Shown one piece after another: positions 1 to 64,000 of a stretch of DNA of 64,000 nucleotides. Source of the DNA: Limnobacter parvus. GTDB taxonomy: Bacteria; Pseudomonadota; Gammaproteobacteria; Burkholderiales; Burkholderiaceae_B. Position numbers and translations under genes: made by a program. Where the stretch lies: assembly GCF_024623725.1 (NCBI RefSeq), contig NZ_JANKHG010000027.1, forward strand, positions 186,001 to 250,000, in the 5' to 3' direction. The notes below the pieces were generated by a model that saw only the letters and a program-made list of their open reading frames with translations, did no database searches and was not told the origin of the DNA. How positions within the stretch are numbered: the first letter of the stretch is position 1; each line of letters starts with the position of its first letter.

Positions 1-366
1 ACCGAGCTACTTTCCGCACCGCACAGGCGACATTTATGCATAGTAAAAAACCTCTTCAGGCCCACATGTTTTTAACTTCACCGCCAGGCGAAGTAGAAGG
101 AAGTGGGCGAACAATTTGACGATGTTGTTGATCAACAGTGGCGTTGTACAAAGAATCCCAATCAGTTCAGGTTGGTTCCAAAAGTAAAATTCAATAAGTA
201 ATTGGCCACGATTAACCCGGGGCGGTCGAAATGAATTCGCGCCTTGTACGGGGAATCTTGCTTTGAATTGTTGCAAAGGCTAAAAAACTACATGGGACAA
301 GTTTCGCGGTTGTTAGATTTTTAAATGAGCACAAGTGCTTCAAGTCAATTTTTTTGAGCCGATCAA
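1..366. other. Left-edge region without a supported gene
   Basis: I find no gene here that I can defend. An 80-codon minus-strand reading frame (34-276) would need a TTG start, has no visible ribosome binding site and resembles nothing I know. A plus-strand gene from outside the window could end in the first 120 bases, but the fragment is too short to judge. Confidence 0.4.
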
Positions 367-1227
367 TTACCGCAACAGCAAGGCAGGTACCTTGGTGGCC
401 CGCAACATGTCTTCGGTCTTGCTGCCGAAGAACAATTTTCGCAGTGGTGAATGCGTGTACGCGCCCATTGCCAGCATGTCAGCTTGGTGAATTTCCAGGC
501 CATTCAGCATTTGGGTAACCACATCGCCTTGCACATGGCTGAACTCGGTTGGAATGCCGGAATCAGTCAAGGTTTGTGCGGCTTCTTCCAGCAGTTTTGT
601 GCCACCGGCAGTTTTTTCCCCGCACATTAACAGCGTGCCCTTTAAGCCTTTGAATAATTTGCTTTGCAGTACGGTTTGCACACCGCGCTTGCTTACAGCA
701 CTGCCATCGAAGGCAAACAAAAACCTTTCAGGCACTTTGAACTGTTCATGAACACCCAGCACCGGCACATCAATTGCTCGCACCGCTGCCTCGAAAGTGC
801 GGCCAATGTCGCGGTTCGATGCAAGCGAGGTTTCACCGCGCCTGCCAATAATTGCAATCCGCGTGTCGTTCTGCATTTCAAGCAGACAATCCACCAAAGT
901 GCCGTGCCGAATGCGTGAATCGGCCTGAGCCACGCCGTCTTCAATGGCGCGTTCACGCAGGCCATTCAAAAACAGCCGCCCTTGGGTTTTCGCCAGCTTG
1001 GTTTTTTCGCTGTCGCTCATCACCAGTTTGTTCATCAGGTTTTCTTGCGCGCCAAAACCAATCGCACCGCTGTGGTCTTCGCCTTCTGCCTGTTCAAGGT
1101 GTCGATCAATTACGTGCAGAAATTCAACAGGTGCTTTGATTTGCCTGGCTACCCAACTAGCACAGTCGGCCACTGCAATCGAATATTGCGAGCGGTCCAC
1201 ACAGGCAACTATTTTACGTTCATCCAT
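367..1227 (-). CDS. Tandem-domain universal stress protein (UspA family)
   Basis: Cytoplasmic stress protein of 286 aa with two Usp domains. The first starts at residue 5 (IVACVDRSQYS). The second starts near 168 (FLFAFDGSAVSKRG) and ends with the nucleotide-binding signature MGAYTHSPLRKLFFGS near 255-270, as in ATP-binding Usp proteins. The ATG is preceded by AAGGAGC at good spacing. It lies 11 nt downstream of the SulP gene on the same strand, so the two are probably cotranscribed. SulP-UspA pairs are common in proteobacteria and suggest a role in anion or carbon-status stress. The exact function is not known from sequence. Confidence 0.9.
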   Translation of the reverse strand: MDERKIVACVDRSQYSIAVADCASWVARQIKAPVEFLHVIDRHLEQAEGEDHSGAIGFGAQENLMNKLVMSDSEKTKLAKTQGRLFLNGLRERAIEDGVAQADSRIRHGTLVDCLLEMQNDTRIAIIGRRGETSLASNRDIGRTFEAAVRAIDVPVLGVHEQFKVPERFLFAFDGSAVSKRGVQTVLQSKLFKGLKGTLLMCGEKTAGGTKLLEEAAQTLTDSGIPTEFSHVQGDVVTQMLNGLEIHQADMLAMGAYTHSPLRKLFFGSKTEDMLRATKVPALLLR

Positions 1228-1238
1228 GTTCGTGCTCC

Positions 1239-2717
1239 TTAGTGTTGGGCCATGCGTTCAAGCGCATCGTCTTTGTCGTGAATGGCGAACTTGTCGACCA
1301 GGGTGCGGCTTGCTTCATTCATGCCGATTACTTCAACTTCGGTGCCTTCGCGTTTGAATTTGATGATGACTTTGTCCAGCGCGCTAACGGCTGTAATGTC
1401 CCAAAAGTGCGCACGGCTTACATCGATGGTGACTTCATCAATCACTTCTTTGTAGTCAAACGAGTTGATGAAGTTTTCAGCCGATGCGAAAAACACCTGG
1501 CCAGAAATAACATAGGTGCGGTTGCGGCCTTCATCTTGCGTGCTGGATTGCACACGCAGAATTCGGCCCACCTTGTTGGCGAAGAAGAAGCCTGACAACA
1601 GCACACCCACCAACACCCCTTGTGCCAAATCGTGTGTGCCCACAGTAACCGCGACTGTGGTCAGCATGACCACACTGGAACTTTTTGGATGTTCACGCAG
1701 GTTGCGAATGGAAGCCCAGTTAAACGTTCCGATCGACACCATGATCATGACCGCAACCAATGCGGCCATTGGAATCATGGCCACGTAGTCGCCGACAAAC
1801 ACAATCATGATTAGTAGAAAAACACCTGCGCACAGGGTGGACAATCGACCGCGGCCACCCGACTTCACATTGATCACAGACTGCCCAATCATGGCGCAGC
1901 CCGCCATGCCACCAATGAAACCCGAGGCAATGTTGGCCACACCCTGGCCAATGCATTCGCGGTTTTTGTTGCTGGGTGTGTCGGTAAGGTCGTCCACAAT
2001 TTGCGCGGTCATCATCGATTCAAGCAGACCGACCACTGCCAAAGTCAGTGAGACCGGGAAAACAATTTGCAATGTTTCCCAGGTCCATGGCACATCGGGA
2101 ATCAAAAACACGGGCAGTGAATCGGGCAACTCGCCCATGTCGCCCACGGTGCGAATTTCCAGCCCGATGAATATGCTGAACAGAGTAAGCACAACAATCG
2201 CGACCAGCGGGGAAGGAATGGCTTTGGTGATATACGGCAACAGGTAAATAATGCCCAGGCCAGCAGCCACCATGGCGTACACATGCCAGGTTACGTTGAT
2301 CAGTTCGGGCAACTGTGCCATGAAAATAAGAATGGCCAAGGCGTTTACAAAACCGGTGATGACCGATCTGGACACAAAACGCATCAACTTACCCAGTTGC
2401 AACACACCTGCAATAATCTGAAGCACGCCTGTCAGCAGGGTAGCCACCAGCAGGTATTGCAAACCATGGTCTTTGACCAGCATCACCATGACCAAGGCCA
2501 TGGCGCCAGTGGCTGCGGAAATCATGCCAGGCCGCCCACCGGTGAAAGCGATCACGGTTGCGATACAAAACGAGGCGTACAAACCCACTTTGGGGTCAAC
2601 GCCGGCAATAATTGAAAAAGCAATTGCTTCAGGAATAAGCGCCAGCGCAACAACGAGGCCAGCCAACAGGTCATTTCGGACGTTCGAAAACCAGTCCGTT
2701 TGAATAGTTCGGATCAT
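1239..2717 (-). CDS. SulP/SLC26-family anion transporter with STAS domain
   Basis: Inner-membrane anion transporter of 492 aa. The N-terminal SulP signature ([20 protein letters not shown], residues 15-34) opens a membrane domain running to about residue 385. A cytoplasmic STAS domain follows, at about 395-485, with [20 protein letters not shown] typical of that fold. Family members carry sulfate, bicarbonate or related anions; substrate cannot be read from the sequence. It is the first gene of a probable two-gene operon with the downstream universal stress gene. The start begins [10 protein letters not shown], the expected N-terminus for short bacterial SulP proteins. Confidence 0.92.
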
Positions 2718-3038
2718 TTTTTGTTTCTGTGAATGAATGCGGCCAACACTTTTCCGCCAAGACTGATGGGTAGCTTGAGGAAAAATTACTAAGGCAGCGA
2801 ATTAAATGGAATTTGCGCCAGCGGGCAGGACACACTGGGCTGTAACAACACGAAGGGGGTGGGACAGGTGATTACAAGGGTCTGATTGATTTTGTTGATC
2901 AAGGTAGCCCTAAATTATAGCGCGCTGCAACAAGCAGGTCAAACCACGTTTGCTGCTTAGAATTGACCGCGAATTCATCAATTATCCGAATGTGTTCTAA
3001 TACGAGGGTTCATAGAGTAAACAATTGGAGTGACAAGC
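2718..3038. other. Divergent intergenic region between sulP and the GNAT/hydrolase gene
   Basis: About 320 bp separate two divergently read genes, so it must hold promoters for both. The only plus-strand promoter-like pair I see is TTGTTG (2892-2897) and TTATAG (2915-2920), 17 bp apart. I see no terminator or small-RNA-like hairpin. Confidence 0.4.
2892..2920 (+). promoter_or_regulatory. Candidate sigma70-type promoter for the GNAT/hydrolase gene
   Basis: TTGTTG at 2892-2897 and TTATAG at 2915-2920 with 17-bp spacing, about 120 bp upstream of the ATG at 3039. Each box departs from consensus, so this is a weak call. Confidence 0.25.
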
Positions 3039-4598
3039 ATGTCGATAGAAATCGAAAATCCCGAATATGAACACACAGAACACAAGCTCACGCTGCGCAA
3101 TTTGCGGGTGACAGATTACGCTGACATCAAGCGCATTATGGAAGCGGTTTACCACAGCGCCGGTGGCGCGTTGCCTGAGGCAAAATTTCGTTCAATTCTT
3201 AAAACATTTCCCGAAGGGCAAATTTGCATCGAAGACGATGGCAAAGTGATTGCAGCAGCCTTCGCGGTGGTGGTTGATTACGACAAATTCGGTGACAAGC
3301 ACACCTACATGGAAATCACCGGCAACATTTACGCCACCACACACGACCCCAAGGGCGATGTGTTGTACGGCATTGATGTGTTTGCCGATCCTGAATACCG
3401 CAACATGCGCTTGGGTCGCCGCTTGTACGAAGCCCGCAAGGAGCTGTGCCAGAATTTGAACCTGCGCGCCATTATGGCGGGTGGCCGTATTCCTGGCTAC
3501 AAAGCGCACATGCAAGAAATGTCGCCGCAGCAGTACATTGCCGCGGTAAAGCGCAAAGATATTTTTGATCCGATTCTTACCTTCCAGTTGAGCAACGACT
3601 TTGAAGTAAAGCAGGTGCTGAAAGGCTACCTGCCGGAAGACAAGGAATCGCAAGGTTATGCAACGCTGCTTGAATGGTTCAATCTGTATTTTGAACCTGA
3701 AAAGCCCATGCTGTTTGGCGCACCCAAAACCACTGCGCGAATTGGTTGTGTGCAGTGGCAAATGCGTGAATTTCACAACGTGGATGACGTGGTGAAGCAG
3801 GCGGAGTACTTCATCAATGCGCTTTCTGATTACCGCTGCGATGTGGCCCTGTTTCCCGAGTTTTTCAACGCACCCTTGATGGGCTTGGCAGGTAACGGCA
3901 ATTCGCTGGAAGCGATTCGCCACCTGGCCACCTACACCGATCAAATTCGCGATGAAATGAGCCGCATGGCTGTGAGCTACAACATCAACGTGGTGGCAGG
4001 CTCCATGCCGTCGATGGAAGACGGTGTGTTGTACAACGTGGCTTACTTGTGCCGTCGAGATGGCACAGTGGAAGCGCAATACAAGATTCACCCTACACCG
4101 CACGAAAAGCGCGAGTGGATGATGGAAGGCGGCAACAAGCTAAGCGTGTTCGACACCGACTTTGGCAAGATTGGAATTTTGATTTGTTACGACTCAGAGT
4201 TTCCCGAGTTGTCACGTTTGCTGGCTGACAAAGACATGCAGATTTTGTTGGTGCCTTACTGGACCGATACGAAAAACGGATACTTGCGTGTGCGCCTGTG
4301 TGCTCAGGCCCGCGCCGTTGAAAATGAGTGCTACGTAGCCATTTCAGGCAGCTTCGGCAATTTGCCCAAGGTTGACAATGTGGACATTCAGTATGGCCAG
4401 ACTGCTGTATTTTCACCTTCCGACTTCGCGTTTCCGCACGATGCGATCATGGCCGAAACCACACCCAACACCGAGATGACCCTGATTGTGGATGTGGATC
4501 TGGACAAGCTTCAGAACTTGAAAAACGAAGGTTCGGTGCGCAACTTCCTGGATCGCCGACGCGACCTGTACAAAGTGGTTTGGTTAGGCGACGAATAA
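3039..4598 (+). CDS. Bifunctional GNAT acetyltransferase-like / carbon-nitrogen hydrolase
   Basis: Cytoplasmic fusion protein of 519 aa. The N-terminal 200 residues are a GNAT-like domain (LRVTDYADIKRIM; RNMRLGRRLYEARKEL, the acetyl-CoA loop region). From about 235 on it is a nitrilase-superfamily amidohydrolase with its triad visible: Glu in LFPEFFNAP, Lys in QYKIHPTPHEKREW, and Cys in GILICYDSEFPE. This fused architecture of about 520 aa is widespread in proteobacteria; its substrate is unknown. I chose ATG 3039 over the GTG at 3030 because GGAG lies 8 nt before the ATG. Its 3' end overlaps the convergent MocR gene by 15 bp. Confidence 0.88.
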   Translation: MSIEIENPEYEHTEHKLTLRNLRVTDYADIKRIMEAVYHSAGGALPEAKFRSILKTFPEGQICIEDDGKVIAAAFAVVVDYDKFGDKHTYMEITGNIYATTHDPKGDVLYGIDVFADPEYRNMRLGRRLYEARKELCQNLNLRAIMAGGRIPGYKAHMQEMSPQQYIAAVKRKDIFDPILTFQLSNDFEVKQVLKGYLPEDKESQGYATLLEWFNLYFEPEKPMLFGAPKTTARIGCVQWQMREFHNVDDVVKQAEYFINALSDYRCDVALFPEFFNAPLMGLAGNGNSLEAIRHLATYTDQIRDEMSRMAVSYNINVVAGSMPSMEDGVLYNVAYLCRRDGTVEAQYKIHPTPHEKREWMMEGGNKLSVFDTDFGKIGILICYDSEFPELSRLLADKDMQILLVPYWTDTKNGYLRVRLCAQARAVENECYVAISGSFGNLPKVDNVDIQYGQTAVFSPSDFAFPHDAIMAETTPNTEMTLIVDVDLDKLQNLKNEGSVRNFLDRRRDLYKVVWLGDE

Positions 4599-6014
4599 CT
4601 GACCGAGTTTTGCCAAGGCCACCGCGGTGTCGTCTGTCACCGGGTGGCCACAATTTATGCGTATACAGTTTTTGTACAGGCCGCTGGCAGAGAACACTGT
4701 GCCCGGCATAAAAGCCACTTTGCGGGCAATCGCTTTGTTGAACAGGGCGGCAGTATCGATGTCGCCCGGCAGTTCGATCCACAACACAAACCCTCCTTTC
4801 GGTTCCGAGATGCGAGTTCCCTGCGGAAAATGTTTCAACACCAAATTCCCCATGGCACGCACCTGCGTTTCGAACTGTTGCCTCAGTGTACGCAAGTGTC
4901 GCTCGAACGATCCTTTCTCTAGGTAATGGGCCACAGCCACTTGGGTAATCGGGTTGGTTGATCCACTCAGTATCCGTTTTTTAGACAGCACCTGTGTGGC
5001 GTATTTGCCGCCTGCCACATAACCGATTCGAAGTGACGGGCTGAGTGATTTCGAGAATGACCCACACATCAACACACGATCACTTTGCTTGTAGGCTTTT
5101 AAAGGGCGGGGTCGAAACCGCTCGAAATACAGGTCGGCGTACACGTTGTCTTCCACAATAGGAAAGTCGTACTTTTCTGCCAACTCCAGAAGTTTTTTCC
5201 GGTTCGCATCGGGCATAACTGAACCCATCGGGTTGCTGGCGGTGGGACACACAATGCAGGCAGCAATGCGGTTTTGCCTCACCGCAATTTCCAGTGCCTC
5301 AAGCGACATGCCGGTTTCAGGGCTGCTGGGTATTTCCAGTGCGCGCAGGCCCAGTGATTCAATCATTTGCAGCAGCAGGTAATAGCCAGGCGACTCAACG
5401 GCCACAATGTCGTTGTGTTTTGCCACGGTTTGCAAGGCCAGGCTAAGGGCCTCTGTGCAACCATCAGTAATTACCAATTCATCGCGTTTTAACTTCATGC
5501 CCATCAACTCGAATCGTTGTTGAAGTTGCTGCACCAGCTCGGGTTGATTGGGCTCCACATGGCTACCCATGGTAAGCAAGTCGGGCCGGGTGCGATTTAC
5601 CGTGGCGTAACTTCTGCGCAGGGTGGCAATGGGCAGCAGCTCATGGGCGGGGAAAGCCACGCCCAGTGGTGCAACCCCTTCGCGTGTTGAGCTTTTCAGC
5701 AAGATGGAAATTTGATCTGCCACTTCCAGATTAATCGGCGGCTCAAGCACAATCGAGTCGGGTGCCTGGGTGCAGGTGCTCGCAATCGATGCAGTTCGGG
5801 CCTGCACGTAGTAGCCAGATTTCGCCACTGGCTGCACATAACCCCGGTCTTCCAGCAAATTCAGTGCTTTTTGTACAGTGTCGATGGAATAGTGCCATTG
5901 TTCAGACAACTTCCGGATCGAGGGTAATTTGTAGCCTTCCGAAAAATGATTGTTTTCGATCAAGGCCTGCAGGTTCAGGGCCAGGGTTTCATATTTTCTG
6001 GCGTTGTTGTCCAT
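4584..6014 (-). CDS. MocR-type transcriptional regulator (GntR HTH fused to aminotransferase fold)
   Basis: DNA-binding regulator of 476 aa. It has an N-terminal GntR winged helix (residues 1-75; LPSIRKLSEQWHYSIDTVQKAL), a linker, and a class I aminotransferase-like domain from about 110 on. The PLP lysine is present in CGSFSKSLSPSLRIGY near 320, so it should bind PLP. MocR proteins usually control adjacent genes. This one starts 3 nt after the stop of the MFS gene on the same strand, so the exporter and regulator form an operon. A candidate operator with three repeat copies sits upstream of the MFS gene, which would allow autoregulation. The effector is unknown. Confidence 0.9.
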   Translation of the reverse strand: MDNNARKYETLALNLQALIENNHFSEGYKLPSIRKLSEQWHYSIDTVQKALNLLEDRGYVQPVAKSGYYVQARTASIASTCTQAPDSIVLEPPINLEVADQISILLKSSTREGVAPLGVAFPAHELLPIATLRRSYATVNRTRPDLLTMGSHVEPNQPELVQQLQQRFELMGMKLKRDELVITDGCTEALSLALQTVAKHNDIVAVESPGYYLLLQMIESLGLRALEIPSSPETGMSLEALEIAVRQNRIAACIVCPTASNPMGSVMPDANRKKLLELAEKYDFPIVEDNVYADLYFERFRPRPLKAYKQSDRVLMCGSFSKSLSPSLRIGYVAGGKYATQVLSKKRILSGSTNPITQVAVAHYLEKGSFERHLRTLRQQFETQVRAMGNLVLKHFPQGTRISEPKGGFVLWIELPGDIDTAALFNKAIARKVAFMPGTVFSASGLYKNCIRINCGHPVTDDTAVALAKLGQLFVA

Positions 6015-6017
6015 GCT

Positions 6018-7199
6018 TTAAACCCCCGCCTTGGCCAAATTGTCGCGGTCAGTCTGCTTTTTCAATTCCCACACCATGAACACACCCGCCACCATTAACA
6101 GGGCAGCCAGGTAAAGCGAACCCCGGTAGGTGCCTGTGCGTTCTGCAATTAGACCAGCCAGTGCCGGTGCAGCTATTTGCGACACACCATAGCTTAGAGT
6201 CATGCGGGCCATGGCCTTGCTGGGGTTGGCTGGAAACTGCCGGCCAGCAATGCTGAGCGTTAAATTCACTATGCCTGCAAAGGTGCCGCCAAACAGCACG
6301 GCACTCACCATATTGGCCCAGTAGCCATCAATAAAACCTGCCATTGCGATTGAAATGATTTGCAAGATGTAGGCCAGCACCAGCGCTTCGAAGACGCCAG
6401 TAATGCGTGCCACGCGGTCCCAAAAGAAGGATGACGGAATTGCAGCCAAACCCACCACCACCCAAACCCAGGGGCCTTTGCCTTGAAGTTCAGGCAGTGT
6501 TTCGGCAATGGCCACAATGAAGGTTGCACTGATTACATAGCCAAAGCCCGCACAGAAGTACGCGCCCAGCATCAGCCGCATCCACTTGGTGCTCGGTGGT
6601 GCAACATCGGCCACCTTGGCCTCGTCGCTACCGGCTTTGGCGGGCTTGGGCATCCACAGCCAGGCGGGCACAAAGAAAATTACACCGACCATGCCAAGCA
6701 CCCACCATTGTTGGTCCCAGCTCAGGTAATCAACCATCGCCATCACCGCAAGGCCAGACAACACCAGCCCCATGCCGGCCCCCGCAAAGTGTAAGCCCAG
6801 TTCTGTTTTCAGGTTCTGGCGAGCAAGCCAGTTCATGATCAATCCCGATGCGATCAACATGCCTGCCGTGCTGGAAACACCCGAGATAAAACGCAGGAAC
6901 ACCCACAGGTTCACATCCGTGGTCAAGCCCATACCAATGGTGCTGAGCACAGCGACAACAAGCCCGAAGCGATAAAGCAGGTATTTGAAATTCAGATTGC
7001 TTAGCGTTGAAGCCAGCAATGCGCCACTGATGTAGCCGATGTAGTTCACCGTGGCCAACCAGCCGCCATCAAAAGCGCTTAGCCCTGCTTGTTCGCGCAT
7101 GATGGGCAGCAGGGGCGTGTAGGAAAAGCGGGCCAGGCCCACAGTCAGAATGAGGGAGCAGATGCCTGCAGCAATGACCTGCCAACGTTCCAGTTTCAT
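6018..7199 (-). CDS. MFS transporter, YbfB/YjiJ-like
   Basis: Inner-membrane major facilitator protein of 393 aa with about 12 hydrophobic segments. The N-terminus (ICSLILTVGLARFSYTPLLP) matches the YbfB/YjiJ-type MFS group. I chose the ATG at 7199: the upstream alternative at 7268 would add 23 poorly conserved residues and would place the start inside the repeated operator-like sequence. It is transcribed with the downstream MocR gene and diverges from a LysE exporter. Two exporters around one MocR regulator suggest export of an amino acid or related compound; the substrate is inferred, not shown. Confidence 0.85.
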   Translation of the reverse strand: MKLERWQVIAAGICSLILTVGLARFSYTPLLPIMREQAGLSAFDGGWLATVNYIGYISGALLASTLSNLNFKYLLYRFGLVVAVLSTIGMGLTTDVNLWVFLRFISGVSSTAGMLIASGLIMNWLARQNLKTELGLHFAGAGMGLVLSGLAVMAMVDYLSWDQQWWVLGMVGVIFFVPAWLWMPKPAKAGSDEAKVADVAPPSTKWMRLMLGAYFCAGFGYVISATFIVAIAETLPELQGKGPWVWVVVGLAAIPSSFFWDRVARITGVFEALVLAYILQIISIAMAGFIDGYWANMVSAVLFGGTFAGIVNLTLSIAGRQFPANPSKAMARMTLSYGVSQIAAPALAGLIAERTGTYRGSLYLAALLMVAGVFMVWELKKQTDRDNLAKAGV

Positions 7200-7231
7200 G
7201 GGAGTACCCGCACAGAAATCAGTGTTCAAAA

Positions 7232-7296
7232 GCAGTACAGATTCGATAGTAAATAATCTGTACTGCATATTATTTAATTATCCTGAATCTGTACTG
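7232..7296. promoter_or_regulatory. Candidate MocR operator: three copies of a CAGTACAGATT-type repeat
   Basis: GCAGTACAGATT (7232-7243) and its exact inverse AATCTGTACTGC (7255-7266) form a 12-bp perfect inverted repeat with an 11-bp spacer. A third copy, AATCTGTACTG, follows at 7286-7296, in direct orientation and 31 bp (about three helical turns) from the second. The array lies between the MFS/MocR operon and the divergent lysE-type gene. MocR regulators typically bind mixed direct and inverted repeats, so this is the likely site. Confidence 0.65.
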
Positions 7297-7354
7297 AAAA
7301 TGCAAAACTTCTTAAAGTGAGTGTTCCATTTTTACTCCACGAAAGGAGTTCGCC

Positions 7355-7957
7355 ATGCAGCACTTTCAAGCAGTCGCCTTGTTTGCATTTCTAAGCATCA
7401 TCACGCCTGGTCCCAACAACCTGATGATCATGACAAGCAGCATGAACTTCGGTGTACGAAAAAGCCTGCCACATTTCTTCGGCATTATCGTGGGTTTCCC
7501 GTTGATGCTGCTGGCCATGGGCCTGGGCTTGAATGCGGTGTTTGAAAGCTTGCCCTGGTTTCACACGGCCTTGCTGGTGTTCAGCCTGTTGATGATGGTG
7601 TATTTGGCTTGGCGCATTGCAAGCTTTTCACCTTCAGCCGATGCATTGAGGCCAGGTGCAAAGCCACTGAGTTTTTTCCATGCGGTGATGTTTCAATGGG
7701 TAAACCCAAAAGCCTGGTTCATGGCCACAGCGGCGGTGGCTCTGTTTCCGGCCAGTTCAAACACGCCTTTGTTGGATGTGTCGCTGGTGGCCGTGGTCAT
7801 GGCCAGTGTGGGAATGTTCTGTGTAGGCTTGTGGTTGTTGCTGGGTGCGCGCTTGCGGGCCTTCATTAACAGCCCGCTGCGGCTGAAGTGGTTCAACGGA
7901 ACCATGGCGGCCAGCCTGGTGCTGTTTTTTGCGTACAGCACCCTGCAAGCCATGTAG
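7355..7957 (+). CDS. LysE-family amino-acid/metabolite exporter
   Basis: Small inner-membrane exporter of 200 aa, the usual LysE/RhtB length, with about six hydrophobic segments. It carries the family signature TPGPNNLMIMTSS near residues 19-31 and the internal repeat MFQWVNPKAWFMA near 110. AAAGGAG precedes the ATG with 6-nt spacing. It is divergent from the MFS/MocR operon and shares its regulatory region, so the MocR protein may control both exporters. The stop codon is 4 nt from the convergent desaturase gene. Confidence 0.9.
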   Translation: MQHFQAVALFAFLSIITPGPNNLMIMTSSMNFGVRKSLPHFFGIIVGFPLMLLAMGLGLNAVFESLPWFHTALLVFSLLMMVYLAWRIASFSPSADALRPGAKPLSFFHAVMFQWVNPKAWFMATAAVALFPASSNTPLLDVSLVAVVMASVGMFCVGLWLLLGARLRAFINSPLRLKWFNGTMAASLVLFFAYSTLQAM

Positions 7958-7961
7958 CGTT

Positions 7962-9116
7962 TTAGGGCAAAGACAAACGCCAGATGTTCCAGGTGGTGGT
8001 ACCAAACTGGCGCGTGAAGCTGCCCTTGTTGTAAGGCAATCCATAACGCGCTGCCAGCGCCTGTACCCTTGGTGACATTTCCGCATAACGGTTGGCGGGA
8101 ATGTCCGGGAACAGGTGGTGTTCGATCTGGTGGCTCAGGTTGCCCGACAAAATATGGAACAGCTTGCCACCGGTGATGTTGCAACTGCCCAGCAACTGGC
8201 GCACATACCAGGCCGCGCGGGTTTCACCTTCCACTTCTTCTTTGGTGAAGTGGTGCACACCTGCCGGGAAGTGGCCGCAGAAAATAATCACATTCGACCA
8301 AATGTTGCGAATGCCATTGGCGATCAGGTTGGCCACCATGGTGAAGCCCAAGGCCGCCAGTGCAATGTTCACAATGTCGAAGCCGAAAAACACGGTAAAC
8401 GGCACAGTGACAGCAGCGCCCAGCAACGGCCAGCACACATAGTCTTTCAACAACTGGTGGCGTACCTTCCAGCCGATTCGTTTAAGCATGGGGATCACTT
8501 CGCGCCAGCTTTTCTTGCCCGCCAGCAATTTGTCAGCTTCCAGATCGTGCAAGGCAACGCCCCATTGAAACATCATCATCAGCACAAAGTTGATCACCGG
8601 GTTGAACAGGTACTTGGCGTGCCAGCGTTGTTCGTCGGTAACGCGCAATACGCCGTAGCCAATGTCGGGGTCTTTGCCGTGCACATTGGTCCAGGTGTGG
8701 TGCACCACGTTGTGGCTGTGTTTCCACTGGTCAGAAGGGCACACGTTGTCCCACTCCCAGGTGTTGGATTGAATGTTGGGGTCGCGCATCCAGTCGAACT
8801 GGGCATGCATGATGTTGTGGCCCAATTCCATGTTTTCAATGAGCTTGGCAACACCCAGCATGCCCGCACCCAGCAACAACACCACCCAGAATTGTGGCCA
8901 ACCCGTGAAGGTCCAGTCGCTCATGGGCAAGAGGAAAAAACTGAGGAAAATTACAATTCGCCCGCTAAGCATCAGCGTTCGCTGCCATTTGATGACCGAC
9001 AAAATATAGGCGCGGTCTCTACTGCCCAGTGAATCTGCGATTTCATTGCGTATGGCGTCCATTTCTCGACCGAATTCTTCAATGTCGCTGGCGCTCAGAT
9101 GTGTTGGCATGCCCAT
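7962..9116 (-). CDS. Membrane fatty-acid (acyl-CoA) desaturase
   Basis: Integral membrane diiron desaturase of 384 aa. All three histidine boxes are present: HNIMH (100-104), HNVVHH (135-140) and HQIEHH (329-334). Hydrophobic pairs lie near 50-90 and 225-280. The HQIEHH form and the next-door reductase recall the aerobic DesB-type acyl-CoA desaturases of Pseudomonas and DesA3 of mycobacteria, which insert a double bond into saturated acyl-CoA. GGAGA precedes the ATG. It lies downstream of, and in line with, the ferredoxin reductase that probably supplies electrons. Regiospecificity cannot be deduced. Confidence 0.9.
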   Translation of the reverse strand: MGMPTHLSASDIEEFGREMDAIRNEIADSLGSRDRAYILSVIKWQRTLMLSGRIVIFLSFFLLPMSDWTFTGWPQFWVVLLLGAGMLGVAKLIENMELGHNIMHAQFDWMRDPNIQSNTWEWDNVCPSDQWKHSHNVVHHTWTNVHGKDPDIGYGVLRVTDEQRWHAKYLFNPVINFVLMMMFQWGVALHDLEADKLLAGKKSWREVIPMLKRIGWKVRHQLLKDYVCWPLLGAAVTVPFTVFFGFDIVNIALAALGFTMVANLIANGIRNIWSNVIIFCGHFPAGVHHFTKEEVEGETRAAWYVRQLLGSCNITGGKLFHILSGNLSHQIEHHLFPDIPANRYAEMSPRVQALAARYGLPYNKGSFTRQFGTTTWNIWRLSLP

Positions 9117-9140
9117 GTTTGTCTCCTGCTTCTTTCTTGC

Positions 9141-10286
9141 TTACACTTCAATTTCTGCGTCGCCCACGGCGGCACACACGCAAATTTGAATCACTTGTCC
9201 GGTTTCATTAATCAGCGCATTGGTGCGCAAATCGCGCACGCATCCACTGGCCAGTTTTACGTCACAGCCATGGCAAATACCCATGCGGCAGCCGTGTTCC
9301 GGGTTCAGGCCACTGTCTTCAGCCAGGCGCAACAAATTGGTTTCACCATCAGAATTGGCGCTGACATTGCTGGTGGTGAATTTCACCACGCCGGTTTTTA
9401 CTTCGGTAGGTACACCCGCAAGTTGCGCGCGGAATCGCTCCGTGTGCACTTGGCGGCTAAGCCCTTCTGCCTCGTACAGTTGCTCGATGGAATCGAGCAT
9501 ACTTTGCGGGCCGCAGGCGTACACATCGCGTTTTTGCCAGTCGGGGCAAAGCTGTTCCAGTTGCTCCCTGGAAAAGTGAGGGCGTTTGCCGGTAAGTTCT
9601 TCAAGTTTTTGCCCTGGTTCGCGGGTGTGCACAAGGTTCAGTTTGTACAGTTTTTGTGTATCGGCTATTTCCTTCAGTTCTCGCCCAAAAATTACATCGT
9701 AGGTGTGTGGGGCATAGTGAATGTGCACGGTGTTTGGCATTCGTTCTTGCATCACCAGGCTGCGCAGCATGCTCATAATTGGCGTAATGCCGCTGCCAGC
9801 GGTAATGAAGAGTGGCAACACGGGTTGCGCGTCGGGCAGATAAAAGTCGCCCTGCGGCACGCCAATCGGTATGTGGTCGCCCACTTTCAATTTGCGCACC
9901 AGGTGGTGCGACATGCGGCCATTGTCGATCGCTTTCACCGTGATGGTGAAGCAGCCATCATTGCGTTCCGGGGCAGAGCTGATGGAGTAGGTGCGTGTGA
10001 AATGTTGCCCGCCGATCGGCACGCCGATTCGCAGATGCTGGCCGGGGCGGTGGCTTCGCCAGTTCAAGCCGGGGCGAAGTGTAATGGTGCGTGAATCAGA
10101 AGTTTCATCCCACACGGCTTCCACCCGTGCTTGTAGCGCATGGGTGCTCCACAACGGGTTGACGAGCTCAATGTAGTGAGAGGTACGGAGGGGAAATGCG
10201 AAGGCGTCAGAAACTTTCGTTACCAAGCCTGTGACACGTTGAAACAATGAGCTGTTCGACTTCGGGGGTCCTGCTTGAGCCTGCAT
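9141..10286 (-). CDS. Ferredoxin reductase-type electron donor for the desaturase (FAD, NAD(P)H, 2Fe-2S)
   Basis: Cytoplasmic flavoprotein of 381 aa. The FAD site (RTYSISSAP) lies near 115, the NAD(P)H site (ITAGSGITPIMSMLRS) near 190, and a C-terminal plant-type 2Fe-2S domain near 325-375 carries CRMGICHGCDV plus a later CVCAA cysteine. I chose ATG 10286 because it follows GAGGAGACAGA; the upstream ATG at 10352 lacks a site. It ends 24 nt before the desaturase start on the same strand, giving a reductase-desaturase operon like those of DesB-type systems. Confidence 0.88.
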   Translation of the reverse strand: MQAQAGPPKSNSSLFQRVTGLVTKVSDAFAFPLRTSHYIELVNPLWSTHALQARVEAVWDETSDSRTITLRPGLNWRSHRPGQHLRIGVPIGGQHFTRTYSISSAPERNDGCFTITVKAIDNGRMSHHLVRKLKVGDHIPIGVPQGDFYLPDAQPVLPLFITAGSGITPIMSMLRSLVMQERMPNTVHIHYAPHTYDVIFGRELKEIADTQKLYKLNLVHTREPGQKLEELTGKRPHFSREQLEQLCPDWQKRDVYACGPQSMLDSIEQLYEAEGLSRQVHTERFRAQLAGVPTEVKTGVVKFTTSNVSANSDGETNLLRLAEDSGLNPEHGCRMGICHGCDVKLASGCVRDLRTNALINETGQVIQICVCAAVGDAEIEV

Positions 10287-10412
10287 TCTGTCTCCTCGTT
10301 TTTGTCTTGTGAAACGAGTGTGCACCCAAACAGATTTGAAGTCATTCCGCACTGCACCAGCAGTCAGTGTTTTACTTACAGCCCCATGGGTTGGGTGTTG
10401 ACTGGTTTGTTT

Positions 10413-11582
10413 TTAGCGGTTTCTTCCATAGGCGTCGTGCGATGAAACCCATTCATCTGCAAGAATGGCTGACAGCAGCGACAAATCGCCTGCCAGCACC
10501 GTAGCGCCCACGATTTCAGCCAGTTTGCGTGCTTTGCCTGTGCCGTCACAGCCCAGCATCTTCAAGCATTCTGCCTGGGTGGCCAGGCCAGTTCCGCCGC
10601 CCTTGGTAGCGCATATAACAGAAGGCAATGTGACTGAAAAATACAAATCTCCTTCCTTTGTAATGTCCATAAAGACCATGCCGGTGTGGCTTTCCACCAC
10701 ATTGGCTTCATCTTGCCCGGTGGCGATGAACAAGGCTGCGATGCCGTTGGCCGAGTGGGGGCCGCTGTAGGCGCTACCGGCCAGTTGTGCGCCAATGGCA
10801 CTGCGTTGGCGTTGCTTGAAAATGGTTTCCGGGGTGGTGCGCGCAAGGCGTTGCAACACCTCGCGCTGAATGGTCGCTTCTGCAATCACCCGTTTTCCCC
10901 GGCTGTGAAGCAGGTTCATGTGGGAATGTTTTTTGTCGGTTTCGATTGCACCGCTTAATGCAAAATAGCTGATCGCTTCAGGGCTGTTCTTCAAAATCCA
11001 TTGGCAGGCGGCGTGCGTTGCCTTGCCGCACATGTTTTGCCCGGCTGCGTCGCCTGTGGTGTAGTTAAAGCGTGTGTAGACCATGCGCGCCACTTGCCAG
11101 GTTTGAATGTGTTCAAGCTTTCCAAAGCCTGTGGTTTTCTCGGCTTCGGTTTTGACTGTGTTCAGGTTCGCGTCAAGCCATTGTAGAAATCGCTTGGCCG
11201 CACGGGCGTCATCGAATTCAAACAGCGGCGCACGCTGCATGAATTCTTCGGCCACGGTTACTTTCACACCACCTGATTCACTGACCATGCGCATGCCGCG
11301 GCTGTAACTGGCCACGAGTGTGCCTTCCGTGGTGGCCATGGGCACATAAAACCAGCCTTGCGCGTGTTCACCATTGATCAAGACCGGGCCGGCAACACCC
11401 ACTGGCATTTGAACCACGCCAATGAAATTTTCGGTGTTGCTTTTCAGGCTTTCCGGGGGCAGGGAATAGTTGCTGGTGTGGTCAAGGCTTGTGCCTGTTT
11501 GTTGCACAAGGAAGTCGCGGCGCGCCTTGGCCGCTTCCTCGGTATAGTTGTCGTCAAAGCGTGGAATGGGTGTACGGGTCAT
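10413..11582 (-). CDS. Hydroxymethylglutaryl-CoA reductase
   Basis: Cytoplasmic enzyme of 389 aa that interconverts HMG-CoA and mevalonate. Catalytic elements are visible: Glu in PMATTEGTLVASY, Lys in ETDKKHSHMNLL, Asp in TGQDEANVV, the cofactor motif GDAAGQNM, and a C-terminal His in SSHDAYGRN. The conserved ENFIGVVQMPVGVAGP segment lies near 52-67. HMG-CoA reductase is unusual in betaproteobacteria, most of which make isoprenoids by the MEP route, and no other mevalonate-pathway gene is in the window. Its ATG overlaps the stop of the upstream coiled-coil gene (ATGA), so the two should be translated together. Whether it is biosynthetic or degradative is unclear. Confidence 0.85.
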   Translation of the reverse strand: MTRTPIPRFDDNYTEEAAKARRDFLVQQTGTSLDHTSNYSLPPESLKSNTENFIGVVQMPVGVAGPVLINGEHAQGWFYVPMATTEGTLVASYSRGMRMVSESGGVKVTVAEEFMQRAPLFEFDDARAAKRFLQWLDANLNTVKTEAEKTTGFGKLEHIQTWQVARMVYTRFNYTTGDAAGQNMCGKATHAACQWILKNSPEAISYFALSGAIETDKKHSHMNLLHSRGKRVIAEATIQREVLQRLARTTPETIFKQRQRSAIGAQLAGSAYSGPHSANGIAALFIATGQDEANVVESHTGMVFMDITKEGDLYFSVTLPSVICATKGGGTGLATQAECLKMLGCDGTGKARKLAEIVGATVLAGDLSLLSAILADEWVSSHDAYGRNR

Positions 11583-11992
11583 TTCCTGGCCCTGGTTTTA
11601 CGGCTCACTGCGGCAATCGATTCCTCGTAACCGCTGACCAGCTTGCCAATATTTTCCAGCTTGGCCTTCATTACATCAAGTTCCATTTGGGTGCGGTCCA
11701 GCTTCATATTCAGGTGGGCATTTTCTTTTTCAAGTACTACCATTGTTTTGGTAAGCTCCCGGTTTTCCTGTTCCAATTCCTTGTTGGCTTGGTACATTTT
11801 CAGCAGGTTGGCCTGAAGCCCTTTGACTTTGTCCTGCATGCCATCCACAGTTTGTTTAATGCCACTTTCAAACTGATTAACCTGTTCCACCACGGCATTA
11901 ATCAAATTACCAGCCGGCAAGCTTGATGCCCGCTTTTGTGCGACTGATTTTAGCTTGTTAAGCGCATTACTGCCTTTTTGTGCCATTCCCAT
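11579..11992 (-). CDS. Small coiled-coil protein coupled to HMG-CoA reductase
   Basis: Soluble 137-aa protein with no family that I recognise. Residues about 65-110 are a strongly charged heptad-type coiled coil (KELEQENRELTKTMVVLEKE). The N-terminus is Lys/Ala-rich, and the C-terminus ends in a basic tail (RKTRARK). There is no signal peptide or membrane segment. CAGGAGACAGAC precedes the ATG. The stop overlaps the HMG-CoA reductase start by 4 nt, implying a linked role, perhaps as a scaffold or a phasin-like granule or membrane-surface protein. That role is only inference. Confidence 0.7.
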   Translation of the reverse strand: MGMAQKGSNALNKLKSVAQKRASSLPAGNLINAVVEQVNQFESGIKQTVDGMQDKVKGLQANLLKMYQANKELEQENRELTKTMVVLEKENAHLNMKLDRTQMELDVMKAKLENIGKLVSGYEESIAAVSRKTRARK

Positions 11993-12264
11993 GTCTGTCT
12001 CCTGTTAGTAACTTTGAGCCGGTAATCCACGTCTTGAGGTTTTCGGAAAAGTTACACGATACTGTCGGCAATACAACTATGAGACACAAAGCAAGTGTCT
12101 GTTACCCGACTTATAGAGTGAATTACTTAATTTTCTGTTTTAGTCAATGTACCTTTACGAATTCAAATTTTTCTGATTTTATTCATATAAATATGTAAAA
12201 TAAAGGTAAAAATACGTATTTAGGGTGAGTGTTAAATAAATTTTTTGACCGTTTTCACAAATTA

Positions 12265-12280
12265 GGTGACTGCTGTCACC
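12265..12280. promoter_or_regulatory. Inverted repeat GGTGAC-N4-GTCACC, candidate operator of the bcs operon
   Basis: GGTGAC (12265-12270) and GTCACC (12275-12280) are exact inverse arms around TGCT. The site lies directly upstream of the candidate -35 box and about 180 bp upstream of bcsD. The cognate protein is unknown. Confidence 0.4.
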
Positions 12281-12309
12281 GTGACTTCAAAGTAACTTTA
12301 ATTTACAAT
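12281..12309 (+). promoter_or_regulatory. Candidate promoter of the cellulose operon
   Basis: GTGACT at 12281-12286 and TACAAT at 12304-12309 are 17 bp apart. The -10 box is close to consensus and the -35 is weaker, which would fit activator control through the adjacent inverted repeat. Confidence 0.35.
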
Positions 12310-12456
12310 CGTTGATTACCAGTGCATGCGCATTCACTCGGAAGATTTTCAGGTGAGTTCGGTTTTCAGTCACTGGTTGTGGATTAAAAATTTTAACAGC
12401 GCATCCAATGCCGGGTGTACTGAGTAATCGGGTCATTCCCGCAAATTGCATTCGCC

Positions 12457-12906
12457 ATGAACCCTGGACTTAATACATTAATTACTCAGTTGCATCCCAA
12501 AGGCTGGACCAGTCTATTTGTCAGTCTTGTTGACGCCAGTGTTGATTTGCTCGAAGAAAACGAAGTGCAGAAATTACTTTTTACCACCGGCTTAAACCTG
12601 GCCAAACAAAATCCGTTACCTGAAGATTTATCTCTCGATGAGTTACAAGCCGAGATGAACCTGGTGTTCGATCGCCACGGTTGGGGCTATTCCGAAATTA
12701 TCCAGAAAGGCAACGAGATTTATGTGCGTCATCTCGGGTGTCCCTTCCTGGTCTGTATGGGGCCGGAGAAATTGGAATTGGCCGGTGTACTTTTGGGTGG
12801 AATGTATTACCAGTGGTTCACGAATCTTGGTATGCATGAAGACACCGAAGTCAGTGTCATTTCAGAGGACGACACTGGACTTTTGGCTGAAGTCAGCTTT
12901 ATTTAA
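12457..12906 (+). CDS. bcsD: Cellulose synthase subunit D
   Basis: Periplasmic-type accessory subunit of 149 aa, close to the length of known BcsD. The features HGWGYSEI near 67-74 and a C-terminal half containing GVLLGGMYYQWF fit the BcsD family. In Komagataeibacter BcsD forms an octameric cylinder that aligns nascent glucan chains. No Sec signal peptide is visible, as in known BcsD. It is the first gene of the operon, unlike the Komagataeibacter order in which bcsD comes last. No clear ribosome binding site precedes the ATG. Confidence 0.8.
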   Translation: MNPGLNTLITQLHPKGWTSLFVSLVDASVDLLEENEVQKLLFTTGLNLAKQNPLPEDLSLDELQAEMNLVFDRHGWGYSEIIQKGNEIYVRHLGCPFLVCMGPEKLELAGVLLGGMYYQWFTNLGMHEDTEVSVISEDDTGLLAEVSFI

Positions 12907-12932
12907 GTTTGCAAAAACGTGTTGAGGGCAAT

Positions 12933-13355
12933 ATGAAGGACGTAGAGAACCTATTTAAGCGCTTGGGTACAAAGTCTGATTATCAGGATTTTGGATCCAA
13001 AGTACTGGATGACGTCCGACAAAAATGGCCGCTGCTTGACGACGTTAGCACTGCGGAAAAGCTCAGAAAACCTTCAAACATTTCCACAAGTATTGAGAAC
13101 ATTACTGCCAAAGCCGAACCGGCTCCCGCATTGCCAATGTCGGAGGTTGCTCGTCCTCAAGGTGCTGAACAGGAAAGCCGTCTTCCAGTTCGTGCATTCG
13201 TGTCCAGAAAGGCGCCTGTGCAGGAGTCTGTTCGCGAAATCTTCAAGTCAATTGGAAAGTCTCAAAGACTAACGCCCGCCAAAGAATCAGATCCAGCGGC
13301 GAAGCCGAAAACCCTGTTTGATGGCACGCAATTGAACAGTGGCAAAAAAACTTGA
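12933..13355 (+). CDS. bcsP: BcsP/BcsR-type cellulose biosynthesis accessory protein
   Basis: Protein of 140 aa. A short conserved N-terminal motif (DVENLFKRLGTKSDYQDF, residues 3-20) is typical of the BcsP/BcsR group found next to bcsQ in proteobacterial cellulose operons. The rest is low-complexity and probably disordered. GAGGG precedes ATG 12933. The stop overlaps the bcsQ start (TTGA). In enterobacteria the analogous BcsR works with BcsQ to assemble and localise the synthase. The assignment rests on the short motif and on gene position. Confidence 0.7.
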   Translation: MKDVENLFKRLGTKSDYQDFGSKVLDDVRQKWPLLDDVSTAEKLRKPSNISTSIENITAKAEPAPALPMSEVARPQGAEQESRLPVRAFVSRKAPVQESVREIFKSIGKSQRLTPAKESDPAAKPKTLFDGTQLNSGKKT

Positions 13356-14098
13356 GAACCTTTGTTATTGCTTCCATCAAGGGCGGTGTTGGTAAAACAA
13401 CCATGACGTCCAACTTGGCTGTTGCGTTGCGTGCGCAGGGCATGAATGTTCTCGTCCTCGATCTTGATCCTCAAAACGCTGTCCGATTTCACCTGGGGCT
13501 TTCAGCGGCAGAAGGTGGGGGGCTTGCCGCTTACCTGACTCAACAAGGGCACGCATTGCCAAAATACGAAGCTGCTTGTGGTGCATGGTTGGTGCCCTAT
13601 GGTGATGTGAATGAAGATGCGCGCCTTCAGTTCGAGTTCATGTTGTCTCAGAATGATTCGATTCTGGAAAAGTTCATTGATCGGATTGGCATCCCGAGCG
13701 ACACAATTGTGCTTATAGATACACCGCCAGGCCCCTCGCTTTATTTCCGCCAGGCGGTTCATTTCGCTGACCGGGTGCTTGCTGTAGTGTTAGCGGATGC
13801 TGCTTCCTTCGCGACCTTTCCGCGCATGTTGGGTTTGTTTGGCCGGTATTCTCAAGGCGCGCGTTTTTCACCCGATTTAAAGTTGCTGGTCAACCAGATC
13901 AATCCCTTGAAGGAGCTTTCCGAAGATGTGTTGCTGCTGATGCGCTCCGACTTCCCGCGCGAGTTCATGACGGTGGTCCATCAGGATTTGGCAGTCAGTG
14001 AAGCACTGGCCTTTCGTAAAACTGTGTTTGAGTATGACCCCAAGTCGCAGGCCTCCACAGATCTGAAATTGCTTGCTCGTCAGTTGCTCGAGAAGTAG
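13352..14098 (+). CDS. bcsQ: Cellulose biosynthesis ATPase BcsQ (MinD/ParA family)
   Basis: Cytoplasmic P-loop ATPase of 248 aa. The deviant Walker A motif KGGVGKTT lies at residues 10-17, DLDPQNAVRFHLG near 37 and the Walker B-type VLIDTPPG near 125. BcsQ is needed for polar localisation or assembly of the cellulose synthase in enterobacteria. The reading frame can only begin at TTG 13352, since no ATG or GTG occurs before the P-loop. That TTG overlaps the bcsP stop, suggesting translational coupling and a deliberately low initiation rate. BcsA follows 8 nt downstream. Confidence 0.88.
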   Translation: MRTFVIASIKGGVGKTTMTSNLAVALRAQGMNVLVLDLDPQNAVRFHLGLSAAEGGGLAAYLTQQGHALPKYEAACGAWLVPYGDVNEDARLQFEFMLSQNDSILEKFIDRIGIPSDTIVLIDTPPGPSLYFRQAVHFADRVLAVVLADAASFATFPRMLGLFGRYSQGARFSPDLKLLVNQINPLKELSEDVLLLMRSDFPREFMTVVHQDLAVSEALAFRKTVFEYDPKSQASTDLKLLARQLLEK

Positions 14099-14106
14099 GA
14101 CCATCA

Positions 14107-16329
14107 ATGAACCATTCAATGCTGGCGAAGTTGCGTGCCAGAACAGCCGCAGCATTCGATTCCCTTGTTTCGGCCAGCGACAACTCCAGTCTGATTGACG
14201 ACAAAAGACTGCTTTCTTTGGCGCTGGTATTGATCGCGTCAGTTTTCGTGTTTTATACAAGCCTGGAGATGGATCTGGGCAGCCAGATGGTTTTTTCACT
14301 AATCGTCGTTTTATTTGCATTGATGATTCGGCGAATTAGCTCTCCGGTTACCCGCATGATCCTGATTTTCCTGTCGATCGTGTTGTCATCGCGCTACTTG
14401 TATTGGCGGATTACTGAAACCTTCAACGAGGGCAACCCGATTGACTATGCGTTTGGTTTCGGTTTGTTGGTGGCAGAAATTTATGCGTTTGTCATCCTGA
14501 TTTTTGGTTACATCCAAACCATCTGGCCCCTGAATCGACGACCACAACCGTTGTCAGCTGACAACAGGGACTGGCCGACTGTCGATATTTTCATTCCTTC
14601 GTACAACGAACCGCTCGATGTGGTGAAGCCCACCATTCTTGCGGCTATGGCCATTGATTGGCCCGCTGAAAAAATCAAAGTGTATGTGCTGGATGACGGA
14701 AGGCGAGAAGACTTTCGTGAGTACTGCGAAGCGGTGGGCGTTGTTCATTTGACCCGACCTGACAACAAGCATGCGAAAGCGGGCAATATCAATGCGGCGC
14801 TTAAAGTTACCCAAGGCGAGTTTGTAGCCATTTTTGATTGCGACCACATTCCGACTCGAAGTTTTTTGCAGGTGGTGATGGGTTGGTTCTCTGGCTATCC
14901 CAAATTGGCGATGATCCAGACACCTCACCATTTTTTCTCGCCAGACCCTTTTGAAAAAAATCTTAAGACGTTTAAGAAGGTGCCTAACGAAGGCGAGCTG
15001 TTTTACGGTTTGATACAGGACGGCAACGATTTCTGGAACGCATCGTTTTTTTGCGGCTCATGTGCAGTGATTCGCCGTACACAGCTTCTTGAAGTGGGCG
15101 GAATCGCCGTGGAAACCGTGACCGAAGACGCGCACACCGCCTTGAAGCTTCATCGCAAGGGTTACGACACGGCGTACCTTGCAGTGCCTCAAGCGGCTGG
15201 CCTGGCCACGGAAAGCCTCTCTGGACACGTCGGTCAGCGCATTCGCTGGGCACGTGGTATGGCTCAAATTTTTCGGACCGACAATCCTTTGCTGGGCAAG
15301 GGGTTGAGTTTTGGACAAAGAGTTTGCTATCTCAACGCGATGATGCATTTCTTTTACGGTCTTCCCCGAATCATTTTCTTAACCGCGCCAATTGCATATT
15401 TGGTGTTCGGCGCGCATGTGATACATGCTGCTGCGATTGAAATAGCAACCTATGCGATTCCATTCCTGATTTTGGCCAACACCGCCAACTCGCATATTCA
15501 AGGCAATTACCGGCATTCTTTCTGGAATGAGGTATATGAGACGGTGCTGGCTTGGTACATCCTTCGCCCCACGCTGTATGCACTGATTAACCCGAAAGCA
15601 GGTGGCTTCAACGTGACCGCAAAGGGTGGCTTGATCGAGAAGTCATATTTCGACTTAAAGATTTCTGGCCCTTATATCCTGATTTTGCTGCTTAACCTTT
15701 TCGGCTTCATCTTTGGGGTTTGGCGCCTGTTTAACGAGCAAGGTGATGAATTTCTGACCGCGATCATCAACATGGCGTGGACAGGTTACAACGTGTTGCT
15801 GCTTGGGGCCAGCGTGTTGGTGGCACGGGAATCCATTCAAAGGCGCGAACATCCGCGCGGACAGCTCGACATCAATGTCAGCGTTCAGACCCCCGATGAG
15901 CGGGCGTACTCCGCCAAGGTTCTGGATTTCTCCATGGGTGGCTTGGGCTTGGAGGTGGAGCATCAAGGGCGGCTGCAAAAAGAACAGTCACTTTTTGTGG
16001 TCATGCCATTAAACAATCGCAAGTTTGTATTGCCGGTGCGTGTGGCCAGTGTCAGTGGCAACCGTTTGGGTCTTCAATTTCATCAACTCAGCATTGAACA
16101 GGAAAAAAACCTGGTCAATGCGACTTTCGCCCGAGCCGATGTGTGGGTGGATTCATGGGCAGTGGCGAGTCGCAAGCTCTCTCTGTCATCTCTCTGGAAC
16201 ATCGTTCAAATCGGTGCGTTTGGAAATATTTACTTGTTACGGAAACTGCCCGGGTGGTTGTGGGCCAATATCAAGTTCCGGGTGTCTTCTATTTTGAAAG
16301 TCAAAGAAAAAAATGCTGAAATTTCTTGA
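14107..16329 (+). CDS. bcsA: Cellulose synthase catalytic subunit, c-di-GMP-activated
   Basis: Inner-membrane family 2 glycosyltransferase of 740 aa that polymerises UDP-glucose into beta-1,4-glucan and threads it through the membrane. Catalytic signatures are complete: DDG (196-198), DCD (244-246), FFCGS (315-319), TED (339-341) and QRIRW (377-381). Membrane segments occupy about 35-140 and 400-575. The C-terminus carries a PilZ domain with the c-di-GMP-binding RxxxR (in QRREHPR) and DFSMGG motifs, so activity should need c-di-GMP. A diguanylate cyclase is encoded in the same operon. AGGA precedes the ATG; the 3' end overlaps bcsB by 17 nt. Confidence 0.96.
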   Translation: MNHSMLAKLRARTAAAFDSLVSASDNSSLIDDKRLLSLALVLIASVFVFYTSLEMDLGSQMVFSLIVVLFALMIRRISSPVTRMILIFLSIVLSSRYLYWRITETFNEGNPIDYAFGFGLLVAEIYAFVILIFGYIQTIWPLNRRPQPLSADNRDWPTVDIFIPSYNEPLDVVKPTILAAMAIDWPAEKIKVYVLDDGRREDFREYCEAVGVVHLTRPDNKHAKAGNINAALKVTQGEFVAIFDCDHIPTRSFLQVVMGWFSGYPKLAMIQTPHHFFSPDPFEKNLKTFKKVPNEGELFYGLIQDGNDFWNASFFCGSCAVIRRTQLLEVGGIAVETVTEDAHTALKLHRKGYDTAYLAVPQAAGLATESLSGHVGQRIRWARGMAQIFRTDNPLLGKGLSFGQRVCYLNAMMHFFYGLPRIIFLTAPIAYLVFGAHVIHAAAIEIATYAIPFLILANTANSHIQGNYRHSFWNEVYETVLAWYILRPTLYALINPKAGGFNVTAKGGLIEKSYFDLKISGPYILILLLNLFGFIFGVWRLFNEQGDEFLTAIINMAWTGYNVLLLGASVLVARESIQRREHPRGQLDINVSVQTPDERAYSAKVLDFSMGGLGLEVEHQGRLQKEQSLFVVMPLNNRKFVLPVRVASVSGNRLGLQFHQLSIEQEKNLVNATFARADVWVDSWAVASRKLSLSSLWNIVQIGAFGNIYLLRKLPGWLWANIKFRVSSILKVKEKNAEIS

Positions 16330-18550
16330 AAGTTTTTCCTGGTCTGGAATGGCGAAGGTGTGCTCTCGCCTTGCCTTGTTTTTTTTGTTAGCCAGTGCTG
16401 CCCAGCAACCTGTTTTCGCCAATGACTACGAGGCCACGTTTCGGCAGCTCGGTTTTCAGCAGGCGCTCAATATTCGTGGGGTGAACGGGCAAATAGCTGT
16501 GCCCTTCAGCGTAAGGGCCGACGAGGTGGTCATCAGTGCCAGCGTGGACCTGATGTATAACTTCTCTCCGTCAATGCTCGATGACTTGTCTCATTTCAAT
16601 ATTATCGTGAATGGCGAAGTGGTTGAGTCGGTGCCTTTGCGCAAAGACAATGCAGGCAAGACCAACCAACGGAATGTGGAAATACCCGTTCGTTTGTTGG
16701 CCCAGTTCAACAGGCTGAGTCTGGAACTAATTGGGCACTACACTTTGGGCTGTGAAGACCCCGCACACAGTTCTTTGTGGCTGAACGTCAGCAATGGCAG
16801 CATGCTGCGACTGACCACGTCGTCCTTGCCCCTCAATGACGATTTAAGTTTATTGCCAGCACCATTTTTTGATGAGCGCGATCGCCTGCCCATGGTGACT
16901 CCAATTGTTTTCGCGGGAGCACCCAACAATGCGACCATTGAGGCCGCAGGTACTGTTGCTTCCTGGCTAGGTGGTCTGGCAAGTTATCGTGGGTATTCCT
17001 TTCCAGTTACGATTGGTAATTTGCCAATCGATTACAACACAATTGTCTTGATGCTTCCGGGTCAAAGCGTGCCCGGTTTGAATGTGCCCGCCATGAATGC
17101 ACCACGTTTGACGATGGCGGTTCATCCGGGTAACAGCAGCAAGAAAGTCTTGGTCATTTCCGGTCGGGACGAGAAGGATCTGAAGACTGCTGTGAAGGCA
17201 TTGGTGTTGGGTACGCAGTCATTAAACGGCACTACTTTGACAATAGAAGATGAAGTGAAATTGAATCCCAGGGTGCCGTATGACGCACCTCGCTGGGTCA
17301 GCAGCACACGCCCGACTAAGTTGGGTGATTTGGTAACACCGTCAACGTTACAGGTTTCTGGCCAGTATCCTGATTTAATTCGCGTTCCGATGACCATGCC
17401 ACCGGACCTGTTTTTTTGGCAGGCGGATGGAATTCCACTCCACATCAAACATCGCTACACCTTGCGCTCTGAGAACGACAAATCCACTTTGAACGTAAGC
17501 TTCAGCGAGAAATTTATTCGAGCAATTCCACTGCAATCCGAGCAGGAAATTTGGCGGGCAGAACGTTGGTTGCGCGACCTGTTGGGCAAGCCCCTGTCGA
17601 CCAATCAAGCCAGTGTGAAAATCCCTCGGGAGGCATTTTCTCCGAATGGTCAGCTTCAGCTGTACTTTCACTTTGAACAACCTCAAAAAGACCAATGCGC
17701 CGATGTTCCCCTTTCAAATATCCAGGCGGCTGTTGATCAGGAATCGTATGTAGATATCTCTGGTTTTCCAAAATACATGCACATGCCCGATCTGGCCTCG
17801 TTTGCCAACGCAGGCTATCCCTTCACGCGAATGGCAGATTTGTCTGAAACAGCAATCGTAATTCCTGCCCAAGTGGATTCCACCGCTTTGTCCAATCTGT
17901 TTGTATTGTTGGGTCGTATTGGTGATTTAACTGGCTTGCCTGCGCATGGGTTCACTTTGCTGCGTCCCAATGATTTGAAAACAGTTCAAGACAAAGACCT
18001 GTTGTTGCTTGGCAATCTTGAATCCGATCCGATTTTGCAAGAGTGGGCCGAGAGCATGCCGGTCACACTCAATGATCAAACATGGAATGTGAAAACAGGG
18101 GGTGGTTTTCGATCAATCATTGATCAATGGATTCCGGCGATTCGGGATGAAAGTGTGGCACCGGTCACCAGCTTGACTTTGCGGGGAAGTGAGCCGGCGG
18201 GCTTGATGATGGGTTTCGAGTCGCCTTTGAGCAGTGACCGATCAATTGTTGCGCTGTTGGGGTCAGATCAAGGTGTGGCCCAAATTATTGATGCCATGCT
18301 TTCACCTGAAGATGTCCAGATGATTCGCGGCAGTGTGGTCTTCTCTAAAGTCGGCTCGGTTGGTTCAGTGCTTGACGAAAAAACATACAGCGTGGGTTCA
18401 TTGCCCCTGCTTACCTGGATTCGTTACCACCTGTCTTCCAATGTCCTGTTGAACATTCTTTTCCTTTTGGGTGCAGCATTCCTGTTCGCTTTTGTGTTTA
18501 ATCGGGTTCTCAAGCGGAAGGCAGCTCAGCGCCTGGAAAAACGTTCATGA
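16313..18550 (+). CDS. bcsB: Cellulose synthase periplasmic subunit BcsB
   Basis: Periplasmic, membrane-anchored partner of BcsA, 745 aa. It has an N-terminal signal sequence (LALFFLLASAAQQPVFA, cleavage near residue 37), alternating jelly-roll and flavodoxin-like regions as in the family, and a single C-terminal membrane anchor (NILFLLGAAFLFAFVFNRVL). BcsB completes the translocation pore and guides the glucan through the periplasm. It overlaps bcsA by 17 nt and bcsZ by 4 nt (ATGA), so translation is coupled on both sides. Confidence 0.93.
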   Translation: MLKFLESFSWSGMAKVCSRLALFFLLASAAQQPVFANDYEATFRQLGFQQALNIRGVNGQIAVPFSVRADEVVISASVDLMYNFSPSMLDDLSHFNIIVNGEVVESVPLRKDNAGKTNQRNVEIPVRLLAQFNRLSLELIGHYTLGCEDPAHSSLWLNVSNGSMLRLTTSSLPLNDDLSLLPAPFFDERDRLPMVTPIVFAGAPNNATIEAAGTVASWLGGLASYRGYSFPVTIGNLPIDYNTIVLMLPGQSVPGLNVPAMNAPRLTMAVHPGNSSKKVLVISGRDEKDLKTAVKALVLGTQSLNGTTLTIEDEVKLNPRVPYDAPRWVSSTRPTKLGDLVTPSTLQVSGQYPDLIRVPMTMPPDLFFWQADGIPLHIKHRYTLRSENDKSTLNVSFSEKFIRAIPLQSEQEIWRAERWLRDLLGKPLSTNQASVKIPREAFSPNGQLQLYFHFEQPQKDQCADVPLSNIQAAVDQESYVDISGFPKYMHMPDLASFANAGYPFTRMADLSETAIVIPAQVDSTALSNLFVLLGRIGDLTGLPAHGFTLLRPNDLKTVQDKDLLLLGNLESDPILQEWAESMPVTLNDQTWNVKTGGGFRSIIDQWIPAIRDESVAPVTSLTLRGSEPAGLMMGFESPLSSDRSIVALLGSDQGVAQIIDAMLSPEDVQMIRGSVVFSKVGSVGSVLDEKTYSVGSLPLLTWIRYHLSSNVLLNILFLLGAAFLFAFVFNRVLKRKAAQRLEKRS

Positions 18551-19677
18551 CGCGTGGGTTTTTCATTGCACTGATGGGCATGCTTCTATTTACCGAATCT
18601 GGGACTTTGCATGCCGCGAAATGCATTGGTCCATGGACTGAACTGAAGCTGTTTGAGTCCAAACATTTGCAAGGTGGCAGGGTGGTTGATTTCAACACAC
18701 CCGAGCAAATCACAACCTCCGAAGGCCAGTCGTACGCAATGTTCTTCGCCTTGGTCAACAACGACCGTGTGCGTTTCAAGCAACTTTTGGAGTGGACTGA
18801 ACAGAATTTGGCATTGGGCGGTTTGTCGCAAAGTCTGCCTGCGTGGAAGTGGGGCAGGTTACGTGGCAATCAGTTCGGAATGCTCGATCCCAATTCTGCA
18901 TCGGATTCTGATTTGTGGATTGCCTACAGTTTGCTGGAAGCTGCTCGGCTCTGGGACATTCCGGAATACAAGGAGAAAGGCTTGGCTTTGATGAGACTGA
19001 TCAAGGACCAGGAAAGCGCGGCATTACCAGGCTATGGACCAATGGTGTTGCCTGGGTCGCAGGGCTTTAATCCGTCGCCAGATGTTTACAGGATGAATCC
19101 AAGTTATCTGCCTGCCTTCTTGATGAACAGGTTGGGGGAATTGGGCAATGACGAGTTTTGGCGCAATCAGGCAGATTTGTCGGCAAAGCTGGTGGTGAAT
19201 GCGTCTCCCAACGGGTATGTACCTGACTGGATTACTGTGACAGCTGATGGCATTTTGCCTGACTTGGAGAAAGGCAAAACCGGCAGCTACGATGCCATTC
19301 GTACCTATCTGTGGGTAGCCATCACATCGAAACAAGACAACAACCGTGGCCGGTTAATGCAGAGCGTATTTGCCTACATGCAATTGGCAAATCGGCTGGG
19401 CGAACCGTTGGAGCGGGTGGATACCAGCACTGGTATTTGGGATGGAACTGCCGCACCCGGATTTTTCTATGCACTCGAGCCCCTCGCGGTAGAACTTAAA
19501 TTAACTCGACTGTTGACTGCGATTCGGGCGAAGCAGAGTGAAATCAAGTCACAAAGTTACACCCCACTCGCGTATTACGATTGGGTGCTTTTGTTGTACG
19601 CCAAAGGTTGGATGGATGGCCGCTACCGGTTTGATAAAAACGGTGCTTTGCAAGTTTCCTGGAACAAAGTATGTTGA
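18547..19677 (+). CDS. bcsZ: Periplasmic endo-beta-1,4-glucanase, glycoside hydrolase family 8
   Basis: Secreted cellulase of 376 aa with a signal peptide ending near residue 23 (LHA-AK). The general acid glutamate is in TTSEGQSYAMFF (E59), and the conserved YDAIRTYLW segment lies near 237. BcsZ trims or detangles glucan in the periplasm and is standard in proteobacterial cellulose operons. It overlaps bcsB by 4 nt and bcsC by 7 nt. Confidence 0.93.
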   Translation: MTRGFFIALMGMLLFTESGTLHAAKCIGPWTELKLFESKHLQGGRVVDFNTPEQITTSEGQSYAMFFALVNNDRVRFKQLLEWTEQNLALGGLSQSLPAWKWGRLRGNQFGMLDPNSASDSDLWIAYSLLEAARLWDIPEYKEKGLALMRLIKDQESAALPGYGPMVLPGSQGFNPSPDVYRMNPSYLPAFLMNRLGELGNDEFWRNQADLSAKLVVNASPNGYVPDWITVTADGILPDLEKGKTGSYDAIRTYLWVAITSKQDNNRGRLMQSVFAYMQLANRLGEPLERVDTSTGIWDGTAAPGFFYALEPLAVELKLTRLLTAIRAKQSEIKSQSYTPLAYYDWVLLLYAKGWMDGRYRFDKNGALQVSWNKVC

Positions 19678-22600
19678 ACACGACAAGAAAAATACTCGCT
19701 GTTTTAATCCTTGCAGCAACTTCGCCCGGTGTGGTGGTTGCGCAAGATGCGGTAAGCAACGCACTAACCGAGCAAGGCAAGTTTTGGCAATCGCGGGGCG
19801 ATTATGACAAATCTGCCGACGCCTGGAGCAAGCTTTTAAGGCTGGAGCCAAAAAATGCTGACGCCTTGCTCGGAATGGGCCTGGCTGAATTGAACAAAGG
19901 TCGAATTGATTCAGCGCGCAATTATTTGGCGCAATTAAAGACCAGCTCAGCGTCAAGAAGCCAGATTGCTCAGCTGGAGCGTGCGCTTGACGCTGGCCGT
20001 GCGGACAGTGGCTCATCATTAGAGTCTGCGAGAGCCTTGGCTCGAAGCCGCCAGTATGATGAAGCCGTCAAATTGTACAAAGAGTATTTCGCAGGCCAGC
20101 GCCCGACCGGGCTTGTTGCCTTGGAGTATTACCAAACGCTGGGGGCAACCAGAACTGGATGGGACGAAGCCCGCCGTGAGCTGGAAAGTTTGAGCAAAGC
20201 TTCGCCCAACGATGACCGCTACGCCTTGGCCTACGCCCAACATTTGTCGTATCGCGAGGCAAGTCGACGGCAGTCCATTCAAATTCTTTCAGCATTGACC
20301 GGCTCTCAATCGGTGGGGCAGCAGGCACTTCAAGCATGGCGACAGGCCTTGATCTGGCTGGAAAGTCGTCCGAGTGACTCTGGCCTCTACACGGCCTATT
20401 TGGAACGCAATCCGAACGATGCCAATGTCCAGAAAAAACTGGATGACATGCGCAATTCAATCGCGCCTCCTGTGGTTCGCGATGTCGGCGCAGAAAGGGA
20501 AGCCATTGCTGGCCGATTGGTCACATCGGGTTTTCAAGCGGTTGAAAACAACAATCTTGCGCTCGCAGAACGCGACTTCCAGCAATTGCTTTCGATCGAG
20601 CCCAACAACCGGGATGCCTTGGGTGGTTTGGGCATCATTCGTTTGCGGCAAGAACGCTTTAAAGACGCAGAGGGATTTTTGGGGCGTGCTGCAAGGGGCG
20701 ATCGAAGTGGCCGATGGAATGAGGCTTTGAGTTCAGCCCGGATAGGAAACTTGATGGTGCAGGCGAACACTCAGGTTAACCAAGGTCGCCTTGGCGAGGC
20801 CAAGAAGACCTTTGGCGAAATTCGAAAGTTGCCAGGTGGTACCGAACAGGCAGACACCGGGCTGGCAAAACTGGCCTATGAAGAACAAGATTTTCAAACC
20901 GCAGAAAGGCTGTACAGGGGCCTGCTGCAAAAAAATCCAAACAACACCGACGCAAGGGTTGGCCTGGTTTTGACCTTGTCAGCTTCAGGTCGCGCGGATG
21001 AAGCTCAGCGATTGATCGACAGCATGCCTGAATCTGCTGTCGCTGGAGCGGGGGGGCTCGACACGCTGCGCGCCGCGATTGCTTACGAAAGCGCTAAGCG
21101 GGAGTTGCGGCAGGGTAATGAAAGTGCGGCGCGGCAGTACTTCGAAGACACAGTGGCGTTTAATCCGTCTTATCCATGGGCCAGGGTTGAACTTGCACGT
21201 TTGTACAACGCACAAGGTCGCGTTGATGAAGCCAATGCCCTGATTGAGCCACTGACGACGGCAGACAATGTACCCGAAGAATCTTTGTATGCTGCCGCGG
21301 TTTATTTTTCTGAAGTTGGCAACAACACAGCTGCCGCCGCGGTTTTGGCTCGAATTCCCAAAGATGAATTAACCAAAGAGCAAAGAGCCCTGACTCAACG
21401 CACGGAATTTCGTTCAGTGCTTGACCAGGCATCCACATTGAACCGACTAGGGCGCAAAGAAGATGCTCGCCGTTTGTTGTCTTCTCTTGAACAAGAGGCA
21501 ACTCAGCAGCCAGATCTGTTGCTTCAGCTTGCTTCGGAGTATGCCGAAGGGGGCGACACTGCAAATTCAATGCGCTTGATGCAGCAGTACCGAAGCACGA
21601 GAAGCTTAAGCGAACTAAGTTCTGCGGAAAGCATTCAATACGGTTATGTGCTGCTCAAGAACAATCAGACGGCAGAGTTGCAGTCATTGATTCGCCGATT
21701 GCAAAACAGCGCACTCAGCGCGGATCAATCCCGTTCCCTGGCAGAGTTGACCCGTGCCATTGCACTTAAACAATCGGACGCGTTGCGCAACAACGGGGAT
21801 CTTGCAGGTGCCTATGACGCAATTTCGCCGTCCTTGGCTCAAAGTCCCAACGATCCAGACTTGTTGGCTGCGCTGGCGCGTCTCTATTCTTCTGACAACA
21901 AGCACGATGAAGCCCTGCGACTGTATCAATCGGCCTTGAGCGGTAAACCATCTGATGTTGATTTGCTTGGAAGTGCCTTGGGTGCTGCTGCTGCCGCTCA
22001 GGAATTCCGGATTGGGCGTGATTTGGCTAGCTCGCTGGAGCGAGCAAGGCCTACAGATCCAATTGCCTTGGCTGAAATCGGCCGTTTTTATCGCGCTTCT
22101 GGTGACACGGGCAGAGCACAAAGTTATTTTGAAGCTGCGTTGGCAGCCGAGGTCAAGCTTACCGGCACCAGCTCTGCCATTAATCCAGATCAAAGTCAGA
22201 TTAAACCCGCAATCCGCGGCGCAGGGTTTGCCTCGGACCAGATCAGACAAGGTCGAATTCCAGGCAATCCATTCAGACAGGGTTCTCCCTCACAAGCGTT
22301 GAGCGGGCAGCCCGTCACGCCACCTTCTGTACCAAGTATTTCGCCACGCCCGTCATCGCAGCCAAGTTTGCCTGCAGTTTCCCCGGTACCAGTGTTCACG
22401 TCACCGGGTGATTACGTGCCACCACCACCAGTCACATCCGGGCCGAACGATCGTATTTCTGTGCTTCAGAATGAATTGCGTACTTTGGTAAAGCCAAAAA
22501 CTTCACTTGGAACCGGAGGAATATTCGTGCGTTCCAAGCAAGGTGAGTCTGGCTTAAGTCAGTTAACGGAAGTTGCCGTGCCTGTTCAATATCAACGAAG

Positions 22601-23669
22601 CATTCTGGGCGGAACCGGGACTGTGTCAGTGACTCCAGTCGTGTTGTCGTCTGGTGATGTTTCCAATGATTTTTCGACGACCAGTCGATTTGGTGCTGGC
22701 CCTGCTGCAAGTCTGAACAACTTGGGCTTGGGGCAATCCGGCATTGGTTCTCAAGAATATGCGGGGGCTCAATTGGGCGCAGCATACGCATCGGATGTGT
22801 TGAGATTTGATGTTGCAACTCGGCCCAGCAACATCGACAAAACAGATGCTTCAATTGGCCTAAGTTTTTCTGTGCCTGTTGGCCCGGATTTTACCGCAAC
22901 CTTTCAAGCTTCCAGACGACCCGTCACTGACAGCATATTGTCCTATGTTGGTGCCAAGGATGATCGCGCAGGCCTTGAGTGGGGGGCGGTCAGCGCCACT
23001 GGCGGACGTGTTGGCCTGACTCGCGAGGTAGACGGTTTTGGTTTGTACGGCTATTTGGGTCTCTATCAATACGACGGACAAAATGTTGCTGACAACGAAA
23101 AAACCGAATTCGGAATGGGAACCTATTACAAAGCCATCAATGAGGAAGACGAACGCCTCACGGTGGGATTGGGTTTAAACACCTTTGGTTTTTCGGACAA
23201 CCTGAGTTACTTCACGTTTGGCCATGGCGGTTACTTCAGTCCTCAACGATATGTCAGCATCACCGTGCCCATGGAGTATTGGGTTAAAAAATCCAAGCTC
23301 AGCTACGGCCTAAGCGGTTCCTTCGGGTTTCAAACATTCAAGGAAGATGGCAACGTCTATTTTCCGACAAGTGCATTGCTGCAAGCTCAGGCACAGTCTG
23401 CGTTTGATCAAATCGGTTTGCTGGGCTTGTCAGCTGGCGTGCTTGGGCCAAACTACGGCGGTAGATCCGAGAACGGCTTTGCCTACAATCTGGCGGGTAC
23501 TGTGGAATATGCACTGTCTCAAAAAGTCGTGCTGGGTGGTTTGATCGGCCTGGACAATGCATCGGATTTCCAGCAGTTCAAGGTGGGCATGTATTTGCGC
23601 GTTTACCTGGATCAAGAAGAAACCGGGGTTGCTGCGCCGCCGCAGGTACCCAATCCTTTCATGTATTAA
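19671..23669 (+). CDS. bcsC: Cellulose synthase outer-membrane export subunit BcsC
   Basis: Periplasmic TPR scaffold plus outer-membrane pore, 1332 aa. The signal peptide ends near residue 24 (VVVA-QDA). TPR repeats run from about 30 to 850. A Pro/Ser-rich linker follows at about 885-935. The BcsC C-terminal barrel spans about 945-1332, opening with RSKQGESGLSQLTEVAVP and ending in a terminal aromatic residue (NPFMY), as expected for an outer-membrane protein. It exports cellulose to the cell surface. The gene overlaps bcsZ by 7 nt and is followed after 8 nt by a diguanylate cyclase gene. Confidence 0.93.
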   Translation: MLNTTRKILAVLILAATSPGVVVAQDAVSNALTEQGKFWQSRGDYDKSADAWSKLLRLEPKNADALLGMGLAELNKGRIDSARNYLAQLKTSSASRSQIAQLERALDAGRADSGSSLESARALARSRQYDEAVKLYKEYFAGQRPTGLVALEYYQTLGATRTGWDEARRELESLSKASPNDDRYALAYAQHLSYREASRRQSIQILSALTGSQSVGQQALQAWRQALIWLESRPSDSGLYTAYLERNPNDANVQKKLDDMRNSIAPPVVRDVGAEREAIAGRLVTSGFQAVENNNLALAERDFQQLLSIEPNNRDALGGLGIIRLRQERFKDAEGFLGRAARGDRSGRWNEALSSARIGNLMVQANTQVNQGRLGEAKKTFGEIRKLPGGTEQADTGLAKLAYEEQDFQTAERLYRGLLQKNPNNTDARVGLVLTLSASGRADEAQRLIDSMPESAVAGAGGLDTLRAAIAYESAKRELRQGNESAARQYFEDTVAFNPSYPWARVELARLYNAQGRVDEANALIEPLTTADNVPEESLYAAAVYFSEVGNNTAAAAVLARIPKDELTKEQRALTQRTEFRSVLDQASTLNRLGRKEDARRLLSSLEQEATQQPDLLLQLASEYAEGGDTANSMRLMQQYRSTRSLSELSSAESIQYGYVLLKNNQTAELQSLIRRLQNSALSADQSRSLAELTRAIALKQSDALRNNGDLAGAYDAISPSLAQSPNDPDLLAALARLYSSDNKHDEALRLYQSALSGKPSDVDLLGSALGAAAAAQEFRIGRDLASSLERARPTDPIALAEIGRFYRASGDTGRAQSYFEAALAAEVKLTGTSSAINPDQSQIKPAIRGAGFASDQIRQGRIPGNPFRQGSPSQALSGQPVTPPSVPSISPRPSSQPSLPAVSPVPVFTSPGDYVPPPPVTSGPNDRISVLQNELRTLVKPKTSLGTGGIFVRSKQGESGLSQLTEVAVPVQYQRSILGGTGTVSVTPVVLSSGDVSNDFSTTSRFGAGPAASLNNLGLGQSGIGSQEYAGAQLGAAYASDVLRFDVATRPSNIDKTDASIGLSFSVPVGPDFTATFQASRRPVTDSILSYVGAKDDRAGLEWGAVSATGGRVGLTREVDGFGLYGYLGLYQYDGQNVADNEKTEFGMGTYYKAINEEDERLTVGLGLNTFGFSDNLSYFTFGHGGYFSPQRYVSITVPMEYWVKKSKLSYGLSGSFGFQTFKEDGNVYFPTSALLQAQAQSAFDQIGLLGLSAGVLGPNYGGRSENGFAYNLAGTVEYALSQKVVLGGLIGLDNASDFQQFKVGMYLRVYLDQEETGVAAPPQVPNPFMY

Positions 23670-23677
23670 TTGCAGCA

Positions 23678-24238
23678 ATGGAATGGTTCCTGATCAGCGG
23701 TTTGCTTTTAATGCTGTCGGTGCTTGCGATTTGGGTAGTCATGCTGCGCAGTGAACGTGGGCGTCTGGAAAGCTTGTTGCTGACGGACGAATTAACAGGT
23801 GTGCTCAGTCGCAGAGGATTGCTGTTTTCTTTTTCAAATCTTTCGGCACAGAAAACAGACCAAACTGAAATCCAAGTTGTATTTGTGGACATGAATGGCT
23901 TGAAGGCCTTGAATTCAGAGGGTGGGCATTTGGCAGGCGATAAGGCCTTGCGAACACTGGGCCAGCGCTTGCGTGAATTTTGTGAACCCAATGAGTGGGT
24001 TGCTCGATACGGCGGTGATGAATTTGTGCTGTTCCTGCGAACTTCCTCCGGCGTAACGGTCGATCGTCTTGAACGTTTGAATGAGTCATTGGATCGTAGT
24101 CAGCAATTTACTTGGGCGCATGCGATGTTGGATAGGAAAGGCGATTTACTCAAACAAATTAATGATTTGTCCAGGCAAGTGTTGAATAAAAAACTGGACA
24201 TCGATTCTCAACGTATTTTTGACAGACTGGATTTTTGA
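23678..24238 (+). CDS. Small membrane diguanylate cyclase of the cellulose operon
   Basis: Protein of 186 aa: one N-terminal membrane segment (3-23), a short linker, then a GGDEF domain. The intact active site YGGDEF lies at 111-116, with the metal/substrate residues VDMNGLKALN near 70 and GHLAGDKAL near 83. The RxxD inhibitory site normally five residues upstream is absent (EPNE there), so product inhibition should be weak. It starts 8 nt after bcsC and ends 3 nt before the next gene. The simplest reading is a dedicated local c-di-GMP source for the BcsA PilZ domain. No sensory domain is visible. Confidence 0.85.
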   Translation: MEWFLISGLLLMLSVLAIWVVMLRSERGRLESLLLTDELTGVLSRRGLLFSFSNLSAQKTDQTEIQVVFVDMNGLKALNSEGGHLAGDKALRTLGQRLREFCEPNEWVARYGGDEFVLFLRTSSGVTVDRLERLNESLDRSQQFTWAHAMLDRKGDLLKQINDLSRQVLNKKLDIDSQRIFDRLDF

Positions 24239-24241
24239 TTT

Positions 24242-26038
24242 ATGAAGCCCCTATTTGCCCGTGTTTGGATACTTTCAATCAGCATTTTTTACCTGACTGC
24301 ATGCGGCGGTGGTGGTGGGGATAACGGCGCTGGCGCCGCTGGAGGCGCAGTATCGGTCAATAGCATTACAGGCTTTGTGGCCACAGGCGCACCAGTTCGG
24401 GACTCGGTAATAACGGCCACCAACGGTGCAGTCGTGGTGACTGCACGAAGCGACGCTTCAGGTCGATTCACTTTGAACAATATTTCGCAGTTTACGTTTC
24501 CACTTCAGATTACTGCGACCAACCCAGCGCGTCCAGATGTTGAACTGCGCACCGTGGTGCTTCAGGGCCAGCGCATTGCAAACATCACCCCAGCCACAAC
24601 AGCGTTGACGAAAGTATTGGACAGCGGGCAGATAACAGCAACTGAAATCGTTCGTCTTTCCCGTGTTCTGCAAAATGCGCTTGCAAACTATATATTGTCG
24701 CCTGCTGCCGTGAATTTCTTTTCTGATGCTGCTTTTCGTCCCGACTCAACGGGAATTGATGCGGTGTTCGACTTGGTGCAAATCGATTTCGATGGGGCCG
24801 CTCTGGTGCTGACAAGCAAACCCAATCCGACTTTGCAGGTCAGTGTAAGTCCTGCTCAGGCCAACGGCCCTGTTCTTCAGCGTCCGCTAGAATCTGAGTC
24901 GGTTTCCCCGTCCGCTTTGGCCGCATTGGTTCAAACTTTTGACAATGCGTTTCGAACTGGTAATTTGTCCGAGACTAATCTTCGAAATGTAATGCACACT
25001 GATTTTCAGGATGATCAGGGTTACCGTGTCAGCAGCTTCGCTCAGGTCTACAACAATCCCAGTCTTGTGTCGGTGTCTGGATTTGAAATTTTGAGATGCT
25101 TTGCGGATACTGCAACATTGTTTGATCGTTGTCAGATTCGGCTTGGCTTTTCCCGCCCGCTGACTCGATTCGCCGAAGACTTCGGGAATTCAAACTTTAC
25201 ACAGGTGATTCGTCGCGAGTTTTATGACCTGGAGGTGGAGCGCAGAGACTCACAGCTCAATCCACTGAAGTTGTCTGGAGGCTATTTCAAGCCATTTGCC
25301 GCCAAGGTTAAGCGAATTGACAGACTTGACCAGGTCGTTGGCGCAAATGGCTTTCCTGCGCCGGCGTCAACCGTGCAATCCGGTGCGTTTATTCAGGCAC
25401 CAGTGACCCCGTTCGGCATGCAACCTGTCGGGTTTGCCGAATTGGTCAATTCGAATCTCGTTAAAGCGGAGCTGGTGCAAAGTGCACCGGGCTCTGGTAC
25501 CACTGGACTATTCAGCGTATCCAAAGCTGCAGAAGGACAATGCGCCGCAACTACCAATCTGTTGGTGGTCCAACCGGATCCCATGGCCGCCGAGGGAGCA
25601 AATTGCACCAACGTGGGCTTTGGTAATTTTGTGAATGGGCTGACCGCCAATTCCAGGGCCGGCGAAGTGTTCATGGACTTGACGCAGAGATTTGGCGAGC
25701 TGAATTTTGTTAATCGTTCACGCCCAGTCCGGATCGATTCGTCTGCTGCTGTGAATACAAGTGACTTTCCTGTTTTAAGCAATGAATCGCTGGCGAATTT
25801 GTTTGAGTATGCTTCCACTCCCATGCTCAGGTCGGTGGTTATTACCCTGGTTACCCCCCCAAATCGACAGTCGGTTTGCATTTCAACCGGACTTGAACCT
25901 GAGCCAATCTGTGTATATGGCCAACGTCGATTGTCCCTGTCTCCTGACCAAATCGGGAAGGCCGGTGCATATTTGGTCAGTTCCGAAGACAGCTTTGGAA
26001 ATGTTATTCAGCGTCAATACCAATTCAATATTTTTTGA
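24242..26038 (+). CDS. Large lipoprotein of unknown function at the end of the cellulose operon
   Basis: Exported lipoprotein of 598 aa with lipobox LTAC at residues 18-21, followed by a Gly-rich linker. Residues about 38-130 (GFVATGAPVRDSVITATNGA; ASGRFTLNN) resemble a carboxypeptidase-regulatory-like beta-sandwich that is common in surface lipoproteins. I do not recognise the remaining 450 residues; they contain several Cys residues. The gene begins 3 nt after the GGDEF stop, with no terminator between. Co-transcription suggests a surface role in holding, modifying or organising cellulose, but that is inference. Confidence 0.75.
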   Translation: MKPLFARVWILSISIFYLTACGGGGGDNGAGAAGGAVSVNSITGFVATGAPVRDSVITATNGAVVVTARSDASGRFTLNNISQFTFPLQITATNPARPDVELRTVVLQGQRIANITPATTALTKVLDSGQITATEIVRLSRVLQNALANYILSPAAVNFFSDAAFRPDSTGIDAVFDLVQIDFDGAALVLTSKPNPTLQVSVSPAQANGPVLQRPLESESVSPSALAALVQTFDNAFRTGNLSETNLRNVMHTDFQDDQGYRVSSFAQVYNNPSLVSVSGFEILRCFADTATLFDRCQIRLGFSRPLTRFAEDFGNSNFTQVIRREFYDLEVERRDSQLNPLKLSGGYFKPFAAKVKRIDRLDQVVGANGFPAPASTVQSGAFIQAPVTPFGMQPVGFAELVNSNLVKAELVQSAPGSGTTGLFSVSKAAEGQCAATTNLLVVQPDPMAAEGANCTNVGFGNFVNGLTANSRAGEVFMDLTQRFGELNFVNRSRPVRIDSSAAVNTSDFPVLSNESLANLFEYASTPMLRSVVITLVTPPNRQSVCISTGLEPEPICVYGQRRLSLSPDQIGKAGAYLVSSEDSFGNVIQRQYQFNIF

Positions 26039-26061
26039 TAGCGATAATTGTTGAGTTCAAT

Positions 26062-26095
26062 TCAATCGTTTGATACATTTAAATCAATCGATTGA
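26062..26095. promoter_or_regulatory. Candidate operator for the CerR-type TetR regulator
   Basis: A perfect 12-bp palindrome, TCAATCGATTGA (26084-26095), is preceded 22 bp upstream by a near copy, TCAATCGTTTGA (26062-26073). Both lie 20-55 bp before the TetR start codon, the usual place for an autoregulatory TetR site. Confidence 0.55.
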
Positions 26096-26114
26096 ATTAA
26101 TTTCGGAATTCTTC

Positions 26115-26762
26115 ATGCTTCAAGACAAACAGCAGTCTGCACGGCAAAAGCTGGTGCAGGCAGCTCTATCCACTTTTGCTGAAAAAGGTTATGAAGGCGC
26201 GTCCACGCGTGAAATAGCTGAAAAAGCAGGTGCCAACATCTCATCCATTCGTTACTACTTTGGTGACAAGGCGGGTCTTTATCGGGCTGCCTACACCGAG
26301 CCGCTGTGTGGCACCCCTTTCGAGCAGGGCATACCCGACTTGAACAGCAACGATGTGGACAAAGCCTTGAAGCAGTTGTTCCGTGATTTTCTGGAGCCTT
26401 TGAAGCACGGTGAAACATTTCGCTTGGTGATGAAGTTGCACTTCCGGGAAATGATCGAGCCCACTGGGGCCTGGGAACACGAAATTGATGCGGAAATAAA
26501 ACCACAGCACATGGCGTTGGTGAACATGTTGACCGCTTACTTCGGCTTGAACAAACCCGACCTTGACATTCAAAGGTTGGCCTTTGCGATGATGGGCATG
26601 GCCGTGAACTTCTATGTGGCCCAAGACGTGGTGGATGTGGTGTGCCCAAAATTGATGGGCAGTGCCAAGGCAATCGACACATTGTCCGAACGGTTGGCAG
26701 GTTACGCCCGCGCCATGCTGGACGGTGAAAGCAAACGACGCAGTCAGGAAAACAAGCAATGA
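26115..26762 (+). CDS. TetR-family regulator, CerR (DUF1956) type
   Basis: DNA-binding repressor of 215 aa. The N-terminal TetR helix-turn-helix is at 10-60 (STREIAEKAGANISSIRYYFGDK). The C-terminal ligand domain (KLHFREMIEPTG near 113) fits the CerR/YbiH group that controls efflux genes. ATG 26115 is preferred over an upstream alternative at 26070 because the HTH then begins at the usual distance. Its stop overlaps the adaptor gene start (ATGA). It probably represses its own operon through the palindromes just upstream. Confidence 0.87.
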   Translation: MLQDKQQSARQKLVQAALSTFAEKGYEGASTREIAEKAGANISSIRYYFGDKAGLYRAAYTEPLCGTPFEQGIPDLNSNDVDKALKQLFRDFLEPLKHGETFRLVMKLHFREMIEPTGAWEHEIDAEIKPQHMALVNMLTAYFGLNKPDLDIQRLAFAMMGMAVNFYVAQDVVDVVCPKLMGSAKAIDTLSERLAGYARAMLDGESKRRSQENKQ

Positions 26763-27871
26763 AATTCTTCCAGTTATTGACCTTGAATCGGTGCGCAACA
26801 CTTGCTGCCGCTTTTCTACTTGGCGCTTGCTCTCCCGGCGCAGAAAAGACTGCCACGGGCGATTCCACTGAATCCGCAGCACCCGGCAAAGCCAGTTTGT
26901 CAGTTGAGCTTGCTGCGGTTGAGCAAAAATCCATTCCCTTGAAAATATCGGTCAACGGCAGTTTGGCGGCCTGGCAAGAGGCGATTATTGGTTCGCAATT
27001 GAATGGTGTGCGTATCGACGCCTTGCGCGTGGAAGTGGGTGACACGGTAAAGAAAGGCCAAACGTTGGCGGTGTTTGATCAGGAAACCATCAAGGCCGAT
27101 CTGGCCCAGGCCCGAGCGGGCGTTGCGGAAGCGCAAGCCTTGTATGAACAGGCAAAGCTGAACGCCGACATGATCCGTAATATCACCGATCAGGGTGCGG
27201 TGAGTGCACAAGAGCGCAACCAGATTGTGGCCGCAGAGAAGTCTGCTCAAGCCCGCTTGCTTTCTGCCAAGGCGCTTCAAACCCAACAGGAAATTCGACT
27301 ACGAAATTCCACGGTAACCGCGCTTGATGACGGAGTAATCAGTTCACGCACCGCCACACTGGGTGCGGTGCCCAACCCGGGGCAGGAGCTGTTCCGCTTG
27401 GTTCGCCAACAGCGTTTGGAATGGCAGGCCGAGGTTACTGATTCTGAGTTAAGCCGAATCAAGGTAGGAATGCCGGTTGCGGTGTTCAATGAAGCGCAGA
27501 CCTTGAAAGGCACGGTGCGCACCATCAGCCCGGTGATCAATGCTGACTCCCGAAACGGCATGGTGTATGTCGATGTACCCGGTGCCTATGCCAAAGGCTT
27601 AAAGCCCGGTATGTACCTGCGTGGTGAGTTTGATCTGGGAGAACAAACCGCCACCGTGATACCGCAAACATCAATTATTGAACGCGATGGTTTTACCTAT
27701 GCCTTTACGCTGGACGAAACCAACAGTCAGGTGCAGCGCATCAAGCTGCAAGTGAACAAGGCACAGGGCGAATTCATTGAAGTACTGGATGGATTGAAAC
27801 CAGGCGACAAGGTGGTGAGAAGCGGCGTGGCATTTCTGGCGCACGGCGACGTGGTGAAGGTGGTCAAGTGA
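26759..27871 (+). CDS. RND efflux periplasmic adaptor (membrane fusion protein)
   Basis: Lipid-anchored adaptor of 370 aa with lipobox LGAC near residue 24. It has the family order: barrel-sandwich half (VEVGDTVKKGQTLAVFDQET near 90), alpha-hairpin (about 110-165), second half (NSTVTALDDGVISS) and beta-barrel domains. It links an inner-membrane RND pump to an outer-membrane channel; no outer-membrane factor gene is in this operon, so a TolC-type partner must be elsewhere. It overlaps both the regulator and the pump gene by 4 nt. Confidence 0.9.
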   Translation: MKFFQLLTLNRCATLAAAFLLGACSPGAEKTATGDSTESAAPGKASLSVELAAVEQKSIPLKISVNGSLAAWQEAIIGSQLNGVRIDALRVEVGDTVKKGQTLAVFDQETIKADLAQARAGVAEAQALYEQAKLNADMIRNITDQGAVSAQERNQIVAAEKSAQARLLSAKALQTQQEIRLRNSTVTALDDGVISSRTATLGAVPNPGQELFRLVRQQRLEWQAEVTDSELSRIKVGMPVAVFNEAQTLKGTVRTISPVINADSRNGMVYVDVPGAYAKGLKPGMYLRGEFDLGEQTATVIPQTSIIERDGFTYAFTLDETNSQVQRIKLQVNKAQGEFIEVLDGLKPGDKVVRSGVAFLAHGDVVKVVK

Positions 27872-30800
27872 ACGTTTCCACCTGGTCAATCAAGAATCCG
27901 ATTCCCTCGGTCATGCTGTTTTTCCTGCTGACTGTGGCGGGGCTGTTCAGCTTTTCCAGCATGAAGATTCAGCAGTTCCCCGATATTGAATTGCCCACTG
28001 TATTGGTCACTGCCAGCTTGCCGGGCGCTTCGCCTTCGCAACTTGAAAATGATGTGGCGCGCAAAATCGAGAATTCACTGGCCACGCTGCAGCAGCTCAA
28101 ACACATTTACACCAAGATTCAAGACGGCATAGTCAGCATCACGGTTGAATTCAACCTTGAAAAAGACACCCAGGAAGCGGTGGACGATGTGCGCTCTGCA
28201 GTGTCCCGCGTGCGTGCCGATTTGCCCACCGACCTTCGCGATCCGGTGGTCAACAAACTTGAATTGAGTGGTGCCCCCGTGTTGGCGTACACCATTGCAT
28301 CGACTGCATTTGATGAAGAAGGTTTGTCCTGGTATGTCGACGACACCATCACCAAAACTTTGCTGAATGTTAAAGGTGTGGGCGCGGTAAGCCGCGTGGG
28401 TGGCGTGAACCGCGAAGTGGTGGTTGAACTTGACCCGCTGAAAATGCAGGCGCTGGGCGTCAGTGCTCTCGATGTTTCTCGCCAGTTGCGCAATACCCAG
28501 CTTGAAGCAGCGGGCGGCAGGGCAGATCTGGGTGTGGGTGAGCAGCCCCTGCGCACCATCGCCACGGTTGAAAACGCCAACCAATTGAAAGACATTTCAA
28601 TTACCTTAAGCAACGGCCGCAATGTGCGCTTGCCTGAAATTGCAACGATTACCGACACCGTGGCGGACCGGCGTTCACAGGCATTGCTGAATGGCAAAGA
28701 GGTGGTAGGTTTCGAGATTACCCGCAGCAAAGGTGCCAGTGAAGTGGAGGTGGGCGCTGGTGTTGAAGAAGCGCTGAATGCGCTAAAGCAACAGCGTCCC
28801 GACCTGACCATCGTAGAGGCGTTTAACTTCGTTGAACCGGTGGAAGACGACTTCGCCAGCTCCATGAAAATGCTCTATGAAGGTGCTTTTCTGGCCGTGG
28901 TGGTGGTGTGGTTTTTCCTTCGCGACTGGCGCGCTACTTTTGTTTCGGCAGTGGCTTTGCCACTGTCGATTATTCCCGCCTTTGCCGGCATGTACTACCT
29001 GGGCTTTAGCTTGAATGTGGTGTCGCTGTTGGCCATGTCATTGGTGGTGGGTATTTTGGTGGACGACGCCATTGTGGAAGTGGAAAACATTGTTCGCCAC
29101 TTGCGCATGGGCAAAAATCCATTGGATGCTGCGCGTGAAGCCGCCGATGAAATTGGCCTGGCAGTAATTGCCACCACCTTCACCTTGATTGCTGTGTTTT
29201 TGCCGACCGCATTCATGAGCGGCATTGCGGGCAAATTTTTCAAGCAGTTCGGCTGGACAGCCGCCTTGGCTGTTTTTGCATCCCTGGTGGTGGCGCGCAT
29301 GTTAACACCCATGATGGCTGCCTACATGCTGAAATCCAAAGGCGACGAACACGAAAAAAACGAACCCGGAAAAATGATGCTTCGTTACCTGGACTGGGTG
29401 CGCTGGGCGCTTGCACACAGGTTGATCACCTGCATTGCTGCCGGTGCGTTTTTCATCGGTTCCATCATGTTGATACCCCTGTTGCCCACTGGTTTCATTC
29501 CACCCGATGATTTGTCGCAAACCCAGGTTTACATTGAATTACAACCGGGCAGTACTTTCGAGCAAACCCGAAAGGCGGCAGAGCGCGCACGCGAACTCGT
29601 GAGTGAAGTTGAATATGTGCGCAGTGTGTATACCACCATTGGTGGTGGGGCTGCCGGTACCGATCCATTTGTAATGAGCGGGCAGGGCGAAGTGCGTAAG
29701 GCCACGCTGACCGTGTTGCTTGATCCGCGCGGCGAGCGAAGCGTTCGCAAGCAGGTCACTGAAACCCAAATGCGCGAAGCGCTCAGCAACCTGCCGGGTG
29801 TGCGTTACAAAGTGGGTTTGGGTGCATCGGGTGAAAAATATGTGCTGGTGCTTTCCGGCGAAGATGGTGATGCCTTGTCAAAAGCTGCAAGCGAAGTGGA
29901 ACGCGATTTGCGCACCATTCCCGGTTTGGGTTCAATCGCATCGAGCGCTGCATTGGTTCGCCCTGAAATCTGGATCAAACCCGATTTTGCAAAAGCTGCT
30001 GATCTGGGTGTTAGCACCGCAGCGATGGGTGAAACCCTGCGAGTTGCCACAGTGGGGGATTACGATGCGGCATTGCCAAAATTGAATTTGCCACAACGCC
30101 AGGTGCCCATCGTGGTTCGTCTCGATGATGAAGCCAGAAAAGACTTAAGCGTGCTTGAGCGGCTGGCTGTGCCATCCACCAAGCCCGGAGTGCCCAGTGT
30201 GCCGCTGAACCAGGTGGCCACATTGGGCATGAATGCTGGCCCGTCGGTGATTGATCGTTACGACCGCGCCCGCAATGTGAACTTTGAAATTGAATTGCAG
30301 GGTCAGCCCTTGGGTGACGTGGCTGCGGCTGTTCAGGAATTGCCCAGCATCAAGAACCTTCCGCCCGGTGTAGCCCAGCGAAACATTGGTGACGCCGAGG
30401 TAATGGAAGAACTGTTCGCCAGTTTTGGGTTGGCCATGCTCACCGGCGTGTTGTGTATTTTCGTGGTGCTGGTGTTGTTGTTCAAAGATTTCTTGCAGCC
30501 AGTTACCATTCTTGCGGCACTGCCGCTTAGCCTGGGTGGTGCCTTTGTGGGTTTGTTGATGGCCGGAAAAAGTTTTTCCATGCCCTCATTAATTGGCTTG
30601 ATTATGTTGATGGGCATTGCCACCAAGAATTCAATTTTGCTGGTGGAGTACGCCATCATGGCGCGCAATGAAAAAGGCATGACCCGGCTGGATGCAGTGA
30701 TTGATGCCTGCCACAAACGGGCACGCCCCATCATCATGACCACCATTGCCATGGCAGCGGGCATGTTGCCCATTGCAATTGGTACGGGCGATGCAGACAC

Positions 30801-30978
30801 CAGCTTTAGAAGCCCCATGGCCATTGCGGTAATTGGCGGTTTGATGACCTCTACTTTTTTAAGCCTGTTGGTAATCCCTGTGGTGTACACCTTGATGGAT
30901 GATTTTGAACATGGCTTCAAGAAAATTTATTTGAAACTCGGTTCGACCTTTAAGCAGCTTGGAGCACGCAAAACATGA
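27868..30978 (+). CDS. RND efflux pump, HAE1 family
   Basis: Inner-membrane proton-driven multidrug pump of 1036 aa, the standard length, with two halves of six membrane segments and large periplasmic loops. Signatures include GILVDDAIVEVENI near 400 and GIATKNSILLVEYA near 920. The start is GTG at 27868 within GTGA, overlapping the adaptor stop; it begins VSTWSIKNPIPSVM, as RND pumps do. Substrates are not predictable. The gene ends in ATGA shared with a nitroreductase gene. Confidence 0.93.
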   Translation: MNVSTWSIKNPIPSVMLFFLLTVAGLFSFSSMKIQQFPDIELPTVLVTASLPGASPSQLENDVARKIENSLATLQQLKHIYTKIQDGIVSITVEFNLEKDTQEAVDDVRSAVSRVRADLPTDLRDPVVNKLELSGAPVLAYTIASTAFDEEGLSWYVDDTITKTLLNVKGVGAVSRVGGVNREVVVELDPLKMQALGVSALDVSRQLRNTQLEAAGGRADLGVGEQPLRTIATVENANQLKDISITLSNGRNVRLPEIATITDTVADRRSQALLNGKEVVGFEITRSKGASEVEVGAGVEEALNALKQQRPDLTIVEAFNFVEPVEDDFASSMKMLYEGAFLAVVVVWFFLRDWRATFVSAVALPLSIIPAFAGMYYLGFSLNVVSLLAMSLVVGILVDDAIVEVENIVRHLRMGKNPLDAAREAADEIGLAVIATTFTLIAVFLPTAFMSGIAGKFFKQFGWTAALAVFASLVVARMLTPMMAAYMLKSKGDEHEKNEPGKMMLRYLDWVRWALAHRLITCIAAGAFFIGSIMLIPLLPTGFIPPDDLSQTQVYIELQPGSTFEQTRKAAERARELVSEVEYVRSVYTTIGGGAAGTDPFVMSGQGEVRKATLTVLLDPRGERSVRKQVTETQMREALSNLPGVRYKVGLGASGEKYVLVLSGEDGDALSKAASEVERDLRTIPGLGSIASSAALVRPEIWIKPDFAKAADLGVSTAAMGETLRVATVGDYDAALPKLNLPQRQVPIVVRLDDEARKDLSVLERLAVPSTKPGVPSVPLNQVATLGMNAGPSVIDRYDRARNVNFEIELQGQPLGDVAAAVQELPSIKNLPPGVAQRNIGDAEVMEELFASFGLAMLTGVLCIFVVLVLLFKDFLQPVTILAALPLSLGGAFVGLLMAGKSFSMPSLIGLIMLMGIATKNSILLVEYAIMARNEKGMTRLDAVIDACHKRARPIIMTTIAMAAGMLPIAIGTGDADTSFRSPMAIAVIGGLMTSTFLSLLVIPVVYTLMDDFEHGFKKIYLKLGSTFKQLGARKT

Positions 30979-31754
30979 AAGCATCAGCACGCAAATTCAA
31001 GACCATTGAAGTAGACGGTAAGCAACGCTATTACGAACCTGCGCCAAAAGGAATTAGCGCAGCAAACTTCAAGAAAGTGGTGGAAAGCAGAAGGTCGGTG
31101 CGCAAGTTCACTGACAAGCCCATTCCGAAAGAGGTGTTGGATGAATGTCTCGACATGGCTTTGCTGGCGCCGTGTTCATCGGGTTTGCAGCCCTGGGAAT
31201 TCTATGTGGTGAAAACCCCAGCCAAAAAAGCCAAACTGGTCACAGCCTGTTTGGGCCAACTGGCTGCAAAAACCGCACAGGAATTGATTGTGTGTGTGGC
31301 GCGTGTCGACCGGGTTAGCGAGTTTTCCAAAAAGATGATCAAAGACTGGCCCATGCCGGAAGTGCCCACCTTGGTACGCCGTTATTACCAGTTGATTCCC
31401 TACAACTATTCACCCGGCCCCTTGAACAGCTTTGCCATGGTGAAGAAGGCTGCATCCAATGTGGGTGGCTTGATTGCGCCGCTTCCACGTGGCCCCTACA
31501 CACGCAGTGAAGTGGAATTGTGGGCAGCGAAAAGCGCCGCGCTGGCCTGCGAAAACCTGGTGTTGGCTTTCCGTGCCCATGGGTTCGATACCTGCATGAT
31601 GGAGGGCTATGACGAAGCCCGCGTGCGTAAATTGCTAAAGCTGAACGACAACGCCTTTCCGATCATGGTGATTGGCGCTGGCGAACGGGCAGAGGATGGC
31701 GTGTTCTGGCCTCAAATTCGGTTCGAACGTGAGTTGTTTGTGCATGAAGTGTAG
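30975..31754 (+). CDS. Nitroreductase-family flavoenzyme
   Basis: FMN-dependent oxidoreductase-like protein of 259 aa. The nitroreductase core starts near residue 35 with VVESRRSVRKFTDKPIP and continues with LLAPCSSGLQPWEFYVV. The C-terminus has the usual VIGAGERAEDG-type segment. The ATG overlaps the RND pump stop, so it belongs to the efflux operon. A reductase expressed with a drug pump could modify the exported compound, but its substrate is unknown. Confidence 0.85.
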   Translation: MKASARKFKTIEVDGKQRYYEPAPKGISAANFKKVVESRRSVRKFTDKPIPKEVLDECLDMALLAPCSSGLQPWEFYVVKTPAKKAKLVTACLGQLAAKTAQELIVCVARVDRVSEFSKKMIKDWPMPEVPTLVRRYYQLIPYNYSPGPLNSFAMVKKAASNVGGLIAPLPRGPYTRSEVELWAAKSAALACENLVLAFRAHGFDTCMMEGYDEARVRKLLKLNDNAFPIMVIGAGERAEDGVFWPQIRFERELFVHEV

Positions 31755-31814
31755 GACCAACACGTAAAACCAACTCGTAAAGCGATCGAGGTATGTTTTA
31801 CGGTGGTCTGCACT

Positions 31815-33086
31815 TCAGATGTTTTTAACGTCCCCGTCGCGCAGAAGTTCTTCATTCTGCGCGGTCTCTTGTTCAAGCTGATCGGCTGCCTTGGGTGCGA
31901 AACGAAGTATTGAACAAGCAATGATCGCAGACAAGATGGATCCGAGAAGAATACCGATTTTTGCTTCCTCGACAAGTTCGGCACTTCCCGAGAAAGCCAG
32001 GCCACTGATGAACAAACTCATCGTGAAGCCAATTCCGCAAAGCATCGAGACGGCGTAGATTTGCAACCACGTGGTACCGCGGGGCTTCGCAGCGAACCCG
32101 GTTTTTACCGCAATGACTACGCCACCAAATACGCCCAGCTGCTTGCCGAGGAAAAGGCCAGCCGCAATGCCGAGGGGCAGCGGCGCCAGCATGTCGGAAG
32201 GGGACAGGCCTTCAAATGAAACCCCGGCATTGACGAAGCCAAATATGGGTACGATCAAGAAACCGACCAATGGGGCCAGTGCGTGTTCGAGTCGATGCAA
32301 CGGTGACTCAGGTGCATCCGGCGTGCCAGGCGTTGGAATGTAAGGGATCATAAAGGCACCGACAACGCCCGCGATGGTGGCATGCACGCCCGAAAGCAAG
32401 GTGACATACCAAAGTAATGCAAGACCAATCAAATAGGGCCACAGCTTCATCACGCGCGGCTTGTTCATCAAGAACATGCCGGCGAGGATCGCCGCCGCTG
32501 CAGCCAGCGCGCCAATGTTGATGCTGGAAGTGTAGAAAATAGCGATGATCGCCACCGCGCCCATGTCGTCAATAATTGCGACCGAGACAAGAAGCAATTT
32601 TAGCGACAGCGGTGCATGTCGTCCCAACAGGGCCAAGGCGCCCATTGCAAAGGCGATGTCGGTTGCTGCAGGAATCGCCCAGCCGTTTGTAAGCATGGGG
32701 TCGCCTGACGTGAAGTACAGGAAGATCCCAGCTGGCAAAGCCATACCCATCAGCGCTGGCAAAGCCGGCAGCGCGCGCTGCTCCCATGAGGAAAGATTTC
32801 CGTCAACCAGCTCGCGCTTGATTTCAAGACCCACAAGCAGAAAAAAGATCGCCATCAGGCCATCATTGACCCACAGGTGAGTCGTCATTGGGCCTAGTTT
32901 CTCGCTAAGTTCAGGGCCAATTTCAAAATGCAGGAAATGCTGATAAGTACTTGCCAGTGGGCTGTTTGCAACGACCAACGCGCACATGGCAGCCAGCATT
33001 AACAGGATGCCGCCAGCGGCTTCACTGTTAATAAAACGCTGAATGGCAGACTGTTTGGTGTGCGAATGTTGTGCGTTGGTACTCAT
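31815..33086 (-). CDS. nhaA: Na+/H+ antiporter NhaA
   Basis: Inner-membrane sodium/proton antiporter of 423 aa. The ion-binding aspartates are present in AIIDDMGAVAII (the paired DD), and the ATDIAFAMG motif is intact. ATG 33086 follows AAGGAT at proper spacing, and the protein then begins about 15 residues before the first helix. It stands alone between a convergent nitroreductase and a SIMPL gene. It is expected to serve pH and sodium homeostasis. Confidence 0.93.
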   Translation of the reverse strand: MSTNAQHSHTKQSAIQRFINSEAAGGILLMLAAMCALVVANSPLASTYQHFLHFEIGPELSEKLGPMTTHLWVNDGLMAIFFLLVGLEIKRELVDGNLSSWEQRALPALPALMGMALPAGIFLYFTSGDPMLTNGWAIPAATDIAFAMGALALLGRHAPLSLKLLLVSVAIIDDMGAVAIIAIFYTSSINIGALAAAAAILAGMFLMNKPRVMKLWPYLIGLALLWYVTLLSGVHATIAGVVGAFMIPYIPTPGTPDAPESPLHRLEHALAPLVGFLIVPIFGFVNAGVSFEGLSPSDMLAPLPLGIAAGLFLGKQLGVFGGVVIAVKTGFAAKPRGTTWLQIYAVSMLCGIGFTMSLFISGLAFSGSAELVEEAKIGILLGSILSAIIACSILRFAPKAADQLEQETAQNEELLRDGDVKNI

Positions 33087-33193
33087 ATTAATATCCTTAC
33101 GGAAAACGAAAAAGTCGTTCTCCGTATTTGGGTCAGCCCCAAGCGCACGCAGCACACGCATCTCAAGGATAGTACATGATTTTTACAGCTGTA

Positions 33194-33928
33194 CTATTCC
33201 ACCAAATACTGAACCTTGGTGACCACGCGGATTTTCTTCATTACTGTGTTGTCGCCACCGTATTCGCTCAACGGTGCAGAAATTGAAAACAGTCCTTGAG
33301 TGGCTGTTTTCAAAGCACCCACTGTAACGCCAGAATCGGTCGCGAAAGTTTGCGCTGCTTCCTTCGCGTTTTCGGTGGCAGCTTTCAACATGCGTGGCTT
33401 GATGGTGTTCAAGTCTGTGAAGTAAAACTGCACATAGCTTGATTCAAGCACAATGTTTTCATTCAGAAACACATCGGTTTTCAGCGTGGCTTGTTCAACT
33501 TCATCCACTTTGGCGGTTTCCAGCACAATGCCGCCCTGTGCGCGCCAGCGTTTTTCCGGTTCCACAAACCCACCATTCGGGTTCACGTTTTCAAATACAT
33601 TCATGGGCTGGCGGCGAATGTCCGCCGCCTCAAATCCCATGCCCAGCACCAGGGTTTCCAGTTTTTCCAGCTTCGTGTTCCAGGCCTGGCTTGCTGCTTG
33701 CGGCGACTCCGCCACAGCAGAAAACGACAGGTTCCAGCTGGCTTTGTCGGATTTCACAATTTCTTCGGCCAGCCCACGCACTTCAATAAACTGATCGTAC
33801 TTTCGGAAGTCTTTCAGCGCAGTCGCCATCAAGAAACCGGCCGCCACTACACCTGCTGCCAATACTACAGAGGCCAACAAACCCATCCCGCTTTGTTTTT
33901 GGGGCGAGTACAGCGCGCTTCTTGACAT
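33194..33928 (-). CDS. SIMPL (DUF541) domain protein, membrane-anchored
   Basis: Protein of 244 aa with one N-terminal membrane segment (about 17-37, LLASVVLAAGVVAAGFLMAT) followed by a periplasmic SIMPL domain beginning at FIEVRGLAEEIVKSDKASW. Members of this family are linked loosely to stress responses, but no biochemical activity is established. It is a single gene on the minus strand. Confidence 0.85.
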   Translation of the reverse strand: MSRSALYSPQKQSGMGLLASVVLAAGVVAAGFLMATALKDFRKYDQFIEVRGLAEEIVKSDKASWNLSFSAVAESPQAASQAWNTKLEKLETLVLGMGFEAADIRRQPMNVFENVNPNGGFVEPEKRWRAQGGIVLETAKVDEVEQATLKTDVFLNENIVLESSYVQFYFTDLNTIKPRMLKAATENAKEAAQTFATDSGVTVGALKTATQGLFSISAPLSEYGGDNTVMKKIRVVTKVQYLVE

Positions 33929-33954
33929 GAAATTCTCCTGAATGTTGAACGGTG

Positions 33955-35289
33955 TTAGCGTGAAGAACGTTTCACTTTAAATGCGGTTGTCCATTCATTG
34001 AATAAATATTTGAAAAATGACCCGATCAGGCTCATCGATGGTTTGGCTTCAAGGCCGTCGGCCAAGCGGAAAATTTGCTGGTAGTACCAGGCCTGTGCGC
34101 CCAATACATTGATCAGCTTCAGTGGAAGTACAGGGCTGACCGGCGAGAAAATACCTTTGTCAGCCAGTTTCAACATGTGCTCGAAGCTGGCCGCGCGATC
34201 GATTTTTCCGTTCATCAATTGTTTGGGTGTGTCGGGGTGAGTGCAAAGTGGACGGCCCAGACCAATCACGTCGCACACGCCATCATTCAACGCTTCTTGC
34301 ATGGCTTCCCGGCTGCGAAACCCACCTGTAACCATCAAGGGCATGGTTGCCACTTCCCGAATCGCTTTGGCATAGTTCAAAAAGTACGCTTCGCGCTTCT
34401 TGGTACTTTCGCGCACAGCGGGTTGTTCGTCTTTCACAGAATCTGTGGCACCAGTGTGGCCCAGTAAGCGGGGTTGTTCATAGGTGCCGCCTGAAATTTC
34501 AAGCAGGTCGATTTTTTCATCGTTCAACCACTTCACTACCTGCAGGCATTCCTCATTGGAAAATCCGCCTTTGCGGAAATCGTCTGAATTCAACTTCACC
34601 GCAACCGGAAAATTGGCCCCTACAGCTTTGCGAACGGCACGCACTGCCTCCAGCAAAAAACGGGCGCGATTTTCAAGGCTGCCGCCCCACTGGTCAGTGC
34701 GTTGGTTGGTCACTGGCGACAGAAACGACGACAACAAATAACCGTGCGCGCCATGCACTTGTACACCAGTAAAACCAGCATCTTTGGCAATGCGGGCCAC
34801 GCGTGCAAAGCGTTGAATCAGGTCCAGAATTTCGTCTTCGCGCAAGGCACGTGGCGCTGCGTAATTGCCCAGCAGTTCAAGCTGAACTGCGGATGGGCCC
34901 ACGGGCTGGGTGGTCACGTAGCGTGGCGATTGCCGCCCGGCGTGTGAAATTTGCATCCACAATTGGTTGCCGTTGCTGGTGCCAGCCTTTGCCCACGCGC
35001 GCAGGGCGTCCATGCCTTGTGGTTCGCCTTGCTCGGGTGCAGGGTCAATGGATACATTGCCCGGGCGCTCCAGAATATTTCGGTCGATCAGCACATTGCC
35101 TGTAATCAAAATACCGGCACCACCCTCGGCCCAGCGTTTGTACAAGGTGGCGTGGCGCTGCGTGGCTTGCAGTTTGGCGTTGGCCACGCCTTCAGTCATG
35201 GCGGCTTTACACAAGCGGTTGGGTAACACAACGCCACAGGGCAAGGTAAAGGGTTGATTCAGTTCAATTGTGTTCATTTCATTGTTCAT
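33955..35289 (-). CDS. NADH:flavin oxidoreductase, Old Yellow Enzyme family
   Basis: FMN-dependent TIM-barrel oxidoreductase of 444 aa. Conserved points are LPNRLCKAAMTEG near 24, WMQISHAGRQSP near 105, VQVHGAHGYLLSSFLSP near 177 and VTGGFRSREAM near 330. There is no 4Fe-4S or C-terminal flavoprotein domain, so it is an OYE-type ene reductase and not a full 2,4-dienoyl-CoA reductase. It lies downstream of a TetR gene and a membrane-protein gene on the same strand. The ATG at 35277 is an equally possible start. Confidence 0.85.
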   Translation of the reverse strand: MNNEMNTIELNQPFTLPCGVVLPNRLCKAAMTEGVANAKLQATQRHATLYKRWAEGGAGILITGNVLIDRNILERPGNVSIDPAPEQGEPQGMDALRAWAKAGTSNGNQLWMQISHAGRQSPRYVTTQPVGPSAVQLELLGNYAAPRALREDEILDLIQRFARVARIAKDAGFTGVQVHGAHGYLLSSFLSPVTNQRTDQWGGSLENRARFLLEAVRAVRKAVGANFPVAVKLNSDDFRKGGFSNEECLQVVKWLNDEKIDLLEISGGTYEQPRLLGHTGATDSVKDEQPAVRESTKKREAYFLNYAKAIREVATMPLMVTGGFRSREAMQEALNDGVCDVIGLGRPLCTHPDTPKQLMNGKIDRAASFEHMLKLADKGIFSPVSPVLPLKLINVLGAQAWYYQQIFRLADGLEAKPSMSLIGSFFKYLFNEWTTAFKVKRSSR

Positions 35290-35296
35290 TGAGTTG

Positions 35297-35956
35297 TTAG
35301 CCTATCCAGAGCAGTGAGAGGGAAAGCGCGCCCGCGTAAAAAACCGCAAGGGCCAATGCGCCAAGAATTTGTTGAGCGTAGTGCTTCTTGCCCAGAATTT
35401 GCCACAGCCACAATGCGCCGATGGCCAACAGCATTTCAGGAATCAAAGGATAAATTGCAAAGCCTTCAACTTGAAGAACATTTTGGGCATGCCACAAATT
35501 CATGGGGCGCGCAGCCCATTCCCAAACTAGAAACCCGCCAAGCGAAAGGGCTGCCACCACTGGGTAGGGTTTTGGGGTGGCCAGTGCAAACCAGCACACC
35601 TGCCACAGCAGCATGATCCACAGGCCCATGAAGTAAAGCGGAACTGCACCGCCAAGGCGGGGTATGCCATGGTCTGGGAAAGTCAGCGTACCCATGCGTT
35701 CAACCAGCATCCAGTCGGCGCAGGGCAGGGCAATTGAAAGGGGCAGCAGGAATTTCCATAGCTGTACCCAGTCAGTGTGGCCACGCCAGTGGCCAACCCA
35801 GGGCAAGGCAATGTTGTAAGCCACTGCAAACACCATCAGTGCAATGCCCAAGGCATTGCCTTCCACGTTCAACGCCACTGGAATGGCGACGGCAAAAAAC
35901 AGGGCGTGAAATACCAGCGCATCGCGCACACCTGCTGTGCTGGTTCGTGCCATCAT
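35297..35956 (-). CDS. Multi-pass membrane protein of unknown function
   Basis: Hydrophobic protein of about 219 aa with six to seven predicted membrane segments (for example ALVFHALFFAVAIPVAL near 12 and GLWIMLLWQVCWFALA in the middle). I recognise no family. The start is one of two consecutive ATG codons at 35956/35953 that overlap the stop of the TetR gene, so it is translationally coupled to the regulator. It is followed 7 nt downstream by the Old Yellow Enzyme gene. Confidence 0.75.
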   Translation of the reverse strand: MMARTSTAGVRDALVFHALFFAVAIPVALNVEGNALGIALMVFAVAYNIALPWVGHWRGHTDWVQLWKFLLPLSIALPCADWMLVERMGTLTFPDHGIPRLGGAVPLYFMGLWIMLLWQVCWFALATPKPYPVVAALSLGGFLVWEWAARPMNLWHAQNVLQVEGFAIYPLIPEMLLAIGALWLWQILGKKHYAQQILGALALAVFYAGALSLSLLWIG

Positions 35957-36585
35957 TGCGCGGCTCCACGAATCAGCGCATTCAAAATATTGATGATTTC
36001 TTCGCTGAGTTCCGGAATGTCGGGCGGGTTTTCCAAAGTCAACCACTCGGCCAGCAGCTCATTGATTCCACCCACCAGCGCAATGCTGACCAGGTGGTAA
36101 TTGCGTTTTGGCAAATCACCGCGTGCTACCAGGCTACCCAGGTAGGCTTCAATCAAACCCGCCATGTCGTGAATGGCCTCACGCCTGCGCGTTTCCATTG
36201 CTGGGCTAACACCCACCACCTCAAGAACACCCACACGCGCCAGGCGGCTGTCTTCCAGATAGTGGTGAACCATGGCGCTAACCCCCAAAGGAATTTGCTC
36301 TGCCAAGGCAAGGTTGGGTGCGGACATGGCTTTCAAAACACCTGCACGCAAATCTGCGATGATGTTGTCGTACAGCGCGCGCAAAATCGCTTCACGACTG
36401 TCGAACAACTGGTAGAAGTGTCGTGCTGTTACTTTCGCTTCCGTGCACAGTGCCTCAATCGTGGTGCGTGCATAGCCCTGGCGTGCGAACAATTCCAATG
36501 CTGCAGCAAGCAAGCGCGCTTTGCGCTCTTCGGCGCGCTGGTCAGCGGTCACGCCACCGTATGCCCTCGTGGGTGTTTTGATCAT
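35953..36585 (-). CDS. TetR-family transcriptional regulator
   Basis: Repressor-type regulator of 210 aa with an N-terminal HTH at about 20-66 (ALELFARQGYARTTIEAL; KVTARHFYQLFDSREAIL). It heads the operon TetR, membrane protein, Old Yellow Enzyme, and diverges from the metallo-beta-lactamase-fold gene. A palindrome at 36601-36616 just before its start is the likely operator and could control both directions. Confidence 0.88.
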   Translation of the reverse strand: MIKTPTRAYGGVTADQRAEERKARLLAAALELFARQGYARTTIEALCTEAKVTARHFYQLFDSREAILRALYDNIIADLRAGVLKAMSAPNLALAEQIPLGVSAMVHHYLEDSRLARVGVLEVVGVSPAMETRRREAIHDMAGLIEAYLGSLVARGDLPKRNYHLVSIALVGGINELLAEWLTLENPPDIPELSEEIINILNALIRGAAQ

Positions 36586-36600
36586 TCAGTTTTCACTTTT

Positions 36601-36616
36601 GACAAGATTTCTTGTC
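36601..36616. promoter_or_regulatory. Palindrome GACAAG-N4-CTTGTC, candidate TetR operator
   Basis: Exact 6-bp arms around ATTT, 15 bp upstream of the TetR ATG and about 58 bp upstream of the divergent gene. TTGACA within the left side could double as a -35 box, so a bound repressor would block transcription. Confidence 0.5.
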
Positions 36617-36673
36617 CAAATTATAGTGAGCTTGTTTCACAAAGCGCAACCACAGATTAAAGGCACTCCAACC

Positions 36674-37729
36674 ATGTTCACACGCATTGCTCATTTTGAC
36701 GGCACTCGGGATGCACTTCGCCCCATGCAACGCGTGGACAATGTGCGCGAAGCGGCAAAAGACTTTCGCCATGACATGCTTAAAAAACCCAAAGTGCTTT
36801 TTTACAAATCATTCGAGTTGGTGCGCGTGCCGTACCCCAGCAAGTTTGCTTACCTGAATGCACTTGGTTTGCCCATGCCGTTTGTACATTTGTGCAACCG
36901 TTTGTTCGTCATTCAATTTTCCAGCGGTGAGGGTGTAAAAACTTTGTTGGTGAGTCCATCGGACTGGGAAAACCAGCGCGCCACGCCTTTCTTCGCTGAG
37001 CTAGACCGGAAAGCTGGCCCCTTGGTGGGAGTAATGGAAGCCTTGGTGCTGAAAAAAACATCCACGGTGTTGCAGTGTTTGGCCAGTATAGGTTTACGCC
37101 CCGAAGACGTGGATTACATCACTTACGACCACCTTCACACGCAGAACGTTAGCCGCTGGCTGGGCGCGAATGGGCTAGTACCTGTGTTTCCAAATGCCAA
37201 GCTGTTAGTGATGCGGGAAGAGTGGGAAAGCGCGCAATCCCTGATTCCCTGGCAAAACCAGTGGTACTGCCCAAATGGTACACAAGGCATAGCACCAGAG
37301 CGGCTTGAACTGCTGGATGACAGCGTTTGGTTGGGCGACGGCGCGGTGGCGCTTGTGCGAACAAAAGGCCACACCGAAGGCAATCATTCAATTGTTGCAA
37401 ACACTGACAATGGTTTGTTGGTGACCAGTGAAAACGGAGTCAGTCTGGATGCCTATGAACCCAAACATTCAAAAATCAGTGGTTTGGCCGATTTTGCAAA
37501 ACGCACCGGTGCTGAAGTGATCATCAACGGCAACACGCAGGAATACGTGGTGGATCAATACATTTCCATGGTTCAGGAAAAAAGCATGGCCGGGCCGAAC
37601 CCGGCCGACGATCGTTTTCCCAACATGGTGCCTTCCTCCGAGGCACAGCCATACTGGCTGTTCCCCGGCACCGCCCCTACATTGCGCACAGGCAGTCTTG
37701 AGTTTGGAAGGTTTGTTGCGCCGGTTTGA
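36674..37729 (+). CDS. Metallo-beta-lactamase-fold protein with degenerate metal motif
   Basis: Protein of 351 aa with an MBL-like layout: the sequence VDYITYDHLHTQN (147-159) stands where HxHxDH normally lies, followed by VRTKGHTEGNHS (228-239), the usual GHTPGH-type region. The first motif reads HLHTQN, so the Asp and third His of the metal site are replaced by Gln and Asn. It may bind one metal or none, or use other ligands. It diverges from a TetR regulator with a palindrome between them. ATG 36674 is chosen because homology-like sequence begins there. Function unknown. Confidence 0.75.
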   Translation: MFTRIAHFDGTRDALRPMQRVDNVREAAKDFRHDMLKKPKVLFYKSFELVRVPYPSKFAYLNALGLPMPFVHLCNRLFVIQFSSGEGVKTLLVSPSDWENQRATPFFAELDRKAGPLVGVMEALVLKKTSTVLQCLASIGLRPEDVDYITYDHLHTQNVSRWLGANGLVPVFPNAKLLVMREEWESAQSLIPWQNQWYCPNGTQGIAPERLELLDDSVWLGDGAVALVRTKGHTEGNHSIVANTDNGLLVTSENGVSLDAYEPKHSKISGLADFAKRTGAEVIINGNTQEYVVDQYISMVQEKSMAGPNPADDRFPNMVPSSEAQPYWLFPGTAPTLRTGSLEFGRFVAPV

Positions 37730-37764
37730 TTGCGTAGTTTAATGACCTAACTTAGTTACGCAAT
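37729..37764. repeat. Inverted repeat between convergent genes
   Basis: ATTGCGTA (37729-37736) and TACGCAAT (37757-37764) are exact inverse 8-bp arms with a 20-nt loop, spanning the gap between the MBL-fold gene and ppnP. It could act as a weak bidirectional terminator, although there is no T-tract. Confidence 0.4.
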
Positions 37765-38067
37765 GTAGCTGCAGCAGTAATCCACAGGTGTCTTCACTTT
37801 CAACTGGAATTTTGCGTTGGCAGGCACTTCAAAGGCCTGGCCACCCGTGATTGTTTTCCAGCTTTCACCGGGCAAGCACACGTCCATTTCGCCAGCCAGA
37901 ATTTCCATGATCTCTTTTTCAGCGGTGCCGAATTCATAGTCGCCGGGCAACATGATGCCCAAGGTTTTCTTGGTGCCGTCTGCAAATAAAACGGTGCGGC
38001 TGCTTACCTTGCCGTCGAAATAAATATTGGCCGCTTTCACCACAGAAACATTGTCGAATTGAGTCAT
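37756..38067 (-). CDS. ppnP: Pyrimidine/purine nucleoside phosphorylase
   Basis: Small cupin-fold enzyme of 103 aa (DUF1255/PpnP). It has the family elements [35 protein letters not shown] and [14 protein letters not shown], and full normal length. PpnP cleaves a broad set of nucleosides with phosphate. ATG 38067 follows AAAGGAT at the right distance. It is a single gene, convergent with the MBL-fold gene. Confidence 0.92.
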
Positions 38068-38191
38068 TTGAAAATCCTTTGGATGCAAAAAATCTGGAGG
38101 TTGAATGATGCCTTAATTTCAGCTGGTTTCTGCTTGCCCTTACTCCCCCAAAATTGGTTGGTTTGTTGTTTTCTGCTAAAAAACTGACACA

Positions 38192-38264
38192 TTGTAAGTA
38201 AAAACCTTACAAATTAGGTATATTTGCTACCTAGAAATGGTTAGCCACAAATGATTAACCATTT
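38192..38264. promoter_or_regulatory. Three adjacent inverted repeats upstream of the repeat-protein operon
   Basis: Three exact inverted repeats follow each other almost without gaps: TTGTAAG/CTTACAA (38192-38212, 7-nt loop), TAGGTA/TACCTA (38215-38233, 7-nt loop) and AAATGGTTA/TAACCATTT (38235-38264, 12-nt loop). They end 28 bp before the ATG at 38293. They could be a structured 5' leader or a compound operator. TATATT at 38219-38224 is a possible -10 inside the second repeat. Confidence 0.5.
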
Positions 38265-38292
38265 TGTCTTCAACCCCAGCTGAAGGAATTCA

Positions 38293-38589
38293 ATGTTAAG
38301 TCAGTCGCCAGTTACCGTTGGTTTGGAATCCATGGACTCGTTGCCAGGATCGAACTTGATCGATCTTTCTCTTGCGTCTTCATTTATCCCTGGCGATCTG
38401 TTTCAAAGCATTGTTTCGCAAATTGCTCAAATCGATTTGTCCTTGTTTGGCATGCACAACCAGTTTGATCCTTTGACTTCGGCCCTTTCTCCATCTTGTT
38501 TTGCTGATTTCTTCCAGTCCACATCGCCTATTAACTCCAGTGCATCATTCGCTGAGCCCGTGGTGGCTCAGAGCGCTGAATTCGCTTGA
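38293..38589 (+). CDS. Small unrecognised protein preceding the repeat protein
   Basis: Protein of 98 aa with no family that I recognise. It is rich in Ser, Leu, Phe and Pro with almost no Lys or Arg (acidic/neutral), and has no signal peptide or clear membrane helix. GAAGGAATTCA precedes the ATG. It lies 15 nt upstream of the repeat-protein gene, so the pair is probably one transcript. A small partner or export helper of the larger protein is a guess. Confidence 0.6.
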   Translation: MLSQSPVTVGLESMDSLPGSNLIDLSLASSFIPGDLFQSIVSQIAQIDLSLFGMHNQFDPLTSALSPSCFADFFQSTSPINSSASFAEPVVAQSAEFA

Positions 38590-38604
38590 TTCAAGGAAAA
38601 TAAA

Positions 38605-40083
38605 ATGAATTTTGACAGCCCTGTTGTTGCTTCCGTGGCCAATATTGATGGCGACGTCTTTGTGAAAAGAAATGGTGTTGAAGTGCCCTTGCAAGAGGAC
38701 ATGGTCTTGCAGGCCGGGGACGTTCTGCGTTCAACCAGCAATTCAATTGCTGTGGTTAGCATCCCTGGTACCAATCAACAAATTCCCGCATTCCTTGAGA
38801 TTTCGAATGGCGGAGAGGCGACGCTGGGTTTTGACCCTGACGCTGGCATGAATGGGCAGGTTGTAATCGCCTCCAATGCCGGCGATGGCTTGGGCAATGT
38901 GACGTTGGTTTCTGAATTCGATGGTGAGAATCAGGCCGCCGTGCTCGATGGCGAAGAACCCTCTGGTGAAATGAGCGGTCTATTCGGTGCAGGTCTGTTG
39001 GGTGCAGGGGCGGGAATAAGTGCACTTCCAGTGGCAGGGGCAGTGGGTGCAGCGGCTTTGTTTGTCGGGTCTGACGATGACAACAACTCAGGTGCCCCGG
39101 GATCTGCGGATCCCGGCGCCTTGCCCGCTGAGAATGCGGGAGGATTGGCTGAAACAGTCAGCGACCTGACGAACAACCTGACCGAGCTTACTGAACCGGT
39201 GCCAGTTGTGGGTGATGTGGTGGGTGCCGTTGGCGGAGTGCTGGAGTCCACTTTGGTCGGCAACAACAACGGTGGCTTGAACGGGATTTTAAGCGGGGTC
39301 ACGGATGGCTTGACCAACGGCCTGGACGGTACGCCCTTGGCCCCTGTGGCGGATGTGTTGGACATGGGCCTGGGCGCACTGACGGATTTATTGGGAATGG
39401 CAGCGGATCAGGTGAGCGGTTTAGGTGAGGGAACTCCCCTTGCTCCAGTATCGAATCTGATAGGGGATTTGCTGGGCACCAGCGGCCCGAACACCGACGG
39501 TGGTGTGGGCGGCGTAGTGGGTACTCTTGTAAATGTGACTGACAGCGTAGGTCAATTGCTTGAACCTATTCCCGTGCTTGGCGATATTGCCAGTGCGTTG
39601 GGGGGCGTGGTCGATTCAGTTGCAACAGGAAACAACGAAGGCGGACTGGGCGGAATTTTGACTGGGCTTGGAGGCGGACTTGAGGCCAGCTTGTCATCCA
39701 CGCCACTGGCTTTGATTGGCGAGGGGGGCAGCACGCTCTTAAACACTGTGGGTGGATTGTTGGGTGGCGTGGGCGATGCAGTTTCTTCGGTGGGTGGCAA
39801 TACACCTGCCGCGCCGTTGACCAACTTGATTGGAGATCTGGCGGGCTCTTTGGGAGGAGACGTAGATTCTGCTTTGGCAAATATTCCATTTTTGGGAGAA
39901 GCACTGGACGGCTTGACCGGAGGGCTGGGCGGAGGTTTTGGTGGTGTACCCGGTGATATTCCCCTGCTCAGTGATTTGCTTGATGGCGGGTTGCTTTCGT
40001 CGATAAGTACTACCGGAAGCAGTGGTGGCGGATTGCTGGGCGGTTTGCCACTGTTGGGTGATCTGACAAATACGCTTGGGTAA
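38605..40083 (+). CDS. FecR/retention-module-like protein with Gly/Leu-rich tandem repeats, probable surface protein
   Basis: Acidic 492-aa protein. Residues 7-50 (VVASVANIDGDVFVKRNGVE; LQAGDVLRSTSNSIAVV) look like the FecR-like N-terminal module of type I-secreted giant adhesins such as LapA. Residues 122-155 form a Gly/Ala-rich hydrophobic stretch. Two tandem repeats of about 122 aa follow (about 197-318 and 319-440), both containing P-V/I-P-V-V/L-GD, GNN-x-GGL-x-GIL and P-x-SNLIGDL-type blocks. The C-terminus is GGL-rich. No RTX repeats or type I secretion tail are visible. A biofilm or envelope role is inferred. CAAGGA precedes the ATG. Confidence 0.7.
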   Translation: MNFDSPVVASVANIDGDVFVKRNGVEVPLQEDMVLQAGDVLRSTSNSIAVVSIPGTNQQIPAFLEISNGGEATLGFDPDAGMNGQVVIASNAGDGLGNVTLVSEFDGENQAAVLDGEEPSGEMSGLFGAGLLGAGAGISALPVAGAVGAAALFVGSDDDNNSGAPGSADPGALPAENAGGLAETVSDLTNNLTELTEPVPVVGDVVGAVGGVLESTLVGNNNGGLNGILSGVTDGLTNGLDGTPLAPVADVLDMGLGALTDLLGMAADQVSGLGEGTPLAPVSNLIGDLLGTSGPNTDGGVGGVVGTLVNVTDSVGQLLEPIPVLGDIASALGGVVDSVATGNNEGGLGGILTGLGGGLEASLSSTPLALIGEGGSTLLNTVGGLLGGVGDAVSSVGGNTPAAPLTNLIGDLAGSLGGDVDSALANIPFLGEALDGLTGGLGGGFGGVPGDIPLLSDLLDGGLLSSISTTGSSGGGLLGGLPLLGDLTNTLG

Positions 40084-40100
40084 TACATTTCTTGAATGTG

Positions 40101-40135
40101 AAAGGCCACTTCGTTGAAAAATGAGGTGGCCTTTT
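40101..40135 (+). terminator. Rho-independent terminator after the repeat protein
   Basis: Stem AAAGGCCAC-TTC / GA-GGTGGCCTTT with a short A-rich loop, ending in TTTT, 18 nt downstream of the repeat-protein stop. Confidence 0.8.
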
Positions 40136-40226
40136 GCTAATTACTTACATTGCTTATCAGATTAATAATGCTCGTGTAATATTTAGTGGGTCGCCGCAGC
40201 CGGCATAATCGATTCACGGACTTGTC

Positions 40227-41327
40227 ATGAAAACCCGCATCACCGAGATGTTCAACATTCAATACCCCTTGGTTTGCCCGGGCATGACCTACGTGGCCGA
40301 CGCCAAGCTTGTTGCAGCCACGGCCAATGCGGGTGGCCTTGGCATACTGGCAATTGGGCATTTGAACCCGGAACAAACACTTGCTGAAATTCGCAAGGTA
40401 AGAAGCCTGACCAGCAAACCATTTGGCATTGGGTGCGCGCTGATTATGCCAGGGGCGCGCGAAAACCTTGAAGTGGCCTTGAATGAAAAAGTGCCCGTGA
40501 TCAATTTCAGCCTGGGCAGCGGTGCCGATGTGTGCAAACGCGTGCATGAATACGGCGGCAAGGTGATTGCAACGGTTGTAAATGCAAAGCATGCTCTAAA
40601 AGCTGAACAGGCAGGCGTTGATGCCTTGCTGGTCACCGGGCATGAAGCTGCGGCGCATGGTGGCTCAGTCACTTCATTGGTGTTGGTGCCCGCAATTCGG
40701 CAAGTTACAAAGCTGCCAATTATTGCAGCGGGCGGTTTTGGCACGGGCGGTGGCGTGGTGGCTGCCTTGGCTTTGGGTGCGGACGGCGTGGCCATGGGCA
40801 CGCGCTGGGCAGCGTCAAAGGAAAGCCCTGTTCACGCAAACACAAAAGAACTGATTGTTAAAAAGGAAGTGGAAGAAACCATTTACAGCAAGAACTTCGA
40901 CAGCATTCCTTGCCGTGTCATGACCACACCAAATTCAAAAAGAATTATGGCAAAGAAGTTCAACCCGATTCGCGCCATGTGGCGTGCTTACCTTGCAGCC
41001 CGTGAAATGAACAAGCCCCTGCTGGGTATTGTCAAAGACGTATTCAAGATGGGCTTGGAACAAACCCTGACCGTGACTTTCTATGGCGCAGCGGTTTTGC
41101 AAATCAAAAAAGCAACCATCGATGGCAACCACGCCCAAGGTGTGCAGCTGATCGGTCAGGTCCAAGGCCTGGTGCAAGACGTGCCCACGGTGGAAGAGCT
41201 TACCCAACGTGTGATGCGTGAGGTGGAGCAAGCACTTGCCGACATTAATCAATTGGCTGGGCATTCGGGCATCGACCATACAGCGGTTTCTGGCGCCGTT
41301 TCTGAAAAGCTAAGCCGCATCGCTTGA
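40227..41327 (+). CDS. Nitronate monooxygenase family protein
   Basis: FMN-binding TIM-barrel enzyme of 366 aa. Family marks are QYPLVCPGMTYVAD near 12, the catalytic His in TGHEAAAHGG near 137 and the phosphate-binding AAGGFGTGGGVVAALALGADG near 170. Members oxidise alkyl nitronates or act as enoyl reductase-like proteins; the substrate here is unknown. It precedes the GMC oxidoreductase by 120 bp on the same strand. Confidence 0.87.
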   Translation: MKTRITEMFNIQYPLVCPGMTYVADAKLVAATANAGGLGILAIGHLNPEQTLAEIRKVRSLTSKPFGIGCALIMPGARENLEVALNEKVPVINFSLGSGADVCKRVHEYGGKVIATVVNAKHALKAEQAGVDALLVTGHEAAAHGGSVTSLVLVPAIRQVTKLPIIAAGGFGTGGGVVAALALGADGVAMGTRWAASKESPVHANTKELIVKKEVEETIYSKNFDSIPCRVMTTPNSKRIMAKKFNPIRAMWRAYLAAREMNKPLLGIVKDVFKMGLEQTLTVTFYGAAVLQIKKATIDGNHAQGVQLIGQVQGLVQDVPTVEELTQRVMREVEQALADINQLAGHSGIDHTAVSGAVSEKLSRIA

Positions 41328-41449
41328 CCGGAATTATCAATTTTTTGACCCGGTATCGGCGTTTCATTTCGCCCGGCTTCCTCTATGATTAATGAATAAA
41401 CACAACAACTAGACTTGACACAAGCGAGTTTGAAATCCAGGAGGAGCAC

Positions 41450-43129
41450 ATGAAGACAGAACACGACTACATTGTGGTGGGTGGCGGTACAGGCGGTTGT
41501 GCAATGGCCGGTCGGCTTAGCGAAGATTCAACCCTGGATGTGTGTTTGCTTGAAGCGGGTGGCGATGGCACGGGAAACACCATCAATATTCCCAGTGGCG
41601 CGGTGGTCATGCTGCCCACCAAAATCAACAATTGGGCATTCGAAACCACACCACAAGCTGGGCTGAATGGTCGCAAAGGGTATCAGCCGCGTGGCAAGTG
41701 CCTGGGTGGGTCTTCGGCCATCAACGCCATGGTGTATGTGCGTGGCACTGCATCGGATTACGACCGTTGGGCCAACGAAGAAGGCTGCAGTGGTTGGTCT
41801 TACAAAGAAGTGCTGCCGTATTTCAAATTGAGCGAATGCAATGAACGAATTCGTGATGCCTACCATGGCAACAGCGGCCCTTTGAATGTGGCCGATTTGC
41901 GTTCCGACAATCCCTTCCAGCAAATTTATCTGGAGGCTGGCAAACAGGCAGGGTTCAAGATCAACAACGACTTCAATGGCGCAGACCAGGAAGGCGTTGG
42001 CATTTATCAAGTGACTCAAAAAAATGGTGAACGCTGGAGCGCAGCCCGCGCCTACTTATTCCCGCACTTGCACCGTAAAAATTTGACTGTACACACCAAA
42101 GCCATGGTTCAGCGTGTGTTGTTTGAAGGCAAGCGCGCGGTGGGGGTAGAGGTTTCAATCAACGGCCAACTTGCGGTTTTGAAAGCACGCAAGGAAATTA
42201 TCCTGACAGCAGGTGCCATTCAAACGCCGCAGTTGTTGATGGTTTCCGGCGTTGGTGATTCCAGCGAGTTGGCTCGCCACGACATTGAGGTGGTTCATCA
42301 CCTGCCAGGCGTTGGCAAGAATTTGCAGGATCACCCCGACTTCATTTTTGGCTATTCCACGAAGAGTCTGGACACCCTCGGCTTGTCACTTCGCGGCAGT
42401 TTCAGGCTGCTGCGTGAAATTTTCCGCTATCGCCGAAATCGCCGAGGTGCACTCACCAGCAACTTTGCTGAAGGTGGCGCATTCCTGAAAACCAAGCCCG
42501 ACATGAAAGACCCGAATGTGCAGTTGCACTTTGTGGTTGCTATGGTTGACGACCACGCCCGCAAGATGCACCTTGGCCACGGTTTCTCATGCCATGTTTG
42601 CCTGTTGCGGCCGCACAGCCGGGGCAGCCTGACCTTGCAGGGCAACACCATGGACACACCACCGGTGATCGACATTGGATTTTTGAAAGACCCGCGCGAC
42701 ATGGAAGAGTTGGTCGAGGGATTCAAGCTGACGAGAAAGATCATGCATGCACCGGCACTGGCCAAGTGGATTTTGAAAGACAAATTCACTGAGCATGTAC
42801 ACACCGATGACGAAATTCGCGAGGTACTGCGCAATCGTGTGGACACCGTCTACCACCCCACTGGCACCTGCAAAATGGGCAGTGACCCCATGGCTGTGGT
42901 GGACCCGCAGTTGCGCGTGCACGGCCTTGAAGGATTGCGAATTGTGGATGCGTCTGCCATGCCAAGTTTGATCGGTGGCAACACCAACGGGCCTGTCATG
43001 ATGATGGCCGAAAAAGCAGTGGACATGATCCGTGGCGTGTCGCGCGTGAAAGCGCTTGAACAGGCGGAGCAAAACGCCAAGGTGAGGCAGGAACAGTTGC
43101 ACCAGGCACTGGTCCCGCAGCCGGTTTAA
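41450..43129 (+). CDS. GMC-family FAD-dependent alcohol/choline dehydrogenase
   Basis: Flavoprotein of 559 aa. The FAD dinucleotide fold is at 4-35 (DYIVVGGGTGGCAMAGRLSE), GMC signature 1 is near 82 (GKCLGGSSAINAMVYVRG), signature 2 near 255 (GAIQTPQLLMVSGVG), and the C-terminal catalytic His/Asn region includes YHPTGTCKMG and GNTNGPVMMMAEK. It belongs to the choline dehydrogenase/AlkJ group and could oxidise long-chain alcohols formed by the nearby AlkB. AGGAGG precedes the ATG strongly. The thioesterase gene follows at once. Confidence 0.9.
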   Translation: MKTEHDYIVVGGGTGGCAMAGRLSEDSTLDVCLLEAGGDGTGNTINIPSGAVVMLPTKINNWAFETTPQAGLNGRKGYQPRGKCLGGSSAINAMVYVRGTASDYDRWANEEGCSGWSYKEVLPYFKLSECNERIRDAYHGNSGPLNVADLRSDNPFQQIYLEAGKQAGFKINNDFNGADQEGVGIYQVTQKNGERWSAARAYLFPHLHRKNLTVHTKAMVQRVLFEGKRAVGVEVSINGQLAVLKARKEIILTAGAIQTPQLLMVSGVGDSSELARHDIEVVHHLPGVGKNLQDHPDFIFGYSTKSLDTLGLSLRGSFRLLREIFRYRRNRRGALTSNFAEGGAFLKTKPDMKDPNVQLHFVVAMVDDHARKMHLGHGFSCHVCLLRPHSRGSLTLQGNTMDTPPVIDIGFLKDPRDMEELVEGFKLTRKIMHAPALAKWILKDKFTEHVHTDDEIREVLRNRVDTVYHPTGTCKMGSDPMAVVDPQLRVHGLEGLRIVDASAMPSLIGGNTNGPVMMMAEKAVDMIRGVSRVKALEQAEQNAKVRQEQLHQALVPQPV

Positions 43130-43132
43130 GTG

Positions 43133-43570
43133 ATGGCTGAACCGTTCCAGTTTTTATTTCGGGTTCGATACGGGGAATGCGACGCGCAAGGCGTCGTGTT
43201 CAACGCGCGTTACGGCGATTACGTGGATTTGGCGCTCACGGAATACATGCGCGCAGCAATTGGCGGCTACAACGAACTGTTGCACATGGGGTTTGAAACC
43301 CAGGTGGTGCGATTGCTGACCGAGTGGAAAAGCCCAGCGCGATTTGATGAAGTGTTGAAAACCAGCGTCTACCCAAGCCATTTCGGCAACACCAGTTTCA
43401 CTTTGAATTTTGAATTTGTGAACGCAAGCACCAATGTTTTGGTGGCTACATCACAAGCCACTTACGTGTTGGTCGATGTCAAAGAATTTACCAAGCAAAT
43501 TATTCCTGCCCAATTAAAAAGCGCCCTTCAAAAGGGCGCTGTGGGCAAGCAGATCAATCAGGCTGGCTAA
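43133..43570 (+). CDS. Hot-dog fold acyl-CoA thioesterase (4HBT type)
   Basis: Cytoplasmic thioesterase of 145 aa with the 4HBT signature RYGECDAQGVVFNARYGDY near 12-30, containing the catalytic Asp. Length is normal. The stop of the GMC gene is 3 nt upstream; GTG 43130 is an alternative start. It probably hydrolyses acyl-CoA thioesters in the same alkane/fatty-acid context. It is convergent with alkB, 33 nt away. Confidence 0.85.
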   Translation: MAEPFQFLFRVRYGECDAQGVVFNARYGDYVDLALTEYMRAAIGGYNELLHMGFETQVVRLLTEWKSPARFDEVLKTSVYPSHFGNTSFTLNFEFVNASTNVLVATSQATYVLVDVKEFTKQIIPAQLKSALQKGAVGKQINQAG

Positions 43571-43603
43571 TGTTGATCTGCGTATTCCCGCAGAAATCAG
43601 TTC

Positions 43604-44764
43604 TTATGCTGCCAACGAGTAACGTTGAATGACGCGTGCGCGCTTGCGTGGATGGATGTTGATCTTCTGTGCATTCTTTCCAGCCACTTCCAGCAACCGT
43701 GGGTTCATTACAGCAAACCAAAGTGGTGGAACGTAAGCGACCAGAAACATTCCGAAGTATCCGGATGGCAGGCTGGGTAATTCCGGAAAATCGCGCAGCG
43801 ATTGGTAACTGCGCGCCGGGTTTGCATGGTGATCCGAATGACGCTGCAACTGAAACACCACGAGGTTGGAAACCAAGTGATTGCTGTTCCAGGAATGGTG
43901 TGGCGCGCAACGCTCGTACTCGCCGTTGGGCAATTTTTGGCGCATCAGACCATAGTGCTCAATGTAGTTTGCACTGGTCAACTGGAATGCACCCCAGAAG
44001 GCCACCACGGCCAACACCGGCACCATGGGCCAGCCGAACATCACAATCAATGCGGTGTACAAAACCAAAGTCATTGCACCGCCCTGCAGCATTTCATTGC
44101 CCACATTCCAGCGGCTTTTTCCAGCCCGCTCAAGGCGCTCACCTTCCAGCCTCCAGGCGCGTTTGAAGGCACCGGGAATTTCACGCAACATGAACTCGTA
44201 AATGTGTTCGCCCATGCGGGAAGTGGCCGGGTCTTCCGGTGTGGCCACATCGCGGTGGTGCCCACGGTTGTGTTCAATCGAGAAATGACCGTAGCCACCC
44301 AACGACAAGGTGATCAGCGCAAGGGCTTTGTCAAGTTTGCGTTTCTTGTGGCCCATTTCATGGCCAAGGTTCAAGCCAAAACCCAGCATGGCACCGGTAG
44401 TAATCGCCACAGCCAGCCAATGAATCAAATGAAGTTCGTGCGTGGCCAAGAAGACCACATTGAACAGAAACCCGAAAGTGATGATTGGCACCAACAAGTA
44501 GGTGATTACACGGTAGTAGGTGGTGTTTTCCAGTTCGGGCACGGCCTGTTCGGGCGGGTTCTGTTTGTCTTCACCAAACACGAAATCAAGCACCGGCAAG
44601 CCGAGGTAAAAGAAAGCCAGGAAGATCCACAGCCATTGGGTGTGACCCGTGTAGAGATACATGATCGGGCCCAGCGGGGCTGCGAAAGGCGCAATTACGG
44701 ACAACAGCCAAAGAAATTTCTTGGGGTCTTTGTATTGGGTTGCGGGCATTGTATTTGAAGTCAT
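43604..44764 (-). CDS. alkB: Alkane 1-monooxygenase, AlkB type
   Basis: Integral-membrane diiron hydroxylase of 386 aa that turns medium-chain n-alkanes into 1-alkanols. All conserved motifs are present: HEMGHK (135-140), EHNRGHH (164-170), NYIEHYGL (266-273) and LQRHSDHH (306-313), with about six hydrophobic segments. It needs rubredoxin and rubredoxin reductase, which are not seen next to it. It diverges from an AraC regulator 130 bp away, the usual arrangement for controlled alkane hydroxylases. No strong ribosome binding site is seen; ATG 44749 is an alternative start. Confidence 0.93.
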   Translation of the reverse strand: MTSNTMPATQYKDPKKFLWLLSVIAPFAAPLGPIMYLYTGHTQWLWIFLAFFYLGLPVLDFVFGEDKQNPPEQAVPELENTTYYRVITYLLVPIITFGFLFNVVFLATHELHLIHWLAVAITTGAMLGFGLNLGHEMGHKKRKLDKALALITLSLGGYGHFSIEHNRGHHRDVATPEDPATSRMGEHIYEFMLREIPGAFKRAWRLEGERLERAGKSRWNVGNEMLQGGAMTLVLYTALIVMFGWPMVPVLAVVAFWGAFQLTSANYIEHYGLMRQKLPNGEYERCAPHHSWNSNHLVSNLVVFQLQRHSDHHANPARSYQSLRDFPELPSLPSGYFGMFLVAYVPPLWFAVMNPRLLEVAGKNAQKINIHPRKRARVIQRYSLAA

Positions 44765-44894
44765 TTATTCGCACCGTGTTGTTCAGGATGGTTTCATCTT
44801 AGGCTTGCGATGCGATGGACAACACCGCACAGGGTGGCATAAGATCGTCAAAAAGTGACAAAACATAAAAAACAGAAATCATCGAGACAAAAAC

Positions 44895-45935
44895 TTGCCC
44901 AAGTCCTTTCACGAATCAGTCGCAGCGTTAAAGCCTGCCCTGCACCCGGTGTACGCGCGTTTGCTGTGTGCAGAACTGCAGCGCCGTGGGTTTGCACCCG
45001 CAGCAATTCTGAAAGGTTTGCCCCTGGATTGGCAGCATTTGCATGAACACAACCAGTTCATGAGTTTTGATCAAATGCGCCAATTGATCGAGCGTGGGCT
45101 GGCGCTCAGCGATTGCCCCTGGCTTGGCCTTGAGGTGGGCTTGCGCACGCCTGCATCTGCGCATGGCACCTTGGGTGCAGCCATGATTGCCAGCAAAAAT
45201 TTGCCCAGTGCCATGTTGTTGTTGCAACGGTATGCAGGTTTGCGGCAGAACCTGGCCAATCTAAAGTTTGAACATGAACCCGACTTTGCAGCCGTGCTTG
45301 AGGAGTGGGTTGATTTGGGCCCTGTGCGCGAATACCTGCATTGCCAATTGTTGGGTGGTTTGGTGCAGTTGCTCACCGCGATGACCGGGCAGGAATTGCC
45401 ACCTTTGCTGCGCATCGAATGGCCTTTCGATGCCCCCCTATGGGCAGATGAATATCAGCGCATGGCGCACGGAAACGTATTTGCCTGTGCCCAGTTGCGG
45501 GTGGTGTTACACCCTTCCTTGGTGAACAGCCCAAGCCTGGCCGCCGACGATGAGGCTTTGCAGCATTTGCTTCGCGACTGCGATTTGCAGTTGCAGCGTT
45601 TGCAAGCCGGCGGCACACTGGCGCAGCGTGTGCGCGTGCAGTTGCAACAAACTGAGGGGCACATGCCCACCTTGCAAACCATGGCCGCACAAGAAAACCT
45701 GACCGAGCGCACCTTCATGCGCCACTTGCAGGCCGAAGGCACCAGCTTTCAGCAGTTGCTGGATGAGGTTCGACACGAGCGAGCATGTTGGCTGCTTGCG
45801 CACACCAACAACACGGTTGAAGACATTGCCTACAATTTGGGTTTTGAAGACGCATCGAATTTTAGCCGCACTTTCAAGCGTTGGTGTGGCCAAACGCCAA
45901 GCGACTTTCGGCAAACACACAGCAACAAACACTGA
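44895..45935 (+). CDS. AraC-family regulator divergent from alkB
   Basis: Transcription regulator of about 346 aa. The N-terminal AraC-type ligand domain begins VYARLLCAELQRRGF, and two C-terminal HTH motifs are present (MAAQENLTERTFMRHLQAEG and VEDIAYNLGFEDASNFSRTF). No ATG is available in frame upstream; TTG 44895 is the only early start, GTG 44949 an alternative. Its position opposite alkB and the similarity to alkane-responsive AraC regulators make it the likely activator of alkB. Confidence 0.85.
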   Translation: MPKSFHESVAALKPALHPVYARLLCAELQRRGFAPAAILKGLPLDWQHLHEHNQFMSFDQMRQLIERGLALSDCPWLGLEVGLRTPASAHGTLGAAMIASKNLPSAMLLLQRYAGLRQNLANLKFEHEPDFAAVLEEWVDLGPVREYLHCQLLGGLVQLLTAMTGQELPPLLRIEWPFDAPLWADEYQRMAHGNVFACAQLRVVLHPSLVNSPSLAADDEALQHLLRDCDLQLQRLQAGGTLAQRVRVQLQQTEGHMPTLQTMAAQENLTERTFMRHLQAEGTSFQQLLDEVRHERACWLLAHTNNTVEDIAYNLGFEDASNFSRTFKRWCGQTPSDFRQTHSNKH

Positions 45936-45975
45936 TGAATGTTCACTAAAACATTTCGTACCATCTCATTTTTAG

Positions 45976-49112
<3,137 letters not shown>

Positions 49113-49190
49113 GACACGCTGTCGCTATTTACCCCCATTGTGTCCGGCTTTGCCCTAGGCTGAACTGCCTGTGTGCAACAAGATGGTTGC

Positions 49191-50171
49191 ATGAGCTCAA
49201 TGTCCAAATCCGTCACCCTGTTTCTTCGCCTGTGCCAAGGGCGTTTGCTGGCTGCCCGAAATCCTGAAAAGGTGTGGCGGGTTGGCGAGCGCGTCACGAA
49301 CCTGCTGCAAAAGCTTTCCCGAATGCCTGCGGGTTGTAGCGTGCAGCACCGCACCGTGAACGGCGTGCCGGTAGAAATAATCGAGAACCACAGTGCGCAT
49401 GCCAACAGCCGTCAAACTTTGTTGTTCTTGCATGGTGGTGGCTTTGCGTTTGGCAGCGCAGCGAATTACCGTGCCTTCGTTGCGCGCTTGTGTAAAAAAT
49501 CGGGCATTGCCCGCGCCTGGGTGCCCGATTACACCCTCATGGGCAAAGCCCCTTTCCCCGCTGGCTTGAACGATGTGGTTGCTGTGTGGAAAGCCTTGCT
49601 GCATGAACACGGTCAGGATGAATTGCTGCTGGCCGGCGATTCAGCGGGCGGTAATTTAAGCCTGGCCTTGTGCCATGCCATGAACTCAAGTGAGCTTCGA
49701 TTGCCCACACGTGTGTACCTCAGCTCGCCCTGGCTCGATCCTTCCCTGGGTGAAAGTGATTTGCGCCCCGAGGTGGTGGATGCATTCCTGGGTCACAACG
49801 AAGCGCAGGCCCGTGACTGGCTCAAGCGCATGTTCGCCACCCCCTATGCCAGTGTGCACAATCCAGAAAACCCGCTTATCTCGCCTTTGTTGGGCGACCT
49901 GTCGCGCTTGCCGCCCGTGTATGTGCAGTGTTCCGCCAATGAAGTGTTCATGGTGGACAGCTTAAGGCTGGTGAAGCAGGCGCAGCAACTGGGCACCGTG
50001 TGTCATGTTGATGTGTGGTCGGGTGTGTTTCACGATTTCATTTTGTTTTCTCCATCCATGCCAGAAGGGCGTGCCGCATTTGCTGCGGCAGCGGCATGGC
50101 TTGGGCATGGCGAAGTTCGCCGCCCACCTTACTTTCAAACCCGCATTCGCCAGTTGTCATCACCTCTTTAA
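49191..50171 (+). CDS. Alpha/beta hydrolase, hormone-sensitive-lipase type
   Basis: Esterase/lipase of about 326 aa. The oxyanion motif HGGGFAFGS is near 82, the nucleophile elbow GDSAGGNLSLAL near 150 and the late His in SGVFHDFILFS near 285. These features match the HSL (family IV) esterases. The start is uncertain: ATG 49191 or 49200, with GTG 49173 also open. It ends 9 nt before the acyl-CoA dehydrogenase gene, so it could release a fatty acid that the following enzymes activate and oxidise. Confidence 0.85.
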   Translation: MSSMSKSVTLFLRLCQGRLLAARNPEKVWRVGERVTNLLQKLSRMPAGCSVQHRTVNGVPVEIIENHSAHANSRQTLLFLHGGGFAFGSAANYRAFVARLCKKSGIARAWVPDYTLMGKAPFPAGLNDVVAVWKALLHEHGQDELLLAGDSAGGNLSLALCHAMNSSELRLPTRVYLSSPWLDPSLGESDLRPEVVDAFLGHNEAQARDWLKRMFATPYASVHNPENPLISPLLGDLSRLPPVYVQCSANEVFMVDSLRLVKQAQQLGTVCHVDVWSGVFHDFILFSPSMPEGRAAFAAAAAWLGHGEVRRPPYFQTRIRQLSSPL

Positions 50172-50180
50172 GGTTCTCGC

Positions 50181-51323
50181 ATGTTCACCACTTACTTCAA
50201 TCAAACCCACGAGGAAGCACGTCGCAATATTCGTCGCTTCGTCGAGCGACATATTCAACCCAACATCAATGAATGGGAGGAGGCCGGTACTTTCCCGCGC
50301 GAAATTTACAATTTGGCTGGCGAGGCGGGCATTCTTGCCATCGGTTATCCGGAAGAACTAGGTGGCAATTCCGAAGGCGATTATTTCATGAGCCTGGTGG
50401 CCACTGAAGAATTGTTGCGTGCTGGCTCCGGTGGTTTTTTCTCGAGCCTCATGTCGCACGGTATTGCCTTGCCGCCCATTGCCAAATGGGCCAGTGCTGA
50501 AATGAAAGCGCGCATTGTTCCCGAGGTGTTGAGTGGCGACAAAATTATCGCATTGGCAGTGACCGAACCGGGTGGTGGTTCAGACGTGGCCAACCTGAAA
50601 ACCCGTGCGGTGGATTGTGGCGACCACTACAAAGTGTCGGGTTCCAAAACCTACATTACCTCGGGCATACGTGCTGACTATTACACAGTGGCTGTGCGCA
50701 CAGGCGGCGATGGTTATGGTGGTATCAGCATGCTGTTGATGGAAAAGGGCATGCCCGGTTTCACCACAGGCCAGCCTTTGAAAAAAATGGGATGGTGGTG
50801 CAGCGACACAGCTGAACTATTCTTCGACAATGTGGTGGTGCCGAAATCAAATTTGATTGGCATTGAAAACGGTGGCTTCATGATGATCATGACCAATTTC
50901 GAGGCCGAGCGCTTGGGCCTGGCATGCTACTCAAATACTTTGTCGGAACTGGCTTTGAACGAAGCGCTGGCCTACGCCAAAAACCGCAGCACCTTTGGCA
51001 AGCCCTTGAGCAAACACCAGGTGATTCGCCACAAGCTGGCTGACATGGCCACACAGCTGGAAGCCAGCCGCGAATTCACTTACCGGGTTGCAGCCCGCAT
51101 GCAGGCAGGCAAACCCGCTTTGAAAGAAGTGTCGATGGCCAAAAACTTTGCCACCAAAACATCGGACTTTATTACCTATGAGGCCGTACAAATTTTTGGT
51201 GGCATGGGCTATATGCGTGAAAGTTTGGTGGAACGTTTGTACCGCGACAATCGTATTGCATCGATTGGCGGTGGCACTTATGAAATCATGAACGAAATTA
51301 TCGGCAAGCAGTTGGGCTTGTAA
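50181..51323 (+). CDS. Acyl-CoA dehydrogenase
   Basis: FAD enzyme of 380 aa, normal family length, with the signatures ALAVTEPGGGSDVANLKT (124-141) and VQIFGGMGYMRESLVERLYR near the C-terminus. The late catalytic glutamate position reads IGGGTYEIM (Gly), but FEAERLGLA (E243) supplies the base at the position used by long-chain/isovaleryl-type dehydrogenases. It makes the first oxidation step of the acyl-CoA. AAGG precedes the ATG. It is followed after 16 nt by the MaoC gene. Confidence 0.92.
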   Translation: MFTTYFNQTHEEARRNIRRFVERHIQPNINEWEEAGTFPREIYNLAGEAGILAIGYPEELGGNSEGDYFMSLVATEELLRAGSGGFFSSLMSHGIALPPIAKWASAEMKARIVPEVLSGDKIIALAVTEPGGGSDVANLKTRAVDCGDHYKVSGSKTYITSGIRADYYTVAVRTGGDGYGGISMLLMEKGMPGFTTGQPLKKMGWWCSDTAELFFDNVVVPKSNLIGIENGGFMMIMTNFEAERLGLACYSNTLSELALNEALAYAKNRSTFGKPLSKHQVIRHKLADMATQLEASREFTYRVAARMQAGKPALKEVSMAKNFATKTSDFITYEAVQIFGGMGYMRESLVERLYRDNRIASIGGGTYEIMNEIIGKQLGL

Positions 51324-51339
51324 AAAAGGAATAAACACC

Positions 51340-52221
51340 ATGTTGGCAGATTACCCCCTGAAGTATTTGGCTTTGCACTGGCCCAACATTCGGTCCATGG
51401 GCTGGGCAGCCATTCGCAATGCAACCCCCATCACCCGGCCTGGCACTTTGCCGCAACTTCCTGTGCACCACAGCATGCACGTGCCTGCACTCAACAATGA
51501 ATTGCTGGATCAATACGTGGCCTGGACAGGTGCGCCAGCCAATCGCTACAGCACAGAAATGCCAGCGCACTTTTGTAGCCATTGGGCCATGCCCATGTTG
51601 GCCAAGCTGGGCAGCCTTGCACCCTACAATTTGTTGTCGCTGTTGAATCAGGGTTTGCGCATGCAAATTCACTCGCCTCTGAAGCGCAGTGAGGCCATTT
51701 CGTTGCGCGGCAGCTTGATGGATGTTACTGACGATGGCGACAAAGTGCGTATTCACACGCGCGTGCAGGCCAGCAACCCCAAGGGTGAATTGGCCATGGT
51801 CATCGACAGTTATTCCACTGTGCCCCGCAGTAAACCGGCGGGCAAAAGCAAACCCGCCAAGCGCGATGAATTTGAATTCAACACCGCAGGCCACTGGAAT
51901 GCCGAGGAAGACGACGGCCTTGCATTCGCCATGCTGACCGGCGACTTCAACCCCATACACACCATCAAGGCTGTGGGCAAACGCACGCGCTTTAGAAGTT
52001 GTATTTTGCATGGCTTCGGGCAACTGGCCCGCACTTGGGAAGTGCTGCACAACGCAGGGCATTCAGTGGCCGATCTGGATGTGCGCTGGATCAAACCACT
52101 GCCTTTGCCCAACGCAGGCATACAGGTGCAAACCAGTACTCAAAAGGATTCTGAAGGTTACACACAGCTGCGTTTGGCTGCCGCAGATGGCACCCTGCAC
52201 ATGGTGGGGCGCTTCAAATGA
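51340..52221 (+). CDS. MaoC-like acyl dehydratase / enoyl-CoA hydratase 2
   Basis: Protein of 293 aa. The C-terminal hot-dog domain (about 190-290) carries the hydratase 2 motif LTGDFNPIHT with the catalytic Asp and His, plus RSCILHGFG. The N-terminal half is a degenerate hot-dog-like region, as in double-hot-dog hydratases. It would hydrate the enoyl-CoA made by the upstream dehydrogenase. AAAGGAATAAACACC precedes the ATG. The stop overlaps the thiolase-like gene (ATGA). Confidence 0.87.
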   Translation: MLADYPLKYLALHWPNIRSMGWAAIRNATPITRPGTLPQLPVHHSMHVPALNNELLDQYVAWTGAPANRYSTEMPAHFCSHWAMPMLAKLGSLAPYNLLSLLNQGLRMQIHSPLKRSEAISLRGSLMDVTDDGDKVRIHTRVQASNPKGELAMVIDSYSTVPRSKPAGKSKPAKRDEFEFNTAGHWNAEEDDGLAFAMLTGDFNPIHTIKAVGKRTRFRSCILHGFGQLARTWEVLHNAGHSVADLDVRWIKPLPLPNAGIQVQTSTQKDSEGYTQLRLAAADGTLHMVGRFK

Positions 52222-53513
52222 AGTCGATTCGAAAAGCAGTGATTGTCGATGGTGTGCGCACCCCCTTTCTCGATTCGGGTGGTGCGTATTCCCAGCTCAT
52301 GACCTATGAACTGGGTGGAAAAGCCATTGCAGGTTTGGTGAGCAAAACAGGCATTGATGCAAACCGCGTGAACATGGTGACCATGGGCACGGTGCTTCAT
52401 GAAATTGAAACCTCGAATGTGGCCCGTGAAAGCATGTTGAGCGCTGGCTTGCCAGCCACAATTCCTGCATACACCACCTCGATGGCCGGCTTGTCGGCCA
52501 GCGTGGGTTTCGCCAATTTGTGCGACATGATTGCTCTGGGTCGAATTGATGTGGGCATAGCGGCGGGTGTGGAAAGTTTCTCCGACATTCCAATTCGCTA
52601 CTCGCAAAAAATTCGGCGTGCAGCCATGAAGGTGCGGCAAGATTCTTCCGCAAAAAACATATTGAAGAATTTGGCCAGCCTTCGCCCAGCTGATTTGAAA
52701 CCCGAGATGCCCACCGGCACCGACTTCACCACCCGCAAAACCATGGGTGTGTGCGCCGAACAAATGGTGCAAAAGTTCAAGGTAAGCCGCGAAGATTGCG
52801 ATGCATTCACGGCGCGCAGCCACCAGTTGGCCATTGAGGCACTGAACCAAGGTTATTTTGAGGGCACCATTATTCCGGTTCAGGTGCCCGGCTTTGAACA
52901 TCCCATTACATCGGATAACACGCCTCGCAAAGACAGTAATATTCAAAAGCTGTCCACCATGCGAACCATTTTCCGAAAAGACGGCGTAATCACCGCAGCC
53001 GGTTCTTCCCGCTTCACGGACGGCTCTGCCGCCTTGTTGGTCACCAGCCTGGAAGCTGCAAACAACATGGGTCTACAGCCCCTGGCCGAGGTGGTGGATT
53101 ATGAATTGGCCGCGGTGAAAAGCCTGGAAGAAGAAATGTTGCTGGGGCCGGCAGTGTCCATTCCCAAGTTGCTCGCAAGAAACAAGCTCAGCATGGCCGA
53201 CATTGATGTGTGGGAACTTCACGAAGCCTTCGCCGCTCAAATTCTCGTGAACATCGCTTGCATGCAGCGCAGCGAGTTTGCAGACGAGTATTACAAGGGC
53301 CAGGTGCCGGGCGAACTGCCAATCGACAAGTTGAACACTTGGGGCGGCTCACTTTCCTTGGGCAATCCATTTGCAGCCACGGGCATTCGCTTGCTCACCA
53401 CCGCAGCCCGCAGGTTGCAAGTGGAAAACAAGCGATACGCGGTAGTATCTAGTTGTGCCGGTGGAGGTTTGGGAGCGGCAATACTTATAAAAAACATGGA
53501 GACAAACACATGA
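52218..53513 (+). CDS. Thiolase-family protein lacking the catalytic Cys and GHP His
   Basis: Thiolase-fold protein of 431 aa, closest in pattern to FadI/HADHB long-chain thiolases (AAGVESFSDIPIRYSQKIRR; FTDGSAALLV; WELHEAFAAQILVN; NTWGGSLSLGNPFAATG). By anchored alignment, the nucleophilic Cys position is Gly91 (SMAGLSAS instead of RAC/QxC), and the GHP histidine is Asn383 (LGNPF). His335 (HEAF) and Cys413 (SSCAGGG) remain. The frame is intact and normal in length, so this is not simple decay. Classic thiolysis looks impossible; a changed reaction or a structural role is likely. It overlaps both neighbours by 4 nt. Confidence 0.88.
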   Translation: MKSIRKAVIVDGVRTPFLDSGGAYSQLMTYELGGKAIAGLVSKTGIDANRVNMVTMGTVLHEIETSNVARESMLSAGLPATIPAYTTSMAGLSASVGFANLCDMIALGRIDVGIAAGVESFSDIPIRYSQKIRRAAMKVRQDSSAKNILKNLASLRPADLKPEMPTGTDFTTRKTMGVCAEQMVQKFKVSREDCDAFTARSHQLAIEALNQGYFEGTIIPVQVPGFEHPITSDNTPRKDSNIQKLSTMRTIFRKDGVITAAGSSRFTDGSAALLVTSLEAANNMGLQPLAEVVDYELAAVKSLEEEMLLGPAVSIPKLLARNKLSMADIDVWELHEAFAAQILVNIACMQRSEFADEYYKGQVPGELPIDKLNTWGGSLSLGNPFAATGIRLLTTAARRLQVENKRYAVVSSCAGGGLGAAILIKNMETNT

Positions 53514-55201
53514 GCGCAGCGCATTACGAGAAATTCGAAACCCTGCTGGATTGCCTGGACCATTGGGCGGCCAACCAACCCAACAAGGTTTACTTCACTC
53601 AGCCTTTCTCGGCCGAGAAAACCGTGGATTACACCTGGGCCCAGGTGGCTGACCAAGTAAATCGCATGGCTGCGTATTTGCAATCACTGAATCTGCCCGA
53701 GAAAACCCACATCGGCATTCTGGGTAAAAACAGCGCCCACTGGATCATAGCCGACTTGGCCATTTGGCGGGCAGGGCATGTGTCCATTCCCCTGTACCCC
53801 ACGCTGAATGCTGAAACTGCTGAATATGTGCTGGAAAACAGCGACTCGAAAATGATCTTCATCGGCAAGATGGATGAATTGTGGCGCGTGGTCGAAAAGG
53901 GCATTCCCACCGACATGCCCACCATCACCTTGCCCTTGGCGCCGCAACTGGCCCATGCCAAAAAATGGGACGACATTGTGGCTGCCACCGCACCCACTCA
54001 GAACCCCGTGAAGCGCAGCAAAGATGAAATGGCCACCATGCTTTACACCTCGGGCAGTACCGGCAAACCCAAGGGTGTGATGATTTCTTTCAATGCCATG
54101 ATCAGCGCGCTGCGCGGTACATCGAAAGTCATGAGCTTCAGCAACACCGACCGAATGATTTCCTACCTGCCATTGGCCCATGCGGCTGAACGTGCCATTC
54201 TGGAAACTGGCTCGCTGTTCTATGGCTTTCATGTGTACTTCTCGTTCGGGCTCGACAGCTTTATTCAAGATTTGCAACGCGCACGCCCAACCCTGTTTTT
54301 CTCGGTGCCGCGTTTGTGGACCAAGTTTTACAACGGCATTTGCGGAAAAATTCCGTTGGGTGTGCAGCATGTTATTTTCCGCATTCCAATTCTTTCCGGT
54401 TTATTCAAAAAGTTCTTGCTGAAGAAACTGGGCTTGTCGGAAGTGCGAATGGCCCTCAGCGGTTCCGCTCCGTTAGCGCCCGCCTTGATGTCGTGGTATC
54501 GCAACCTGGGCCTTGATTTGCTGGAAGGTTATGCCATGAGCGAAAACTTCGCCTATTCGCATTGCAGCTTGCCCGGCAAAGTGCGCGTGGGTTACGTGGG
54601 CAACACCTACCCAGGCGTGGAATGCAAAATTTCTGATGTGGGCGAAGTGCTGGTGAAAAGCCCATGCAACATGATGGGCTATTACAAAAACCCGGAACTC
54701 ACCGCGCAGTCTTATACCGAAGACGGATTTCTGAAAACAGGCGACATGGGCGTGATCGACGAACAAGGTCGATTGAAAATTACAGGCCGCGTGAAAGAGT
54801 TGTTTAAAACCAGCAAGGGCAAATACATTGCACCTGTGCCGATTGAGAACCGCTTGAATGGCCATGAGTTGATTGAAGCGGTGTGTGTAACTGGGCCTTC
54901 ATTTTCACAGCCATTTGCTTTGGTCATGTTGCCGCTTGAAGAACACAAACAAGTGGAGCAAAACCCCAATGGAGCGGCACGGGTTGAAAGTGAAATGACC
55001 GAACTACTGAACCATGTGAATGGTCAGCTTGAGGCCCATGAAAAGCTGAGCTGCATTGTGGTGGTGAAAGACTTGTGGAGCATGGAAAACGGCTTCCTGA
55101 CCCCCACCATGAAGATCAAGCGCAATGTGATTGAGGCCAATTACTTGCCAAAGGCAGAAGGCTGGGTTGCCCTGAAAAAACCTGTGGTGATTGAGCAGTA
55201 A
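53510..55201 (+). CDS. Long-chain acyl-CoA synthetase (AMP-forming)
   Basis: Adenylate-forming ligase of 563 aa that activates a carboxylic acid to acyl-CoA. P-loop MLYTSGSTGKPKGVM lies near 180, EGYAMSENFAYSH near 340, and the C-terminal hinge (KTGDMGVIDEQGRLKITGR) near 410-430. The pattern matches FAA1/ACSBG-like long-chain ligases. ATG 53510 overlaps the thiolase-like stop (ATGA); the earlier in-frame ATG lies inside that gene. It is the last gene of the operon and is followed by a strong terminator. Confidence 0.92.
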   Translation: MSAAHYEKFETLLDCLDHWAANQPNKVYFTQPFSAEKTVDYTWAQVADQVNRMAAYLQSLNLPEKTHIGILGKNSAHWIIADLAIWRAGHVSIPLYPTLNAETAEYVLENSDSKMIFIGKMDELWRVVEKGIPTDMPTITLPLAPQLAHAKKWDDIVAATAPTQNPVKRSKDEMATMLYTSGSTGKPKGVMISFNAMISALRGTSKVMSFSNTDRMISYLPLAHAAERAILETGSLFYGFHVYFSFGLDSFIQDLQRARPTLFFSVPRLWTKFYNGICGKIPLGVQHVIFRIPILSGLFKKFLLKKLGLSEVRMALSGSAPLAPALMSWYRNLGLDLLEGYAMSENFAYSHCSLPGKVRVGYVGNTYPGVECKISDVGEVLVKSPCNMMGYYKNPELTAQSYTEDGFLKTGDMGVIDEQGRLKITGRVKELFKTSKGKYIAPVPIENRLNGHELIEAVCVTGPSFSQPFALVMLPLEEHKQVEQNPNGAARVESEMTELLNHVNGQLEAHEKLSCIVVVKDLWSMENGFLTPTMKIKRNVIEANYLPKAEGWVALKKPVVIEQ

Positions 55202-55219
55202 GAATCAATGAAGTGTCCA

Positions 55220-55251
55220 AAAAAAAGCCCGGATCTCTCCGGGCTTTTTTT
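55220..55251. terminator. Bidirectional rho-independent terminator
   Basis: Perfect stem AAAAAGCCCGGA/TCCGGGCTTTTT around a TCTC loop, with A-tract and T-tract on either side. It lies between the convergent acyl-CoA ligase and pirin genes, touching the pirin stop. Confidence 0.92.
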
Positions 55252-56104
55252 ACGCCAGCGTGCCTTCCCTGAAATCTTGCAAGGCCTGTCGAATTTCCTG
55301 TTCGGTGTTCATCACAAACGGGCCGTACTGCGCAATTGGTTCATTCAACGGTTTGCCTGCAATCAGCAAAGCCTTGGCATCGGCACTTGCTTCAATCACT
55401 ACGCCATCGCCAACATTGTTCAAAATCGCCATGCGCTTGTCGCCCACCATTTGGCCGCCCACCTTCACTTCGCCACGGTAAACAAACACCACGGCATTGT
55501 GAGTTGCAGGCAAAGTTTGTTCGAATTGCGTGCTGGCAGGCAAATGCAAATCAAGGTACAGCGGTTCGGTGCCTTCACGGCTTACCGCACCTTCTACGCC
55601 GTGGCTGCTGCCCGCAATCACGGTGACCGCCACACCTTCTGGCGTGGTGAACTGGGGCAGGTCGGTGTTCTTGAAATCGCGATACCAGGGCGTGCACATT
55701 TTGTCTTTTGCGGGCAGGTTCAACCACAGCTGAAAGCCTTCCATCACGCCTTCTTCCTGTTGCGGAATTTCGGAATGAAATACACCGCGCCCTGCAGTCA
55801 TCCATTGCACGCCGCCGTTTTCTAGCAAGCCTTTGTTTCCCTTGCTGTCTTCGTGAAGCATGCGCCCGGCAATCATGTAGGTAATGGTTTCAAACCCGCG
55901 GTGCGGGTGGTTTGGGAAGCCCGCAATGTAGTCGTCAGGGTTGTCGCTGCCAAAATTGTCCAGCATCAAAAACGGATCAAGCCTGCGCTGCAGGTTTTGG
56001 GTAATCACGCGGGTCAGCTTCACTCCAGCGCCATCTGATGTGGCTTGGCCAGTAATTACATGTTCTACCGAGCGGGGGTCTTTTACACTTGCGGTTGCGT
56101 TCAT
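55250..56104 (-). CDS. Pirin family protein
   Basis: Cupin-type metal protein of 284 aa. The N-terminal pirin domain has metal ligands in HPHRGFET near 66-73 and FHSEIP near 108; the C-terminal cupin domain begins near 175. Pirins bind Fe or Mn, and some have quercetinase activity. GAGG precedes the ATG. It stands alone, convergent with the acyl-CoA ligase. Confidence 0.9.
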   Translation of the reverse strand: MNATASVKDPRSVEHVITGQATSDGAGVKLTRVITQNLQRRLDPFLMLDNFGSDNPDDYIAGFPNHPHRGFETITYMIAGRMLHEDSKGNKGLLENGGVQWMTAGRGVFHSEIPQQEEGVMEGFQLWLNLPAKDKMCTPWYRDFKNTDLPQFTTPEGVAVTVIAGSSHGVEGAVSREGTEPLYLDLHLPASTQFEQTLPATHNAVVFVYRGEVKVGGQMVGDKRMAILNNVGDGVVIEASADAKALLIAGKPLNEPIAQYGPFVMNTEQEIRQALQDFREGTLA

Positions 56105-56265
56105 GGGTACCTCGAAATGAACTGGTCAATACCCTTATTTTACCGCAGTAGAGCAAGGCAATATTGCTCGTAGAAACAAACACTTCCGAAAATACCTATA
56201 CAAATTATATTGCGCTGCAAAAGAATTAGTGCAATTGAATCAAGGGTTTGCCCTGTTTCAAAAAA

Positions 56266-56279
56266 CAAACGATCGTTTG
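56266..56279. promoter_or_regulatory. Perfect palindrome CAAACGATCGTTTG, candidate operator
   Basis: A 14-bp perfect palindrome about 117 bp upstream of the PF10118 hydrolase gene, in the 290-bp gap after pirin. The form fits a TetR-type site, but no TetR gene is adjacent. Confidence 0.4.
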
Positions 56280-56396
56280 AAATTTAGAGTGTTTTTCTAA
56301 CGTTTACAGTTGTTAATGCCGTAAATGATTGTTACAGTCGTCAGTGTCAATGTTTGTGTTGAATTACAAAAACAGCCGTAACCAAAGGAGTACACC

Positions 56397-57311
56397 ATGA
56401 AAGTCATTCCAGTGCGCCGCGACGTAAAAATCAATCTTGATGAGTCTCGCATCAACAACTGGCACGAAGCCGGTGAGCACGTCACCCACTTCTTCAACGC
56501 CTTGTCTGTGCTGTTTCCCGCCGGCGAGCGTTTGTTCATGGACTCTGTGCGTGCTTACAAAGACCAGGTAAACGACCCTGACTTGAAAAAGGCCATCACC
56601 GCATTCATCGGCCAGGAAGCGCTGCACAGCCGCGAGCACGAGGAATACAACGAGATGATGGACCGCAGTGGTGTACCCGCCCTGAAGCTGGACAAAATGC
56701 TGTGGAGCTTGCTGGGTGGTTTGCAAAAAGGGCTGGGCAAAAAGTTGTCGCTGGCTGGCACCATTGCGCTGGAACATTACACCGCCATCATGGCCGACGC
56801 CGTGTTAAAAGATCCAAAAGTAACTGGTGAAAAGTCAGACGAAGGCTTCAAGCAAATGTGGCAGTGGCACGCCTATGAAGAAACCGAACACAAAGCCGTG
56901 GCTTACGATGTATGGAATACCGTGGTTCCCGACAACGTGTACAACCGCTTCATTCGCCGCTTCGGCATGGTGTTGGCCACCGTTATTTTCTGGCCCGTCA
57001 TTATGTACTTCCATGCACGCCTGGTATTTGCCGACCCCAACACCAAGGGCAAGCACCTGAAAGGTTACAAGGCCGTTGCCAAATTGTTGCTGGGCAAGGA
57101 AGGCATTTTCCGCAACGCGATGAGCGATTTTTTCGACTACTTCCGCGCCGACTTCCACCCCTGGGACCACGACAACAGCCACTTCATGAACGACATCGAC
57201 GCGTTTGTGGAGAAGGTGAACCAAGCCATGCGCAACCCCAACCCCGAAGTGAAAAAAGCCGTGCGTGCACGCATGAGCAAAGCAGTGGTGAAGGCACCAG
57301 TGGCTGCGTAA
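56397..57311 (+). CDS. Metal-dependent hydrolase, PF10118 (ferritin-like diiron pattern)
   Basis: Protein of 304 aa of the predicted metal-dependent hydrolase family PF10118. Paired acidic/His motifs suggest a helical diiron site: FIGQEALHSREHEEYNEMM near 60-80, ALEHYTAIMAD near 122 and WHAYEETEHKAVAYDVW near 158. A hydrophobic segment (GMVLATVIFWPVIMYFHARL) near 190 may associate with membranes. AAAGGAG precedes the ATG. It is a single gene with its own terminator. The true substrate is unknown. Confidence 0.85.
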   Translation: MKVIPVRRDVKINLDESRINNWHEAGEHVTHFFNALSVLFPAGERLFMDSVRAYKDQVNDPDLKKAITAFIGQEALHSREHEEYNEMMDRSGVPALKLDKMLWSLLGGLQKGLGKKLSLAGTIALEHYTAIMADAVLKDPKVTGEKSDEGFKQMWQWHAYEETEHKAVAYDVWNTVVPDNVYNRFIRRFGMVLATVIFWPVIMYFHARLVFADPNTKGKHLKGYKAVAKLLLGKEGIFRNAMSDFFDYFRADFHPWDHDNSHFMNDIDAFVEKVNQAMRNPNPEVKKAVRARMSKAVVKAPVAA

Positions 57312-57333
57312 AAGCAATAATTTGGAGTTCTTG

Positions 57334-57369
57334 AAGCCGGACCATTCGTAGCGGGGTGGTCCGGCTTTT
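57334..57369 (+). terminator. Rho-independent terminator after the PF10118 gene
   Basis: Stem AAGCCGGACCA / TGGTCCGGCTT with a 12-nt loop and TTTT tail, 23 nt after the stop codon. Confidence 0.88.
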
Positions 57370-57889
57370 CGCATTTTTATGCGCGTAAAAATGTTGGGGT
57401 TTGCTGATACTGGATGACATTGGCGAGTGCCCACGCGAAACCTTTTCAACTTGACATCACCAAATTCGCACCGCATAAAGCCATCGAGCAAGTGGTCATG
57501 ACGCCCCTCAAATACGGGGTGGCGCATAGTATTCTGTGGCGAACAACTAGGGTAGACAAGGCTTTCAGGCCTTGCTTATGTCGAAATAAAAAAAACATGG
57601 AAGCACGTTAGCGTTATTCGCAACGAGGTTGTTGGCCATCAGACACTCAAGCGAACAAAAATTGAATCTCACAAGATTGCCGGGATGAGCTTTGAGGATA
57701 TACGGGGCCTGTTCAAATCGTGTCAGTATCTGCTGTTTCGGATTGGTAGTGAGTTCCAAGACACACATGTTGTTTTCAATCTCAAGGGTGCAGATTCGTT
57801 CGACAATTTGATCACGGATTTGCGCTCTGCCAGTTCATTCAAGCAGGCGCTTTAGGCGCGGCTTAACTAAGGCGTTAGAGCACCCCCAA
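57370..57889. other. Start of a mosaic region with gene fragments
   Basis: About 520 bp without an intact gene. A 65-codon plus-strand frame at 57414-57611 begins with ATG but has no ribosome binding site and no recognisable similarity. The more coherent frame at 57556-57855 is listed separately. Confidence 0.4.
57556..57855 (+). pseudogene. Start-less open frame, probable 3' remnant of a lost gene
   Basis: A 99-codon open frame ending in TAG at 57853-57855. It has no ATG, GTG or TTG in its first 40 codons; its first Met is at 57685 and would leave only 56 aa. The translated composition is balanced and protein-like (for example SFEDIRGLFKSCQYLLFRIG), suggesting the end of a once larger gene. 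I do not recognise the family. Confidence 0.35.
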
Positions 57890-58321
57890 ATGAGTTTTGG
57901 ATACTTTTACGAAATAAAGGTTAGTGCGCGTGAGCACCTTGTCGGCTGCACTACCAAAAGCGAGTGGTACAAAGCTTTGGGTGGGCTCAATCTCGAGGAC
58001 TGTCCATCGTGCAGGGGCGAGCAATCGTTCCCCGGCTGGGAGTTGGCACTTGGAGGTCTCTCTGGACCTCTGGCGCGAATGTTTGAAGGCGATCTTCGCG
58101 CCCAGCGAAATGAGTTTGATGATCCAGATGCAGTGTTTCTTGGATCGGATCTTGTGAAATTAATCGCGGCGGACATTGACAGCAGGGGGCGCACGTTCTT
58201 CGAGTGTTTGCTTCGGCAGAGAGGAAACGAGGCCGACATCTGGCTATTCGAACCCATGCGGCTCTTTTTTGCGGGAGCCTCCAGCAGGCACAATGCGATA
58301 GTCGTCTTGTGGGGTGGGTGA
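57890..58321 (+). CDS. Unrecognised 143-aa protein in the mosaic region
   Basis: Soluble protein of 143 aa with no signal or membrane segment. It has a possible CPSC pair (DCPSCRGEQSFPGWE, 37-51) and an ordered second half (FLGSDLVKLIAADID; FFECLLRQRGNEADIW). I do not recognise the family. There is no clear ribosome binding site before the ATG. It sits between a gene remnant and a truncated gene, as expected of accessory DNA. Confidence 0.5.
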   Translation: MSFGYFYEIKVSAREHLVGCTTKSEWYKALGGLNLEDCPSCRGEQSFPGWELALGGLSGPLARMFEGDLRAQRNEFDDPDAVFLGSDLVKLIAADIDSRGRTFFECLLRQRGNEADIWLFEPMRLFFAGASSRHNAIVVLWGG

Positions 58322-58399
58322 GGATGTCCAGGATTGTGCTCGCGCTGCGCGTATCCTGTGCCTGACCACCGCTGACCTCAAACGTGAATTTGTAAAGAT

Positions 58400-58798
58400 A
58401 TGAATGTCGTCATCCAAGAAGAAGCAACTGGTTGCGGCATTGCCGCAGCTGCTGCGCTCGCTGGTCTCCGCTATGCCGAGGCCAAAAAGAGAGCCAGCGC
58501 TCTGGGTATTCATGCCTTTGACACCTCGCTTTGGTCGGACACGGAGTATGTCCGGAAGCTCTTGCGTGATTGTGGGGTGTCGGTTTATCCAAAAGAGACA
58601 CCATTTGAATCATGGTTCACCACGCCTGCGAAGCTGAAAGACCTGCGCAGGCGTAGTGTGATGCCAAGGCTCAGTCGGCCTTGTATTGCGTTCCATAGAA
58701 CTTATGCACGCCAGTGGCCCATGTCTGGTCTGACATCAAGGGCCAATTGTCCTTGTCGAACCCCGGTGCGTCCTTTAGGGCATCCTTCCGGGCATTGA
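58400..58798 (+). pseudogene. Truncated C39-like cysteine peptidase-like gene
   Basis: The first 73 codons match the N-terminus of small C39-like proteins of about 95-140 aa (VVIQEEATGCGIAAAAALAG with the active-site-type Cys; ALWS/TSLWSDTEYVRKLL; KETPFESW). After about 58615 the similarity stops, and the frame runs as unrelated sequence into the antisense strand of the PRC-barrel gene. This looks like a truncation at a recombination junction. Confidence 0.55.
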
Positions 58799-59090
58799 GC
58801 GTGAAGCGCTTGTTCTCCGTGTCTAGTTTCAGTGCTGCCCAGGGCACGGCGAATAGCTTGTCACCCATGCCCATCAGGCCACCATATGACAAGACCGCGT
58901 ACGCGACCTTGCCCGAAGCCATGTCGATCATGAATTCCTTAATGTCGCCCAGATCCTCGCCGTCATGGTTGTAAACATCGTTGCCCAAAAGTGTGTCAGC
59001 GCCCATCAAAGATGGGCCTGGACCGTCGGTAGTGTGGGCAGTGTCGGCATACATGCCGTAGTTGTCGCGTGTGACGTAGTTGGTTTCCAT
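58671..59090 (-). CDS. PRC-barrel domain protein
   Basis: Soluble protein of 139 aa. A PRC-barrel domain at about 28-105 shows LLGNDVYNHDGEDLGDIKEF, the SGKVAYAVLSYGGLMGMGDK strand pair and AVPWAALKLD. Such stand-alone PRC-barrel proteins are common in proteobacteria and often stress-linked. AAGGAAC precedes the ATG. Its 3' end lies at the broken end of the C39-like gene. No operon partner is seen. Confidence 0.85.
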   Translation of the reverse strand: METNYVTRDNYGMYADTAHTTDGPGPSLMGADTLLGNDVYNHDGEDLGDIKEFMIDMASGKVAYAVLSYGGLMGMGDKLFAVPWAALKLDTENKRFTLNARKDALKDAPGFDKDNWPLMSDQTWATGVHKFYGTQYKAD

Positions 59091-59533
59091 GCTTGTTCCT
59101 TGCTTGTTAGGTTGTGAAGGAACATCAATCCACAGCAGAGTCCAAAGGCACGGCTGGAGTCGAGTTCCGGCTTGATCGCTGGGGCCAATAAGTCCACCAG
59201 CAGAAGGGAAAAGATAGAAACAAAGTGACTAGGGGTCTGTGCGTTAGCGAACTCAGGCTATGACACCGGCGCTGCTGTGCTGATTCAGGCCGGGTGTGAT
59301 TCTATATTCCCCGAACAGACAACCGTAAGCACCCAGCAAATAGCCAGTTCTTACGACCCACTGAAAAGCGTTTATTGAATCGGCCGAATGGAACGCACAT
59401 GATGTATTTCGTTACAAACAATTGTCTGTAAATTGTCTTTTGTAATCCCGCAGCGCATCCGCTGGTGCAGTGTGGAGATCAGCCAAAAAGACGGGTGTTT
59501 TTTGTTGAAAAATTCATATCATTAGGAAAAAGT
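59091..59533. other. Intergenic region between PRC-barrel gene and lipoprotein gene
   Basis: About 440 bp between divergent genes. I see no coding frame with support, no terminator and no clear operator. The repeated element AATTGTCT near 59420-59440 is the only repetition noticed. Confidence 0.4.
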
Positions 59534-60244
59534 ATGTCGTTAAATTTTAGAAGTATGTTTGTGTTGGTTGCCGCAGCTTTATTTTTGGGCGGATGTGCTA
59601 CGCCCATCCAGCAACGCATCGATTTGGCTGACAACTACTTTTTATCCAGCAAAGCCAAGGAAGGCAGGGTAGGTGTAGTGATGGTCGAATTGCCCAAACC
59701 AGACACTGCATTCCCTGGTGCCAATTGCCTTCTTTGCCTCGGTGTAGCAAATGGAATGCATTCTTCTTTAAGTAAAGAGGTGAAAACCTTTAGTACAGCC
59801 GAACTCAAACCTTTGCCGCATGATTTGGTTGTTCTGCTAAAGAAGCGTGGCCTCGATGCTGTCCTCATTGATGAACCACTGAAAATCGATGCCTTGCCCG
59901 ATTTGAATGCCAGCGAAGCAGTGAATAAGTCGCGCAAGAACTTTACATCCCTAAAGGCCAAGTACAACATTGACCGGTTAGTGGTGATCCATTTCACGGC
60001 ACTGGGTGTATGGCGCTCGTATTCGGCCTACGTTCCTACCGATCCTCCTAAGGCAGTCGTTGTTGGCAGCGCTTCATTGGTCGATTTGACGACGCATTCG
60101 CTGGAATGGTATCAGCCTGTGACTATTTCTCGCACCGCCGACGGGGATTGGGACGAGCCCCCAAAATTTCCAGGACTTACCAATGCTTATTATCAGGTCC
60201 TGGAAAGTGGCATGGACGTCATTAAGAAACCATTCGTTCGATGA
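59534..60244 (+). CDS. Lipoprotein of unknown function, coupled to a secreted protein
   Basis: Envelope lipoprotein of 236 aa with lipobox LGGC near residue 21 (LVAAALFLGGCATP). It has no family that I can name; the body has an alternating pattern with a central IDRLVVIHFTALGVWRSYSA strand pair. ATG 59534 places the signal peptide properly; the frame is open further upstream without a good start. The stop overlaps the next start (ATGA), so the two proteins are probably partners in the envelope. Confidence 0.7.
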   Translation: MSLNFRSMFVLVAAALFLGGCATPIQQRIDLADNYFLSSKAKEGRVGVVMVELPKPDTAFPGANCLLCLGVANGMHSSLSKEVKTFSTAELKPLPHDLVVLLKKRGLDAVLIDEPLKIDALPDLNASEAVNKSRKNFTSLKAKYNIDRLVVIHFTALGVWRSYSAYVPTDPPKAVVVGSASLVDLTTHSLEWYQPVTISRTADGDWDEPPKFPGLTNAYYQVLESGMDVIKKPFVR

Positions 60245-61107
60245 TGTCGTGGCGCGTAGCCGTCTTTGCGACGGCATTGACATTGACCATGCCGAGTACA
60301 GCGGCATTTGCGACTGCGCCACTTGAAGCACCCTTGTGGTGGCGCATGCCAATAGAGCCGGGAGTTAAGTGGCGTGGCATGTTGCCTACTGAGGGTGGGG
60401 CAGTCGGTATGGGTCCCCAAGTCGGCCTCTACCCAGTTCCAGGCGCAGCCGGCTTATTGGCTGCAATCGTGGCGCATGCGGCCATTGCCAATAACATGCA
60501 ATCTAGCGAATATCAAAAAGCCCAACAGGCGGCTGATCGTGTTCTCGATCCGTATGCGACTGAGTTGGCTGCTTGGTCTGCGGCGAACCTTTGGGATGTG
60601 GCCGTTGCCGCAGTACCGTCATCACTACAAATAAGGGTTTGGGATGGACACACCGCACCAGTTGCAGGTTCGGTCGTTCAAACTTCACCCACGTTCACCT
60701 TGGCCCCTGACGAATCCGTTGTGATACTTGATGTTGCAATTCAATTTGTTGCGCCTGGTGCAGCCAGTTTGGAAACCTTGGTTCGCGTGGTCTCGTCTCC
60801 ATTGGGCGAAATAGACCCCCGCTCCCATTGGTCTGCTGACGAAGCAAATCAGTTGAAATCAACTGCGGCAGCGATGCTTGCGCATGCCATCGATATTGCG
60901 CATCGCCATACCATTCACCCAGCTAATGACCTGGCCCCTATGCGCACGCATCGCTATTTGTTTGGCGCAGATGAGCGCACGGAGCGGGCGCAACAGTTGG
61001 CAGGTAACTGTGCTCGGCTGGAGTTACGTAACTTGCGAGGCTTGCTGATGTCTGTGCCGATAAAAGTACAATCTGAAAACGAGTGTTCGATCAAGACTCA
61101 GTTTTAA
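60241..61107 (+). CDS. Secreted protein of unknown function
   Basis: Exported protein of 288 aa with a signal peptide (VAVFATALTLTMPSTAAFA, cleavage near residue 24). It has a hydrophobic stretch, PGAAGLLAAIVAHAAIANN (about 61-80), resembling a buried helix, and a late Cys pair. No family recognised. It begins inside the stop of the lipoprotein gene, so the pair is a two-gene unit. Confidence 0.7.
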   Translation: MMSWRVAVFATALTLTMPSTAAFATAPLEAPLWWRMPIEPGVKWRGMLPTEGGAVGMGPQVGLYPVPGAAGLLAAIVAHAAIANNMQSSEYQKAQQAADRVLDPYATELAAWSAANLWDVAVAAVPSSLQIRVWDGHTAPVAGSVVQTSPTFTLAPDESVVILDVAIQFVAPGAASLETLVRVVSSPLGEIDPRSHWSADEANQLKSTAAAMLAHAIDIAHRHTIHPANDLAPMRTHRYLFGADERTERAQQLAGNCARLELRNLRGLLMSVPIKVQSENECSIKTQF

Positions 61108-61197
61108 GGCGAAATATGGTGAACTGTAGGCTGCTAACAATCTGCCGAAAAGTGAAGCCGTAACCAGTGCACATTAGCAGAGCGCTAGAGGTCTCAT

Positions 61198-61541
61198 TTT
61201 GTCGGAGCAAATCAAGCGAAGGTCACCTTTGAGGTGGCGTCTGTTCTTCAGCAAATGGGAGAGCGGGCCGAGTACATCAAGATTTCTGGCAATGGCTCGA
61301 ACGCGCTTGACTTTCACATCGCGTGCTACATTGGCATCTTGGCAAGCAACGACCCAGACGCATACTTCCACATCGTTTCAAAGCGTCGGTGATCTGAAGC
61401 ATAGAGGGGCATCGAAGCCTCGCGCTGTCAAAACCCTCACTAGCTTCAGAGGAAGAACTTCAATCTTTGATGGATGAGCTACAAAAGCAAGGGCTGATTA
61501 GTATTGCGGGCACGAAAGTTTCCTATGAATTACCCGCCTGA
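61198..61541 (+). pseudogene. Frameshifted and deleted PIN-like domain gene
   Basis: Three reading frames in succession carry pieces of one PIN-like nuclease-family protein. The first is FVGANQAKVTFEVASVL through GNGSNALDFHIACYIGIL to HIVSK (61198-61392). The second is HRGASKPRAVKTLTS (about 61400-61445). The third is EEELQSLMDELQKQGLISI to the stop at 61541. The N-terminus and the segment after HIVSK, where a DTGFDPL-type motif normally follows, are missing. At least two frameshifts and a deletion make it non-functional. Confidence 0.6.
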
Positions 61542-61566
61542 ATTCTTTTCGAAAATAGCGTTCGTT

Positions 61567-61594
61567 TTGACGTGCGTATTGAATTGCATACAAT
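61567..61594 (+). promoter_or_regulatory. Promoter of the yefM antitoxin gene
   Basis: TTGACG (61567-61572) and TACAAT (61589-61594) are 16 bp apart, a good sigma70 match, 33 bp upstream of the ATG. ATTG-CATA-CAAT across the -10 box forms a small inverted repeat that could be an antitoxin operator. Confidence 0.55.
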
Positions 61595-61627
61595 AGCAGC
61601 CAAGTTAACCGTACAAAGAGGCGCATC

Positions 61628-61867
61628 ATGCTCGGAATTACTGCTACCGAGGCTCGGAGCAATCTTTATCGGTTGATTGATGAAACTGCGGAATCCCATC
61701 AGCCGATTCTTATCATGGGCAAGCGAAATAAAGCTGTACTAGTGGCTGAAGAAGACTGGGCTGCTATTCACGAAACACTTTATCTGCTCTCTGTACCCTG
61801 CATGAGCGAGTCTATTCATGAGGGAATGGCGACCGCAGTTGATCAGTGTGATGAGGAGCTGGACTGA
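61628..61867 (+). CDS. yefM: YefM/Phd-type antitoxin
   Basis: Antitoxin of 79 aa, normal length. The N-terminal DNA-binding fold is typical (ITATEARSNLYRLIDETAES; PILIMGKRNKAVLVAEEDWAAIHETLYLL). The C-terminal, toxin-binding part (ESIHEGMATAVDQCDEELD) is intact. The partner reading frame starts in the ATGA overlap at 61867 but encodes only the end of a YoeB-type toxin, so the antitoxin is now an orphan that may still autoregulate or neutralise toxins encoded elsewhere. Confidence 0.85.
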   Translation: MLGITATEARSNLYRLIDETAESHQPILIMGKRNKAVLVAEEDWAAIHETLYLLSVPCMSESIHEGMATAVDQCDEELD

Positions 61868-61977
61868 TGACATGGAATTACTCTCGCCGAATAAATATTC
61901 AGCACCGCTTGGTGTACCAAGTGCTTGAGGATGAAAAGGTGGTAAAAGTTCTTCGACTCTGGAGCCACTATGAGTAA
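61867..61977 (+). pseudogene. C-terminal remnant of a YoeB/Txe-type mRNA interferase
   Basis: An ORF of 36 aa begins at the ATG overlapping the yefM stop. It reads WNYSRRINIQHRLVYQVL and ends WSHYE, which matches the C-terminal third of YoeB/Txe toxins (SRRI..EHRLVY..HY). The family is about 84 aa. Here the region that contains the catalytic Glu is absent, whereas the Arg of SRR and the terminal His remain. An internal in-frame deletion has joined the start codon to the tail, so the toxin should be dead. Confidence 0.65.
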
Positions 61978-62005
61978 TGCGTAACCCCAAGGATCCCCCT
62001 CAAAC

Positions 62006-62245
62006 ATGAATACCGAGCAATCCAAGAACCCCCTGCATGGCGTCACGCTTGAGACCGTCGTCGTGAAGCTTGTTGAACACTATGGCTGGGATGAACTTGC
62101 CAAGCGGATTAATATCAATTGTTTCAAGAGCGATCCGTCTGTGAAATCCAGCCTGAAGTTTCTTCGAAAAACGCCTTGGGCCAGAGAGCAAGTAGAGCAC
62201 TTGTACCTCTCTACATTTGCATCGCAAAGTGAAGTGAAAAATTAA
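62006..62245 (+). CDS. VF530-type DNA-binding protein (DUF2132)
   Basis: Small basic protein of 79 aa that matches the VF530/DUF2132 family over its length ([40 protein letters not shown]). The family is proposed to bind DNA from its helical structure; its cellular role is not established. It follows the broken TA locus by 28 nt but has its own ATG and a distant AAGGA. Single gene. Confidence 0.85.
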
Positions 62246-62322
62246 GTCAACAGTCCATCGGTGTAATCACACCAAGCGACCACCCATCCTCAATTTGTAA
62301 CCTTCCATTCCTTGTCATTAAG

Positions 62323-62351
62323 GTGCCTCTTTAAATTCGTTTAAAAGGCAC
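62323..62351. repeat. Stable hairpin with TTCG loop
   Basis: GTGCCT-C-TTTAAA (62323-62335), loop TTCG, TTTAAA-AGGCAC (62340-62351): a 12-bp stem with one bulged C and a stable-type tetraloop. No T-tract follows, so it is not a standard terminator. It is 95 bp upstream of the next gene. Confidence 0.5.
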
Positions 62352-62446
62352 TGCATGGCCGTTATCCCCAACTTATCCAGTCCGCACACGCAAGGCTTAG
62401 GCAAGGCTGTCGATATTTCATATATCTACGGCATGCGAACTGAGCA

Positions 62447-62941
62447 ATGAATTGGACTCAAAAAGCAATGGTAATCACCTCTCTCGCCATGCTTGCAAAC
62501 TTAAGCTGGGCACAAGAGTTCGACGATCAGGTACTCAAGAACAATCTCGCTTACGGGCAACTAATCGACTTGAATCAATACAACCCCGGGCACCAGAAGG
62601 GCCTGATGTTGAGGCTTTTCGCAACTCCAGCTCGTGATGAAACTTGTGACCTGGAAACAGGTACTATTTGCAAAAATCAGCACCTAATTACCGTTGCAAC
62701 ACTTGATGAAATGCCAGAAGTTCAAGTTCACGCGCTGCAGGCGAAAGGTGAGTTTGTGAAAGCGGATTGGGTTATTTCCAAAAGCAAAGAGGCGACCCCG
62801 GATCAAGCCGAGTTGGTTCTCACGTTTCGCCAATACAATCGATTCGCGACGCGAGCAAACCCACAATTACCCAAGAAAATTGATCGGGTCAGCTTAAAAA
62901 TTATCCAACAAGGAATCGAAGAGGCTCTGCTGACAAAATAG
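62447..62941 (+). CDS. Secreted periplasmic protein of unknown function
   Basis: Exported protein of 164 aa with a signal peptide (VITSLAMLANLSWAQ, cleavage near residue 22). It has two closely spaced Cys (ETCDLETGTIC) that could form a disulfide, then an alternating beta-type second half. I recognise no family. No good ribosome binding site is visible before the ATG. Single gene in a short run of plus-strand genes. Confidence 0.65.
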   Translation: MNWTQKAMVITSLAMLANLSWAQEFDDQVLKNNLAYGQLIDLNQYNPGHQKGLMLRLFATPARDETCDLETGTICKNQHLITVATLDEMPEVQVHALQAKGEFVKADWVISKSKEATPDQAELVLTFRQYNRFATRANPQLPKKIDRVSLKIIQQGIEEALLTK

Positions 62942-63075
62942 CTTTCCACCCACGTACTGAAGGCCCCAGGCAAACCGTCTTGAAACAGACCTTAAGTGCG
63001 GTTTCGCACATACAGGCAGTGCATGAAAAGTTAGTGTGGAAGGTTATCCCCACATTGAGCGCACAGTAGCCACTT

Positions 63076-63825
63076 ATGACAAAAGCCGCACAAACTCAGG
63101 CACCAAGCCCCAAGCAAAACTGCATACTGGCTTCTCTGCCAGAGGCGGACTATCAACGATTGTTGCCAAACCTGAAACTGGTGCCCCTGCCGCTGGGGTG
63201 GACCATGTCAGAGTCGGGTGATCATGTGAAATTTCTGCACTTTCCAACCGACGGCATCGTTTCCCTGATCTATGCCCTGGAAGACGGTTCTTCCAGTGAA
63301 ATAGCTCTGGTTGGCAATGAAGGCATGGTGGGCATCTCTATCTTTATGGGTGGTGAAAGCATGCCCAGTGATACGAAGGTGCAAAGCGCGGGCCACGCCT
63401 ATCGGCTGGATCGCCAGCACATGAAGCGTGAATTTGCGTTGGGTGGCAAGTTGCAACACGTGTCGCTGCTCTACACCCAGGCACTGATCTGCCAAACATC
63501 GCAAACAGCGGTGTGCAACCGTCACCATTCGTTGGACAAGCAATTTTGCCGCTGGTTGTTGATGAGCATTGACCGGCTACACAGCAACGATCTTGTGGTG
63601 ACTCACGAGTTGCTTGCCAGCCTGTTGGGTACTCGCCGCGAGAGCATTACTACAACGGCACTCGCCTTGAAAAAAGAGGGCATTATCGAGTACACGCGCG
63701 GCCACGTTACGGTGCTGAACCGCAAGAAGTTGGAAGCACGCGCATGCGAATGCTATGAGACCGTTAGGCTTGAGTATGATCGCCTGCTGCCGAAGCTGGC
63801 AGCTTGTCAGGCTTCGTCCGTGTAA
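63076..63825 (+). CDS. Crp/Fnr-family transcriptional regulator
   Basis: Regulator of 249 aa. A cyclic-nucleotide-binding-like domain (VKFLHFPTDGIVSLIYALED near 50; EIALVGNEGMVGISIFMGG) is followed by a C-terminal winged helix (VTHELLASLLGTRRESITTTALALKKEGII near 175-205). The N-terminus lacks the FNR cysteine cluster. This subgroup with EIALVGNEGMVG is common next to stress and metabolic genes, and its ligand is unknown. No strong ribosome binding site is seen. A terminator follows. Confidence 0.87.
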   Translation: MTKAAQTQAPSPKQNCILASLPEADYQRLLPNLKLVPLPLGWTMSESGDHVKFLHFPTDGIVSLIYALEDGSSSEIALVGNEGMVGISIFMGGESMPSDTKVQSAGHAYRLDRQHMKREFALGGKLQHVSLLYTQALICQTSQTAVCNRHHSLDKQFCRWLLMSIDRLHSNDLVVTHELLASLLGTRRESITTTALALKKEGIIEYTRGHVTVLNRKKLEARACECYETVRLEYDRLLPKLAACQASSV

Positions 63826-63886
63826 GTTGACTTAGCTGCTGACTTAGCTTGGCGCTGTCGTAGTTGCTTGCGATAAGCCCACAAAT

Positions 63887-63922
63887 AAAAAAGCCAGGTA
63901 CTTTTCAGCACCTGGCTTTTTT
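63887..63922. terminator. Bidirectional rho-independent terminator
   Basis: Stem AAAAAAGCCAGGT / ACCTGGCTTTTTT with a short loop, lying between the Crp/Fnr gene and the convergent gene at the window edge; A- and T-tracts allow use on both strands. Confidence 0.9.
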
Positions 63923-63943
63923 ACTTCCAACAGCTAAAACAAC

Positions 63944-64000
63944 TTAAGCCGCTTTTACCTTCAAGCGCCATGCATGCAGCAGTGGCTCAGTGTAACCAGC
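63944..64000 (-). CDS. C-terminal 18 residues of a minus-strand gene cut by the window edge
   Basis: Reading from the edge gives AGYTEPLLHAWRLKVKAA and then TAA. The YTEPLLHA ending recalls the C-terminus of malate synthase G, but this is from memory of the family only, and 18 residues are not enough to name it. The bidirectional terminator just downstream supports a real gene end here. Confidence 0.45.
   Translation of the reverse strand, partial: AGYTEPLLHAWRLKVKAA

Follow-up and report, generated by a model that had tools for sequence, protein, structure and literature searches.

A thiolase-fold protein without the nucleophilic cysteine, co-inherited with a MaoC hydratase in Limnobacter and relatives, as a possible retro-aldolase

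Introduction

In thiolases, according to the account in PMC3406046, a cysteine accepts the acyl group and the histidine of the GHP motif helps to form an oxyanion hole, while the asparagine of the NEAF motif holds a catalytic water and the cysteine of the CxG motif moves the alpha proton. The thiolase fold has also been put to a different use. The steroid aldolase CtSal is a thiolase-fold protein with glycine at the nucleophile position and is described as cleaving a 3-hydroxyacyl-CoA by a retro-aldol reaction, with the beta-hydroxyl lying near the backbone amide of a glycine and the tyrosine of a YDCY motif acting as the base (PMC12329534). It works together with a MaoC hydratase (PMC12329534, PMC11321319). 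For the aldolase Ltp2, the reported substrate is a tertiary alcohol, which is not oxidisable and is cleaved instead, and the cleavage is said to pull the unfavourable hydration forward (PMC11321319). Among the papers listed in searches of the open-licence PMC literature, from which subscription journals are largely absent, we found no description of a cysteine-less aldolase of the HADHB/FadI type.

Here we describe a gene of Limnobacter parvus that belongs to the HADHB/FadI lineage and carries glycine where the nucleophile is expected. The window, that is, the whole stretch of 64,000 nucleotides that was analysed, corresponds to positions 186001-250000 of contig C18 in a genome of 3.18 Mb that is 99.87% complete, and the closest named relatives, which are Limnobacter records, show protein identities of 90-95%.

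Results

Gene layout and domain content

The gene lies last but one in a run of seven on the forward strand. At the head of the run stands a FadH/OYE-type flavoenzyme (46054-48087; Pfam Oxidored_FMN and Pyr_redox_2), followed by an AraC-family regulator (48087-49112; Pfam), an HSL-type alpha/beta hydrolase or esterase (49194-50171; Pfam Abhydrolase_3, with the NCBIfam HSL subfamilies below cut-off), an acyl-CoA dehydrogenase (50181-51323; Pfam), a MaoC-domain protein that is a probable enoyl-CoA hydratase on the basis of Pfam MaoC_dehydratas, alignment and co-occurrence (51340-52221), the thiolase-fold protein (52218-53513) and an AMP-forming acyl-CoA ligase (53510-55201; Pfam AMP-binding). 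As originally predicted, the thiolase-fold gene is full length and overlaps both neighbours by 4 nt: its reading frame starts with ATG and is open over 431 codons, and ATGA is found at each junction, with the end of the MaoC gene at 52221 and with the ligase start codon at 53510. Besides the flavoenzyme at the head of the run, the window encodes a second one of the FadH/OYE type (33955-35289); the best NCBIfam matches of the two (mycofactocin-system, bilirubin reductase and BaiCD) are all below cut-off.

The protein has the Pfam domains Thiolase_N and Thiolase_C and passes the cut-off of TIGR01930, the general acetyl-CoA C-acyltransferase model. It scores 109.8 bits with Thiolase_C and 28.3 bits with PF22691, thus barely passing the latter's cut-off of 28; PF22691 is the family that we take to mark the branch with an SCP2-thiolase-type C-terminal domain.

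Several partners of conventional beta-oxidation were looked for among the seven operon proteins with Pfam and NCBIfam, and neither a 3-hydroxyacyl-CoA dehydrogenase nor a FadJ/HADHA-type alpha subunit, which would combine hydratase and 3-hydroxyacyl-CoA dehydrogenase, was found there. An aldehyde dehydrogenase was likewise absent, both from these seven and from 25 scanned neighbours of distant relatives (mechanically called open reading frames in GC-rich genomes). Those 25 neighbours included one FadB-type protein, which lies beside a thiolase of its own (L079), and one epimerase-type SDR (L084), while one 568-aa reading frame (L077) gave no Pfam match. Elsewhere in the host genome there are two FadB-type proteins, each within 2 kb of ordinary thiolases, and these dehydrogenases could serve the operon. 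DUF35 (PF01796) had no match in the operon or anywhere in the genome.

Active-site residues and fold

HMMER aligned residues 3-425 of the protein with HADHB (6dv2; 326 bits) and residues 7-424 with FadI (8bnu; 259 bits). In these alignments, which are ungapped near residue 91, Gly91 (codon GGC, 52488-52490) falls on the nucleophilic cysteine and Asn383 (codon AAT, 53364-53366) on the GHP histidine; MAFFT gives the same placement. An AlphaFold2 model (mean pLDDT 91.3, pTM 0.89) retrieved HADHB chains as the top Foldseek matches (E 1.5e-50, TM 0.89/0.92). The two substitutions claimed in the original prediction are confirmed. Also as predicted, His335 of the HEAF motif (53220-53222) and Cys413 of the CxG motif, here CAGGG (codon TGT, 53454-53456), are retained. 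The gene is therefore an intact member of the HADHB/FadI thiolase lineage in which the cysteine has become Gly91 and the GHP histidine Asn383. Judged on these residues, the ordinary thiolase mechanism is excluded; the protein has lost the half of the active site that takes the acyl group and keeps, in Cys413 and His335, the half that handles the enolate.

A conserved clade under purifying selection

The combination of Gly91, His335, Asn383 and Cys413 (G/H/N/C) is not peculiar to this genome. A search of 268 genomes of the family (E up to 1e-60) gave matches in 21, of which 13 carry a G/H/N/C protein and the other eight Cys-type thiolases only; of the 13, one belongs to another genus and the rest, among them the genome of the window, are 12 of the 16 Limnobacter genomes. 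A search of the class (369 genomes) added two genomes, and in one further order of the same class G/H/N/C proteins were present in 13 of 85 genomes, one of them already counted. A sample of 398 genomes from the phylum (E up to 1e-80) yielded no new member and, besides the window's own protein, two Cys-type FadI-like thiolases. Plasmid records gave 204 matches, all below 60% identity; among the best 30 of these none exceeded 37%, and the three designated H1, H2 and H25 are Cys types.

We aligned 72 thiolases taken from the best matches listed, after removal of identical sequences. At positions 91/335/383/413 they read G/H/N/C in 28, C/H/H/C in 34 and C/N/H/C in 10, and no intermediate that had lost one residue and kept the other was seen among the 72. 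The 28 G/H/N/C members are distinct and full length, come from six families of one class, range down to 46-47% identity, and all contain HEAF (HEAFS in one of them). A maximum-likelihood tree separates them from all other sequences by a branch with support of 100/100, which was recovered in all 200 bootstrap trees. The deeper branching order is unsure, since the grouping of the C/H/H/C types is weak (87/42) and the program flags long branches between groups. Met89, Ser93, Arg127 and Trp375 are, together with Gly91 and Asn383, among the residues that every member of the clade shares and that occur seldom or not at all in the C/H/H/C types.

The GGC and AAT codons are each one base away from a cysteine or histidine codon, yet both are fixed. 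In seven of eight clade pairs dN/dS was 0.04-0.17, the eighth pair being saturated; the gene is under purifying selection, in agreement with the earlier view that it is maintained. We also considered Cys102 as a substitute nucleophile and rejected it: this position is cysteine in 25 of the 28 members and valine, serine or alanine in the other three, which leaves Cys413 as the sole invariant cysteine.

Co-inheritance with MaoC

The MaoC hydratase is a co-inherited partner of the thiolase-fold protein. In the further order of 85 genomes (that of G292), with a threshold of E up to 1e-20, a MaoC match was found in 9 of the 13 genomes with the thiolase-fold protein versus none of the 72 without it (Fisher p 1.7e-9, or 0.0028 by genus, neither corrected for descent). 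In all nine the MaoC gene lies upstream on the same strand, and in eight the gap between the aligned segments is 50-152 bases. The ninth (G1064) has MaoC about 1.1 kb away, with an esterase gene in between. That esterase (L077, 9645-10643) is of the HSL type, as is the one in the window's operon. Within Limnobacter, all 12 genomes that encode the protein also have MaoC, and it is missing from the four that lack the protein; completeness is only 65% and 85% for two of these four. Strong as the link is, it has exceptions: four positive genomes of the order (G1043, G1079, G1080 and G1081) gave no MaoC match at this threshold. The DxNPxH motif was kept in all 13 aligned MaoC sequences, one of which comes from the operon of a paralogue. 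As to the earlier question whether the substitution tracks with the five-gene operon, it travels with MaoC and, in several genomes, with the ligase, rather than with the whole operon.

A gammaproteobacterial metagenome-assembled genome (L021, 7300-8520) retains the dehydrogenase and the thiolase-fold protein only as fragments, and MaoC was not found, while the regulator, esterase and ligase still match at 88-95% identity. This suggests that dehydrogenase, MaoC and thiolase-fold protein were lost together.

Alkane genes and other leads to a substrate

Upstream of the operon, the window contains genes for a nitronate monooxygenase/FabK-like protein, a GMC alcohol dehydrogenase, a thioesterase, an AlkB-like alkane monooxygenase and an AraC regulator (40227-45935), which is probably an alkane-oxidation cluster. 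The AlkB-like gene (43604-44764, opposite strand; 449 bits to the alkane monooxygenase structure 8sbb) is found upstream in all five of the Limnobacter loci (L011-L015; 90-95% identity) whose sequence extends far enough. AlkB is not seen within the stretch covered at the Limnobacter loci that are more distant (L020 and L070, apparently one genome, L071 and L072). Esterases recur at the window, L077 and L083. In a distant relative (L079, 7112-14315) the thiolase-fold gene, without MaoC, has a flavin monooxygenase and a ligase on one side and a DUF1302 protein on the other. The best match of this monooxygenase, below cut-off, is PtlE, presumably a Baeyer-Villiger enzyme; the host genome has FMO-like proteins, none of them on the window's contig. 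For both AraC regulators, that of the upstream cluster and that of the operon, the best NCBIfam match, again below cut-off, is CypR, which is described as an alkane-linked activator (PMC12472514).

Discussion

We propose, with a probability of roughly one in two, that the protein encoded at 52218-53513 is a retro-aldolase that evolved from a HADHB/FadI-type thiolase separately from the known aldolases. The proposal arises because CtSal likewise combines glycine at the cysteine position with a MaoC hydratase partner. In such a pathway, the acyl-CoA dehydrogenase would make an enoyl-CoA, MaoC would hydrate it to a 3-hydroxyacyl-CoA, and the thiolase-fold protein would then break the Calpha-Cbeta bond without forming an acyl-enzyme. 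The acetyl-CoA enolate could be held by what remains of the oxyanion hole, formed by Asn383 together with a His335-bound water, and be protonated by Cys413. A base (His335, Cys413 or water) would take up the proton of the beta-hydroxyl, whose oxygen would lie near the backbone NH of Gly91; His335 would correspond to the CtSal tyrosine by the order of motifs only. Acetyl-CoA would be released together with an aldehyde or, from a substrate branched at the beta-carbon, a ketone. Retro-aldol cleavage of a 3-hydroxyacyl-CoA would therefore make a 3-hydroxyacyl-CoA dehydrogenase dispensable, and a cleavage that pulls the unfavourable hydration forward would account for the joint inheritance of hydratase and aldolase.

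As to function, the original prediction had named another acyl-CoA reaction, a partnership with a separate thiolase and acyl-CoA binding; the evidence favours, short of proof, the first, in the form of aldol cleavage after hydration. Its suggestion of a non-standard acyl pathway stands as a possibility, and its exclusion of ordinary thiolysis by the known mechanism is supported by Gly91 and Asn383 in 28/28 members.

The loss of two catalytic residues and the strict co-inheritance with MaoC would also be expected if the protein had no catalytic activity and served as an acyl-CoA-binding partner that stabilises the hydratase or feeds it. We consider this unlikely, given that Cys413 and HEAF, for which a pure binder would have no need, are invariant in 28/28 members and that four genomes of the order carry the thiolase-fold protein without a MaoC match. 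The kept residues would equally stabilise an enolate in other reactions, either a condensation of the aldol or Claisen type that needs no acyl-enzyme or the decarboxylation of malonyl-CoA or a 2-carboxyacyl-CoA, and the related TbSLP is reported to decarboxylate malonyl-CoA, albeit very slowly (PMC12329534). Such chemistry also seems improbable here: the neighbouring dehydrogenase, hydratase and ligase look degradative, and neither a carboxylase nor a ketoreductase was found among the seven operon proteins.

That the protein is still a thiolase, using another residue or a neighbouring cysteine as nucleophile, would agree with its score above the TIGR01930 cut-off but is very unlikely, since Cys102, the candidate named beforehand, is replaced in 3/28 members, the sole invariant cysteine is the thiolase acid/base Cys413, and the GHP histidine is lost too. 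A sequencing error or a decaying gene, suggested by the single-base distance from the usual codons and by the decayed remnant in L021, can be set aside, as the same four residues occur in 28/28 distinct full-length sequences, close relatives and named isolates included, and dN/dS is far below 1.

Returning to the retro-aldolase, a broader scenario can be sketched, although we regard it as speculative and rather doubtful. The beta lineage of the trifunctional protein may independently have become a C-C lyase which, together with the hydratase, would provide a last stage of beta-oxidation that needs no dehydrogenase (hydration followed by aldol cleavage) for tertiary 3-hydroxy substrates, for instance beta-methyl-branched acids from AlkB-oxidised hydrocarbons, releasing a methyl ketone for flavin monooxygenases and the operon esterase. 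An aldolase would be useful for a beta-branched acid because its 3-hydroxy form is tertiary. A beta-branched substrate is a lead only, and the accounts of branched-alkane degradation in PMC6850023 and PMC12472514, as far as they go, feature conventional beta-oxidation genes and lend it no support.

The residues of the protein argue against the label acetyl-CoA C-acyltransferase that TIGR01930 confers. Should it prove to be an aldolase, C-C lyases would have emerged from the thiolase fold in at least the SCP2-type and the trifunctional branch, by the same Cys-to-Gly step, and the operon would provide a genetic entry point to the way in which bacteria deal with acyl-CoAs that ordinary beta-oxidation cannot oxidise.

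Comparison with known systems

HADHB and FadI are the best sequence and Foldseek matches, at about 34-41% identity, and share the HEAF motif and the CxG acid/base cysteine; they differ in that their cysteine and GHP histidine are glycine and asparagine here, in 28/28 members, and in that the operon is without an alpha subunit. A FadA2-type paralogue in the same genome (C18:112674-113951; about 33% identity) is also of the HEAF type and has an adjacent MaoC gene, but it keeps both the cysteine and the GHP histidine and sits between this MaoC gene and a FabG-type SDR. MsTLP1 resembles our protein in that glycine replaces the nucleophilic cysteine and the GHP histidine is lost; its motifs, however, are given as YSCF, GGL and NGG, so that the CxG cysteine is gone, and it has an extra C-terminal barrel (PMC3406046), whereas the thiolase-fold protein has HEAF, GNP and CAG, keeps CxG and is without the extra domain.

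The Sal/Ltp2/SLP group differs in having YDCY or YDHF in place of HEAF, an SCP2-thiolase-type C-terminal domain in place of the classical Thiolase_C, and a DUF35 partner, which is absent from the host genome. CtSal in particular comes from a different branch of the thiolases and relies on the Tyr/Cys pair of YDCY, while the acid proposed here is Cys413 of CxG. What this group and our protein have in common is the thiolase fold without a nucleophilic cysteine, replaced by glycine in CtSal (PMC12329534), an acyl-CoA dehydrogenase for an earlier step (PMC12329534, PMC11321319), and a partner hydratase of the MaoC type, which at our locus is encoded by an adjacent and co-occurring gene.
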